Shown in pieces: positions 1 through 64,000 of a stretch of 64,000 nt of DNA. The notes under the pieces were generated by a model. It saw only the letters and a list, made by a program, of their open reading frames with translations. It made no database searches and was not told the DNA's origin. The position numbers and the translations under genes are program-made. Position 1 is the first letter of the stretch, and the number at the start of each line of letters is the position of its first letter. Source of the stretch: Candidatus Ecksteinia adelgidicola (lineage in GTDB: Bacteria; Pseudomonadota; Gammaproteobacteria; Enterobacterales; Enterobacteriaceae); assembly GCA_020541345.1 (NCBI GenBank), contig CP045239.1, positions 248,001 to 312,000 of the forward strand, written 5' to 3'.

Positions 1-76
1 AATTTTTAGTATATTAAAAAATAAATAAAGCTACTAATATTGATCAAATAGATTGTTTGATTATATATATTATTTC

Positions 77-1378
77 TTAAAATGTATTGTCTGTATTTTT
101 AAGAAATATACCTTCTTCAAACTCTATACGAAAATATTTTATTGCACTTTGAAGTGGCGCTATAGCACCTGGCGCATGAGCACAAAAAGTTTTTCCAGGA
201 CCAAGAAATACACATAATTCTTCAAGTATTTCAATATCTCCTAGACGTCCTTGATGTTTTTCAAGTGATCGAAGAATTTTTACACTCCACGGTAACCCTT
301 CACGACATGGTGTGCACCAACCACAAGATTCTCTAGAAAAAAATTCTTCTAGATTACGAACTAGTGATACTATACTAATTTCGTGATCTATTGCGATCGA
401 CAATGCAGTACCTAAACGACTGCCTGCTTTATTAAGTGTATTAAATTCCATAGGTAAATCAAGATGATGATCAATTAAAAATGCTGTTCCTGCTCCTCCT
501 GGTTGCCAAGCTTTAAAACTTAGATTAGGTTTTAAACCACCTGCATAATCTTCTAAAATTTCACGTGCGGTAATACCAAACGGTACTTCCCAAACACCTG
601 GATTATTTACTCGACCAGAAAATCCCATGAGTTTAGTTCCACTATCTTTGCTTTTGGATATATTGGTGTACCATGAAACTCCATTTTTTAAAATTCCAGG
701 AACGTTACATAATGTTTCTACATTATTAATACAAGTTGGTTTTCCCCATGCTCCTATAGAAGCTGGAAATGGTGGCTTAAAACGTGGATTTGCACGATAA
801 CCTTCTAGTGAACTAATTAGAGCTGTTTCTTCACCGCAAATATATCGACCAGCTCCTGTATGAAGAATGAGTTCAAAATTAAAACCAGTACCAAAAATAT
901 TTTTTCCTAAAAATCCAGCATTTTTGGCTTCTAAAATAGCTCGACGTAAATATTTTGCTGCTTTTATATATTCTCCTCTTAAAAAGATATAACCTCGATA
1001 AGTCATAAGAGCAAAAGCAGAAATAAGCATACCTTCTATTAATAAATGAGGTAACGTTTCCATTAAAAATCGATCTTTATAAGTTCCAGGCTCCATTTCA
1101 TCAGCATTACATAAAAGATAACGAATATTTATAGATATGTCTTTTGACATTAAACTCCATTTCAGTCCAGTAGAAAAACCAGCTCCACCTCGACCTTTTA
1201 ATCCAGAATCTTTGATTATATTTACAATTTCAGTTGGTGTGAAATTTTTTAGAGCTTTTTCTGCACCAATATATCCATTTTGACTACGATATTCCTTTAT
1301 CCATAAAGGTCTTTTATCATTTCGTATTCGCCAAGTAAGCGGATGTGTTTCTGGAGTACGTTTAATATCTTTAATCAT
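77..1378 (-). CDS. nuoF: NADH-quinone oxidoreductase subunit F
   Basis: Peripheral-arm subunit of respiratory complex I that oxidises NADH, carries FMN and the N3 4Fe-4S cluster, and passes electrons towards quinone at the inner membrane. The protein is 433 aa (E. coli NuoF is about 445). A glycine-rich NADH/FMN loop, [16 protein letters not shown], lies near residues 59-74. The cluster motif [12 protein letters not shown] is near 350-361, and the fourth cysteine ([10 protein letters not shown]) is about 40 residues later. The start overlaps the nuoE stop by 4 bases (ATGA), so translation is coupled. The gene is transcribed leftwards in nuoA-B-CD-E-F order, with nuoG expected beyond the left edge. 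All expected cluster cysteines are present. Identification is by family knowledge and is secure. Confidence 0.97.
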
Positions 1379-1926
1379 TTATACTGCTCTAATAATATTT
1401 TAATATCTGCAGGTTTTAGTTGATTGTGAGTATCTTCATCTATCATTATAGATGGACTTTTATCACAGTTTCCTAAGCAGCAAGTTGGTAATAATGTAAA
1501 ACGTTGATCAATAGTAGTTTGACCTGTTTTAATATTAAGTATTTTTTCAATAGTGACTTGAATACCTTCATAGCCAGTGATATAGCAAACAATGCTATCG
1601 CAATAACGAATTACGTGACGTCCTACTGGTTGACGAAATATTTGACTATAAAACGTAGCTATTTCTTCTATCTCACTAGCAGGAAGATGCAATATGTTAG
1701 CAACAGCTTCAATAGCATCATCAGGAACCCAACCATATCTTTTCTGAACAATTTTCAACGCTTCAATAGAAACAGCACGTGTATTTTCATATTTTTTTTT
1801 TTCTTTTTTAATTATATTATGTTCTTTTGTATTAAATTGAAATTTAGTAGTTGTGTTATAAGTTATTTTTATATTAATAGGATCAAAAATTGTATTAATA
1901 AAATTATTATTTTTTTTTTCATCCAT
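1375..1926 (-). CDS. nuoE: NADH-quinone oxidoreductase subunit E
   Basis: Complex I subunit carrying the N1a 2Fe-2S cluster next to NuoF. The protein is 183 aa against about 166 in E. coli. The core from roughly residue 48 on is very close to the enterobacterial protein ([19 protein letters not shown], then [19 protein letters not shown]). Cluster cysteines are visible in [11 protein letters not shown] and in [13 protein letters not shown]. The first ~47 residues are Asn/Lys/Thr-rich, longer than usual and include a KKEKKK stretch encoded by an A-homopolymer. No alternative ATG preserves the family length well, so the annotated start is kept with some doubt. The stop overlaps the nuoF start, and only 2 bases separate this gene from nuoCD upstream. 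Confidence 0.96.
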
Positions 1927-1928
1927 AA

Positions 1929-3725
1929 CTATCGATCCACGTCTGACATTACAAAATCAATACTTCCAAGGTAAACAATTAAATCAGAGAGTAAACTACC
2001 ACGAATAACTGATGGAATTTGCTGTAGATGTGTAAAACTTGGCGTGCGTATTCTAGTGCGATAACTCATAGTACTACCATCACTAATAAGGTAATAACTA
2101 TTTATTCCTTTAGTAGCTTCAATCATTTGAAATGCTTCATTAGCTGGTATAACAGGTCCCCAAGAAACTTGTAAAAAGTGAGTAATTAAGGTTTCAATAT
2201 GTTTTAAAGTTCGTTCTTTTAATGGCGGTGTAGTAAGTGGATGATTAACTTTAAATGGTCCTGTTGGCATATTATTTAAACATTGATTAAGAATAAAAAG
2301 ACTTTGTCGTAGTTCTTCTACTTTTAACATAACGCGAGTATAACAATCACTAGTTCCGTTACCAATTGGAATTTCAAAATCAAAGTTTTCATAACCAGAA
2401 TAAGGGCGCCATTTTCTAACATCTAAATTAATTCCAGTAGCACGTAGTCCAGCGCCAGTAACGCCCCATTCTAATGCTTCTTTAGAATTATAGGATGCTA
2501 TTCCTATAGAACGTTTTTTTAAAATACTATTGTTTAATGATGCTTTAACGTAATCATCTAAACGTTTTGGCATCCACTTCAAAAAACAACGTAATAATGA
2601 ATCCCAACCAATTGGTAAGTCTTGTGCAACTCCACCAATACGAAACCATGCTGGATGCATCCGAGCACCAGTAATAGCTTCAATGAGATCATAAATTTTT
2701 TGACGATCAGTAAAAGCTAAAAAAACTGGAGTCATACATCCAACATCTTGAATAAAAGTGCTAATGTAAAGTAAATGACTATTAATTCGAAATAGTTCTG
2801 ACATCATAATTCGGATAGTTTCGATGCGTGCTGATACTTGAATTCCAGCTAATTTTTCAACTGCTAAAATATAAGGCATTTCGTTTACACATCCACCGAG
2901 ATATTCAATTCGATCAGTATATGGAATATAACTATGCCAAGATTGACGTTCTCCCATTTTTTCCGCACCTCTGTGATGATATCCGATATCAGGTACACAA
3001 TCAATGATTTCTTCTCCATCTAATTGAAGAACAATGCGAAATGCTCCGTGCGATGATGGATGATTAGGGCCAAGATTAAGAAACATAAAATCTTCATTTT
3101 TATTTCCACGTTTCATTCCCCAATCTTCTGGTTTAAATGTTAATGCTTCCATTTCTAACTTTTCTTTTTGTTCAGTTAATACAAATGGATCAAACTCAGT
3201 TGCGCGGGCTGGATAATCTTTGCGTAATGGATGGCCTTTCCATGTTCTAGGCATTATAATTCTTGATAAATTCGGGTGGTTATTAAATATAATGCCAAAC
3301 ATTTCCCATGTTTCTCTTTCATACCAATTAGCATTTGAAAAAATATTAGTTGTTGTTGGAATATAAAGGTCTTTTTCAGATAGTGCTACTTTTAACATAA
3401 TATCACGATTATGTTGAATAGAAATTAAATGATAAAAAACAGAAAAATCTGCTTCAGGTAGTCCATAACGATGAGTTCGAAAACGTTCATCTACTCCATG
3501 TAGATCAAATAACATAACATAATATTGTGGTTGTTTTTTTAAAAACGAAAGAATTATTAATAATTGTTCTCGTTTTATCCATATTACTGGCATACCTATT
3601 TTAGTTGATTGGATAATAAAAGCTTTTTGTCCAAAAACATTAAACATGTTGTTGATTATAGGATCATCAAGATGATCTTGAGTTTTCCAAGACGAAAAAA
3701 CGTCATATGTTGTTAAATTAGTCAT
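1929..3725 (-). CDS. nuoC: NADH-quinone oxidoreductase fused subunits C/D
   Basis: Natural fusion of the 30 kDa (NuoC) and 49 kDa (NuoD) subunits of complex I, as in E. coli (often called nuoCD), 598 aa. The NuoC domain spans about residues 1-190: [20 protein letters not shown], then the [20 protein letters not shown] family signature. The NuoD domain follows from about 210, with [20 protein letters not shown], the quinone-cavity histidine region, and ends in the conserved [11 protein letters not shown] tail. The D half lines the quinone-binding cavity next to NuoB. The fusion is diagnostic of the gammaproteobacterial lineage. It is intact, 68 bases downstream of nuoB, in the same operon and strand. 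Confidence 0.97.
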
Positions 3726-3793
3726 ATTTTCATCACACTATCGAAATAATGTTATTTTATGTTTATTTATATATTGTATATTAAATGAATTTC

Positions 3794-4462
3794 TTAAATC
3801 TTATTAGGTGTGCGAAAGTGAGTGACTGAGATACGCATATTACGTTTTCGTTGTTTTTCAGATTCCAATTTAGCACGATATACACCTTGATCACCAGCGA
3901 TCCAAGATAACGGTCGTCTTTCTTTTTCAATAGATTTTTGAAGTAACATTAATGCTTGCAAATAAGCTTCTGGTCTTGGTGGACACCCCGGAATATAAAT
4001 ATCTACTGGCAGAAATTTATCAACACCCTGAACCACAGAATAAATATCGTACATACCACCAGAGTTAGCACAAGCACCCATAGAGATTACCCATTTAGGT
4101 TCTAACATTTGATCATATAAACGCTGAATTACTGGAGCCATTTTAGTAAAACAAGTACCTGCTACTACCATAAGATCTGCTTGACGAGGTGAAGCTCTTA
4201 ATACTTCTGAACCAAAACGTGCTACATCATGAACAGCCGTAAATGATGTTACCATTTCTACATAACAACAAGAAAGACCAAAATTATAAGGCCAAATAGA
4301 GTTTTTTCGTCCCCAATTTACTATATCATTTAATATACGTTTAAGTTTTCCCATATAAACGATGCGGTGAGCTTGTTGCTCTAATGGATCAGAAACAGAT
4401 ATTTTTTTTTGCAACGGATAGCGGTTGTTATTATTTTTTGTTTTGGTTAGTGTATAATTCAT
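3794..4462 (-). CDS. nuoB: NADH-quinone oxidoreductase subunit B
   Basis: Complex I subunit that holds the terminal N2 4Fe-4S cluster and hands electrons to quinone. The protein is 222 aa (E. coli 220). The cluster ligands are visible: the tandem pair Cys65-Cys66 in [10 protein letters not shown], Cys131 in [10 protein letters not shown] and Cys160 in [11 protein letters not shown]. The N-terminal ~20 residues are Asn/Lys-rich. The basic C-terminus ([20 protein letters not shown]) resembles the enterobacterial tail. It lies between nuoA (91 bases upstream) and nuoCD. No defect is seen. Confidence 0.97.
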
Positions 4463-4553
4463 CTGAATATCTCATTTTAAAAATTAATTAATTTAATATA
4501 GTAATCAATTGGTATAGATGAGTGTAAATGTTAATAATGATAGTAAAATATTT

Positions 4554-4946
4554 TTATTTTATAAAATATACTTTTGTCCAATTTAAAACATGAATACGTG
4601 TTAAATATATTAAACTAGATATAAGAGTAAAAATAAAAACAGCAGCTTCAATAAAACCTATCCAACCAGTTTCTTTAACCGACACAGACCAACTATATAA
4701 ATATAAAGATTCAACATCAAAAATTACAAAAAACATAGCAACTAAATAAAATTTAACTGATAAACGCATATTTGTCGTTCCAACTGAATTAATCCCAGAT
4801 TCAAAAGGAATATGTTGAGCGAGTACTTTGCTTTTTCCTCCTAAAAAAAAAGAACTTAATAATATTAAGCTACAAAGTCCTATAGTTGTAAAAAAAAATA
4901 AAAAAAATGCCCAATATTGTTCAACATTATTACTGATTGATAACAT
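4554..4946 (-). CDS. nuoA: NADH-quinone oxidoreductase subunit A
   Basis: Membrane-arm subunit of complex I with three predicted helices (about residues 12-36, 62-86 and 94-118). The protein is 130 aa, shorter than the E. coli protein (about 147) at both ends. The characteristic acidic motif MFFVIFDVESLYLY (Asp and Glu in the second helix) and the loop HIPFESGINSVG, which contacts the quinone site, are present. It is the first gene of the nuo operon, so its upstream region (4947 onwards) should hold the operon promoter. No strong Shine-Dalgarno sequence is seen. A hairpin lies only about 20 bases before the start codon. Confidence 0.95.
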   Translation of the reverse strand: MLSISNNVEQYWAFFLFFFTTIGLCSLILLSSFFLGGKSKVLAQHIPFESGINSVGTTNMRLSVKFYLVAMFFVIFDVESLYLYSWSVSVKETGWIGFIEAAVFIFTLISSLIYLTRIHVLNWTKVYFIK

Positions 4947-4966
4947 ATTTTATGTTTACTCATTTT

Positions 4967-4991
4967 AAAATAGCATTTATAATGCTGTTTT
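4967..4991 (-). promoter_or_regulatory. Hairpin in the nuoA leader
   Basis: An 11-bp inverted repeat (AAAATAGCATT / AATGCTGTTTT, one G-U pair, 3-base loop) lies 20 bases upstream of the nuoA start. On the plus strand it is followed by T residues, like an intrinsic terminator, but no plus-strand gene precedes it. On the minus strand it would fold in the nuo mRNA 5' end. It could be a translational or attenuation element, or the terminator of a lost neighbour. Confidence 0.4.
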
Positions 4992-5248
4992 TATGCTCAA
5001 GATAATATAATCTCATATATTAAAAAAATAAGCGAAAAAAATAAATACATTTATTTTTTAACGTATGAAATCATTTCAATGTAAATTTTACCAAGACAAT
5101 AAAGATATATACTATTGCAATTTAAAATTATTTAATGTTGTTTTAGACTTTATTATAATAAATTTCAACAATATTTAAATATTAGTATAACTTAATATTA
5201 ATCTCACTATATGATTCTTATCTGATGAATTTAATATTATTTCAAATA

Positions 5249-5290
5249 TTTTCTAGTATGTTTTTATATTTTTCTAGCATGTTTTTATAT
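5249..5290. repeat. 21-bp tandem duplication, 2 copies
   Basis: Two adjacent 21-bp units (5249-5269 and 5270-5290), each starting TTTTCTAG and ending TTTTTATAT, differ at one position (T/C at the ninth base). This is typical of replication-slippage duplication in non-coding DNA. Confidence 0.85.
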
Positions 5291-6440
5291 ATTAAAAGAT
5301 TTTTGAGATGAATATCTAATTAAATTAATTTGTTAAATGAAAAATATTAATTTTAATTGATATGTATTATCTTATAATAAGTAAAAATATTCTATAGTTT
5401 ATAAAATATTAAAACAATAAAAAATATAATAGTAAAATTTAACTAATATTTTTATAGTGTTTTATATGATATAATATTTAAAATATTATCTCTAAGATTT
5501 ATCATTTTCTTTATTTTAATATATTAAAAGTAATTTATTTATCTTTATTAAAAATATTAATAAATTTTTAAACAAATTTAATAAATAACAAAAAATGAAT
5601 ATTTAATCATGTTTTTTAAAGTTTTGTTATTTTGTGAATGTATATTAATGTTTTATTAAACAATTATTTAGTATTTCTTAGTATTTCTTTATTTTTTTAA
5701 TAATTGTAATAATTTATTTACATATTAATTAAAATTATAATATTTGTGACTAATTTAATGTTTTTAACTATAATTTTTTTATTAAAAAAATTAAAATTAA
5801 TAAGATAATAAATAAAATACTCTATAAAATATTAATTATTATTATAAAAATGTTTATATTTTAAAAGAAAATACTATAAGAATTTTCAAAGTTTAATAAT
5901 AAAAATTAACAATTGTAATATTTAATTATTAAATTGTATTAATGTATAGATGTTTGAAATAAATTTTTTATTTCAAAATACATATTTAAATTGTTATAAA
6001 ATATTCAATATAAAAAATTTTAACTCATTAATAACATTTATCTTAAAGAAATTTTTAAATTAAAATCAAAGATTAAAAACATATAATATGTCATTTGTTA
6101 AAATAAAAGAACTTAATATATATTAAAACATAGCATATCAATAATTATTATTTATGTTTTATTACATATTTATCTTTTAAAATAATATAATGTTATAAAA
6201 TTTATTAGTTTTATATGTTTTAATGTATTTTCTATTCTATATTTTAATATTAATTTTATTATAATAATTTAAAATTTTTCAATTAACACAGTATCTTTAA
6301 AATTATTTCATGTTAATATTTTTTTAAATTTTTATAAATAATTAATATTATTTTAATATAATTAATTTTATTTTTTATAAGAATAATGAAATATTATCTA
6401 TTTTTTTAAAAATTTTAAATATTAAATTAATATAAGATCA

Positions 6441-6490
6441 AAACTTAATTAATTTTATCATATTATTCATGATAAAAATTAATTAAGTTT
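6441..6490. repeat. Long inverted repeat (21-bp stem)
   Basis: The left arm at 6441-6461 (AAACTTAATTAATTTTATCA plus T) is complementary over its full length to 6469-6490, apart from one bulged A, with a 7-base loop. It is not followed by a clean T-tract. It may be a relic terminator or an mRNA or DNA structural element. Confidence 0.6.
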
Positions 6491-7299
6491 AGATATTAAA
6501 ATGATAAAATTTTTTTATAAATTTGTTTTTTTAAATATTATAAATATATTTTTAAACATAGTTCAAATTAATTTTTCTTTACATTTTTATCAATATTTCA
6601 ATTTTATATACAATAAAATAAATATTATTTTAATATGTTATCTATTATATCTATAATATTAATAACTTTTATATTAAAAAATTTACACGATAAATTTTTT
6701 ATTTTTTTTCTTATTAATTATTATTAACACGTAAAATATTTCAATGTTAATTTTATTTTATACTAACATATTAAAAATACTATTTTTATTTTTATTAATA
6801 TTTTTATTTATTTTAAAAATATAATAAACGTGTAAATTATTTGATAAGTGTATTAAAACAAATTAAAAATAAAATATAGAAAAACAAAATATTTTTTAAT
6901 TTTTAATACAAAATAAAAAAAATATTTATAATATATAATATAACAATTCATTTTTTATAAAATAAATAATAAATTATTTTTTAAAATGTAATTATTTTTA
7001 AATAAATTTATCATAAAAATTGTTACATCAGTATAAAAATTTATTATAAATAATATTAAATAGTTTTAAATTATTCTAATAACTTGAGTTAATATTAATA
7101 AAAATTATATATAATACATAATATAATAAATATATATGATATATAACATAAAATTTATCACTATTTTATTATATATTACATTGTTTAAAATATTTATTTC
7201 TATAAAAAATTATATAAAATAAGAGTTTATAAAACAAAATTTAGTTACATTTTATTAAAAAAATTTAGATTAAGTACAAATTTTTTAACTATTTATCAA

Positions 7300-7369
7300 C
7301 ACTATGAGTTTCTATTAGGATACTTCTATCCATACTACGACAAAAGAGTGCTTTAACTGAGGTCGTTAG
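7300..7369 (+). promoter_or_regulatory. GC-richer leader and ribosome-binding site of cyoA
   Basis: From about 7300 to the cyoA ATG the sequence is roughly one third G+C, far above the flanking desert, which suggests selective constraint. A clear Shine-Dalgarno sequence TGAGGT at 7358-7363 sits 6 bases before the ATG. The context ACTGAGGTCGTTAG resembles the E. coli cyoA start region as I remember it. The promoter itself is not resolved. Confidence 0.5.
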
Positions 7370-8242
7370 ATGAATTTCAAAACGTATAATACAAAAATTA
7401 AAATATTACTATTATCAACAATTATTATATTTCTTAATGGTTGTACTCATATTACATTAATGAATCCACAAGGGTATATTGCTATTCAGCAACGAATGTT
7501 AATTATTACTATTATTACATTAATGTTATTTATTGTAGTACCAGTCATATGTATGGCACTGTTTTTTACTTGGAAATATCGCGATACTAATCATCACATG
7601 AAATATTCTCCAGATTGGGAGCATTCAAATAAAATTGAAACAATAATTTGGATTGTTCCTATTATTATTATTGTTATTATTGGCTCTATTACTTGGAAAA
7701 CAACTCATGAACTTGATCCATTTAAACCTATTTTAAACAATAAAAAACCGATAAATATACAAGTTATTGCACTTGATTGGAAATGGTTATTTATTTATCC
7801 AAAACAAGGTATCGCAACTGTTAATGAGTTAGTATTTCCAAAAAATATTCCAATTTTATTTAAAATTACTTCTAACTCTGTAATGAATTCGTTCTTTATT
7901 CCTCAATTAGGATCACAGATTTATGCTATGGCTGGTATGCAAAGTAAGCTTTATTTAATGAGTCAAAAAGAAGGAAGGTATGATGGTATTTCTAGTAGTT
8001 ATAGTGGTTGTGGATTTTCTAATATGAAATTTACTACAATTGTTACTGCAACCGAATATGATTTTAATCAATGGATTATTAAGATAAAGAAATCATCTAA
8101 TAATCTGAATACTGATAACGATTTTAAGGCATTAGCTTTACCAAGTAAAAAACATTCTATTATATATTTCTCTAACGTTAAAAAAAATTTATTTCAAGAT
8201 ACTATTTCTAAATTTATGAATAGTAAAAAAAAAGATGCATAA
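7370..8242 (+). CDS. cyoA: Cytochrome bo3 ubiquinol oxidase subunit II
   Basis: Subunit II of the proton-pumping quinol oxidase. It is a periplasm-facing lipoprotein with two membrane helices and a cupredoxin fold that lacks copper. The protein is 290 aa (E. coli 315). The signal peptide ends in a lipobox (FLNGC, lipidated Cys25). Helices lie near 42-67 and 89-110. The cupredoxin domain contains ALDWKWLFIYPKQGIATVNE and SNSVMNSFFIPQLGSQIYAM. No CuA cysteine pair is present, as expected for quinol oxidases. The protein ends soon after FSKFMNSKKKDA-like sequence and lacks the His/Met-rich tail of the E. coli protein. It is the first gene of cyoABCDE. Confidence 0.97.
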   Translation: MNFKTYNTKIKILLLSTIIIFLNGCTHITLMNPQGYIAIQQRMLIITIITLMLFIVVPVICMALFFTWKYRDTNHHMKYSPDWEHSNKIETIIWIVPIIIIVIIGSITWKTTHELDPFKPILNNKKPINIQVIALDWKWLFIYPKQGIATVNELVFPKNIPILFKITSNSVMNSFFIPQLGSQIYAMAGMQSKLYLMSQKEGRYDGISSSYSGCGFSNMKFTTIVTATEYDFNQWIIKIKKSSNNLNTDNDFKALALPSKKHSIIYFSNVKKNLFQDTISKFMNSKKKDA

Positions 8243-8311
8243 CAAATTAACTATACATAAAACTTTACATACAAGAATATACATCTTTATAACAAAAAAA
8301 AGGAGTAGTTA

Positions 8312-10294
8312 ATGTTAGGAAAATTAACATTTAATGCAATTCCATATCATGAACCAATTATTATGATTGCAATTTTTTTTATTATTATTAGTGGTTTATC
8401 GTTATTATCATTAATAACATATTTACGTAAATGGAAATGGTTATGGAAAGAATGGTTAACTTCAGTTGATCATAAAAAAATTGGTATCATGTATGTTATT
8501 GTTTCAATAGTTATGTTATTTCGAGGTTTTTCTGATGCTATTATGATGCGCGCACAACAAGCATTAACATCTTCTGGTAAACTCGGTTTTTTAACGCCTC
8601 ATCATTATGACCAGATTTTTACAGCTCACGGTGTAATCATGATTTTTTTTATGGCGATGCCGTTTATAGTAGGTTTAATGAATATTATAATACCGTTACA
8701 AATCGGTGCTCGCGATGTTGCTTTTCCTTTTTTAAATTCTTTAAGTTTCTGGCTTTTTATAGTAGGTGTAATTTTAATTAATTTATCTTTAGGAATTGGT
8801 GAATTCGCGCAAACTGGTTGGTTAGCATATCCTCCTTTATCAGAAAAAAATTATAGCCCTGGTGTTGGAGTAGATTATTGGATTTGGAGTTTACAAATTT
8901 CCGGTTTAGGAACATTGCTTACTGGTATAAATTTATTTTCTACTATTATAAAAATGCGTGCTCCCGGTATGTTATTAATGAAGATGCCAGTTTTTACTTG
9001 GACGGCACTTTGTGCTAACATTTTAATTATTGTTTCTTTCCCTATTTTAACTGTTACTATTGCTTTTCTTACTTTAGATCGTTATTTCTCTACACATTTT
9101 TTCACTAATGATATGGGAGGTAACATGATGATGTATATTAATTTAATTTGGGCTTGGGGTCACCCAGAAGTATATATTCTTGCATTACCAGTATTTGGTA
9201 TTTTTTCTGAAGTTACAGCAACTTTTTGCAGAAAACGTTTATTTGGTTATACTTCATTAGTTTGGGCAACAATTGCAATCACTGTATTATCATTTATTGT
9301 GTGGTTGCATCATTTTTTTACTATGGGATCTGGTGCAGATGTTAATGCTTTTTTTGGTATTGCCACTATGATTATTGCTGTACCAACTGGAGTCAAAATT
9401 TTTAATTGGTTATTTACTATGTATCAGGGTCGTATACAACTTAATTCTATCATGCTTTGGACTATTGGTTTTATTGTTACTTTTTCTTTAGGTGGTATGA
9501 GTGGAGTTTTGTTAGCAGTTCCAGGTGCAAACTTTGTATTACATAATAGTTTATTTTTAATTGCACATTTTCATAATGTAATTATTGGTGGTGTAGTTTT
9601 TGGATGTTTTGCCGGATTCACTTATTGGTTTCCTAAAATTTTTGGTTTTCGACTTAATGAACAATGGGGAATTCGTGCATTTTGGTTTTGGATAATTGGA
9701 TTTTTTATTTCTTTTATGCCATTATATGTTTTAGGTTTAATGGGCATGACCCGTCGTCTTAGTCAAAACATTAATCCTGAATTTCATAGTTTACTTGTTA
9801 TAGCAGCTTGTGGTGTAGGACTAATTTCTTTCGGTCTATTGTGTCAAATAATTCAAATTATTGTTAGCATTCGTGACCGTATGAATAATCTTGATTTAAC
9901 AGGAGATCCGTGGGAAGGTCGTACGCTAGAATGGTCAATATCATCTCCACCACCATTTTATAATTTTTCAGTTATTCCAGAAATTCACAACCGTGATGCA
10001 TTTTGGGATATGAAAATAAAAAATAAAACACATCAAAAATTTATAAAATATGACTCAATTCATATGCCGAAAAATACTTCTTCTGGAATAATTATTTCTT
10101 TTTTCGCTTTAATGTTTGGTTTTTCAATGGTATGGAATATTTGGTGGATAGCAATTATAAGTATAATAGGTATTATAATTACTTGGATTATTAGAATTTT
10201 TAATGAAGATATTAGTCATTATATAAAAAATAATGAAATTAAATATATTGAGAATCAATACTATAATAAAATAAATCAGGAGAAAAAATTATAA
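8312..10294 (+). CDS. cyoB: Cytochrome bo3 ubiquinol oxidase subunit I
   Basis: Catalytic heme-copper subunit that reduces oxygen to water and pumps protons. The protein is 660 aa (E. coli 663). Counting residues, all metal and heme ligands keep E. coli positions: His106 and His421 (low-spin heme), His419 (heme o), and His284, His333 and His334 (CuB). The His-Tyr crosslink partner Tyr288 and Glu286 lie in [15 protein letters not shown]. Proton-channel residues Asp135 and Lys362 and quinone-site residues Arg71, Asp75, His98 and Gln101 are also present. A strong AGGAG at 8301-8305 precedes the ATG by 6 bases. It lies 69 bases after cyoA and 3 bases before cyoC. The enzyme appears fully functional. 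Confidence 0.98.
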
Positions 10295-10297
10295 CTA

Positions 10298-10918
10298 ATG
10301 TCAAATAATGCTCTTTTAATTCCTAGTTCAATATATAAAAATAATAAACGTTGCATCACTATAAATCAGACAACAGTTTTTGGTTTTTGGATTTATTTAA
10401 TGAGCGATTGTATTTTATTTTCATGTTTATTCGCAAGTTATGCAGTATTGTTTAGGGGAGTTGCGACCGGACCTACTGGAAAAGATATTTTCAATTTAAA
10501 ATTCGTTTTTTCTCAAACGGTATTTCTATTATTTAGTTCTATTACTTATAGTATGGTAATGATTTCAACGAATAAAAATAACATTTATAATGCTATTAAT
10601 TGGTTATTTCTTACTTTTTTATTTGGATTAGGGTTTATTATGATAGAAAGTTATGAATTTTATCATTTAATTATCAATAATTTTGGACCTTCTCGTAGTG
10701 CATTTTTATCTAGCTTTTTTTCACTTGTATTAACTCATAGTGTTCATGTATTAGTCGGCTTAATTTGGATTGTTATTATGATTATTCAAATAAACCGACG
10801 TGCTTTAACTTCGATTAATAAAACTCGTTTGATGTGTTTAAGTTTATTTTGGCATTTTTTAGATATAATTTGGATTTGTGTCTTTACAATCGTTTATCTT
10901 ATAGGGGTTATGTTATGA
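10298..10918 (+). CDS. cyoC: Cytochrome bo3 ubiquinol oxidase subunit III
   Basis: Membrane subunit III of the bo3 oxidase, which stabilises subunit I. The protein is 206 aa (E. coli 204) with five hydrophobic helices. Conserved segments include [26 protein letters not shown] near the N-terminus and [14 protein letters not shown] in the C-terminal half. The ribosome-binding site AGGAG at 10278-10282 lies inside the 3' end of cyoB. The stop codon overlaps the cyoD start (ATGA), so translation is probably coupled. Confidence 0.96.
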
Positions 10919-11250
10919 GTTTTTTATGTAGCGATTTTTATAGCCGCGTTAATAACAATAGTATTCAGTCAAAGCTAGTTGGTTTTATTTTTTCAATTAT
11001 TTTAACAATTATTCCATTTTTAATAGTAATAAAGAGAGTTTTTTCTGATACTATTGTTTTTTATTTAATTATTAGTATGGCAATAATTCAAATATTAATA
11101 CATCTTATTTATTTTTTGAACATTAACACTTCATTAGAAAAACGTTGGGATCTAGCAGCATTAATATTTACTTCAATAATAATTAGTATAATACTTATTG
11201 GATCGTTATGGATTATGCATCACCTAAACATCAATATGAAAAACAATTAA
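10915..11250 (+). CDS. cyoD: Cytochrome bo3 ubiquinol oxidase subunit IV
   Basis: Small subunit IV of the bo3 oxidase, needed for assembly of the CuB site. The start chosen is the ATG at 10915, which overlaps the cyoC stop and gives 111 aa, matching the family length (E. coli 109). An in-frame ATG 81 bases upstream lies inside cyoC and is not used here. Three helices are predicted (about residues 24-41, 47-64 and 79-98). The motifs [16 protein letters not shown] and [13 protein letters not shown] match the family. It is followed after 20 bases by cyoE. Confidence 0.94.
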
Positions 11251-11270
11251 TAATAAAATGAAATATAGTA

Positions 11271-12128
11271 ATGAATCAGTATTTTAAGATTATTAAACCA
11301 GGCATTGTTTTTGGTAATTTAATTTCTGTTATTGGAGGATTTTTTCTTGCTTCAAAAGGTAACGTTAATTATTTTTTGCTTTTTAAGATTCTATTAGGTG
11401 TATTTTTTATTATATCTTCTAGTTGTGTTTTTAATAATTATATTGATTTTGATATTGATGAAAAAATGGAAAGAACTAAAAATAGAGTATTAGTTAAAAA
11501 ACTATTAACTCTAAAAGTTGCTTTAATGTATGCTATTTTTTTAGGTTTTTTGGGTCTATTTTTTTTATTTATCAATTTTAATATGTTAGTTATATGTTTG
11601 GCTATTGTAGGTTTTTTTATATATGTTGTTATGTACAGTCTTTGTCTAAAACGTTATTCAATATATGCTATTTTAATTGGTAGTTTATCTGGTGCTATTC
11701 CTCCAGTTATTGGATATTGTTCGGTAAGAAATAAATTTGATATTGGTTCATGCATTTTACTTGTTATTTTTATGTTATGGCAAGTACCACATTCGTATGC
11801 AATTGAAATTTTTCGATTAAAAGATTATAAAATAGCTAACATTCCAGTTTTACCTGCAATCAAAGGTATCGCTGTTACTAAAAAATATATTACTATTTAC
11901 ATTCTTTTGTTTATGTTAGCAGTATATTGGTTAAAGTTAAGTAATTATGTTGGTTATAAATATTTATGCGTTATGATGATAATAAATGTATGCTGGTTAT
12001 ATATGAGTTTAAAAAGACATAAAAGCAGTCATGACAATATTTGGGCACAAAAATTGTTTATTTTTTCTATTATTGTGATAATAATTTTAAATATTATGAT
12101 ATCAATTGATTATATTGCTATAGATTAA
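11271..12128 (+). CDS. cyoE: Protoheme IX farnesyltransferase (heme O synthase)
   Basis: Integral-membrane UbiA-type prenyltransferase that converts heme B to heme O for the CyoB active site. The protein is 285 aa (E. coli 296). The first aspartate-rich site is in [20 protein letters not shown] (about residues 55-74), and the second polar loop is in [18 protein letters not shown] (about 183-200). There are about eight or nine hydrophobic helices. It is the last gene of the cyo operon. Its presence means heme O is made locally, although the source of heme B is not visible in this window. Confidence 0.96.
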
Positions 12129-12155
12129 TTTACAACAAATATTGTTTTCATATGA

Positions 12156-12193
12156 AATATTAATAATGTTATGTTAATAACAATATTAATATT
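12156..12193 (+). terminator. Hairpin after the cyo operon
   Basis: Two 17-base arms (12156-12172 and 12177-12193) form a stem with one mismatch and a 4-base GTTA loop, 28 bases after the cyoE stop. No clear T-tract follows, so it could be a terminator relic or an mRNA 3'-end stabiliser. Confidence 0.45.
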
Positions 12194-13988
12194 AAATATA
12201 CTATATATTAATAAAATATATAAATAATAAATTTAGTTTTAATATTATCATATTAATTTAATATTTTTCTATATTAAATGATATAAAAATCTTATTTAAG
12301 ATATAAATAAACTATAAAATTAATTTTAAATGTAAGATTATTTTTATTATATTAAATTATTAATATATCATATAAATTATAATCAATATTTAGTATAATA
12401 AATGTATTATTCATTTGATATAATTAAATAAGCAACGTAAGAAAAGTTATAAGTTGTTTTCATAAATGTTTTATTATTTCAATTGTTCTTATTTTAATTT
12501 TTTAATAGAATATTTTATATATTATATATTGATTATTTATTTTTTAATATATTAAAATATTATTTATAATAATACATTATCTATTTTTTTTTACTATATA
12601 AAATATTAAAAATTATTTATGTAAAATATTGTATTAAAAAATAATATCGTATATTTTTCAATTGATGTTAAAAATAATAATTATTAGTAATGATATCAGT
12701 ACTATAGTATAATTTAATAATTAATGTAATAAACTTGAATTTTATTTAGGTAAGAATAAAAATTAACAACAAAAATAAAAACTTACTATGTTTAAATTTA
12801 TTAAATTATATTACTCAATTCGTTTTTTTTTATTATATAATCAAATAACGTATTTTAAGAATGTTTTAATATGATAAATCACAATATATTAACGTTTATA
12901 AAGAAGGTTATTATATAGTTTAAATCAATATAATAACAAATTTAAAAATACATAAATCTTATAGAAAATTAATTTATTAACACAAAATTTTTTACATATA
13001 TTAAAAGTTTCTTAGTTTATAAAATTTTTTAATGCATGTACTTAAAAATTTTTAAAAATATAAAAGAAATATACTTTAATTTTTTTAATAATTTTAATAA
13101 TATAATTAAATATAAAAACAATATATAATTTTAGTTAAATTACATTTTAAAACAAATTAATAATCTTTTATTAAAGTATATATTTTATTCATTTTACATT
13201 ACTAAAATAATAGATTAAAATTAAAACAACTTTTATTTAAACAATATATTTTTCTATTGTAATGAATTACTCATTTATGACTAAAATAGTATACGATTAA
13301 ACAATATTTATTTATACTTTAACATATTTTTAAAATTTATTATAACTAGAAGTTAGTACAACACGTTAATCGTAAGTTATAATTTAACGAGCAGTTATTA
13401 ATTTTATTATGAAAAATAATTATTATGTTTTAATATTACATAAAAATTATTCATTAAATCTAAGTGTTGTTTAAAATTTAACTTTTATTTTTTTAAAAGA
13501 CATAAAAAACATGTATAATCATTTTTCTTTTATATATTGATTTCACAATATATACATTACATAAAAATCTGTATATATTATCTTAATTTAGATAAAAATT
13601 TATGATGTAATATAAAATTATCATATTTAGTATAATTTTGATCACTAATAAAAATAAAAGTTATTTTTAATTAAAGTATATGATAATAATACTGATAATT
13701 ATCGTTATATGTCTATTAAAAATATCATCTTGGTTTTAATGATAAAAAATATAATATATTAAGATATGTTTTTCAATATAAAAAACTTTTATTTGATAAG
13801 AAAATATATTTTATTTATTAATAATAGATACTCTTTCACTAAAAATAATAAAGATATCACATTTAGAGCATATAAAATTTATAATTATTAAAATTTTAAG
13901 TATGATATATAAAAATTTTTTGGTATTATAGTAATTATATTTTTTAACATTTATCACGAATTTCAAAAATTAAATGTATAAAAATTAT

Positions 13989-14018
13989 GCTATTAATTAA
14001 TAATAGTTAATTAATAGC
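13989..14018. repeat. Perfect 12-bp hairpin upstream of ppa
   Basis: The arm GCTATTAATTAA at 13989-14000 is perfectly complementary to TTAATTAATAGC at 14007-14018, with a 6-base loop. It lies about 300 bases before ppa. No T-tract follows, and its function is unknown. Confidence 0.6.
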
Positions 14019-14311
14019 CATAACATAATATACGCATATAATATGATTATATGAAAAAATTTTAAAAAGTAATAACGTATAAATATACATATTTTAAAAT
14101 AATGAATAATAATATTTTTATTTTTATGATTATAATTTTGTTAAATATTATTCATATTTAATAACTTAAATATTGTTTTAATATATAAATATTTAATGTT
14201 TATATATAGTTTATATAATAAAGTTAAAAATAATGAAATTAAAAAACAAAAAATAATAAGTTTTCTAATTTTTATGTATTTTTAATGTCTTGTTTAAATC
14301 AAGGAGAATAA

Positions 14312-14848
14312 ATGAGATTAAATTTAATTCCAGCTGGAAAAAATTTGCCAGAAGATATTTATGTTATTATTGAAATTCCATGTAATTCTAATCCTATTAA
14401 ATATGAAATGGATAAAAATACTAACGTTTTATTCGTTGACCGATTTTTATCTACTACAATGTTTTATCCATGTAATTATGGTTATATTAATCATACACTT
14501 GCTTTAGACGGTGATCCTATTGATGTATTAGTTCCAACTCCATATCCTCTAAAGTCTGGGTCAGTTATTCGTTGTCGTTCTATTGGTATGTTAAGCATGA
14601 TTGATGAATCTGGAAAAGATTCAAAAATTATTGCTGTTCCACATGGTCAGTTAACTACAGAATATGATGACGTTCACGACGTTCTTGATTTACCAAAATT
14701 ATTACGTTCTCAAATTGTTCATTTTTTTGAGCATTATAAAGATTTAGAAAAAACAAAATGGATAACAGTAGAAGGTTGGGATAATGCTGCAGCAGCTCAA
14801 TCTGAAATTATTATATCTTTTAACCGCGCCATTAAAAAATCATGTTAA
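14312..14848 (+). CDS. ppa: Inorganic pyrophosphatase
   Basis: Soluble family I pyrophosphatase that hydrolyses PPi and so pulls nucleic-acid, protein and nucleotide synthesis forward. The protein is 178 aa (E. coli 176). All catalytic and metal-binding residues are present when counted with the initiator Met: Glu21, Lys30, Glu32, Arg44, Tyr56, Asp66, Asp68 and Asp71 (in [16 protein letters not shown]), Asp98, Asp103, Lys105, and Tyr142-Lys143 in [10 protein letters not shown]. An AAGGAG at 14301-14306 sits 5 bases before the ATG. It stands alone between two AT deserts. Confidence 0.98.
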
Positions 14849-14895
14849 GAATAAACAATAAACTTACAATATAATTTTTATAGTAAAAAATTATT

Positions 14896-14916
14896 TAACT
14901 TTTATAAGTTATTTTA
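14896..14916 (+). terminator. Probable ppa terminator
   Basis: A 6-bp stem (TAACTT / AAGTTA, loop TTAT) followed by TTTTATTTATTT, 47 bases after the ppa stop. The stem is weak and AT-rich, so the call is tentative. Confidence 0.4.
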
Positions 14917-15336
14917 TTTATTTATATTATATTAAAATAAATTTTTTATAACTTACTTTATAAGTACTTTTAAATAAACATTTAAAATATAAAATATAAA
15001 AATATTTTCATTATGATAATTGAAAAATAATGTACACGAATAGTTTTGATATTTATACTGATAAAATCAATCAAAATAATATTTATATTTTAAATAAAAC
15101 TATTTAGCTATTTATTAAAATTTTTTTTATAAAATGTCATAATAAAAAATGAAGTTTAATGTTTTTATGATATAATATTTTTCATATTAATTTAATAGTT
15201 ATTTAATTAATTTAGTGATTTAATAATAAAATATTGAAATAATTAATATAGTAATATTAAAATAAATGCTATTAACGTAATAAGTTCGTATAATTAAATT
15301 TAACATATAAATTTAATAATATTTATATTTTATTTT

Positions 15337-15358
15337 CAAGTTAAATTCATTTAACTTG
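15337..15358. repeat. 9-bp hairpin in desert
   Basis: CAAGTTAAA (15337-15345) pairs with TTTAACTTG (15350-15358) across a TTCA loop. It is possibly a relic terminator. Confidence 0.5.
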
Positions 15359-15729
15359 TTATGGATTATAAATCTGTGATCACAAAATTTTTTTATATGT
15401 TAAAAATAAAATAAATCACATTAAATAATACCGTATTATCATAAAATAAAAAGCACTATTAAGATTTAAAATAAATTCATAATAAATTATATACTTATAA
15501 GTATTTTTATTTTATCAGTTTTGAGTAAAATATTATATACAATGTACTATTTTAATTTTATTAAATAAAAAATACTTTTATAATAAGCGCATCTAAATAA
15601 AAAGATTTATAACAACAAGACAGTATTTCATATATTTAGATTAATAAACTACTTAAAAAGTATATCATATTTTCTTTGAAAAATATAAAATATCTTCATG
15701 TATAAAATAAGTACATCGTTTATATCTAT

Positions 15730-15757
15730 AATTAATGTTTTAACAAACATTAATTTT
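15730..15757. terminator. Orphan terminator-like hairpin
   Basis: A perfect 11-bp stem, AATTAATGTTT (15730-15740) with AAACATTAATT (15745-15755), has a 4-base loop TAAC and is followed by TT. No gene lies upstream within 880 bases, so it is probably left over from a decayed gene. Confidence 0.4.
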
Positions 15758-16467
15758 GATACAAGAACATACGTTTTATTTACATAAATTTTAAATTATT
15801 TTATATATTTTTAAAATCAATAATAATTAAAATTATACTTTAATTCAACTGAATAAATATTCAACTATTTTATTAAAATTTAATTTTACTTTAATCATTC
15901 ATTTTATCATATGTATAATTCTTTTTATTTGACGATTTGAAAAAAAATAAGTATTTTGTTTTAATAAAATTATTTTTATACTTTTCATTTTTTATATATA
16001 ATTATATTTACGTAATGTAAAAGTAAGTATATTGATAATGTTTTATTGTAAGTTAAGATAGTTTTATATATAAAATTTTTAGTATATTTTTTTTTAGATT
16101 TTTTAAAATCTATTAATTTTTCTATTACTATAAAATTTTAAATTTATAATAAATATTTATTTTATTATTAAATTAATATTTTATCTTTAAAAGAACTTTA
16201 TTTTAAAGAATTAATTTTATATAAAATATTAATATTATTATTTTTTACATTTATATATTAATATATTAAAATTTATTAATGTTTTTATTGAATATAAAAA
16301 ATACAATGTCAATTTTATAGAATATTGTAATGAAAATATTAATATAATATATATAATAATAAAAAATTGTTTTATCATTGTAGTATAACATATATATTAA
16401 TAAAAGTTATTAATAGAAAATAAGTAATAAATTAATTATCTTTAAATTAATATAAACAATTTTTGTA

Positions 16468-16486
16468 TTTTTTTTTTTTTTTTTTT
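16468..16486. repeat. Poly-T run of 19
   Basis: An uninterrupted run of 19 T, the longest homopolymer noticed in the window. It is non-coding and probably length-variable. Confidence 0.85.
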
Positions 16487-17572
16487 GATAAAATATTTAG
16501 TTATTTTTGTTAATATTAAAACAAAAAATAATTAATAAAACAAGAAAATGTTAATATAATTATAAAATTATAAAAAAAATTATAAATATTTTAATACATA
16601 ATATTTTAATATAAATATAGTCTAACTATATTTTAGTTAAATTATAAATAAATTGAACTAATTTCATTTAACATATTATATTAAATAAATTTTTTATTTA
16701 AAATTAAATAATTTTTAATAAAACAAAATATTACCTTTATTTATATTATAAATTTATATTTTAAATTATGTATTTTATTTTTTTTAAAAATATAATTAAT
16801 TTAATTTTTTATTTACTTCATAGTAAATAATAATTAACTATTAAATGATTTTTTACAAAATAATAACAAGTTAATTCTTTTTAAATAAATTATAAAATAT
16901 ATATAATATTAATAGTATTAGATATATATCATATCAATAGTATTAAATAATATATGTAGTTTTTAAAAATATTTATAATTAATACTTATCTTTTAATATT
17001 ATATACAATAGTACAGATATATAATTTTAAAATAACTTTTAAAACTATAGAATATAGTTATCAATATTAATAAAATTTTAAAAAATTAAAAATAAATTAT
17101 TTTAATTTTTAATAAATATATATTTATATATTTATTAACAAAGTTTTCAGTACTTGATAATATAATAATAAATTTATTGTTATAAATTCGAATACTTGAT
17201 ATTAACAGTCTATAAACTTTTAAATATTATAAAAAATAAATAGTTATTTCTAAATTAGAAATATGATATTTATATTTTATTTTAAAAAATTATAATTAAT
17301 AAAAATTATTAAAAATTAATCATATTATTATGTATTCTTTTATATTATAAAATATTTATATATTTAATTTTAGACATTTTTGTTAAAGTTACAAATTTAT
17401 TAAAGTTATAAAGTTATAAATAACAACAAACATAAAATATGTTAATAATTTATTATATGATATTTTTAAACATTAATTTAAAATAACTGCATTAATTAAA
17501 CTTTATATTGAAATTAAAAATTAATTTTAATTAAAATAAAAATTTTTCTAAAATTGTATATACTAAAAGAAA

Positions 17573-17602
17573 GCATTTATTTTATAAAATTAAATGCCTT
17601 TT
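17573..17602. terminator. Orphan terminator-like palindrome
   Basis: The 25 bases from 17573 to 17597 begin GCATTT and end AAATGC and fold on themselves with a single bulge, followed on the plus strand by CTTTT. No gene is adjacent. It may be a relic terminator. Confidence 0.35.
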
Positions 17603-20600
17603 ATATAATAAATCATGTTATGTTGAACTTTTGAAAATAATATTAATATTTTTAAATTATTTTTAATAAATTACATGAATAATAGAAGTTAATAAAAAAT
17701 ATAAAATATAATTTCTTAATAAGAATGGTTTTTTAATATAGTTTTTACTTATTGATATTACTAAGTACATTGTTATAAAAAAAATAAAAAAGTTTAAGTA
17801 CTAAAATAAAAAATTCATTATAGATAAAAATATTTTTATAGAAATATTCTTTAATAAGAACTTGTATTTATAATATTTTATTAGTAATTTTTAAAATTTT
17901 TAATAATATTTTAAATTTATATTAAAATTTTTTAATAAAAATCTCATAAATTAAATTTTAATCACAAAAAATAAATATATTATTTTTAATATAAAAATAA
18001 TATAAGTGTTATAAGTAATAAATTTAAAATGTAAAAATATGTTATATGTTTATTTTTCTTGTAATAATATTTATTAATTTTTTAAATTGTATTTTTTAAT
18101 AAGAATAATTTTTTAATATCAAAATATTATTAGTATAATATATATATTAGTATAATATATGTATATTGTTAGTTTAATATATATTTCATATTTGATAAAA
18201 TAAAATATAATATTTATTATATAACATAATAAAAGATATAATAAACCACTTAACTAATATACTATATTGATTAATAAATTAAATTTTAATATATGATTTT
18301 AATTTATAAAAAACATCTAAATATTTTATATTTAAAATTATTATTTTGTAAATTAAAAAGAATTTTTTAAATTAAAAATTAATGACATTGATTAATATTT
18401 TTACATAATTATATAATATGTGTTTATATCATTAATACATATTTATATAATTTAAAATTTTAATTAAAATAAATTTATTCAAAAAAAAACAAATTTTTAT
18501 TTTATTATATTTATGAAAACTGAGTTTATCATGTTTTAATTTCTTTAAAACATACATTATAATTTTATATTTTACATTTCATAAAATAAATTTTTATATT
18601 TCATAAAATGAATATAATAATTTTTATTCAATATTATATAATTTTTTTATTTCTAAATTTTTATTATTTTATATTTTCAAATAATAAATTTATACTCGTA
18701 TAACATATTTATATTATTAATATTTTTATTTAATATTTTAATAAATATTAAAGAATGATAAAATTGTTATAAAAATTATTCATGTTATTATTAAATATAA
18801 ACATTATATTTAATATGTTTTAAAAGAAGTATAACTGAAATTTTATCATTTTTTTTACACAATTTTTTATTATAATTACTTAATAATATTTTTATGTTAA
18901 AAATGATGAAATAAAATTATATCTTAATATTAAAAATAATATATGTTAATATAAAATTTTTAAATATCTTAATAATAAAATTAAAAATAATAATGTATCT
19001 TAATACTTTAATAATCTTTAATAATTATATTAATAATAATGTATAATTTTTTTAAAATACTGATTAAAACATATTAATTAATATTGTGTTTGATATAATA
19101 ATAATTTAGTTTAATAGAACAAAATTTTATAATAAATAAAAATAATTATTTGTTTAATAATAAAATTTATAATTTTAAAATACAATATATTTATAAAATA
19201 TATTGATTAATTTTAAGAATTGTAATAATATTTAAATTATATTTTTGTTTAACATTTTTTTAAAAGTTTATTTATATAAAAAATATAAATTTTAATTGAA
19301 AAGTTATAATTACTATATTATGTTTTATTAATTCTATTGTAATTTTTAATAAATATCTTACTAAAAAAATTATTATTTCTCAAAGTTATTACTAAATATA
19401 CGGTATTTTTTTATTTAAATTTACAACGTAAAAATTTCATTATACATTAGTTTTAAAAAATTATTAATTTTCCTAATAAATTTCATGATATACAATATTA
19501 ATAACGATACTCGAAATTTTAAAAATATTTTGTTTTTTAAATTTTTAAGATTCTAGTATTCATTAAGTTTTTAATAAATTTTTTATATTTATTAATATAT
19601 GAAGAGTATATTTTTTATTTATCAGTATAAAAAATTAAATAAGATTATAAAAAAATATACATATTTTCTTATTAATAAAACCTCACTATATTATAAATAT
19701 ATACAATATAAAAATTTTATCGATATATTCTTAGTGTTATAAAATTTATAATTATTTATAAAAATATATTTTTATAAATAAATATTATTAATTTATATCA
19801 AGTAAATAAAATCAATTATACAATTTTTTCATAAAAATATATTAACATAGAAATAAAAAGATACGTTTTTTTATTTTTTTATTCAGCATTATTTTACTAT
19901 TTTTTACATATGACAATTTTTTACACATATGAAAGTTAATTTTTTAAATAATTAATTTAATTATAAATTATTTATATAAATATAAAAAATATATTATTAT
20001 TTTTTTATAATAAAATCCATTTTTTATAACAAAAAAATATATTATTAATTCATCTAATATTTTTATTAATAAATATTTTATTAAATTAAATTTTTAATTA
20101 TTTTAACTAAAATTAAATTTTTGTTATGAATAAAAAAATAGAAAAAAATATTTTTACATTTCTTTTAAAATAATAATATATATTTTATCAGTACTATTAT
20201 ATATTCGTAATGTGAAAATAGTTTTCTAAAACATGTAATGTTATTTTACATAAGATATAATAATAACTCTAGATATATTTTAATTGTCAGAAGTTAATTG
20301 TTATATAAAATTATAATTATAAAGTTTAATAGAAAAATACAAAAATAGAAAAATATAAAAATTTCATAATAATGTTATCTTTAAAGTAAATAATACAATT
20401 ATTGTAGAATATATAATAAAAATATAAAATTTTTCTTCATAAAAAATAAAATATTTTATTCATGATATCAATAATTAATTCTAAATAAAGCATGAGTAAA
20501 ATTTTTTCAGTAAAATTAATACTCTGATTTACAACATAATTATATTTTTATTATTTTTAATATAAAAATAACAATATTTTACTATAATAGTAAAATAATT

Positions 20601-20641
20601 TTAATGTTAATATTATTAACTTATAAGGTCAAATGATATGT

Positions 20642-21727
20642 ATGAAACCTTTTATTATTGATAAATTAGAAGAATTACAAGAAAGATATGAAGATGTTCA
20701 GATACTTCTTAATAATACTAATATTATGAATAACCAAAATTCTTTTTTTTCATTATCACGAGAATACTCTCAATTATCTAACATTAGTTATTATTTTTTA
20801 AAATGGCGTCAAGCAAAAAAAGATTTAGTAAAAACTGAAATGATGTTAAATGATTTAGAAATACGTGAAATAGTAAAAGAAGAAATTAAAGAACTAAAAA
20901 TAATAATAAAAACATTAGAAAAACAATTAAAATTGTTACTTTTACCAAAAGATATTAATGACAATCGTAATTGTTTTTTAGAAATCCGCGCTGGAACTGG
21001 CGGAGATGAAGCGGCAATTTTTGCAGGTGATTTATTTCGTATGTATGCTCGTTATTCAGAACATCGTCAATGGAATGTTGAAATAATTAGTTTTCATGAA
21101 GGAGAAAAAGGCGGTTATAAAGAAATAATTTCTAAAATTTCTGGTAATAATGTTTATTCAAAGTTAAAATTTGAGTGTGGAGGACATCGAGTTCAGCGAA
21201 TGCCAGCCACTGATTCTCAAGGTCGAATTCATACGTCTACTTGTACTATAGCAGTGATACCAGAAGTTCAAGAAACTGAGATGCCAAATATAATCGCTAG
21301 TGATCTTAAAATTGATACTTTTCGATCTTCTGGTGCTGGTGGTCAACATGTCAATACTACTGATTCGGCAATTCGTATTACTCACATACCTACTGGCATT
21401 ATTTCAGAATGTCAAGAAGAGCGTTCACAACACAAAAACAAAGCAAAAGCAATATCTGTATTGTTATCTCGAATTCATGCATCAAAGATTGCTAAACGTC
21501 AACAAGAAGAAACACTAGTTCGTAGAAATTTATTAGGAAGCGGCGATCGTTCTGATCGTAAAAGAACTTATAACTTTCCGAAACATCGAGTTACTGATCA
21601 TCGTATTAATTTAACAGTATATTGTCTTGACGAGATTATGTCAGGAAATTTAGATATTCTTATTAAACCAATTATACAAGAATATCATACTGATCAACTT
21701 GCTATTTTAACTGATAAGGAAAAATAA
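20642..21727 (+). CDS. prfA: Peptide chain release factor 1
   Basis: Recognises UAA and UAG stop codons in the ribosomal A site and triggers peptide release. The ATG at 20642 is preferred because it gives [20 protein letters not shown] and a 361-aa product that matches the family N-terminus. An in-frame ATG at 20633 would add three residues but sits only 3 bases after the AAGGT at 20625-20629. With this start the RF1 anticodon tripeptide Pro-Ala-Thr is at residues 188-190 and the catalytic GGQ at 233-235, in [17 protein letters not shown], exactly as in E. coli. The stop overlaps the prmC start (TAATG). Confidence 0.97.
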
Positions 21728-22560
21728 TGAACTATTATTATTGGTTACAAATCGCTAATACGCTTTTAGTATATAGTAATAGTCCACGACGTGACGTAGA
21801 AATTTTATTAAGCTTCGTTACTAATCGAACAAGAACTTTTATTTTGTCATTTCCTGAAACTTTATTAACACAACAAGAGAAAAAAAAATTAGAAATACTA
21901 GTAAATCGACGTAAAAAAGGTGAACCAATAGCTTATTTAATTGGTCAACGTGAATTTTGGTCTTTGCCATTGTCAATTTCTTGTTTTGCTTTTATTCCTC
22001 GTCCAGATACTGAATGCTTAGTTTCATTAGCTTTAGAACATTTGCAGTTTCGGCCTTCTCATCTTTTAGATCTTGGAACTGGTGCAGGCTCTATTGCATT
22101 AGCATTAGCAACTGAACGATCAGATTGTATAATTACTGCTGTTGACATCAAATCTAATGTTTTAGCGTTAGCAAGTTATAATGCAAAAAAATTAAAAATT
22201 AATAATGTACGCTTTTTACAAAGCGATTGGTTTAAATCATTAACTAATCAACGTTTTGAATTAATTGTAAGTAATCCTCCTTACATTAATAAAAATGATA
22301 TTTGTTTAACACACAGCGATTTGCGTTTTGAGCCTCGTTGTTCATTAATATCCTTACAAAAAGGATTAGCAGATTTATATACTATTATAAATCAAGCACC
22401 TCAATATTTAAATTCGAAAAGTTGGTTGTTATTAGAACATGGTTGGAAACAAAGTAAAAATGTACGTGCTTTTTTTAAGAATGCTGGATTTGTTTCTATT
22501 GCTACTTATTGTGATTATGGAGATAATGAACGAGTTACTATTGGTCAATGGTATATATAG
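21727..22560 (+). CDS. prmC: Release factor glutamine methyltransferase
   Basis: SAM-dependent methylase that N5-methylates the glutamine of the GGQ motif in RF1 and RF2. The protein is 277 aa, the same length as E. coli PrmC (formerly HemK). An N-terminal helical substrate-binding domain covers about residues 1-75. The SAM-binding loop LDLGTGAGSIALALA starts at about 114, and the catalytic NPPY is at 183-186 in LIVSNPPYINKND. Translation is coupled to prfA by a 1-base overlap, so enzyme and substrate are co-expressed. Confidence 0.97.
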   Translation: MNYYYWLQIANTLLVYSNSPRRDVEILLSFVTNRTRTFILSFPETLLTQQEKKKLEILVNRRKKGEPIAYLIGQREFWSLPLSISCFAFIPRPDTECLVSLALEHLQFRPSHLLDLGTGAGSIALALATERSDCIITAVDIKSNVLALASYNAKKLKINNVRFLQSDWFKSLTNQRFELIVSNPPYINKNDICLTHSDLRFEPRCSLISLQKGLADLYTIINQAPQYLNSKSWLLLEHGWKQSKNVRAFFKNAGFVSIATYCDYGDNERVTIGQWYI

Positions 22561-23899
22561 TGATTATAAAAATATTATAACTAAAGTTTTAATTAAAAAA
22601 ATACACTATCATAGATTGTTAATCATTTAAAAAAATACTTTTATATTATAAAAACATGTTCTATTTGTCTTTGTTAAAATAAAACTTGTTAGTTAATCAT
22701 TATTAAAATAAAAAAATAAATAAGTTAATTAAATAACAAATCTGAAAAAACTATATATTAATAATAAAAATAATATAAAATTATGAAAAAATATTTCATA
22801 TAACATTTGTTATATTAAATATGTAATTTATTTAAAATATAAATGTATTAAAAAAAACTAAAATATTTTTTTTAATAATATCACTATATTACAATTAGTA
22901 TAGAAAAATTAAGAGTAATTTTTCTATAAATTTTAATTATTGTTGAATCCAATAATTACTAAATTCAATAAAAATATATTTAATATAAATTTTATTATAT
23001 AAATAATCTATTTTAATAAATAATAATTCATAATTATATCAATATTTTTTTATATGAATAAATATATGTTAGAAACAATTTTATAAAAATAAAAGTAAAG
23101 TAATTTTATAATGTTATATATATATTATCTTAAAGAACATCTCATATTAATATATTAATCATTAAATAAAATTTATTATTTTATTTTAAAATATTAATTT
23201 AAATAGTGTTTAATATAGTTGAATTATCTATTTATAATGCATTAACTATATTGCATAAATTATTTATTTAAATAATACTATACTTTATAATATTTATAAT
23301 ATATTTTATGATTTAAATAAAATATGTTAAATTTTTTATAAAAGATGATAAATATAACTTAATTAATATAAAAAAATTAGTGATATGAATCATAATACTA
23401 TTTTTATTTTTTTATTTAAAAATGTCACACATTAATTTATAAATAAAAAATATCATCTTTCATTAAATATTGAATGTTTTGTAAAACAATGTATATAATT
23501 ATTTATATATAATTTTATAGATTACATTTATTATTCATATAACAATTTTATAAATATATCTTATATTTTTTATACATTAAAAAGAGATATATATTTTATT
23601 ATAAATATATATTTTATTATAAATTTTACAATACGTTTTAGCATTTTAATATACTAAATATATATTCAAAATATATTATCAATAATATATATATGATATT
23701 TTTATAATATTTTTTAAAATTAATGAAATTAGTAATATTATATATATATATTAAATATATTAGGGTCTTTTCTTAAAAAAATAAAGTTATTAAATTAATT
23801 TATTATAAATATATTAAAATTTCGTTTTTATAAGAACAAATTTTTTTCACAGAATATACATATCTTTTAAAGAGTTATAAACGAAATATAGTTTTTTAA
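22561..23899. other. Non-coding region between convergent prmC and holA
   Basis: About 1.3 kb between two convergent genes. No readable gene remnant was found. In E. coli nadD follows holA, and here that position is empty AT-rich DNA. An 18-bp tandem duplication lies at 23587-23622. Confidence 0.75.
23587..23622. repeat. 18-bp tandem duplication, 2 copies
   Basis: Two perfect adjacent copies of ATATATATTTTATTATAA (23587-23604 and 23605-23622). Confidence 0.85.
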
Positions 23900-24937
23900 C
23901 TATTCAAGATGTATAATAAAATTTTTATAAAGTTGTGCATCGCATAAAAAAATTGATAACATTTCTAATTTTGGCCAAATAGATGCTTCATAATTCTTTT
24001 TTAAGATTAATTCAATATTAGTTAAGTATTGTATCGCTTGTCGTATATGATTCATAGATAAACGTTGTATTGCTTTGAGTAATAATTGATTATGACTAGA
24101 ATAATAAATTTTATATTGATTAAAAATATTACTTAAAGGAAACAATGATTTATAACGTAATAAAATGACTAACAATAGTTCACGTTGCAAAGCACGTACT
24201 AAAATGACAGGTTCAATATTTTCTTTTTTTAAATATTTTAAAATTCGCCATGTTCGTTTACTATTTCCAGAAAGAATACTTGAAGTCCAATGAAATGGCT
24301 TAAAATGACAAGAATTGTTTACTATTTTTTTGACACGAGATAATGTAAGCTGATTGTCAGGATATAATAGTGATAACTTTTCTAGAGTTTGAGATAGTGC
24401 TAAAAGATTGCCTTCATAACAATAACATAATAATTGATTTGCAGTATTTTCTAAGTTTAAATGCATATTTTTAGCACGTTTATCCACCCATCGTGGTAAT
24501 TGATTATGTTCTGGGGATTGACAATTAACATAAACAGATTGAGAACTAAAATTTTTAAACCAAATACTATTTTTTTGAATTTTTGTTAAAAATGGTCCAC
24601 TAAATATTAATAAGACGTCATTATGAAATAATGTAGACAACTTAAGAAGTTTAGAACTAATTTTTAAAGTAAAACTTTTTTCTGAAAACATAAATAATAA
24701 TGTTTGACGATGAGAAAATAAATTTATCTCTTGAAATATATCAAATATTTTTTCCCAATTAGTATACATATCGAGTAATATTTTATGATGCTTAGTAAAT
24801 TTTTGCTTTTGTGAAACTTTTTGGATTATATCATAACTTTCCTGTAAAATTATTGGTTCATTACCAATTAAAAAATAACAAGTATAGTTTTTTTTTTGAA
24901 GTTTTTTAAAAAGCTGTTCTGGATAAAGATATATCAT
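23900..24937 (-). CDS. holA: DNA polymerase III subunit delta
   Basis: Clamp-loader subunit that contacts and opens the beta sliding clamp during replication. The protein is 345 aa (E. coli 343). It aligns throughout with the enterobacterial protein: MIYLYPEQLFKKL at the start, CQSPEHNQLPRWVDKRAK near 155-172, LLCYCYEGNLLALSQTLEKL near 187-206, and EPVILVRALQRELLLVILLR in the C-terminal collar region. E. coli order is leuS-lptE-holA. Here leuS lies 583 bases upstream with lptE not recognisable between. A ribosome-binding site is not obvious. Confidence 0.96.
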   Translation of the reverse strand: MIYLYPEQLFKKLQKKNYTCYFLIGNEPIILQESYDIIQKVSQKQKFTKHHKILLDMYTNWEKIFDIFQEINLFSHRQTLLFMFSEKSFTLKISSKLLKLSTLFHNDVLLIFSGPFLTKIQKNSIWFKNFSSQSVYVNCQSPEHNQLPRWVDKRAKNMHLNLENTANQLLCYCYEGNLLALSQTLEKLSLLYPDNQLTLSRVKKIVNNSCHFKPFHWTSSILSGNSKRTWRILKYLKKENIEPVILVRALQRELLLVILLRYKSLFPLSNIFNQYKIYYSSHNQLLLKAIQRLSMNHIRQAIQYLTNIELILKKNYEASIWPKLEMLSIFLCDAQLYKNFIIHLE

Positions 24938-25520
24938 ATTAAAATATTAATAATTTCCTATTTTTTTAATATTTATTAGTTGTTTTTTTATAATTTCATT
25001 TTTTATGTTCTTAGAGAGAAACTGATTAAAAATTTTTATAGCTTCTTTTAACATTTTTTAATAAATGTTTTTTTATTTAGAACACTTATCGAATAGTATT
25101 GTAAGATTATTAAAATAATCTAAATATATTATTTAATAAGCGATATAAAACATAATTATGAAATATTAATTAAGTTTTTACAATTAGTATTACTTTATGT
25201 CTAGTAATTTTATTATTTTTAGTAATTTTATTATTTTTGAAGTTAATACAGTACTTTTATTTTATTTTATAATAATGCTTAAACCTAAAGAAAAGTATTA
25301 CAATCTTATTTTATTGTAAATCATAATAATTTTATATATATTAAATTATTATTCAAAATATATTATTAGTTTATAACATTATAAACCTTTTATTGAAGAG
25401 TTTATATTTTATTGATAATATTAATAGATTTATTTAAATAAAACACAACTATTAACTAATGAAATATAATTAATTATAATTTGAATATAATAATGTATTA
25501 TTATTGTTACATAAATTTTT
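24938..25520 (-). pseudogene. lptE: Site of the missing lptE gene (eroded)
   Basis: The leuS-holA gap is 583 bases, about the length of lptE (193 codons in E. coli), which occupies exactly this position in enterobacteria. No lipoprotein signal peptide or full-length frame survives. A 35-codon minus-strand ORF at 24947-25054 starts ATG TTA AAA GAA GCT and encodes MLKEAIKIFNQFLSKNI followed by a Lys/Ile-rich tail. It loosely resembles the amphipathic MYDRAAEQLIRKL region of LptE, but this could be chance. The call rests on synteny and gap length, not on convincing sequence similarity. Confidence 0.3.
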
Positions 25521-28109
25521 TTACACTAACTCTGTAACTAAATTAATTAATTTTCCTGGAACATAAATTATTTTACGGATAGTCATCCCTTGAAGTTTTT
25601 TTAATACTAAACGTTCTTTTATAGCTAGTTTATAAATTTGTTCTTTTGTGTTGTGAGCTGGAACTATTATTTTTGAACGTAATTTTCCGTTGATCTGTAT
25701 TACGATTAATCGATTGTTATCTACTATAGCTTGATTATCAAAAATTGGCCAAGGTGCAGTATCAACATCTCCTTGACCACCTAAAATTTTCCATAACGAA
25801 AAACTTATATGCGGAGTAAACGGAGAAAGCATACGAATAACAGCGAGTAATGCTTCTTGTAATAAAGCACGATCTTGTTCAGTATTTTGTGATGCAGATG
25901 TTAATTGATTCATTAATTTCATAATAGCAGCAATCGCAGTATTAAACGTTTGTCTATGGCCAATATCATGAGTGACTTTTTTAATAGTTTGATGAAGATA
26001 ACAGCGCAACGTTTTTTGAGTTTTATTTAACAAATTTTTTTCTAATGATTGTGTAGTACCTTTTAAAATATGATTATAAGTTAATTTCCACAAACGTTTT
26101 AGAAAACGATAAGCGCCTTCTATACCAGATTCTTTCCATTCTAGTTTCATGTCCACTGGTGCAGTAAACATTATAAATAAACGTAGAGTATCTGCTCCAT
26201 ATTTTTTAATAATATCTTTTGGAATAATGCCATTGTTTCTTGATTTTGACATCTTACTCATACCAGCGTGTATTAGTGTTCGTCCTTTTTTATCACTAGC
26301 TTTTAAAATAATACCTTTTTTATTTTTTATAATAGTAACTTCTGATAAAGAGACCCAGACACGTTCATTTTTGCTATTAATATAATAAAAAGAATCAGAT
26401 AAAACCATACCTTGACATAATAAATTTTTAGCTGGTTCATCTGATACGACTAATCCCATATCTCGCATTAATTTGTGAAAAAAACGAAAGTACATTAAAT
26501 GCATAATAGCATGTTCAATTCCACCAATATATTGATCAATAGGTAACCAATAATTAGCTATCTTTGAATCTAACATACCTTTAATATACTCTGGACAAGT
26601 ATAACGTGCATAATACCAAGATGATTCGATAAATGTATCGAAAGTATCAGTTTCTCTAAAAGCTAACTGGCCATTAATATAAGTTTTTATCCAATGATTA
26701 TCTATTTTGATTAAGTTATTTGTTCTTTTTTTTAAAATAGACTGTGGTAAAGTGACTGGTAACGTTTCCTCTGGTATTGGTACTATTTTACCATTTTCTA
26801 ATGTTGCCATTGGAATTGGTGCTCCCCAATAACGTTGACGAGAAATGCACCAATCTCGTAGACGATAGTTAATTACATGCTTTGCAATACCACGTTTTAT
26901 TAACGTTTTAGTAATTGCATTAAAACCTGCTTGATTTTCCAAACCATCAAATATATCTGAATTAAATAATATGCCTTTTTGAAGCATTGGTCTAGTATAT
27001 ATTTCTGGCTTACTGCCATTATTATTTAACAGAACTGCTTTGATTGGTAAATGGTAGTAAATAGCAAATTCCCAATCACGTTGATCATGTGCCGGAATCG
27101 CCATTATTGCACCTGTTCCATGATCCATTAATACAAAATTAGCAATCCATATCGGTAATTTTGTATTATTAATTGGATGAATTGCAAATAAACCAGTTGC
27201 TATTCCTTTTTTTTTTGTTGTCTCTATTTCAACTTCTGAAACTTGATTATTGCAATATAATTTAACAAATGTAGCTAATTTTGTATTATTTAATATACAT
27301 TTTTTTGCTAATGGGTGAGTTGCAGCTATAGCTATATAAGTACCTCCCATAAAAATATCTAATCGAGTAGTATAAATTATTATTTTTTCATCGTAATCAA
27401 CAATATTAAAAGTAATATTATAGCCAGTAGAATATCCAATCCAATTACGTTGCATGGTTTTTACTTTTTCAGGCCATCCTTTTAATGTGTCTAAATCATT
27501 AAGTAATTGATGAGCATAATTAGTAATCTTGATAAACCATTGTAAGATATTTTTTTTCTCAATTTTAGTATTGCATCGCCAGCAATGACCTTCAATAACC
27601 TGTTCATTTGCTAAAACAGTTAAATCATAAGGACACCAGTTAACTGCTGAAATTTTTTTATATGCTAATCCTTTTTTGTAAAGTTTAATAAAAAACCATT
27701 GCTCCCAACGATAATATTCTTGACTACAAGTTGTAATTTCACGATCCCAATCATAACTATATCCTAATGATTTTAGTGTTTTTTTCATAGATTGAATGTT
27801 ATGATAAGTCCATGAAACTGGATCAGTATTATTTTTTATAGCTGCATTTTCTGCTGGTAATCCAAATGCGTCCCATCCTATAGGATGTAATACATTTTTT
27901 CCTAACATACGATTATAACGTGCAATCACATCACCTATCGTATAATTACGAATATGCCCCATATGTAATTGACCAGAAGGATATGGCATCATAGATAGAC
28001 AATAATATTTTTCTTTGTTAAAATCTTCAGTTACTTTAAAGGTTTTTTTTTCTTTCCAATGACGTTGTACACTAGATTCTATATTTTTTGGATTAAATTT
28101 TTCATGCAT
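25521..28109 (-). CDS. leuS: Leucyl-tRNA synthetase
   Basis: Class I synthetase that charges tRNA-Leu. The protein is 862 aa (E. coli 860). The HIGH signature is HMGH at residues 49-52 in [20 protein letters not shown]. The zinc/CP region follows, with [13 protein letters not shown] and CWRCN. The CP1 editing domain contains [20 protein letters not shown] and [18 protein letters not shown]. The KMSKS loop is [12 protein letters not shown] near residue 620. The C-terminal domain ends VTELV. Its frame is complete over 2.6 kb. It is the first gene of what was leuS-lptE-holA. Confidence 0.98.
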
Positions 28110-29326
28110 GGTAATAAATAATCCTGTAATTAAATTATTATAATAGTAAAATATTATACAATTTTATATATACATGATAAATATAATGTAATAAAATAAG
28201 TGAAAATGTAATAAATATGTCATTTTAACAGCAATAATTAAGGTAAAAATTAATTGTAATATATTTTTTTATATTTTAACAAACACTTAATAATTAAAAC
28301 CTTTTTTTATAATTTATAGAGAATTATATATTTCATTATTAAAAGTTTTTATACAAAATAATAAAATATTATTTTAATTTTATAGTCGATATAATCAAAA
28401 TAATTTAGTGTAACAAAATATTGTGTTAATAATAAAATTATTTTTAAATAAATGAATCTTAAGGTTAATAAATATTAATATAAAAACTTTTTTATCACAT
28501 TACAATAAAAAATTACTTATTTATATTCAGATTAATTTTAAAATTTTTATTTACATAATAAATAATTTTTATATATTTTAATGTATTTATTTAAATGTTG
28601 TTTATGTAAATTTTTATCTAAAGTAGTAATTTTGTTTTATTTTAATGTATGAAAATTAACATGAAAAATATAATATCTGTTTTTTTAAACATATAATGTA
28701 CATAAATACGTCTTATTTTTTATTATAAATAAAAACAATGCAATAAATAATATTAATAATAATTTCTACTTTAAATTATTAACAGTGCAATTTTAATATT
28801 TTTTAAATAATAATAAAAATATTGACAGTATTTTGTATTATTTTATGTGATAATGAAATTTTAGTAATTAATCAATATAAAACATTATATTTATCAATAA
28901 TAAAATTATATAAAGAATATTTTTACTCATATTTTAGCGTAAGCAATATGTTTAATTAATTCTTAGTAAACAATAATGTTTTTGTTATAATAAAAGTGTT
29001 GTTATGTTATGTTATGTTTTGTTATAATTTTAATAATTAATAATAAAGTTTTTTTTAAAAGAACGTAATATTATTTATTCAGTCATTCATAATTGTAGTA
29101 TTTAATTTAAGAACAATCACTTAACATAGTTTCTAATAAAATAAAAATGTTTTACTATTTCTTTATTTTTTTTATTATATGAAATTAGAAAAAGCATCTA
29201 TATATAGAAACTTATATAATATGATTTTTTAATGTTAATATATCTTTATCTTAATAAAAACAAATGAAATCAATTTATTTTTTATAAAAAAATATAATAT
29301 ATCAACTATTTTATTAAAAATGAATA

Positions 29327-29366
29327 CTAATACTATTTCATTAAAACTAATACTATTTCATTAAAA
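29327..29366. repeat. 20-bp tandem duplication, 2 copies
   Basis: Two perfect copies of CTAATACTATTTCATTAAAA (29327-29346 and 29347-29366), running into the adjacent palindrome. Confidence 0.85.
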
Positions 29367-29390
29367 ATGAATACTAATTAGTATTCATTT
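29365..29390. repeat. Perfect 26-base palindrome
   Basis: The half-site AAATGAATACTAA is followed directly by its exact complement TTAGTATTCATTT. It could extrude as a cruciform or act as a hairpin. The left half shares sequence with the neighbouring repeat region. Confidence 0.7.
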
Positions 29391-30400
29391 GATAATTTAT
29401 TGTTTTCATGGTTACAGTAATTTTATTTAGATTATATACGTAATAACATTGTGACAATATATTATTGACTATAATTTTTTAAATTAAACACTTTTTTATG
29501 TTTTTTTTACTAATATTTAAAATATTAATAATTGTCAAAAATAATATAATCTATTTTTTATAAATTATAACAAATTTTATTAAATATTCAATAGTAAAAG
29601 TACTAGTATTATTATACAATTACTTAAAAACAGAACACTTAATTTTTATATATTATATAATTTGTATATATTATAATAAAGTTTTTTAATAATTTCTTAA
29701 ATAATATAATAGTTATAATTTTATATGTAAATTATTAATTTTTAAATTAGTATTTTTTTTAAAATTTTAAGACAAAAAATTACTTTTATATTATTTTAAT
29801 AAAAATTCAGAAAAACATGTTCATATAAACATAAATAAAATAATTTATTGATATAATATCAATTATTAATTACAATTTTTATTTATATTTTATATTTTCA
29901 CGTAATAAAATGTAAATTATAATTAACTATTAATAATTATTAATAATATTAATAGTAAAGATTTATTCCGTAGAGATATTGTAACTTTTTTATTTTTTTT
30001 AAAATATGATCGTTTATAATAAGTATGATTAATAAATTTAAAGTTAAATTTTTTATTTGAATACTAATTGTTTGACTGTTGTTGATTCTTGACTATAATG
30101 TTTGAATATTTACTATAATGTTATTAAAATTATACAATATACAGTTTTAATATATGTCTTATTCAGTTTTAATATATAACTTATTCAAGGAAGTTTTAAA
30201 TGTATTTTTTTTATAAAAATATAGTTGAAATTTTATTGAATTATATTTTTATTCTTTTTTATGTAAAAACAAAAATTTATTCGTGAAAAAAACACATTTA
30301 AATTTTTGAAATAAATATAATTTTAGAATTAAAAACAATATTAGAATTAAAAACATTATGAAAAAATAACATATATTAAGTTTTTTTAAATAAAATTAAT

Positions 30401-30511
30401 GGATCTTGTTAACTATTATTTTGCTATTACAAAATTTGTTTCGGCTGCTTCTTTCCAGATCTGACCGGTTTTCCAAGCTTAGAAAAGCAAAAAAAAGCTA
30501 AATCAAGACCC
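30401..30511 (-). ncRNA. ffs: 4.5S RNA of the signal recognition particle
   Basis: RNA core of the bacterial SRP, which binds Ffh (and FtsY) to target membrane proteins. Read on the minus strand, the conserved domain IV hairpin is present: GGTCAGATCTGGAAAGAAGC followed by AGCC, with a GGAA tetraloop closed by TCT/AGA and the asymmetric AGCAG internal loop. The ends pair as one long hairpin: 5' GGGTCTTG (30511-30504) with 3' CAAGATCC (30408-30401), one G-U pair. The length of 111 nt is close to E. coli (114). It is the only clearly GC-enriched island in this desert. The ends are inferred from pairing. Confidence 0.93.
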
Positions 30512-30532
30512 ATAAATATCTTTATTTGTTAT

Positions 30533-30561
30533 AGTATATCTACTATTAAATAATTTTTCAA
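30533..30561 (-). promoter_or_regulatory. Sigma-70-type promoter of ffs
   Basis: On the minus strand, TTGAAA (30561-30556) and TATACT (30538-30533) are separated by exactly 17 bases. The expected start near 30526 leaves a leader of about 15 nt before the mature 5' end, consistent with the RNase P-processed leader known for 4.5S RNA. Confidence 0.6.
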
Positions 30562-30704
30562 GAAAATAATTGTGATTTTTTATACTTTAATATAAAATTT
30601 TAAACAAGTATGTTTTTTTTAAAATAAAATACAAGATATATTATAAGATATAAACTTTCATATAAATATAAACTTTTAAATGAAATTTAATTTTTTATTT
30701 TCTT

Positions 30705-30767
30705 TTTGTTTTACTATACATTAACTTTGTTTTACTATACATTAACTTTGTTTTACTATACATTAAC
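30705..30767. repeat. 21-bp tandem repeat, 3 perfect copies
   Basis: Three perfect adjacent 21-bp units (30705-30725, 30726-30746 and 30747-30767), each beginning TTTGTTTTACTATACATTAA and ending in C, followed by degenerate copies containing ACTATTTACTAACTATTTAC. It is a minisatellite in non-coding DNA. Confidence 0.9.
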
Positions 30768-31018
30768 TATTTACTAACTATTTACTGTACACTAACTAAT
30801 AAAATATTAATTATCATTTCTCAAATAATACAACGTATAAATGATTTTTAACTTGTATGAAATAATTAAGAACAATTTAAAAAGTATTTTATTTAAAAAA
30901 AAATAATATATTTATTTTAATATCATTAATAAAAATTTTTTATATGAAAATTATAAAATACATATGTAAAAAATAGTTGATTAACTTATATTATAAAAAT
31001 TTTTAATACTACTTATAC

Positions 31019-31072
31019 AGTATACTTTAGTATACTTAAATATACTTCAGTATACTTATATAGTATACTTAA
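31019..31072. repeat. Degenerate AGTATACTT short repeats
   Basis: Five copies of TATACTT occur at 9 to 14 base spacing, several preceded by AG. It is a simple slippage cluster. Confidence 0.6.
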
Positions 31073-31938
31073 AATTAAGTTTAAAATTAAAAACTGATAT
31101 TTATATATTTTTTAATAAAATTAAATAACATTAAATAAAATTATTAATTTAATAAATTATAGTACATATTTTATTGAAAATAAATTATTGTTATTTTACT
31201 AAACATTTAGTATAATATTTTATATTGTATGTAAAAATAAAAATTATACATATAAGCAACAAATATATTATAATATTAAACAGTTAGTTCATTACAACAT
31301 ATTGAAAATTATTTTTTTATAATTTTTCTTTTTCATTAAAAGATTAGTTTTAAATTAACATTACATCATATATATTTATATATGTTTAAAATATTTTTTA
31401 AAATTTCTTATAAAAATAAAAAATTATTTATAATATATTTAATTATGTTTAATATTTTTATTTGCAAGTACTTACGTTTTCTTATGAAAGTAAAATCTAA
31501 ATATTTATGTTTTTTTAAAAATAAAAATAAAATTAATGTAGTTGGTTTAATAATTAATATTAAAAATGAAAAATCAATATTTTAATGCATAATATCACAC
31601 ATTTAGATATTAAAATTAACAAATTATCTTTTATATTACAATTACGATAACAAACAATATTACAATTATAATAACAAAAAACTTATATATTTATACTTAT
31701 AAATGTTAAAAAAGTGTTTTATTTGTAACATGTTATTCAATAATAACATAATCAATAATAATTAAAAAAATAATGTTATAATAAATATTATATATAACTT
31801 TTTAATGTTTTATTAATTTAAATAATTTTAACATTTTAAAAACTAAACACAATTAAAAACTAAATAAAAAAATATAAAGAACAATTATATACATTATGTA
31901 ATAATATACTTTAATAATATATTTTTAAACACTTTGTC

Positions 31939-31958
31939 ATTTATCTTTAAAGATAAAT
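31939..31958. repeat. Perfect 20-base palindrome
   Basis: ATTTATCTTT followed by AAAGATAAAT, 66 bases upstream of the tRNA-Thr gene. It may be a relic terminator or a chance AT-rich palindrome. Confidence 0.45.
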
Positions 31959-32023
31959 TATAATAAAATAAGTATTTTATTAATACTAATTTGATTTATA
32001 ATATATAATAAAAAATTTTTAAT

Positions 32024-32097
<74 letters not shown>

Positions 32098-32128
32098 TCA
32101 TTTTAAAATTAAAAAAAATAAAAAATTT

Positions 32129-32210
32129 GGTGGAGTTCCCGAGTGGTTAAAGGGAGCAGACTGTAAATCTGTCGTCATAGACTTCGAAGGTTCGAATCCT
32201 TCCTCCACCA
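32129..32210 (+). tRNA. tyrU: tRNA-Tyr (anticodon GTA)
   Basis: Class II tRNA of 82 nt with a long variable arm. Acceptor GGTGGAG / CTCCACC with discriminator A, and anticodon loop CTGTAAA. It corresponds to E. coli tyrU. The encoded 3' end is TCA instead of CCA. Confidence 0.96.
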
Positions 32211-32542
32211 TCAAAAAATAAAAAAGATGGTTTAGAAGTTTAAAAAAGTTAAAAAAATATTAAATTATTTTCTTATATATTATATTAATTTAAAGAAAAT
32301 ATACTTTTTCATTAATTTATATAAATAATAAAAAACTAATACACTAACAAAAAATATTAAATTAATAAATGTATATTGAAAATAATTATATAAATTATTT
32401 ATCATTTCTTTAATTGTGTTATTAATTATGTGATACAATAAGATAAATAGATCAAACTTTTATTATTTTTACAGGATAAATAAGATATAATTTATATTTT
32501 CATTATGTTTTTTAAAAAATTAGAGTTACGTTGTTTCAGAAT

Positions 32543-32614
32543 GCGTGCATCGTATAATGGTTATTACCTTAGTTTTCCAAGCTAATGATATGGGTTCGAT
32601 TCCCATTGCGCGCT
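32543..32614 (+). tRNA. glyT: tRNA-Gly (anticodon TCC)
   Basis: 72 nt. Acceptor GCGTGCA / TGCGCGC with one T-G pair, discriminator T, anticodon loop TTTCCAA and T loop TTCGATTC. It corresponds to E. coli glyT. The 3' CCA is not encoded (CAA follows). Confidence 0.95.
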
Positions 32615-32623
32615 CAAAATTAT

Positions 32624-32699
32624 GCTGATATAGCTCAATTGGCAGAGCACATCCTTGGTAAGGGTGAGGTCAGCAGTTCAAATCTGCTTATCAGCACCA
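32624..32699 (+). tRNA. thrT: tRNA-Thr (anticodon GGT)
   Basis: Acceptor GCTGATA / TATCAGC with discriminator A, anticodon loop TTGGTAA. It corresponds to E. coli thrT, 9 bases after glyT. This is the only tRNA of the window with an encoded CCA (32697-32699, included). Confidence 0.96.
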
Positions 32700-33059
32700 T
32701 CTTTTTTTATTGTCTATTTTAATAGTTTTTATTACACTTTAACACATAAATTTTTTAGCAAATTATATTTATAATTTTTAAATTTATTTTTATTTTTATA
32801 AAAATATTTGTAATAAAATTTTAATCTAGAACATTAGATATAAGTATATGTTTATATAATACTTTTACATTAAAAAAAATCTTATTTAAGATTTTTATTA
32901 ACATAAACATTAAAAGAAAGTTTATTATGGTACATTAATAATTCAATTAATAAAATTTTAAGATTCAATTATGTATTTATTCAAAATTTCAGTTAAGTGT
33001 TTTGATTCGACAAATAAACATTTGATATAACATGTTTTCTTTAAAATATAATCTATATT

Positions 33060-33099
33060 ATTAATATATTAATTAACGTATTAATATATTAATTGACGT
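33060..33099. repeat. 20-bp tandem duplication, 2 copies
   Basis: ATTAATATATTAATTAACGT (33060-33079) is followed by a copy with one change, A to G (33080-33099). Confidence 0.85.
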
Positions 33100-33371
33100 T
33101 TATTATAATATAATTAAAAGTAATATGTTTGTATTCAGAAATGTAATTTTATTATTTTATTATAATAATTATTTTGTTATTTTATAAATATATAAAATTT
33201 AATGAAACTATCTTACATCATTAGATGATATTTATAAAATATTATATATTTACTCAATGTTTATAAAATATTATACGTTTACTAAATTATTAAAAATAAA
33301 TATCATTATTTATTATATATAATCAATTTCTTTAAATTAATCATAATACTAAATTGTTATAAGTAAGAAAC

Positions 33372-33396
33372 AAGATCAAAAGAAAAGTTTGATCTT
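33372..33396 (+). terminator. Hairpin in the former tufB position
   Basis: AAGATCAAA pairs perfectly with TTTGATCTT across a 7-base loop. It lies 235 bases before secE, where a tufB terminator could have been. No strong T-tract follows, so the assignment is tentative. Confidence 0.35.
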
Positions 33397-33630
33397 AAGT
33401 TAATTTAAAACAATATTATAATTTCAGAATTTAAAGTATATAAAATCATTATATATTAATATTCATAATCGTAGTTTTTATCGTTAATCATCATTATAAG
33501 AAAACTGATAAATTATTAAAATATTGATTTTTTATATAAAAACACTAATATAATATATTTATTAAATATACTTAATAGACTATAGGTACAAAATATTTAC
33601 GATTAAATATTATATACTAGGCTAGTTTTT

Positions 33631-34014
33631 ATGAATATAAATATAAAACGTCAAAAAAAAAAGAATAGTGCAGAAAAAATTAAATGGTTCGTTATTAGTA
33701 TTTTATTAATTATTGCTGTTGTTGGTAATTACTTTTTTCAAAATTTACAAGTACTTTTACGTGTTGTTCTAAATATATTAATAATTATTATTATAGGTAT
33801 AATGTTTATAATTACTAAGAAAGGTCAAACTTTAATAACTTTCGCACAAGCAGCACATAATGAAATGCGTCAAGTGATTTGGCCAACTCGACAAGAAACG
33901 TTACATACTGCTTTAATTATCATTGCAGTTACTGCTATCGCATCACTAATTTTATGGGGATTAGATGGAATTTTTATACGTATGATATCATTTATTACTA
34001 GTTTGAGGTTTTAA
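33631..34014 (+). CDS. secE: Preprotein translocase subunit SecE
   Basis: Essential small subunit of the SecYEG translocon. The protein is 127 aa, the same length as E. coli SecE, with three membrane helices (about residues 17-36, 41-61 and 92-112). The conserved amphipathic segment and third helix start are visible in [20 protein letters not shown]. It is followed after one base by nusG, the conserved secE-nusG pair. The ribosome-binding site is weak. Confidence 0.96.
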
Positions 34015-34015
34015 A

Positions 34016-34564
34016 ATGTCCGAAGCTTCTAAAAAACGTTGGTACGTCGTTCAGGCGTTTGCTGCTTTTGAAAGTCGTGTTGCACAATCATTACGTAAGC
34101 ATGTTAAGCTACATAATATGGAACAGTTATTTGGCGAAGTAATGGTACCTACAGAAGAAGTAGTAGAAATTCGAGGAGGCCAACGCCGTAAAAGTGAGCT
34201 TAAATTTTTTCCTGGTTATGTATTAGTAGAAATGATTATGAATGAAGCTAGTTGGCATTTAGTACGCAGTATTCCTCGTGTCATGGGTTTTATCGGTGGT
34301 ACTTCAGACCATCCATCACCTATTAGTGATAAAGAAGTTGATAAAATTATGCATCGTCTTCGTCAAATTGGAGATAAACCTCGTCCAAAAATATTATTTG
34401 AACCTGGTGAATTAGTTCGTGTTAAAAATGGGCCATTTTCTGATTTTAATGGTGTAGTTGAAGAAGTCGATTATGAAAAAAATCGCTTAAAAGTTTCAGT
34501 ATCTATTTTTGGACGTTCAACACCAGTAGAGTTAGATTTTAGCCAAGTTGAAAAAGTTAATTAA
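34016..34564 (+). CDS. nusG: Transcription termination/antitermination factor NusG
   Basis: Binds RNA polymerase and couples it to ribosomes or Rho. The protein is 182 aa (E. coli 181). The N-terminal NGN domain begins [20 protein letters not shown] and includes [11 protein letters not shown]. The C-terminal KOW domain covers about residues 128-180 ([19 protein letters not shown] and the terminal [11 protein letters not shown]). It is complete, in its ancestral position upstream of the ribosomal-protein and rpoBC cluster. Confidence 0.97.
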
Positions 34565-34686
34565 TTATTGTTAAATATCTTTATTTTTATTATTAAAATT
34601 AGATTATATTGCTTATAGCATTAAATCTTTTTTTAAGTATATAAAATATGTACTAAATATTTTTTAAAAGATAAACATCTAGGGGA

Positions 34687-34700
34687 GCTTATAAATAAGC
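34687..34700 (+). promoter_or_regulatory. Candidate L1 autoregulatory site before rplK
   Basis: GGGGAGCTTA-TAAA-TAAGC forms a small hairpin (GCTTA / TAAGC) in the leader 30 bases before the rplK start. Protein L1 is known to repress the rplK-rplA mRNA through a leader structure in E. coli. The GGGAG element fits loosely, and no homology search was possible. Confidence 0.35.
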
Positions 34701-34730
34701 ATTAATACTTATAATTAAGGAAATATATTA

Positions 34731-35159
34731 ATGGCTAAAAAAGTACAAGCTTATATTAAATTACAAATTTTAGCTGGTATAGCCAATCCAAGTCCACCAG
34801 TTGGTCCTGCATTAGGACAACAAGGCGTTAACATTATAGAATTTTGTAAAGCTTTTAATGCCAAAACAGCAAATATTGAAAAAGGTCTTCCAACACCAGT
34901 CGTTATTACTGTTTATTCAGATCGTTCGTTTACTTTTATTATTAAAACTTCACCAGCAGCGATTTTATTAAAAAAATTTTCAGGTATTCAATCTGGATCT
35001 AGTCAACCTAACAAAGATAAAGTTGGAAAAATCACTCGAACTCAAATAAATGAAATAGCAAAAATAAAATCTGAAGATATGACTGGTTCTAATATTGAAG
35101 CCATGAGTCGTTCTATTGAAGGAACCGCTCGATCTATGGGCTTGGTAATTGAGGATTAA
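34731..35159 (+). CDS. rplK: 50S ribosomal protein L11
   Basis: Component of the GTPase-associated centre of the 50S subunit, binding 23S rRNA and L10. The protein is 142 aa, the same as E. coli. The N-terminal domain has [23 protein letters not shown]. The C-terminal rRNA-binding domain ends with SMGLVIED. Ribosome-binding site AAGGA at 34717-34721, 9 bases before the ATG. It is followed by rplA after 3 bases. Confidence 0.98.
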
Positions 35160-35162
35160 AAT

Positions 35163-35870
35163 ATGATAAAACTTACCAAGCGTATGCGTATCATTCGTAA
35201 AGAAGTTGATCTAACGAAAGAGTATAATATTTCTGACGCTCTTTCTATACTTAAACAATCAACAAGTGTTAAATTTAGAGAAAGTGTTGATGTATCTATT
35301 AACTTAGGTATTGATGCGCGTAAATCTGATCAAAATATTCGAGGTTTTACATTATTACCACATGGTACAGGACGTAATATTCGCGTTGCTGTTTTTGCTC
35401 AAGGTTCTAACGCTGAAGCTGCTAAATCAGTTGGTGCGGAAATAGTAGGTATGGATGATTTAGCTGCATTAATTAAACAAGGTGAAATAAATTTTGATGT
35501 TATTATTTCATCTCCTGATACAATGCATATTGTTAGTCCGTTAGGTCAAATTCTTGGGCCACGTGGATTAATGCCAAATCCAAAAGTAGGTACTGTGACA
35601 TCAAATATTGCTGAAGCAGTCAAAAATGCGAAAACAGGTCAAGTTCGATTTCGTAATGATAAACACGGAATTATTCATACTACAATTGGTATGATAGATT
35701 TTGAATTGAATAAATTGAAAGAAAATCTTCAAGCATTACTGATTACATTAAAAAAAGCAAAACCAGCGCAATCTAAAGGAATATATATAAAAAAAATTAA
35801 TGTTTCTACTACAATGGGCATGGGCATATCTGTTGATCAAAATAGTCTAATAATTATAAATAAATTATAG
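35163..35870 (+). CDS. rplA: 50S ribosomal protein L1
   Basis: L1-stalk protein that helps release deacylated tRNA and, in E. coli, represses its own operon. The protein is 235 aa (E. coli 234). Recognisable segments are [17 protein letters not shown], the [17 protein letters not shown] loop and [14 protein letters not shown] near the end. It is co-transcribed with rplK. Confidence 0.97.
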
Positions 35871-36119
35871 TATAAACTGTTACTATATTTTTTATATGTT
35901 TAAAACTTTATTATCAAATGTTTCTGATATTTAAACTTTTTTATTTTAACAATTAATAAAATTTTTAAATAAATTTATATTTTTTAAAGGAAAAACTAAA
36001 ACTAAATATAGTTTTATTACTAATACTAATTTTTCGTATGTCACAATGTTATACGTCATTTTTATCAGTGATAAAATCAATTTCGGGTATTTTCCCAATT
36101 AATTTAGGAGAAAAAGCTC
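35871..36119 (+). promoter_or_regulatory. rplJ leader region
   Basis: A 249-base leader before rplJ. It is less AT-rich from about 36038 on and includes a short GGG-TATTTT-CCC hairpin and the ribosome-binding site AGGAG at 36106-36110. In E. coli the L10-(L12)4 complex binds this leader and represses translation. A matching fold is plausible here but could not be computed. Confidence 0.35.
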
Positions 36120-36614
36120 ATGGTATTAAATCTTCAAGACAAAAAAGCAATTGTTGCTCAAGTTAAGGAAGTAGCCAAAAGCGCGTTATCTGCAGTTTCT
36201 GTAGACTCTCGGGGTATTACTGTAAATAAAATGACGGAACTACGTAAAAAAGCTCGTAAAGCTGGTGTTTACATGCGCGTTGTTCGTAATACTATAATGC
36301 GACGAGTAGTTGAAGGAACGCAATTTCAGTGTTTAAAAGATATGTTTATTGGACCAACATTAATTGCATTCTCTAATAAACATCCGGGTTCAGCTGCTCG
36401 TTTGTTTCAAGAATTTGAAAAATCAAATATAAACTTTAAGATCAAAGCTGCAGCATTTGAAGGTAAATTAATACTTGCAGCACATATTAATCATTTAGCA
36501 ACATTACCTACGCATGATGAAGTAATTGTACGTTTACTAGTAACTATGAAAGAAGCAATTGCTGGAAAGTTAGTTCGTACTCTAGCTGCACTACGTGATA
36601 AAAAAAATATATAA
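36120..36614 (+). CDS. rplJ: 50S ribosomal protein L10
   Basis: Base of the ribosomal stalk. It binds 23S rRNA through its N-terminal domain and the L7/L12 dimers through its C-terminal helix. The protein is 164 aa (E. coli 165). It begins [23 protein letters not shown]-binding features include [17 protein letters not shown]. The C-terminal helix [20 protein letters not shown] is intact. Confidence 0.97.
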
Positions 36615-36672
36615 TTATTTTTTAAACTTTATTAACCTATTCAATCTATTTTGAAATTTAGGAAAAATTTTT

Positions 36673-37038
36673 ATGTCTATCACTAAAGACCAAATCTTAG
36701 ACGCTGTTGCTAGCATGTCTGTCATGGAAGTTGTTGAGTTAGTATCTGCCATGGAAGAAAAATTTGGAGTTTCTTCTTCTGCTATTGCGACAGTTACAGA
36801 AAATCCTACTGAGTCTCATGAAGAGCAAACGGAATTTAACGTTATATTGTCTTCTATTGGTGATCATAAAGTAGCTGTAATTAAAGCAGTCCGTGCTATA
36901 ACTTGTCTAGGATTAAAAGATGCTAAAGATCTTGTTGAATCTGCGCCTTCAGTTTTAAAAGAAGGTATCAATAAAGATGAGGCAAATTCTTTTAAAAAAT
37001 CTCTAGAAGACGCTGGTGCTTCTGTTGAAATTAAATAA
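36673..37038 (+). CDS. rplL: 50S ribosomal protein L7/L12
   Basis: Flexible stalk protein that recruits translation factors. The protein is 121 aa, the same as E. coli. The N-terminal dimerisation domain covers about residues 1-35 ([20 protein letters not shown]). The C-terminal factor-binding domain starts at about 53, with [20 protein letters not shown] and [15 protein letters not shown]. The linker between them ([16 protein letters not shown]) is Thr/Glu/Ser-rich and lacks the usual Ala/Gly/Val hinge composition. Confidence 0.97.
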
Positions 37039-37357
37039 TTTTATTTTTTGCAATATAGTTTAGTCTAATAAAATAGGAGTTCATTATTTTTCAACTTATT
37101 TATTAAAATATTAGTTAAAGCTGTTGCTATTTTCTTAAAAAACTATGCTTAATTTAATTTTATTGAGACCTACATGTTGCTCTTTGTATCATAGTTTAGT
37201 TTTAAAATATAGTATAATATTATTAATGTAAATACGATTAAAAAAAGTTTTTATAGGAAATACTCACTTTTTTTAGGCGTTATAATAATGTTGTGTTAAC
37301 CGTTTTTTATTTTGTTAAAGTAACATGGTTTGACTGTTCAGCGAGCTAAGGAACCCT
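37039..37357 (+). promoter_or_regulatory. rplL-rpoB intergenic region with conserved rpoB leader
   Basis: 319 bases without an ORF. In E. coli this gap holds an attenuator and an RNase III site, neither of which I can define here. The last ~27 bases before the start, including GTTCAGCGAGCTAAGGAACC, nearly match the E. coli rpoB leader as I recall it and supply the Shine-Dalgarno AAGGA (37349-37352 core). Confidence 0.5.
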
Positions 37358-40300
37358 ATGGTTTATTCCTATACCGAAAAAAAACGTATCCGAAAGAATT
37401 TTGGTAAGCGTCCAAAAGTACTGGACATCCCTTATCTCCTTTCTATTCAACTTGACTCTTTTCAAAAGTTTATTAGACAAGATTTAAAGAAAAAGCATGG
37501 ATTAGAAGCTGCTTTTTGTTCTGTTTTTCCTATTCAAAGTTATAATAAAAACGCAGAACTACAATATGTTAGTTACCGTCTTGACGAACCTGTATTCGAT
37601 GTTAAAGAATGTCAGGTCAGAGGGATGACATTTTCTGCACCGCTTCGTGTAAAATTACGTTTAATTATATATGATCGTGACAATTTAGATCATGGAGTTA
37701 AAGATATTAAAGAACAAGAAGTTTACATGGGTGAAATTCCTCTCATGACTGAAAATGGCACATTTATAATTAATGGTATTGAGCGAGTTGTTGTTTCCCA
37801 GTTGCATCGTAGTCCTGGTGTATTTTTTGACAGTGATAAAGGAAAAACTCATTCATCAGGAAAAGTACTCTATAACGCACGTATTATTCCTTATCGAGGT
37901 TCATGGTTGGATTTTGAATTTGATCCAAAAGACAATATATTTGTGCGTATTGATCGTCGTCGTAAATTACCAGTGACTATAATTTTACGTGCATTAAATT
38001 ATACAACTGAAAAAATTCTTAATCTTTTTTTTGAAACAATCATTTTTGAATTTTACAACCATAAACTGAAAATGATACTTGTTCCAGAACGTCTTCGTGG
38101 TGAGACTGTTTTTTTTAATATTGAAGTTAATGGAAAAGTATATGTAGAAAAAGGTCATCGTATTAGCACTAGGCATATTAATCAGCTTAATAAAGATAAC
38201 ATTCAAAATATTGAAGTACCAATCGAATATATTATAGGTAAAGTCATTGCAAAAGATTATGTAGATATTAAGACTGGTGAGTTAATTTGCACATCGAATT
38301 CAGAAATTTCATTAGATTTAATAAATAAATTAAGAGAATTCAATCAAAAAACTATTGAAATATTATTTACTAATGATTTAGATCATGGTTCGTATATTTC
38401 TGAAACTATGCGTATTGATCCAACTAATGATCGTTTAAGCGCGTTAATAGAAATTTATCGTATGATGCGTCCTGGCGAACCCCCTATCCGTGAAGCTGCT
38501 GAAACTTTATTTAAAAATTTGTTCTTTTCTGAAGAACGGTATGATTTGTCTATAGTTGGACGTATGAAATTTAATCGTTCTTTGTTTACTGAGACAAATA
38601 AAGGTTCAAGTATTTTAAGTAAAAGCGATATTGTTGAAGTTATAAAAAAACTTATTAACATAAGAAACGGAAAAGGTGAGATAGATGATATTGACCACCT
38701 GGGTAACCGGCGAATACGTTCTGTTGGTGAAATGGCTGAAAATCAATTTCGTGTTGGATTAATTCGTGTGGAACGCGCAGTTAAAGAACGATTGTCGTTA
38801 GGGGATCTAGATACTTTAATGCCGCAAGATATGATTAATGCCAAACTAATTTCAGCTGCTATCAAAGAATTTTTTGGATCTAGTCAATTATCTCAATTTA
38901 TGGATCAAAACAATCCATTATCTGAGATTACGCATAAACGTCGTATTTCTGCATTAGGACCAGGTGGATTAACTCGAGAAAGAGTTGGATTTGAAGTTCG
39001 AGATGTTCATCCTACTCATTATGGTCGAATCTGTCCAATTGAAACACCGGAAGGTCCTAACATTGGTTTAATTAATTCTCTAGCTGTATACGCACAAACT
39101 AATAAATATGGTTTTTTAGAAACTCCATATCGTCTGGTTTACAATGGTATTGTTACTAACAAAATTCATTATTTATCTGCTATTGAAGAAGGTAATTTTG
39201 TTATTGCTCAGGCTAACTCAAATTTAGATAATAATTCTCAATTTATAGAAGATCTCATAACTTGTCGTAGTAAAGGTGAATCAAGTTTGTTTAATTCGAA
39301 ACAAGTTGATTATATGGATGTTTCTACTCAGCAAATCGTTTCTGTTGGTGCTTCTCTTATTCCATTTTTAGAACATGATGACGCTAACCGAGCATTAATG
39401 GGAGCAAATATGCAACGTCAAGCAGTTCCAACTATACGTGCAGATAAGCCACTAGTTGGTACTGGAATGGAACGTGCAGTAGCAGTAGATTCTGGTGTAA
39501 CTATCGTAGCTAAACGTGGTGGTATAATTCAATATGTAGATGCTTCTCGCATTGTTGTAAAAATCAATGAACGTGAAATGTATCAAGGTGAAGCAGGTAT
39601 TGATATTTATCACTTAACTAAATACACTCGTTCCAATCAAAATACTTGCATTAATCAAATACCTTGTGTCAATCTTGATGAACTAATCGAACGAGGAGAT
39701 GTATTAGCTGATGGTCCATCTACAGACTTAGGTGAATTAGCATTGGGTCAAAATATGCGTGTAGCTTTCATGCCTTGGAATGGTTATAATTTTGAAGATT
39801 CTATCTTAATTTCTGAACGTGTAGTACAGGAAGATCGTTTTACTACCATTCATATTCAAGAATTATCATGTGTATCCCGTGATACAAAGTTAGGTCCTGA
39901 AGAAATTACAGCTGATATTCCTAATGTAAGTGAAACTTCACTTTTAAAATTAGATGAGTCAGGAATAATATATATTGGCGCAGAGGTAACTAGCGGAGAC
40001 ATTTTAGTTGGTAAGGTAACACCTAAAGGTGAAACTCAATTAACACCTGAAGAAAAATTATTACGCGCAATATTTGGAGAGAAAGCGTCTGATGTGAAAG
40101 ATTCATCTTTACGTACACCAAATAATGTGTCTGGTACAATTATTGATGTACAGATTTTTACTCGTGATGGTGTAAAAAAAGATAAGCGTGCATTAGATAT
40201 TGAAGAAATGCAACTTAAACAAGCAAAAAAAGATCTTACTGAAGAGTTAAAAATTTTAGAATCTGATTTATTTAATCGAATTTATTCTATATTAATTACA

Positions 40301-41389
40301 GGTGGCATTCAAGTTGATTACTTAAATAAACTAACAAGAAATCAATGGTTAGAACTTACTTTATGTGAAGAAAAAAAACAAAATCAACTACAAAATTTAA
40401 AAAAACAATATAACGAATTAAAATCTCTTTTTGAAAAAAAATTAAAAAATAAACATCATAAAATTATTCAAGGAGACGATTTAGCGCCAGGTATTTTAAA
40501 AATCATTAAGGTTTATTTAGCAGTAAAACGCCAAATTCAAACAGGTGATAAAATGGCAGGTCGTCATGGTAATAAAGGAGTAATTTCTAAAATAAATCCT
40601 ATTGAAGATATGCCTTATGATGAACACGGAACGCCAGTAGACATTGTGCTCAATCCACTTGGTGTGCCATCTCGGATGAACATAGGTCAAATATTAGAAA
40701 CTCACTTAGGAATGGCTGCAAAAGGAATTGGTGAAAAAATTAATCAAATGCTTAAGCAACAGCAAAAAGTAACGAAATTACGCACGTTTATTCAAAAAGC
40801 TTATGATTTAGGTAATAATATTTATCAAAAAGTAGATTTATCTACTTTTAATGATGATGAAGTATTACGATTAGCAAAAAATTTAAAAAATGGCATGCCA
40901 ATTTCAACACCAGTTTTTGATGGTGCAAAAGAAGTAGAAATTAAACAACTATTAAAAATAGGAAATATCCCTACTTCTGGTCAAATTACTTTATTTGATG
41001 GTCGTACTGGTGAAAAATTTGAGCGACAAGTTACTGTTGGTTATATGTATATGCTAAAATTAAATCATTTAGTTGATGATAAAATGCATGCTCGTTCAAC
41101 TGGTTCTTATAGCTTAGTAACACAACAACCATTAGGTGGTAAAGCACAATTTGGAGGACAGCGTTTTGGTGAAATGGAAGTATGGGCCTTAGAAGCTTAT
41201 GGGGCAGCGTATACCTTACAAGAAATGCTTACTGTTAAATCAGATGATGTAAATGGACGAACAAAAATGTATAAAAACATTGTAACTGGTGATCATCGTA
41301 TGGAGCCAGGTATGCCAGAATCTTTTAACGTATTATTAAAAGAAATACGTTCACTCGGTATTAATATCGAACTAGAAGAAAATGAATAA
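37358..41389 (+). CDS. rpoB: DNA-directed RNA polymerase subunit beta
   Basis: Beta subunit of RNA polymerase, half of the catalytic cleft. The protein is 1343 aa (E. coli 1342). Landmarks in order are the N-terminal [20 protein letters not shown]; the rifampicin-binding region with [20 protein letters not shown] and RISALGPGG, in which the Asp, His and Ser positions usually altered by resistance are wild type; [20 protein letters not shown]; the flap and insertion regions; [15 protein letters not shown] near 1065-1080 (active-site lysines); and the C-terminal clamp sequence [20 protein letters not shown]. Intact frame over 4 kb. Confidence 0.99.
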
Positions 41390-41500
41390 TTTTTCAATTA
41401 AATTTTAATCTTAGCATTCTAAGAATTTTTAGTTAATTTGTATGAGTCACTACTAAAATTGTGAACGTCTAATAGATTCAACTCCGACAGGAGCCAATCC

Positions 41501-44500
41501 GTGAAAGATTTATCAAAGTTTTTAAAATCGCAATCTAAAATTGAAGAATTTGATGCAATTAAAATTGCGCTAGCATCTCCAGACATGATTCGCTCATGGT
41601 CTTTCGGTGAAGTTAAAAAACCGGAAACTATTAATTATCGTACATTTAAACCTGAACGTGATGGTCTTTTTTGTGCTCGTATTTTTGGACCAGTAAAAGA
41701 TTATGAATGTTTATGTGGAAAGTATAAACGTTTAAAACACCGTGGTGTTATTTGTGAAAAATGTGGAGTTGAAGTAACACAAAGTAAAGTACGGCGAGAA
41801 CGTATGGGACATATTGAATTAGCTTCTCCAATTGCGCATATCTGGTTTTTAAAATCATTACCATCGCGTATTGGTTTGCTTTTAGATATGCCGTTACGCG
41901 ATATTGAACGTGTATTATATTTTGAATCTTATGTAGTAGTTGACAGTGGTTTAACTAATCTTGAATATCGTCAAATTTTAACAGAAGAACAATATTTAGA
42001 TGCATTGGAAGAATTTGGCGATGAATTTGATTGTAAAATGGGTGCAGAAGGTATCCATATTTTACTAAAAAACATGAATCTAGAAGTTGAATATCAAAAA
42101 TTACATGAAGAATTACTTGAAGTTAATTCTGAAACTAAGCGAAAAAAATTAACAAAACGTATTAAATTATTAGAAGCATTTATACAATCTAGTAATAATC
42201 CAGAGTGGATGATTTTAACAGTATTACCAGTATTACCACCTGACTTGCGACCATTAGTACCATTAGATGGAGGTCGTTTTGCAACTTCAGATTTAAATGA
42301 TCTATACCGTAGAGTTATTAATCGTAATAATCGTTTAAAACGTCTGCTAGATTTATCAGCTCCAGATATTATTGTTAGAAATGAAAAACGTATGTTGCAA
42401 GAAGCAGTAGATGCTTTGTTAGATAATGGTCGCCGTAGTCGTTCTATCTCTGGTTCTAATAAACGCCCTCTAAAATCTTTGGCTGATATGATTAAAGGTA
42501 AACAAGGTCGATTCCGTCAAAATTTACTTGGAAAGCGTGTTGATTATTCTGGTCGTTCTGTTATCACTGTAGGTCCTTATTTACGTCTTCATCAATGTGG
42601 ATTGCCAAAAAAAATGGCATTAGAATTATTTAAACCATTTATTTATGGTAAGCTTGAATTACGTGATTTAGCTACTACTATTAAGGCTGCTAAAAAAATG
42701 GTTGAACGGGAAGAATCTGTTGTTTGGGATATTTTAGACGAAGTCATTCGAGAACATCCCGTATTATTAAACCGTGCACCAACATTACATCGATTAGGTA
42801 TTCAAGCATTTGAACCAATTTTAATTGAAGGTAAAGCTATTCAGTTACATCCATTAGTATGTGCAGCATATAATGCTGATTTTGATGGTGATCAAATGGC
42901 TGTCCATGTTCCATTAACGTTAGAAGCTCAGTTAGAAGCGCGTGCGTTAATGATGTCTACAAATAATATTTTGTCACCTGCAAACGGTGAGCCAATAATT
43001 GTTCCTTCTCAAGATGTAGTACTAGGTTTGTATTATATGACCCGAGTTTGTATTAATGCTAAAGGCGAAGGAATGATATTAAATGGATCGAAAGAAGCAG
43101 AACGTGTTTATTATTTAAATCTGGCATCATTACATGCTCGAGTAAAAGTACGCATTCAGGAAAGTGTTAAAACTATTGACAATCAATGGATTATAAAAAG
43201 TAATATTATAGATACAACAATTGGTCGAGCTATTCTTTGGATGATTGTTCCAAAAGGATTACCATATTCAATTGTAAATGAAACTCTAGGAAAAAAATCA
43301 ATTTCTAAAATGTTAAATACTTGCTACCGAATTCTAGGATTAAAACCAACTGTTATTTTCGCTGATCAAATCATGTATACTGGTTTTGCTTATGCAGCTC
43401 GTTCAGGTGTCTCAGTAGGCATTGATGACATGGTTATTCCAGTAAAAAAAGCAGAGATTATTGAAGAAACAGAAAATGAAGTTGCTGAGATTCAAAATCA
43501 ATTTCAATCTGGACTAGTTACTTCTAATGAACGTTATAATAAAGTTATTGATATTTGGGCCTCAGCAAATGAACGTGTTGCTCAAGCGATGATGGAAAAG
43601 TTATCAGTTGAAGATGTTTTAAACCATAATAAAAAAATAGAACAGCAAATTTCCTTTAATAGTATTTTTATGATGGCTGATTCTGGTGCTCGTGGTTCTG
43701 CTGCTCAAATTCGTCAGTTAGCAGGTATGCGTGGTTTAATGGCAAAACCAGATGGATCAATTATTGAAACTCCAATTACTGCTAATTTTCGTGAAGGATT
43801 AAATGTACTTCAATATTTTATTTCAACACATGGTGCAAGAAAAGGTTTAGCAGACACAGCTTTAAAAACAGCGAATTCTGGTTATCTTACTCGCCGTTTA
43901 GTAGATGTTGCACAAGATCTTGTGGTTACAGAAGATGATTGTGGTACTTATAATGGTATTGTCATGATGCCAGTTATTGAAGGAGGAGATGTTAAAGAAC
44001 CTTTGCGTGAACGCGTTTTAGGTCGTGTAACAGCAGAAGATGTTATTAAACCAGGTTCAACTGATGTTTTAGTGTTAAGAAATATTTTACTTAATGAAAA
44101 ACTTTGTGATCTTTTAGAAAAAAATTCTGTTGACACTCTTAAAGTACGTTCAGTAGTAAGTTGTGAAACTAATTTTGGAGTATGTGCTAATTGTTATGGT
44201 CGAGATTTAGCACGGGGTCATATTATTAATAAAGGAGAAGCTATTGGTGTTATTGCAGCACAATCTATTGGAGAACCAGGAACACAACTTACAATGCGTA
44301 CTTTTCATATTGGAGGAGCAGCATCACGAGCTGCAGCAGAATCTAGTATTCAAGTAAAAAACAAAGGTTATTTAAAATTAAATAATGTTAAATTTGTCAT
44401 AAATACTGCTGATAAGTTAGTAATCACTTCTCGTAATACTCAATTAAAATTAATCGATGAATTTGGTCGCATTAAAGAAAGTTATAAGGTTCCTTACGGC

Positions 44501-45727
44501 GCTATAATGTCAAAAGGTAATGGAGAAAACGTTAATGGTGGAGAAATTGTAGCTAATTGGGATCCTCATACCATGTCAGTTATTAGTGAAGTAAGTGGTT
44601 TTGTTCGCTTTATTGATATGGTCGATAGTCAAACTATTATTCGTCAAACTGATGAGTTAACTGGTTTATCTTCCTTAGTTGTACTAGATAGTGCAGAACG
44701 TACTGGTAGTAGTAAAGATTTACGCCCAGCGTTAAAAATTATTGACAATAAAAATAATGAAGTATTAATTCCAGGAACTGATATGCCTGCGCAATATTTT
44801 TTACCAGGCAAAGCAATTGTACAACTAGAAAATGGCATTTACATTAGTGCGGGTGATACATTAGCACGTATTCCTCAAGAGTCTAGTAGAACTAAAGATA
44901 TTACTGGTGGCTTACCACGTGTTGCGGATTTATTTGAGGCACGTCATCCTAAAGAATCAGCGATTCTTGCTGAAATTAGTGGAATTATTTCATTTGGAAA
45001 AGAAACTAAAGGAAAACATCGTCTTGTTATTTCTCCGTCAGATGGAACGGATCCTTATGAAGAAATGATTCCAAAATGGCGTCAATTAAATGTATTTGAA
45101 GGAGAATTAGTAGAACGAGGAGATGTAGTATCAGATGGTCCAGAATCTCCGCATGATATTCTTCGTTTGCGTGGTGTATATGCAGTTACTCGGTATATTA
45201 GTAATGAAGTTCAAGAAGTATATCGTCTACAAGGAGTAAAAATAAATGACAAACATATCGAAGTAATTGTTCGTCAAATGCTTCGTAAATGTACTATTGT
45301 TAGTTCTGGAAATACTGAATTTTTAGTAGGTGAACAAGTTGAAATTTCACGTGTTAATATTGCTAATCGTCAATTAGAGGCTGATGGAAAAATTCCAGCA
45401 ATTTTTTCTCGAGATCTTTTAGGTATTACTAAAGCATCTTTAGCAACTGAGTCTTTTGTTTCTGCAGCATCTTTTCAAGAAACAACGCGAGTTTTAACAG
45501 AGGCAGCTGTTTCTGGAAAACGAGATGAATTAAGAGGATTGAAGGAAAATGTAATTGTAGGTCGATTAATTCCAGCTGGTACTGGTTATTCTTATCATCA
45601 AGATCGTATACGTAATCGTCTGCATAATAAAGTATCCGTTATATCTCAGACTAGTAAAGAAGAAGCAACTGCTAATTTAGCTGAATTGTTAAACGCTAAT
45701 TCTTTAACTCGTTCTGATCATAAATAA
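41501..45727 (+). CDS. rpoC: DNA-directed RNA polymerase subunit beta prime
   Basis: Catalytic subunit of RNA polymerase. The protein is 1408 aa (E. coli 1407). It starts with GTG, as in E. coli, 7 bases after AGGAG at 41489-41493. Zinc site 1 uses Cys70, Cys72, Cys85 and Cys88 (in [20 protein letters not shown]). The magnesium-binding catalytic loop is [12 protein letters not shown] near 458-469. The trigger loop and bridge helix region contains [19 protein letters not shown]. Zinc site 2 contains [16 protein letters not shown]. It is co-transcribed with rpoB (111-base gap) and closed by a terminator. Confidence 0.99.
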
Positions 45728-45761
45728 TTTTTTTTATAATATAATAAAATATCACATGAAT

Positions 45762-45790
45762 AAACCGCTTTGAAATAAGCGGTTTTAAAT
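45762..45790 (+). terminator. Intrinsic terminator of rpoBC
   Basis: A perfect 9-bp stem, AAACCGCTT with AAGCGGTTT, has a 6-base loop TGAAAT and lies 34 bases after the rpoC stop; T-rich sequence follows. It is the most GC-rich hairpin found between genes in the window and resembles the E. coli rpoC terminator. Confidence 0.85.
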
Positions 45791-46272
45791 TTTAATATAT
45801 GTTTATGTATGCTATTTTATATTTTATACTAAAAACTTAAAATATAACAATAAATTACTAATATGTTAATTTTACTTAAAAACTATAATCATAACATTTA
45901 TTATATTGATATTAACATAATTATTAATATATTAATTATTGTATTTTAAATATTCCTAAAAATATTAAAATTGTTTTTTTGATTTAAAATTATTGTTACT
46001 AATTTATATTAATTTTATATCTTATTTTTTTATTTAAGCAAATTGTTTATGTTAATAATGTAATTTAAATATGTATAATAAATATATTTAATTGTAATTT
46101 TAAAAGAATAAAATTTAAATATTACTTAGTCATTATATTTGATTTATAAAAGATCATCATTTAGTAACGTGATCGATTTATTATGCATTGTTTACATTTT
46201 ATATATTAATTAATTTTAAAATATGGTTTCTTTTATTAAAATTAACATAATCTTTTTTTTATTTATAAAATT
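45787..46272. other. Non-coding region between convergent rpoC and htpX
   Basis: About 490 bases, AT-rich, without an ORF. A slightly richer patch around 46150-46195 contains GATCA and TGATC half-sites about 13 bases apart. No gene remnant is recognised. Confidence 0.75.
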
Positions 46273-47148
46273 TTAATATTTTTTATAACGCAGTGCTTGT
46301 ATTCGATCATCTAGTGATGGATGCGACATAAAAAGCTTACTAAACGATTTTGATTTACTATTTATATAAAATGTTAATAAACTTGAAGATCCTTCTTCTT
46401 GAGATTGATAATTATTTTTAAATTTTTGTAAAGCAGCAATCATTTTTTTTCGACCTGCCAAATGAGCAGCTCCTGCATCGGCGTGAAATTCACGATAACG
46501 AGAAAACCACAGAATAATTATGCTAGCTAAAAGACCAAAAATCGTTTTTAGTATCATTATGACAGAACAATAAATTATTGAATTATTATTCTCTTGTTCT
46601 TCATTCCGATTAATTATGAGCTTTGAAATTGTTTGTGCAATAAATCGAGAAAGAAATATAACAAAAGTATTTACAATGCCTTGAAGAAGAGCCATAGTTA
46701 CCATATCTCCGTTAGAGATGTGGCTGATTTCATGAGCAATAACTGCTTCTATTTCATCATGATTCATAAAATTTAACATGCATGAACTAATAGCAATTAA
46801 TGAAGAGTTGCGACGAGCTCCAGTAGCAAAAGCATTCATATCTGTTGAATCATAAATTGCCACTGTTGGCATAGAAATATTAGCTTTTTTTGAATGATGG
46901 CATATTATTCTTAATAACCAGCGTTCAATTTCATTACGTGGTATTGTAATCACTTTTCCATTAATCGTTTGAAGTGCTATCCATTTAGATATAATTAATG
47001 ATATAAAGGCACCACAAAAACCAAATACGCTTGCTGTAATAAGTGAAACTTGAACGCTATGATAGTCAATATTTGTTACACTTAAAATGACTCCAAAAAC
47101 TAATACTACTGATAAATTCGTTAATAAAAAAAGAACTATACGCATCAT
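46273..47148 (-). CDS. htpX: Membrane zinc metalloprotease HtpX
   Basis: Inner-membrane M48 protease that helps degrade misfolded membrane proteins, together with FtsH in E. coli. The protein is 291 aa (E. coli 293). Helices lie near 4-24 and 36-58 and two more after the active site. The zinc motif HEISH is at 139-143 and the third ligand lies in [15 protein letters not shown] near 221-235. It starts [19 protein letters not shown] like the E. coli protein. It stands alone between non-coding stretches. In E. coli it belongs to the CpxR/heat-shock regulon, but no such operator is recognised here. Confidence 0.96.
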
Positions 47149-48002
47149 AAAATTGTTTTATTTCCTCGTATATAATATTAAAGCTATTGTTATTTTATAA
47201 TGTATTATATAGATAAATATAATAAATTAAATAGTGGTATATAATTTAGTTAATAAAAAACTTAAAATTTTAGATAAAATCATATGATACGATTCGTAAA
47301 AATAAAATATAATTTTATATTAATGTATAATATAAAAGTAAATAAATTTTAAATTTTATATAAAATATTATGAATTCTTTATTCTTTAATACTATAATTT
47401 TATTTTTATATTTTATTATAAAAATAGTTTAATAAATTATTAATTAATATAATACTTTATACATTTTTTGAAATATTAATTATTAATTAAAAAAATTTAA
47501 TTCTTTATAATAACTTTGATATATTATTTTATATAATAGATATTTTTAATGTATTTATTAATATTAAAACGTTAAATATTCTATTATTTATTGTTAATAA
47601 TGTTTTGTATATTATAAAAAATAATAGAATATTTTTATTATTGATTACATGCTTATATTAAACATTATTTTATAAAAATATGATTTATAAATAAATTATT
47701 ATGTAATGTAACAAGTTAAATAGATATATTTTATAGAATATAACTAATTATATTAATTATTAATAAATAAAAAAATATACGTTTGATAAATAAAAAACTA
47801 TATTAACGCTATTTTATTAAATTTAGAATGTAAAAAACAATTTAAAATTTAAAAATAAATAATGTTTTTTAATAATTATAGTATAATATAAGAATTTATA
47901 TTAAAAATAGTGAGTTTTAAATTGTTTTAAATCAAGGTGATAATGTTAGTTTAGAACTAAATGCATATTCTATAAACAAATACGTTAAATAACAATTTAA
48001 AA
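47149..48002. other. Non-coding region between htpX and gstA
   Basis: About 850 bases of very AT-rich DNA without an ORF. Near the gstA end, ATGAAT-type repeats and a loose inverted pair (TTTTAAATTGTT near 47913 and AACAATTTAAAA near 47991) are visible. No gene remnant was found. Confidence 0.75.
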
Positions 48003-48608
48003 TTATTTTAATCCTTCAGCTATTAATACCTTTATAACTGAAGATCGCGCATTGATACGATTAAACCAATTTTGTAAATATATATGTTCTTGAATATTAA
48101 AGTGAAAAAAAATTGCCCAACGTATTATAGGAAATAAGTAAGCATCAGCAATGCTAAAATTATTTTCTAATAAGTAATTATTTTTAGTTAACATTGTATT
48201 TAAATAATAAAAATTTTTTTTAATATTTTTTTTAACAATGGTTTTATACGACTCTGGGGTCTTAGGGTTAAATAATGGACTAAAGTTTTTATGTAATTCA
48301 GTAGCAATGTAATTCAGCCATTCAATTGTATTATAACGTGAAAAAACATGTTTTTCTGGTGTTAAATGGGCATCAGGAACAAGATCAGATAAATATAGTA
48401 AAATAGCTGTATTTTCAGTTAATATAGTATTATCATTAATTTTTAACGCAGGAATTTGTCCTTTAGGATTAATATCTAAGTAGTTTAATCCATTTTCAGT
48501 TTTTTTATTTACTAAATCAACTTTTTCTATCTTAAAACGTAAACCAGTTTCATATAAAATCATATGAGAAGAAAGAGAACATGCACCTGGTTTATAAAAA
48601 AGTTTCAT
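48003..48608 (-). CDS. gstA: Beta-class glutathione S-transferase
   Basis: Conjugates glutathione to electrophiles or acts as a thiol-redox enzyme in the cytosol. The protein is 201 aa, exactly the length of E. coli GstA, which it resembles end to end: MKLFYKPGACSLSSHMILYE, then RYNTIEWLNYIATELHKNFS, then SIADAYLFPIIRWA, with terminal AEGLK. Beta-class catalytic residues Cys10 and His106 are present, as are the cis-Pro53 and Glu65 of the glutathione site. A good AGGAG lies 6 bases before the start (CTCCT at 48615-48619 on the plus strand). It is isolated, with 854 and 2,604 bases of non-coding DNA around it. Retention of a GST in such a reduced genome is unusual. Confidence 0.95.
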   Translation of the reverse strand: MKLFYKPGACSLSSHMILYETGLRFKIEKVDLVNKKTENGLNYLDINPKGQIPALKINDNTILTENTAILLYLSDLVPDAHLTPEKHVFSRYNTIEWLNYIATELHKNFSPLFNPKTPESYKTIVKKNIKKNFYYLNTMLTKNNYLLENNFSIADAYLFPIIRWAIFFHFNIQEHIYLQNWFNRINARSSVIKVLIAEGLK

Positions 48609-50181
48609 TACGAGCTCCTAATGTTAAAGTAATGAATGATTAAAAATAAAATTTTCTTAAGATTACAATTTTTAAATATTATAGTCTAAATAAGGATTAA
48701 AATTATTAAACTAACATTATAAAGAAATAAATAACAATGTTACAATTTTAAATTTAAAAACATTATTCTATGTTACGATATATTCGTTTATATTGCTATA
48801 GTAATTTATAAATTATAAATATATCATGAATTATTTATTTAATATTTAATATTTATAATACTTTTTATATATTTTATAAAATGACATTGTAATTTTAAAA
48901 AGTTGATTAATTTATATTTATAAAAAGTTTTCTTATTTTTATTTTTCAAAAACGAATTTTTTAGTTTAATATGAATCTTTTAGTTTAATATAAAGATAAA
49001 TAATAAATTTAAAATAAAATTTTTTATTAATATTTTTATTATTGCATTTTAATATAAAATCGTAATATATTGACTAAATTGTGAGTTTCATTCAACATTG
49101 ATAATATTATAAATATTCGTATAAAAAATATATTTTATTAATATTAATTGTTATTAGATATTTTATATTTATTACGTTAAACATATTATATCTTTAAATA
49201 TAAAATTTAAAATGTTATTATCAAGACACAATAAATAAAAATTTTTGTTTAATTAAAATTGTTTTTATATTTTTCTACAATGTTTAAAATTAAAGTAAAT
49301 ATATAATGCAAAAGTTTATAAAGTATTATACTAAAAATTAATATAATGTTAATTAAATAGTAACTTTTCATATAAAATTAATATTTCTTATGAATTATTG
49401 AATAATAATTATTAATTAGAATTATGTTTTGATTTTATTATATATTTATCAATGATTTGTTAGATTTATTGTCTATAAATATTAATTCAGAGTGATAATA
49501 ATATTCATATATAATCTTATAGTATAAATTTTAATTATTTAATAAATACTTAATATATTAATGTGTTAAACATTTATATATTAGTAATGATGTAAAGTTA
49601 AACATATACTTATAAACGCAAAATGAATAACAATTATTAATTATATGTAATTTTTTATTTTATGAATAAACAATCTTTAAATTTAATTAAATAAAAAAAT
49701 AATCAATTAAATAAAAAGAATAAATAACATGACTATATTCATAGTCTAAACAAAACATCATAGTTTAAATAAAATAAATGAACTATATAGATATTTTTAT
49801 AAATAAACATTTTGTTAATAATTTATTATAATCATTAAATATTAAAATGTCAAAATATCAATTTTATATAAAATAATTTTTATAAACATTAATGATTTCA
49901 TAAATCTTAACAAATTTTAGTTAATACATATAAAATAATATAAATAACTTTATTTATAAATTATGATAATATTTTCATATTTAATTTTTTACAAAATAAT
50001 TATTTAAATGTAATAAAAAAACTAAAATATAAATTTATTATATTGTTTATCATACACTATTTAATGAATGTGGTTATATTAAAAAATAAAATCAACATTT
50101 AACAAAAATTTTTTTATAAAATCATTAGTATAATTTATTGTTATACAACAATATTTGATTGATATAAAAATTAATAATAAA

Positions 50182-50227
50182 ATTACAATGTATTATTAAT
50201 AAAAATTACAATGTATTATTAATAAAA
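50182..50227. repeat. 23-bp tandem duplication, 2 copies
   Basis: Two perfect adjacent 23-bp units (50182-50204 and 50205-50227), each starting ATTACAATGTATTATTAATA and ending AAA. Confidence 0.87.
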
Positions 50228-50462
50228 TTAACAAATAGATATTTTATATCATTAGATTACATATAATTTTTATAATTACTTTATTTAATAATAATATGAT
50301 AATTAATTAAAACTATAGAAAATAATTAATAATTTATATCAAAAAAAAATAAAAATTTGTATTTATTGCTTAAAAGATATTAGATTAAATTAAATATTTG
50401 ATACAATTATTACTTATATAAAATAATTAATACATTTATGTAAAATAAATTGATAAAATGTT

Positions 50463-50484
50463 ATACTGATAACATACTGATAAC
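50463..50484. repeat. 11-bp tandem duplication, 2 copies
   Basis: ATACTGATAAC occurs twice in direct succession. Confidence 0.75.
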
Positions 50485-50569
50485 TCAGTTTCTTATGATG
50501 TTTTTTCATGATTAGTTCTTTATAATATAATTAATAATTAAGACTTTTTTTCATGATGTATATTTAGTT

Positions 50570-50613
50570 ATATTTACAATGTTTTATATAAATATTTACA
50601 ATGTTTTATATAA
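50570..50613. repeat. 22-bp tandem duplication, 2 copies
   Basis: Two perfect adjacent 22-bp units (50570-50591 and 50592-50613), each starting ATATTTACAATGTTTTATAT and ending AA. Confidence 0.87.
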
Positions 50614-50859
50614 AAATAATTCTTTTTATTTTAATTAATTGATAATTAATTAATGATTTAGTATTTCGAATTTGTGAAAATAATGACTATTATATCATAA
50701 ATGAGTAAAATTAAAGTGTATATAATCTTAGTTTATGAAAATTTTATTATATTTTAATAATTGTTATTTAACAAAAATGTAACACATCAAATATTTATAT
50801 AATAATAAAACAGATTAAAATTTTCATTAGAAATGATTAAAATATTTATTATATTTTTC

Positions 50860-50888
50860 ATACAATTGTTTTTTTATAACAATTGTAT
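50860..50888. repeat. 11-bp hairpin
   Basis: ATACAATTGTT pairs perfectly with AACAATTGTAT across a 7-base loop, about 325 bases before the tRNA-Arg gene. It is possibly a relic terminator. Confidence 0.5.
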
Positions 50889-51212
50889 AATCTTGTTCTG
50901 ATTAAATTTTAGACTAAATAAGTTATCATTATTTTTATGAGATAAAACTTTTTGTTGTAGTTATATTTTACGTAAAGTAATATTTTTTTTAAAAAATATC
51001 TTATTTTTTTATAAAAAAATAAACAACATTTTTGTCTTTTTAAAAAAAATAATAAACATAATATTATTGAAAATCAAAAATGAAATTGAAAATAAATAAG
51101 ATAATACAAATACATATATGCTAATCAAAATATAAATAAAAATTATTTTATGTTACAATTAGAAAAAATATAATTGTAAGTTAATCGCATATATTTTAAT
51201 TTAATAAAAAAC

Positions 51213-51286
51213 ACACCCGTAGCTTAATTGGATAAAGCACTGCCCTCCGGAGGCAGAGATTTTAGGTTCGAATCCTATCGGGTGTA
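51213..51286 (+). tRNA. argX: tRNA-Arg (anticodon CCG)
   Basis: 74 nt. Acceptor ACACCCG / CGGGTGT with discriminator A, anticodon stem-loop TGCCC-TCCGGAG-GGCA-type, T loop TTCGAATC. It corresponds to E. coli argX, first of the argX-hisR-leuT-proM cluster. It begins with an A1-U72 pair where E. coli has G-C. CTA follows the discriminator, so CCA is not encoded. Confidence 0.94.
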
Positions 51287-51340
51287 CTATTTTATTTGAT
51301 TTATTTATAAGACTATTATATACTCTTACTTTATGTTTAT

Positions 51341-51414
51341 GGTGGCTATAGCTCAGTTGGTAGAGTTCTGGATTGTGATTCCAGTTGTCATGGGTTCGAA
51401 TCCCATTAGCCACC
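51341..51414 (+). tRNA. hisR: tRNA-His (anticodon GTG)
   Basis: 74 nt including the extra 5' G (G-1) opposite C73 that identifies tRNA-His. Acceptor GGTGGCTA / TAGCCACC, anticodon loop TTGTGAT. It corresponds to E. coli hisR. The 3' CCA is not encoded (CAA follows). Confidence 0.96.
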
Positions 51415-51576
51415 CAAAAATATAATAAAAAAATTGTACATTTTTTGTAATTATGCAACAATAAGCTTATATTATAATATTTGTATAAATTGTTAAAACT
51501 TTTTGAAATAATTTTAATTAAAAATTTATTATTAAGGCTCTATAATATAATTTTTAGTAAAAATTTTAAAATTACT

Positions 51577-51650
51577 CGGTGAGTAGCGCAGCTTGGTAGC
51601 GCAACTGGTTTGGGACCAGTGGGTCAGAGGTTCAAATCCTCTCTCGCCGA
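51577..51650 (+). tRNA. proM: tRNA-Pro (anticodon TGG)
   Basis: 74 nt. Acceptor CGGTGAG / CTCGCCG with discriminator A, anticodon stem-loop ACTGG-TTTGGGA-CCAGT. It corresponds to E. coli proM. The 162-base gap before it is where leuT lies in E. coli, and no tRNA-Leu remains. TCA replaces CCA. Confidence 0.95.
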
Positions 51651-52042
51651 TCATGTTATTAGAATTGATATCTTTTATTTAAATAATAAAAAAACTTTAA
51701 TTATAATATTTCTATATTTTTAATATTTTTAAATATATTATATCTTCAAAAAATGTTTAATGATTATAATAATATAACTATTTTATATAGTAATATCGCA
51801 TAATATATATTTTAATAATTATTAATATGTTAGATAAAAACTTTATGTTTAATAAATAACTTATATTTAAAATATTAATGATAAATTATAATATATTTCA
51901 ATAAATGAAAACATGTATTGTAATCATGAAATTATACAAAAATAAGATATATTCAAATACATTATACTAAAATATTTTATATTTTATATATTAAAAAATA
52001 ATCTTATTTAATTATACTAAAAGGCCCCTAATCATACTAAAA
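51651..52042. other. Non-coding spacer between tRNA-Pro and tRNA-Ile2
   Basis: About 390 bases with nothing recognisable except the partial duplication of the tRNA-Ile2 5' end at its right edge. Confidence 0.75.
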
Positions 52043-52049
52043 GGCCCCT
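52014..52049. repeat. Direct repeat covering the 5' arm of tRNA-Ile2
   Basis: ATACTAAAAGGCCCCT occurs at 52014-52029 and again at 52034-52049, offset 20 bases. The second copy contains the first seven tRNA bases (GGCCCCT), and the first copy is an upstream duplicate of them. Confidence 0.9.
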
Positions 52050-52115
52050 TAGCTCAGTGGTTAGAGCAAGCGACTCATAATCGTTTTGTCGCTGGTTCAA
52101 ATCCAGCAGGGGCCA
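52043..52115 (+). tRNA. ileX: tRNA-Ile2 (anticodon CAT, read as lysidine-AT)
   Basis: 73 nt. Acceptor GGCCCCT / AGGGGCC with discriminator A, anticodon loop CTCATAA. The body matches E. coli ileX/ileY rather than elongator or initiator tRNA-Met, so C34 should be converted to lysidine by TilS to read AUA. The 3' CCA is not encoded (ATA follows). Confidence 0.9.
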
Positions 52116-52762
52116 ATAAGATATTAAATAATTTTTTATTTTATTTTTAAAGTAGTAAAACGTTTTACTTTATAAAAATAGTAAAACATTTAATTTTTAA
52201 AAAATATGTTAAATTTTAAATTATATGTTAATTATTAATTTTATTAAAAATAAACTATAGTATCAATATCTTTAATTTTATTATTAAAAATCAAAAATTT
52301 CATATCTAAAAATATTTTTATTATATTAAAATATAATAAATTAGAAATATTTTTACGACGTAGTAAAATGTTTATTTAATTAACAAAAACAATAATTATA
52401 ATATAAATTTCTTATTATAAACTTTACTTTATTGTATAAGAAAAATATTTTTAAAAAAAATAAATAAAACGATATTTTTTAATATTATCATTATTTAATA
52501 ATTTAATAAAATACTTTAAATAAATAAAAAGTATTAATAATAAAATTTCTATATAAATATTTTATATACTGTACTCTTTGATTTAATTATAAATAAAATT
52601 GTTTTCAAAATATAATAAAAACATATAATAATATTTAAGTTAAAATCTTAAAAATATTATTATATTACATTTTGTAAAAATTTCTTTACTATAAAATTTA
52701 AAATTATAAAATGATGTAAAAAGTATTAAACAATTTATAAAAAAATCAAATCGTTATAAATT
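52116..52762. other. Non-coding region between tRNA-Ile2 and lptG
   Basis: About 650 bases, very AT-rich, with no ORF, hairpin or repeat of note. Confidence 0.75.
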
Positions 52763-53836
52763 TTATTTTTTTAATTTTAGTAAAATATATAAAGCGATAA
52801 AAAAAAATGAAACATCAGGCAATAAAGCACCTAATATTGGTAATACATGATAGATTAAAATTAGTTGACCAAAAAGTATATCTAAAAAATAAAAAAACAA
52901 ACCAAATAAAATACCATTTATAGTGCGAATACCAACTGATACATTAGATAAAGGACCAAATATACATGATGTTGCTATCATAATCATTACTGACACAGTA
53001 ATCGGCAAAAAAATTTTTTTCCATATATTGAGTTGATATTTTTTAGATTCTTGATTATTTTTCTTTAAATATTGTATATATGTATATAATTCTCTAATAG
53101 AAAGTAAACTTGGATCAAGTCTTAACATTGTTATTTTATTTGGCATGAGGTCTGTATTCCAGTACATTTTATCAATTTTTGTTTGAATTATTTTATTTTT
53201 TTTTGTTAAATCATAACAATTCACTTTAAAAAGTTTCCATCTACTTTTTTCAAATTTAGATGACAATGCATGGCGTATATTTTTTAACTGTTTATGATTA
53301 TTTAAAGTATAAATATGAATACCAGAAAATTCTTGTTTTCTTAAAACATGCTCAATATATACAAAGTTATTTTTATCTTTAATCCATATGCCGTTCTGAT
53401 TTATAAGTGATGATTTTCCAGAAATTTTTTGTGTACGAAAATCACGCGCAATACTATTACTTATAGGTGTTATCCATTCATTAATTGCCATAATGATTAA
53501 CACTAGTGGAATAGAAGTTTTTATTACTGATTTTATAATTTGCGTACGTGTAAAACTAGAAGCTTGCATTATTATTAATTCGTTTCTAGTTGATAGCTGA
53601 CCTAAACCAAGTAATGCACCTAATAATACGGACGTTGGAAAAAAAATTTCAACATCTTTTGGTATATTAAGTATTGTAAAAATACACGCATCTAGTATTG
53701 TATAGGTACCTTCCCCTATTATTCGTAATTGATCAATAAATTTTATTATACTAGAAAGTGATATTAGTAAAAATAAAACGTTAATAATAATATAAAAAAT
53801 AGTTTTGCAAATATAACGATCTAGTATTCGAAACAT
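52763..53836 (-). CDS. lptG: LPS export ABC transporter permease LptG
   Basis: One of two inner-membrane permease subunits that extract lipopolysaccharide and drive it onto the Lpt bridge with LptB. The protein is 357 aa (E. coli 360). Six helices are predicted in two groups (about residues 9-35, 60-80, 97-118, then 272-295, 305-322 and 330-352), flanking a periplasmic jellyroll domain. It begins MFRILDRYICKTIF. The coupling-helix region contains LGQLSTRNELIIMQASSFTR. Its start overlaps the lptF stop by one base (TAATG), so the pair is translationally coupled. Confidence 0.95.
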   Translation of the reverse strand: MFRILDRYICKTIFYIIINVLFLLISLSSIIKFIDQLRIIGEGTYTILDACIFTILNIPKDVEIFFPTSVLLGALLGLGQLSTRNELIIMQASSFTRTQIIKSVIKTSIPLVLIIMAINEWITPISNSIARDFRTQKISGKSSLINQNGIWIKDKNNFVYIEHVLRKQEFSGIHIYTLNNHKQLKNIRHALSSKFEKSRWKLFKVNCYDLTKKNKIIQTKIDKMYWNTDLMPNKITMLRLDPSLLSIRELYTYIQYLKKNNQESKKYQLNIWKKIFLPITVSVMIMIATSCIFGPLSNVSVGIRTINGILFGLFFYFLDILFGQLILIYHVLPILGALLPDVSFFFIALYILLKLKK

Positions 53837-54930
53837 TAGCGCATTTTTCTCAAAAATGAATATAACTTATATGGTGGTATAATATATTTTAAATTTAAAA
53901 TTACAGCGATAAAAAAATATAAAATATTAACTATCCACAAAAAAATAATACGATTTATTGCTTTTATATTGATGTTAGAATGACATGAAATTTGTAAAAG
54001 AAAAAAAATTAAATATAATAAAATAGGTAGTAACATATTTAATGTATCATCTTTGTTTGACTGAATAAAATTTAACGGTACTGCAAATAATGCCATTATT
54101 AAAATAGAGAATACTAATGTTATACGCCAGAAAAATTCAGCTTTTATATTTAGATCATTTGATTGATATAAAGTTTTTATCAACATTTTTTCAAATTTAA
54201 TATTATTCATTTTTTTTTTATTATATTTAATGACCTTACGATAATTATTAAAGTCTATCATGTTTAAATGATGTAGTAATACAGTATCTTTAAAGTAAGT
54301 TCCTTTATTTAAGGTGATTATTTGTAAACCATTATCTTTTAGATCAACGCTGCCTTGTTTAGATAAAATAATGGCAGGGTATTGATTTTTGTTTAAGGAA
54401 AATTGTACTATAAATATATTATGAAAAATATTATTTTCTATTTTTTCAATAAAAAAGACTGTATTACCTATTTGAGAGAATTTAAATTGTTCTGATTTTA
54501 ACCTAGAAATATTTAAATTATTCTGAATTTGAGTTATGATTGTTTCTTTATCCCGTAAAGCAATTGGACTTAATAAAAAAACATTTATAACTGAGAAAAA
54601 AGAAGTAAATATAGACAATATTATTGCAGTTATTAGAAGAATGTATTTTCTAAATCCACAAGCTTCCATAGCAAGAATTTCGCATTCAGAATATAATCGT
54701 CTATATGTCATGAATAAACCAAGAAACAAACTTAAAGGAAGAATATATTGTATAATTTTTGGTACGCTTAATAGTAAAAAATATAATGTTAAGCTTGTTG
54801 GAAAATTATTATTTATTGTATCATATAAAATTTTTATTAAACTTTGAAAACAAAAAATCAGCAATAAAATAAATAAAATAGGAATTTGACGTTTTATTGT
54901 TTCTTTTACTAAGTATTTTATAATAATCAT
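53836..54930 (-). CDS. lptF: LPS export ABC transporter permease LptF
   Basis: Partner permease of LptG in the LptB2FG lipopolysaccharide exporter. The protein is 364 aa (E. coli 366). It begins MIIIKYLVKETIKRQIPILF. The coupling region contains MTYRRLYSECEILAMEACGF. The later part includes AEFFWRITLVFSILIMALFA and VPLNFIQSN. It is divergent from pepA across a 276-base region, as in E. coli. Its presence implies that some LPS is still made and exported. The ATPase and bridge genes are not in this window. Confidence 0.95.
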   Translation of the reverse strand: MIIIKYLVKETIKRQIPILFILLLIFCFQSLIKILYDTINNNFPTSLTLYFLLLSVPKIIQYILPLSLFLGLFMTYRRLYSECEILAMEACGFRKYILLITAIILSIFTSFFSVINVFLLSPIALRDKETIITQIQNNLNISRLKSEQFKFSQIGNTVFFIEKIENNIFHNIFIVQFSLNKNQYPAIILSKQGSVDLKDNGLQIITLNKGTYFKDTVLLHHLNMIDFNNYRKVIKYNKKKMNNIKFEKMLIKTLYQSNDLNIKAEFFWRITLVFSILIMALFAVPLNFIQSNKDDTLNMLLPILLYLIFFLLQISCHSNINIKAINRIIFLWIVNILYFFIAVILNLKYIIPPYKLYSFLRKMR

Positions 54931-55149
54931 ATGTACTTGTAATTTATAAAATTAATGAGATAAAAAAAAATATTTTATATTAATTGTCGATTTATTTTTT
55001 AAATAGTAGTTATTTTTTTACTAAAAGATTTCATTATGCAATTAATTTTTTTATATTAATACAAATTTAATTATTATGAATGTGTAAGTAAAATAATTAA
55101 TATTATATAAATAAATAATATAGTAAATCTTAATAGCAAACTAAGAATA

Positions 55150-55158
55150 TGGTAAGAT
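55150..55158 (+). promoter_or_regulatory. Candidate extended -10 promoter of pepA
   Basis: TGGTAAGAT (TGn plus TAAGAT) lies about 50 bases before the pepA ATG and has a weak TTAATA 17 bases upstream. A ribosome-binding site AGGAG follows at 55197-55201. The assignment is tentative because the background is AT-rich. Confidence 0.35.
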
Positions 55159-55206
55159 ACCTTTTTTCTATTTATAAATTTTATGTATTAAAAATTAGGA
55201 GTACGA

Positions 55207-56718
55207 ATGAAGTTTAGTATAAAAAGTAATAATCTTCAATCATATTATACTACTTGTCTTATAGTTGGAATTTTTGAACAATCTTGTTTATCAAAAATTG
55301 CAGAAGAAATTGATAAAATTAGTAATGGTTATCTTAGTGTTATATTAAAACAAGAAACACTAGAAAAAAAAATTGGAAAAACATTATTATTACATTATAT
55401 TCCTAATATTTTTTCTAAACGAATTTTATTAGTTTTTTGTGGAAAAGAGCATGAATTTGATGAAAGAAAGTATAAAGTAGTAATTAATAAAAGTATTGAA
55501 GCAATAAATGATACTGGATCTATAGAAGCAGTGTCTTTTTTAACTGATCTTCCAGTAAAAAATCGTGATGTTTATTGGAAAGTCCGTCAGGCGATAGAAG
55601 TTACTGAAGAGGTTTTGTACACTTTTGATCAGTTTAAAAGCAACAAACTAAAAATACAACATCTATTAGAGAATATCATATTTAACTTTTCAAATAAAAA
55701 AGATTTAATTATAGCTAAAGATGCAATGAAGCATGCTATAGCAATAACTAAAGGTATTCGTTTGGCTAAAGATCTTGGCAATATGCCACCAAATATCTGC
55801 AATGCTAATTATTTATCTTCACGTGCGTCCGAACTCGCAAACTTATTTAGTTCACATATTAACTCTCAGGTTATTAGTAAAGAAGATATGAAAGCATTAG
55901 GAATGAATGCTTATTTAGCAGTAGGAAATGGTTCAAAAAACAAAACATTAATGTCAATTATAGAATATAAATACAATTCTCAATTAAATATTAAACCAAT
56001 TATATTAGTAGGTAAAGGAGTAACTTTTGATTCTGGCGGTATTTCAATTAAATCTGCTGGAAATATGAATGAAATGAAGTATGACATGTGTGGTGCTGCA
56101 ACTGTATTTGGTGTAATGCGTGTTATTGCAGATCTTCATTTACCTTTACACGTAATTGGAGTTCTTGCTTGTTCTGAAAATATGCTAAGTTCTAAATCTT
56201 ATCGTCCAGGCGATATTTTAACTACAATGTCTGGTAAAACGGTTGAAGTGTTAAACACTGATGCTGAAGGTCGTTTAGTACTATGTGATGCTTTAACATA
56301 TATTGAACGTTTTCATCCTGAATTAGTAATTGATATAGCTACTCTTACTGGTGCTTGTGTTATTGCATTAGGGCATCATATGACTGGTTTAATGTCAAAT
56401 AATAATAACTTAGCAAATCAATTATTAAATGCTGCTAATCAGGCTAGCGATCATCTCTGGCGATTACCTATAACTGATGAATATTATGAGCAATTAAATT
56501 CTAATTTTGCTGATGTAGCAAACGTTGGCGGAAAAGAAGGTGGAGCTATAACAGCAGCATGTTTTTTATCAGAATTTACTAAAAAATACATTTGGGCACA
56601 TTTAGATATTGCTGGAACTGCTTGGTATTCCGGTAAAAACAAAAGAGCTACAGGCCGTCCAGTAGCTTTATTGTCTCAGTTTTTATTAAATAAATCAAAA
56701 TTAAATAGTTCTTATTAA
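55207..56718 (+). CDS. pepA: Leucyl aminopeptidase (cytosol aminopeptidase)
   Basis: Hexameric dizinc/manganese M17 aminopeptidase that removes N-terminal residues and recycles peptides. In E. coli it also binds DNA at carAB and cer. The protein is 503 aa, identical in length to E. coli PepA. The active-site signature [14 protein letters not shown] is near 350-363. Metal-ligand segments include [20 protein letters not shown] and [15 protein letters not shown] strong AGGAG lies 5 bases before the ATG. First of pepA-holC-valS, but with its own terminator. Confidence 0.97.
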
Positions 56719-56750
56719 AATTTAGATAATAATTTTTATTAATATTGACA

Positions 56751-56787
56751 AAAGGGTATAGCATTACTGTACCCTTTATGTTTTTTA
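56751..56787 (+). terminator. Intrinsic terminator of pepA
   Basis: A perfect 8-bp stem AAAGGGTA / TACCCTTT with an 11-base loop, followed by ATGTTTTTTAG, 32 bases after the pepA stop. It separates pepA from holC-valS. Confidence 0.75.
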
Positions 56788-57068
56788 GTTTTTATAAAAA
56801 ATTTTGTAAATTTAACCTAATAAAATAATAAGATAATCAGTAAAAATTATTAAAATATATGTTCATAAAATACTTTAATTAATATATTAATAAAAAATAT
56901 AAAAAATTAATAAATATTATAAATATAATAATTTTATAAAGAAATAATAGTAATTCTCATTTAAAAAATTAAACATATTAATAATACTAAATAAACTAAA
57001 AATAGTTATATACTTGTCTTAATATAAGAAATAGTCACCATTATATTTATTCAATAATAAAAAATAAT
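56788..57068. other. Non-coding region between pepA and holC
   Basis: About 280 bases of AT-rich DNA after the pepA terminator. It must carry the holC-valS promoter, which cannot be picked out. No ORF. Confidence 0.6.
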
Positions 57069-57515
57069 ATGAAAAAAGTTACATTTTATTTCCTTCAACA
57101 TCATCAAAAAATAAAAAATATGAGTGCACATGAGGCTCTAAGTTGTACTATCGCTTTAGAAAATTGGCGTTCAGGAAAACGAGTATTAATTGCATGTACA
57201 AACAAAAAACAAGCTCAACATCTTGATCAAGAATTATGGAACTTTAAATTTCATGCATTTATACCCCATAACTTATCTAATGAAGGGATAAAAATAGGAG
57301 CTCCAATTTCACTATGTTGGCCTGGTCAATATAATAATTTATTATATGATGTATTAATTACTTTACAATTGCAGTTTTTAGAATTTACTACTACTTTTAA
57401 TCAAGTGATAGATTTCGTTCCTTATGAACGCACTTTAAAAGAGTTAGCGCGTAATCGTTATAGATCTTATCGCAATGTTGGTTTTAATTTAACTACAGCA
57501 ATCTCACCAATTTAA
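57069..57515 (+). CDS. holC: DNA polymerase III subunit chi
   Basis: Clamp-loader accessory subunit that links the tau/gamma complex, through psi, to single-strand-binding protein. The protein is 148 aa (E. coli 147). Recognisable family segments are [49 protein letters not shown] and FNLTTA. It lies 17 bases before valS, the ancestral arrangement. Chi is often lost in reduced symbionts, and whether its partner psi (holD) persists cannot be seen here. Confidence 0.94.
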
Positions 57516-57532
57516 TAAATAATGATACAGAC

Positions 57533-60430
57533 ATGAAAAAAATTAATACTAAAATTAATGATAAATATAATCCGAATAATATTGAAAATAAATTATATGA
57601 TTATTGGGAAAAAAACGACTACTTTAAACCACATAATAATACTAGTCAAGATAGCTTTTGTATTATGATTCCACCACCTAACATTACTGGTAGTTTGCAC
57701 ATGGGGCATGCCTTTCAACAAACTATTATGGATATTATGATTCGTTATAAACGCATGCAAGGAAAAAATACATTATTTCAAGCAGGGATGGATCATGCAG
57801 GTATTGCTACTCAAATGGTAGTCGAACGAACAATTAATTTAGAAGAAAAAGGTAAAACTCGCCATGATTATGGTCGTGATGCTTTCATTAATAAAATTTG
57901 GAAATGGAAAAAAGAATCAGGTGATAATATTATTAATCAGATGCGTCAATTAGGTAATTCTGTAGATTGGGATCGTAATCGTTTTACTATGGATCATGGA
58001 TTATCAGATGCAGTACGTGAAGTTTTTATTCGTTTATATAAAGAAGGTTTAATCTATCGCGGTAAAAAATTAGTAAACTGGGATTTAAAATTACATACTG
58101 CTATTTCTGATATAGAAGTAGAAAATAGAGAATTAAAAGGTTTTATGTGGTATTTGCGTTATCCACTTGCACATGGAATTAAAACTATTGATGGTAAAAA
58201 TTATTTAGAGATAGCTACCACTCGTCCAGAAACTATGCTAGGTGATACAGGTGTAGCAGTTAATCCAAAAGATTCTCGATATAACAATTTAATTGGTAAA
58301 GAAATTATTCTTCCATTATTAGGTCGACATATTCCTATTATTGGTGATGAATATGCTGATATAAAAAAGGGAACTGGCTGTGTAAAAATTACACCAGCTC
58401 ATGATTTTAATGATTATGAAGTTGGAAAACGTCATAAATTACCGATGATTAATGTTTTTACTTATGATGGAAATATCCGTCAAAAAGCAGAAATATTTAA
58501 TACTTTAGGGAAAACTTGCATTGATTATTCTAATGAAATTCCGATTAAATTTCAAGGTATGAATCGATTTTTAGCTCGAGAATCTATTATTATTGATTTT
58601 AATCAACTTCAATTATTAGAAAAAATTAAATCACATACTGTTACTGTTCCTTACGGTGATCGTAGTGGCGAAATAGTTGAACCTATGTTAACTGACCAAT
58701 GGTATTTACGTATTAATCCATTAGCAAAAGTTGCAATAGAAGCAGTTCAAACAGGAAAAATTCGTTTTGTACCCAAACAGTATGAAAATATGTATTTTAG
58801 TTGGATGAATAATATTCAAGATTGGTGTATCTCACGTCAATTATGGTGGGGACATCGAATTCCAGCTTGGTATGATACAAATGGTAAAGTTTATGTGGGT
58901 CGGACTGAGAAAGAAATTCGTTATGAACAACAATTAGATGATAATTTATCATTAACGCAAGATGAAGATGTATTAGATACTTGGTTTTCTTCTAGTTTAT
59001 GGACATTTTCTTCTTTAGGTTGGCCGGTAGAAACGCATGAATTAAAAACTTTTCATCCAACTAGTGTAATGGTTAGTGGATTTGATATTATATTTTTCTG
59101 GATTGCACGAATGATTATGTTAACTATGCATTTTATTAAAGATAGAGATGGTCAGCCGCAAGTTCCATTTAAGATTGTTTATATAACTGGTTTGATTCGA
59201 GATGATGAAGGTCAAAAAATGTCTAAAACAAAAGGAAATGTTATTGATCCACTAGATATGATTAATGGAATTTCATTAAACGAATTAATAAAAAAACGTA
59301 CGAAAAACATGATGCAACCTCAATTAGAAAAAAATATACGTAAACGAACAGAAAAAGAATTTCCATATGGTATTAAACCACATGGTACGGACGCACTACG
59401 ATTTACTTTAGCAGCGTTAGCTTCACCAGGTCGTACTATTACTTGGAGTATGAATCGTCTAGATGGTTATCGAAAATTTTGTAATAAGTTATGGAATGCT
59501 AGTCGTTTTATTTTAATAAATACTTTAAAAAAAAACTGTATTTTTAAAAATAATAAAAGAACATTATCACTGCCAGATCGTTGGATATTAGCTGAATTTA
59601 ATAAAACGATAAAAATTTATCGCGAAGCATTAGATACTTATCGTTTTGATTTAGCAGCTAACATTCTATATGAATTTACTTGGAATCAATTTTGTGATTG
59701 GTATCTTGAATTTAGTAAATTATACATAAATAATGGTACTGAAATAGAAAAACAAAAAACTCGCTATATTTTAATTAGTACAATGGAAGCACTATTGCGG
59801 TTAGCACATCCAATTATCCCATTTATTACTGAAACTATTTGGCAATATATAAGATCATTAATAGATGATAGTTATTTTATTCATTATCAAAAAAAAAGCA
59901 TTATGCTCGAATCCTTTCCAGAATATGATGTAAATATAGAAGATTCGCAAGCCATAAATGATTTAGAATGGATTAAGAAAGTTATTATTTCAATACGTAA
60001 TATTCGTTCTAAAAAAAAAATTTTACCAAATAAATTATTAACTGTATTAGTACGTAACTTTGATGCTAATGCTTGTCGCTGTATAGAAGAAAATAAAAAA
60101 TTAATTATGCATTTTGCTCGTTTGAATTCGATTACATTATTACCAATTCAAACACAAAGCCCACTTTCTATTATTAAACGAATTAATGGTGCTGAATTAT
60201 TAATTCCTATGGCTGATTTCATTGAGAAAGATATTGAGATTTTACGATTAAAAAAAGAAATAAATAAATTAGATATAAAAATTTCTTTGATGAAGGATAA
60301 ATTATGTAACATAGATTTTTTAAGATATGCACCAGTAAAAATCGTTCAAAAAGAGCGCGATTATTTATCTATTTTAAAAAAGAAAAAAATTAATTTTCAA
60401 AAGAAAAAAATAACTATTTCTAGTTTATAA
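57533..60430 (+). CDS. valS: Valyl-tRNA synthetase
   Basis: Class I synthetase that charges tRNA-Val, with post-transfer editing of threonine. The protein is 965 aa (E. coli 951). The HIGH motif is HMGH at residues 56-59 in [17 protein letters not shown]. The editing domain includes [20 protein letters not shown]. The Trp-rich segment is [18 protein letters not shown]. The KMSKS loop is [14 protein letters not shown] near residue 560. A C-terminal Lys/Glu/Ile-rich coiled coil (about 900-955) is present. The N-terminus has about eight extra residues. Only this ATG is plausible, 17 bases after holC. Confidence 0.98.
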
Positions 60431-61303
60431 TACATTTATAAAATCTAATAGCAAACTTTATATTTTTTTTAATTTTTTTATAAATTTTATATTTTTATCT
60501 ATTTTTATATATATCTTATATTTGTTATGTTGTTAAGATGAAATAAATTATTAACATTTTAAATTTAAATACATTACATATGATATTAAATATTATAAAT
60601 TATATTAAATATTGAATAAATTTTATTTTTTATATATTATAATAAAATATTAATTATATATTTAATTTATTTATTACATCATAATCTTATTAATTTAATT
60701 TAAAAAAAATAAAACATAATTTTTTATTTTCATATAATCGTTTTATTTTTTAATAACATTAAAAATATAAAAACAATGTTATACAATGTTTTAATTAAAA
60801 ATAACATTAAAAAAAAAGAAATACAAAATTTTTAATTTTAATGAAACTATTATAAATAAATTTGTTTTTTTATTTAATTAAAACAAAATATATTATTATA
60901 ATATTTTTTGATAGTTTATATTAAATATTTATTATGACTATATGTTATATGAATATATTAAGTTAATTAAATTAAAAATTTTAGATATAAAAATATAAAT
61001 TATTGTTTAAATTACATTACTAATAATTATTAATTAATGTTATAAACAAATTTATATTTAAATGTAAATTCAATAAAATAAGATATATACTAAAATAAAA
61101 AAAATAATTCTAATTTTATTATTTTTATAATAACTTGTATATTAAAATAATTACATATATATTTAATATAAATTAAATTTATTAATTAATAAATCATATA
61201 TATTTTTATTAAAAATATTAAATATTCATAATGATTTATTTTTTGTATTCATATAATTAAAATTTTTTAATGATTAATTTTTTTTTTGTTAAATTAAACG
61301 TTT
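60431..61303. other. Non-coding region between convergent valS and purB
   Basis: About 870 bases of AT-rich DNA with long A and T runs and no readable ORF. No terminator with a convincing stem was found for either gene. Confidence 0.75.
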
Positions 61304-62680
61304 TCATAAAATGCTTAGTTTATTTACTATCAAAGATGCATGACCAATGTATTTTTCTGGTGTCATTTTCTTTAATCGTATTTTTTCTTTTTCTGGTAAA
61401 TCTAAGCTTTCAATAAATTTTTTTATATCAGATTTTTTTATCTTTTTACCATGAGTAAATTTTTTTAATTTTTCATATGGTTTTTTTATTCCGTAACGCC
61501 GCATTATCATTTGAATTGGTTCAGATAAAACTTGCCAATGATGATTTAATTCATTGATAAGATGTGAAGAATTTATTTTTAGTTTATTAATTCCTTTCAT
61601 AGTTGATTGATAAGAAATTAACGCGTAACTAAGTCCAACTCCAAGATTACGTAAAACGGTAGAATCAGTTAAATCACGTTGCCAACGAGAAATTGGTAAC
61701 TTTCTAGCTAAATGATTTAATATTGCGTTAGATAATCCAAGATTACCTTCAGAATTTTCAAAATCAATTGGATTAATTTTATATGGCATAATAGAAGAGC
61801 CAATTTCGCTGGTAGTAATTTTTTGTTTAAAATAATTTAAAGCCATATAACCCCAAATATCACGATTAAAATCAATTAAAATTATATTAAATCGCATAAT
61901 ACAATCAAATAATTCAGAAATATAGTCATGAGGTTCAATTTGAGTAGTACAAGGATTCCATGAAATATTTAAATCAGTAACAAAACTTTTACTAAATGAA
62001 TGCCAGTCTATTTCTGGATAAGAAAAAATGTGAGCATTATAGTTTCCAACTGTACCATTCATTTTTCCCATAATTTTTATGTGTATTAATTGATCAAATT
62101 GTCGTTCCATACGATAAGAAAAATTTAAAAATTCTTTACCAACAGTAGATGGAGTAGCTGGTTGACCATGCGTTCTAGAAAGCATGGGAATATCTCGATA
62201 TTTTACGGCTAATCTTTTAATTGTATTAATAATTTTTCGCCAAAAAGGTAAAATTATATCTTGTCGTGCAGTTTTTAACATTAATGCATATGCAATATTA
62301 TTAATATCTTCTGATGTGCAAGCAAAATGAAAAAATTCTGAAACTTGATATAAAGAAGAAATTTTTTTTATTTTTTTCTTTAAAAAATATTCAACTGCTT
62401 TTATATCATGTTGAGTAATATGCTCAATTTTTTTAATATGTTCTGCATCTTTTTCACTAAAATCTGTAATAATTTTATTTAAAAAATCATTTGTCTTAGT
62501 ATTCAAATTTGGAATTTCATTAATATTTTCACAGGAAGCTAATTTTTGAAACCAACGGATTTCAACTTGCACACGGAATTTTAACAAACCGTATTCACTA
62601 AAGATAGTTCTTAATTTACTTACTTTATTATTATAGCGTCCATCAATGGGTGAAATGGCAGTTAGTGAAGATAACTTCAT
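61304..62680 (-). CDS. purB: Adenylosuccinate lyase
   Basis: Cleaves SAICAR to AICAR and adenylosuccinate to AMP in purine synthesis. The protein is 458 aa (E. coli 456). The fumarase/lyase superfamily signature SSIMPYKINPIDFENSEGNL is present near 290-310 with its catalytic-loop Ser. His-containing segments MLSRTHGQPATPSTVGKEF and TSEDINNIAYALML are also present. It is the last gene of mnmA-hflD-purB, 14 bases after hflD. Confidence 0.97.
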   Translation of the reverse strand: MKLSSLTAISPIDGRYNNKVSKLRTIFSEYGLLKFRVQVEIRWFQKLASCENINEIPNLNTKTNDFLNKIITDFSEKDAEHIKKIEHITQHDIKAVEYFLKKKIKKISSLYQVSEFFHFACTSEDINNIAYALMLKTARQDIILPFWRKIINTIKRLAVKYRDIPMLSRTHGQPATPSTVGKEFLNFSYRMERQFDQLIHIKIMGKMNGTVGNYNAHIFSYPEIDWHSFSKSFVTDLNISWNPCTTQIEPHDYISELFDCIMRFNIILIDFNRDIWGYMALNYFKQKITTSEIGSSIMPYKINPIDFENSEGNLGLSNAILNHLARKLPISRWQRDLTDSTVLRNLGVGLSYALISYQSTMKGINKLKINSSHLINELNHHWQVLSEPIQMIMRRYGIKKPYEKLKKFTHGKKIKKSDIKKFIESLDLPEKEKIRLKKMTPEKYIGHASLIVNKLSIL

Positions 62681-62694
62681 TGTGACTAGTTCCT

Positions 62695-63330
62695 TTAAAT
62701 AGAATTAGTAATAAGAAACAATTTTTTTGCTTCTTTAAGAAGACGACGTCGAAAAAACATTAATTGAAATCGACTACCACCAACTTGTTGCCATAAAACT
62801 GCTGAACGGATACCTGCTAGTAATACAGCACGAATTGTAGCTTGTATTTGTAGATTTTGTAAAATTTTTTCTGAACCATTAATATAAATTCTAGGACCAA
62901 GTGAACTAATGACATCTGTATATATACTAGCTAATGCATTAATAATAGTATTTGATTCAATAGAAAAATAAATTAGTTGACGTTTTAATTGATATAATCG
63001 TTGAGTAAGAGTTTTTATTGCTTGTTTATTAGCATAAAATTTACGTTCTAACATAATTAAGCTAAATGTATAACGAGTTATTTCTGTATTTATACTTTTA
63101 TTATTAATACTAAGTAGATTTATTAAGGCTTCAATACCAAGCTGAAGTGTACTCTCTTTTTTACCAAACACTGATAATGTAGAAGAAGAATCAATTTTTA
63201 ATAAACTGTTTAATGAAATATGTAATGCTTTTTGATCACATTTTCCTTTATACGCTAATTGTTGTACAAGTTGTGCCGATTGACTAATTCCAGCCATCGA
63301 TAGTATGATATCATAATAATTTTTTGTCAT
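62695..63330 (-). CDS. hflD: High-frequency lysogenization protein HflD
   Basis: Peripheral membrane helical protein known in E. coli for binding phage lambda CII. Its cellular role is uncertain. The protein is 211 aa (E. coli 213). Similarity runs over the whole length: IILSMAGISQSAQLVQQLAY at the N-terminus, LGPRIYINGSEKILQNLQIQ and AVLLAGIRSAVLWQQVGGSR near the C-terminus. It lies between mnmA (341 bases upstream) and purB, as in E. coli. Retention in a genome without phage suggests a non-phage function. Confidence 0.93.
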   Translation of the reverse strand: MTKNYYDIILSMAGISQSAQLVQQLAYKGKCDQKALHISLNSLLKIDSSSTLSVFGKKESTLQLGIEALINLLSINNKSINTEITRYTFSLIMLERKFYANKQAIKTLTQRLYQLKRQLIYFSIESNTIINALASIYTDVISSLGPRIYINGSEKILQNLQIQATIRAVLLAGIRSAVLWQQVGGSRFQLMFFRRRLLKEAKKLFLITNSI

Positions 63331-63671
63331 AGTTATTCTTATAAATATAGTTAATTAACAATGACTCTTATATAATATTGTATATTGTAAATATTATTAA
63401 TTTTTATTATAATAACGAATTTTAAAATAATTTATTATAATAAATAAAGATATTTTAATATATTACATTATTAATAACAAACAAAAAACATAAAATTAAA
63501 AATTAAGAACTAATGTTTAAAAAACATAAAACTATTTTTTGTAATGATATTTTTATATTTTTAAATATAATAACTTATTTTTCATTTTATTAAGTTTCTA
63601 TTATTAAATAAAAATTTTTTAAAACACTGTATATACATTAACTATAATATTTTATTATTAAATAATATGCC
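63331..63671. other. Non-coding gap between mnmA and hflD
   Basis: About 340 bases of AT-rich DNA where E. coli has almost no gap. No ORF, hairpin or clear promoter was found. Confidence 0.7.
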
Positions 63672-64000
63672 CTATAATGGGATTCGCTGTTCAATGATAC
63701 CGCCTCCTAGACAAACATCTTTTTTATATAATACAACTGATTGACCTGGTGTTACTGAAGAAACTGGCTGATTAAATTTAATTTTAATATTTTTTTCATT
63801 AATAGGAGTAACAAGACAAGATATATCTTTTTGACAAGAACGAATTTTTACTGTGCAATAAAATTCTTTATAAAGTGGCATACGATTTACCCAATATAAC
63901 TGTTGTGCAATAAGACCAATAGACATTAAATACATATTTTCATGACCTTGCGCTACTATAAGGATGTTGTTAGGTAGATCTTTATCTACTACATACCATG
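63672..64000 (-). CDS. mnmA: tRNA-uridine 2-thiolase, C-terminal part (runs off the window)
   Basis: MnmA (TrmU) makes s2U34 in the anticodons of Lys, Glu and Gln tRNAs with sulfur from the IscS/Tus relay. Only the last ~109 codons are in the window, and the frame stays open to the right edge: (W)[20 protein letters not shown], then [20 protein letters not shown]. The C-terminal beta-barrel segments [20 protein letters not shown] and [10 protein letters not shown] are typical. An internal Met at 63935 is not the start. The catalytic cysteines and PP-loop lie outside the window. Confidence 0.95.

Follow-up and report, generated by a model that had tools for sequence, protein, structure and literature searches.

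In the symbiont Candidatus Ecksteinia adelgidicola (genome size 980 kb) the genes rplL and rpoB are separated by an intergenic gap of 319 bases, the same length as in Escherichia coli K-12. An earlier note on this DNA had claimed that the rpoB leader is kept while the remainder of the gap has drifted, and that this conservation exceeds the needs of a Shine-Dalgarno (SD) sequence. The question is what such a leader would be kept for. In E. coli, rpoBC is regulated autogenously according to PMC10931766, and PMC4670729 describes regulation at both transcription and translation, by mechanisms "still incompletely understood". PMC2777011 places an RNase III site within the E. coli gap. We analyzed a stretch of 64,000 nucleotides (the window, whose positions are used throughout), in which the last base of rplL is 37038 and the first of rpoB 37358. 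The parts of the locus are the following:

37039..37110, + strand: site of the Rfam P26 match of free-living relatives, undetectable in the window (Rfam scan)
37288..37327, + strand: site of the upstream hairpin H1 (CUGUCC/GGACAG in E. coli); in the window an AT-rich inverted repeat with the stability expected by chance (shuffle folding)
37328..37357, + strand: conserved leader block, rpoB -30 to -1, 25/30 identical to E. coli (identity count, shuffle z)
37338..37349, + strand: site of hairpin H2 adjoining the SD, TCAG-CGAG-CTAA in the window and UCAG-CGAG-CUGA in E. coli, with three of four pairs (sequence, pair counts, retention in other symbionts)
37347..37352, + strand: SD TAAGGA, with a 16S-tail pairing energy like that of E. 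coli (pairing energy)
37352..37363, + strand: possible start-codon hairpin H3, AACC-CTAT-GGTT (weak covariation support)
37358..41389, + strand: rpoB coding sequence, 1343 amino acids, ATG start (open reading frame, DNA match to E. coli rpoB)
37358..37396, + strand: rpoB codons 1-13, with synonymous sites constrained in free-living relatives, not clearly in symbionts (codon identity)

Identity of the leader and its spread across genomes

Over the 30 bases before rpoB the window and E. coli share 25, including a 23-base run, TCAGCGAGCTRAGGAACCCTATG, with a single difference. The alignment score of this block stood far above shuffled sequences (z 9.6, none of 500 as good), against z 1.3 for positions -70 to -31 and z -0.3 for the 249 bases from -319 to -71 (500 shuffles each), so that the contrast drawn in the earlier note was borne out. 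The outcome that would speak against it, a lack of identity above the ribosome-binding site, was looked for in the same alignment and did not occur. The pattern TCAGCNAGCTRAGGAACCCTATGG is found once in the window, with none expected from shuffles. We also ranked the leaders of the 29 window genes with an E. coli counterpart by ungapped identity over the 30 bases upstream of each start. There rpoB and nuoE were joint top with 25/30; nuoE, like rplA (23) and nusG (22), has high leader identity, but its upstream bases are mostly coding sequence of the preceding gene. The rpoC and rplL leaders, located in true gaps, reach 22/30 each (for rplL, positions 36643-36672), and the next leaders outside coding sequence, those of cyoA and nuoB, only 15/30. 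The rpoB leader is thus the best kept, within an operon whose rplL and rpoC leaders are also well kept, which argues against a feature unique to rpoB.

No terminator was found in the gap scan of the window, and promoter-like sites numbered 4 against 2.7 expected, so a promoter or terminator inside the gap was rejected. Elsewhere in its own genome the gap has two short matches only, of 33 and 47 bases. At the rpoB block no Rfam family scored above its cut-off in the window or in the free-living loci scanned; a match to SCARNA24 (30.1 bits, cut-off 70) was taken as chance.

The simplest account would be that the block is just an SD plus slow drift, or else an unannotated in-frame N-terminal extension of the protein. 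Its downstream half is indeed SD and AUG, and the E. coli block reads open in frame. However, identity extends far above the SD, beyond its core and spacing. The one change that sets the window SD apart (TAAGGA) leaves its predicted pairing with the 16S tail at -6.0 kcal/mol, against -6.1 in E. coli; the need for an SD alone thus does not account for the additional conserved bases, in agreement with the second claim of the note. The extension (SELRNP-M) was rejected as a general feature: among 66 distinct free-living leaders, 21 carry an in-frame stop codon within the nine codons preceding the ATG, and the spacing between GAGGA and ATG takes up every one of the three frames (103, 16 and 13 loci, from the 132 with GAGGA out of 141). 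Together these make drift around an SD, or an extension, hardly credible.

Of 99 genomes drawn from the order, 34 contain the exact 17-base core, CAGCNARCTGAGGAACC, in one copy each; of 114 drawn at class level, none does. Both draws count the genome of the window, a one-base variant that does not match. All of the 30 core places (out of 34) that were recovered as loci lie directly before an M-x-Y-S start, that of rpoB. The spread is wider than the exact pattern shows: Vibrio, Aeromonas and Pseudoalteromonas loci match the core exactly, Alteromonas is one base off and Shewanella more. The element is widespread in the bacterial order. We chose 55 reduced genomes of up to 1.6 Mb, from 51 genera: at least 13 of the 17 core bases are kept in all 15 of at least 0.9 Mb and in 10 of the 40 below that size; shuffled leaders reach 13/17 once in 11,000. 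The window keeps 16, against 11 in G001, the one further member of its genus among the genomes searched.

For these comparisons 231 loci were collected; without one whose start lies outside its stretch (L231) and three duplicates (L106, L113, L134) they amount to 227, with 157 distinct leaders. Reduced genomes were searched for the rpoB locus in sets of 55 and then 33; three of the latter (G282, G299, G363) yielded no locus and were left out. No rpoB match was found in G038, G337 and G339. Some loci depart from the common leader. The block is largely lost and replaced by a different leader in three of the seven named Pasteurellaceae loci (L047, L049, L055) and in L256. In seven others (L006, L009, L024, L026, L031, L095, L104; three Citrobacter, one Enterobacter, one Buttiauxella and two more) one extra base lies between block and ATG (CCCTAATGG), altering the SD spacing.

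In free-living relatives the constraint extends into the first rpoB codons. Pairwise identity at synonymous codons in 57 Enterobacterales loci was 0.99 for codons 2-8 and 0.96 for codons 2-13, falling to 0.77 (codons 14-40) and 0.57 (codons 41-80); adding 28 more distant loci gave 0.83, 0.80 and, for codons 41-80, 0.50. In a subset of 28 loci codons 2-8 of rpoB scored 1.00, against 0.83-0.87 for rplL, rplJ and rplA, and rpoB codons 27-40 also scored 0.91. In 59 symbionts the excess is small (0.63 for codons 2-13 vs 0.58 for codons 41-80, with few codons).

A probable hairpin adjoining the Shine-Dalgarno sequence

In the predicted fold of the E. coli leader (-66 to +45, and equally in a 72-nt stretch) UCAG-CGAG-CUGA forms a hairpin immediately before the GG of the SD. 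This hairpin, H2, has a 4-bp stem and a 4-base loop, and its 3' strand provides the first two SD bases. The window copy, UCAG-CGAG-CUAA, is not intact by the measure proposed in this analysis: the base change in its SD produces one C.A mismatch, and H2 is absent from the predicted folds.

H2 was evaluated on an alignment of 148 distinct leaders. Nine more (L144, L149, L152, L161, L162, L164, L166, L167, L168), from very reduced genomes with misplaced or unrecognisable starts, entered the core-retention count but neither this alignment nor the register test below. The covariation that the earlier note had proposed to look for appeared in part. Paired cells (75.8%, 0/500 shuffles as high), the covariation score (0.222, 1/500) and cells with two-sided changes (24, 6/500) all exceeded shuffles, while the number of pairs with two-sided changes did not (3, against 3.5 in shuffles). 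Registers slid along the same alignment were paired far less (12-51%); the one at -2 has more two-sided cells than H2 (32 vs 24), though just 17.7% of its cells pair. These shuffle and register controls ignore relatedness. All four pairs are formed in 62 of the 148 rows.

A register test on symbionts was more telling. After setting aside 6 of 77 symbionts for want of an SD anchor and 2 duplicates, we took the 37 distinct leaders that had drifted (at most 13/17 core bases) and counted complete hairpins in every combination of loop and shift. The H2 register (loop of 4, ending exactly at the SD GG) was complete in 11, against 0-5 (mean 1.4) in 35 other registers. These 11 come from 9 genera, 3 of them from a single one. 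In seven, from seven genera (L102, L142, L148, L235, L243, L245, L252), all four pairs persist although at least one has changed on both sides; in the other four, pairing is kept via one-sided, wobble changes. H2 is also complete in 19 of 32 less drifted symbiont leaders and in 30 of 71 distinct free-living and other leaders. Among 75 E. coli genes, 20 lacked an SD anchor, and in the remaining 55 no register was enriched (0-4 each), so hairpins adjoining the SD are not general. Sequence and RNA structure kept beyond the SD across relatives, the mark set in this analysis, is what was found, and from these patterns we read H2 as a selected RNA hairpin.

We consider it probable, if far from certain, that the block is the kept core of an mRNA module for rpoB translation initiation, widespread in the order, that helps to set the synthesis of beta. 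In such a module the SD would be pressed against the 4-bp, loop-4 stem of H2, and after it would come the first codons, which free-living relatives hold constant even at synonymous sites. H2 would set the access of the 30S subunit to SD and AUG and in this way help to determine, at the level of translation, how fast beta is made, independently of the transcription attenuator expected upstream. In the window, where the module is conserved in sequence but its hairpin is weakened, its main role is therefore probably that of a strong ribosome-binding site.

The near-invariance over the AUG in free-living relatives could also point to an element acting on DNA or elongation, such as a site at the start codon where the polymerase pauses in transcription and is thereby coupled to the ribosome. 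The rpoB leader has a G at -10 and a pyrimidine followed by G at the AUG, which we take to fit the pause consensus. However, these bases double as SD and AUG, and a pause predicts no retention of a 4-bp hairpin through two-sided changes, which makes this account quite improbable.

A related hairpin is found before rplL. A 4-bp stem with a loop of 3 adjoins the rplL SD in 24 of 67 distinct free-living leaders and 8 of 51 symbiont leaders, other registers giving 0-4; rplL starts were located in 179 of the 227 loci, 29 of them without an SD anchor. The predicted rplL hairpin is similar to H2 but weaker, so the design is not unique to rpoB, and this favours a translational design shared by both genes over an operator specific for beta. 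At the rpoC start (41482-41493) the sequence CTCC-GACA-GGAG lies before the GTG, a possible hairpin including the SD that is present in E. coli too (CTCCGACGGGAG).

Upstream structures and a possible control of beta synthesis

Farther upstream, the hairpin H1 of free-living relatives gave median fold z values of -1.2 in Enterobacterales (control stretch -0.7), -1.5 in Vibrio/Aeromonas (control +0.2) and -2.4 in Alteromonadales (control -0.6); in two further small sets the control stretch was as low or almost so. On 52 Enterobacterales leaders 90.0% of cells were paired, against 89.2 in shuffles (38/500 as high), with 4 two-sided cells (22/500). We regard the support for H1 in Enterobacterales as modest by these measures. 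In the window it was undetectable (z +0.4 against shuffles).

The start codon itself lies in a further predicted E. coli hairpin, H3 (GAACC-CUAU-GGUUU around the AUG, in the -66 to +45 fold and in the 72-nt stretch). Its two-sided changes amount to 9 cells (7/500 shuffles as high); four slid registers exceed it in such cells (10-22) but pair less (at most 68.2% vs 88.7%), so that support for H3 appears weak. A longer E. coli stretch favours a competing pairing around H2, GGGU with ACCC (P1), which was left unsupported by the alignment: 48.6% of cells pair, and a slid register is equal or better (51.1%). The start region as a whole folds no better than shuffles over 72 nt in either the window (z +1.3) or E. 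coli (z +1.1), and over 120 nt the values were +0.7 and -0.1; minimum energies are -5.7 kcal/mol in the window and -9.5 in E. coli. As the E. coli region behaves like the window against shuffles, fold energy says little.

At the other end of the gap, a match to the Rfam family P26 (RF00630) was found just after rplL in all 24 free-living loci scanned and in 11 of 20 reduced genomes. In the window nothing matched P26 at the gathering score or at E values up to 10. By its position we take the P26 match to be the rplL-rpoB attenuator. The family is titled "Pseudomonas sRNA P26", and in L001 (2931-2992) and 34 other loci it sits where the rpoBC attenuator is expected; this position just after rplL means that the family may be a cis attenuator instead of a free sRNA. 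Eight of the nine reduced genomes without P26 keep at least 14 of the 17 core bases, and the window, with 16, does likewise. The window seems to have lost the transcriptional half of this control region and to have kept the translational half in sequence, which suggests that a symbiont is able to lose the one and yet keep the other.

Such retention would also fit a leader that is simply a constitutive ribosome-binding-site architecture, in which no regulator takes part and the hairpin only prevents the SD from pairing elsewhere or docks on the 30S platform. The unchanged strength of the SD and the related hairpin at rplL agree with this, which we regard as quite possible, at less than even chances; alone, it leaves unexplained why bases outside the SD are identical across families and why free-living relatives have the separate hairpin H1. 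The block could also be the operator of the known autogenous control of beta, in which RNA polymerase or an assembly intermediate would bind the leader hairpins and the start region and halt rpoB translation. The block sits where an operator could be, at the translation start of rpoB in the rplL-rpoB gap, the free-living constraint passes through the AUG into the codons, free-living relatives have H1 in addition, and the effector would be present even in symbionts. Autogenous control of rpoBC, in transcription and translation, is described for E. coli in PMC4670729 and PMC10931766. The binding is putative, however, H1 is undetectable and H2 weakened in the window, and a similar hairpin stands before rplL, a gene controlled by the L10-L12 complex (PMC10931766). 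We hold an operator to be rather doubtful. The most specific form of it, that the rpoB leader of the order would be an RNA operator made of H1, H2 and the start-codon region and read by RNA polymerase, of which symbionts keep the core, partly via two-sided changes, even without a detectable attenuator, appears unlikely. These judgements overlap with that on the translation-initiation module, of which both the constitutive architecture and the operator are finer readings. For the window, an undetectable H1, a weakened H2 and the lack of better folding agree with a conserved ribosome-binding site no less well than with a functional operator.

Translational control of beta by the rpoB leader is plausible on this comparative evidence, and the 4-bp hairpin adjoining the rpoB SD, kept in drifted symbionts, is a precise target for mutation and probing in E. 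coli. The closest known region is that of E. coli itself, with the same place, gap length and block; it differs from the window in its P26 match, undetectable here, and in its unweakened hairpin. In the literature searched, mostly outside subscription papers and available in part, no description of the rpoB block or hairpin as a structured conserved element was found. P26 is a hairpin in the same gap, but lies more than 200 bases upstream of the block.

The rpoB block belongs among the conserved mRNA leaders at ribosome-binding sites. Leaders of ribosomal-protein operons, such as that of S15, carry RNA hairpins at the ribosome-binding site, and they resemble the rpoB block in that a short hairpin lies at the SD, or covers it, in a gene whose product belongs to the machinery of translation or transcription; for the rpoB block an RNA-binding product would be hypothetical. 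The spacers of another symbiont, Buchnera, also contain blocks conserved around the SD, as PMC3164680 describes; the words rpoB and rplL are absent from its main text. The consensus reported there is AGGAG, whereas the rpoB block spans at least 23 bases and includes a hairpin.
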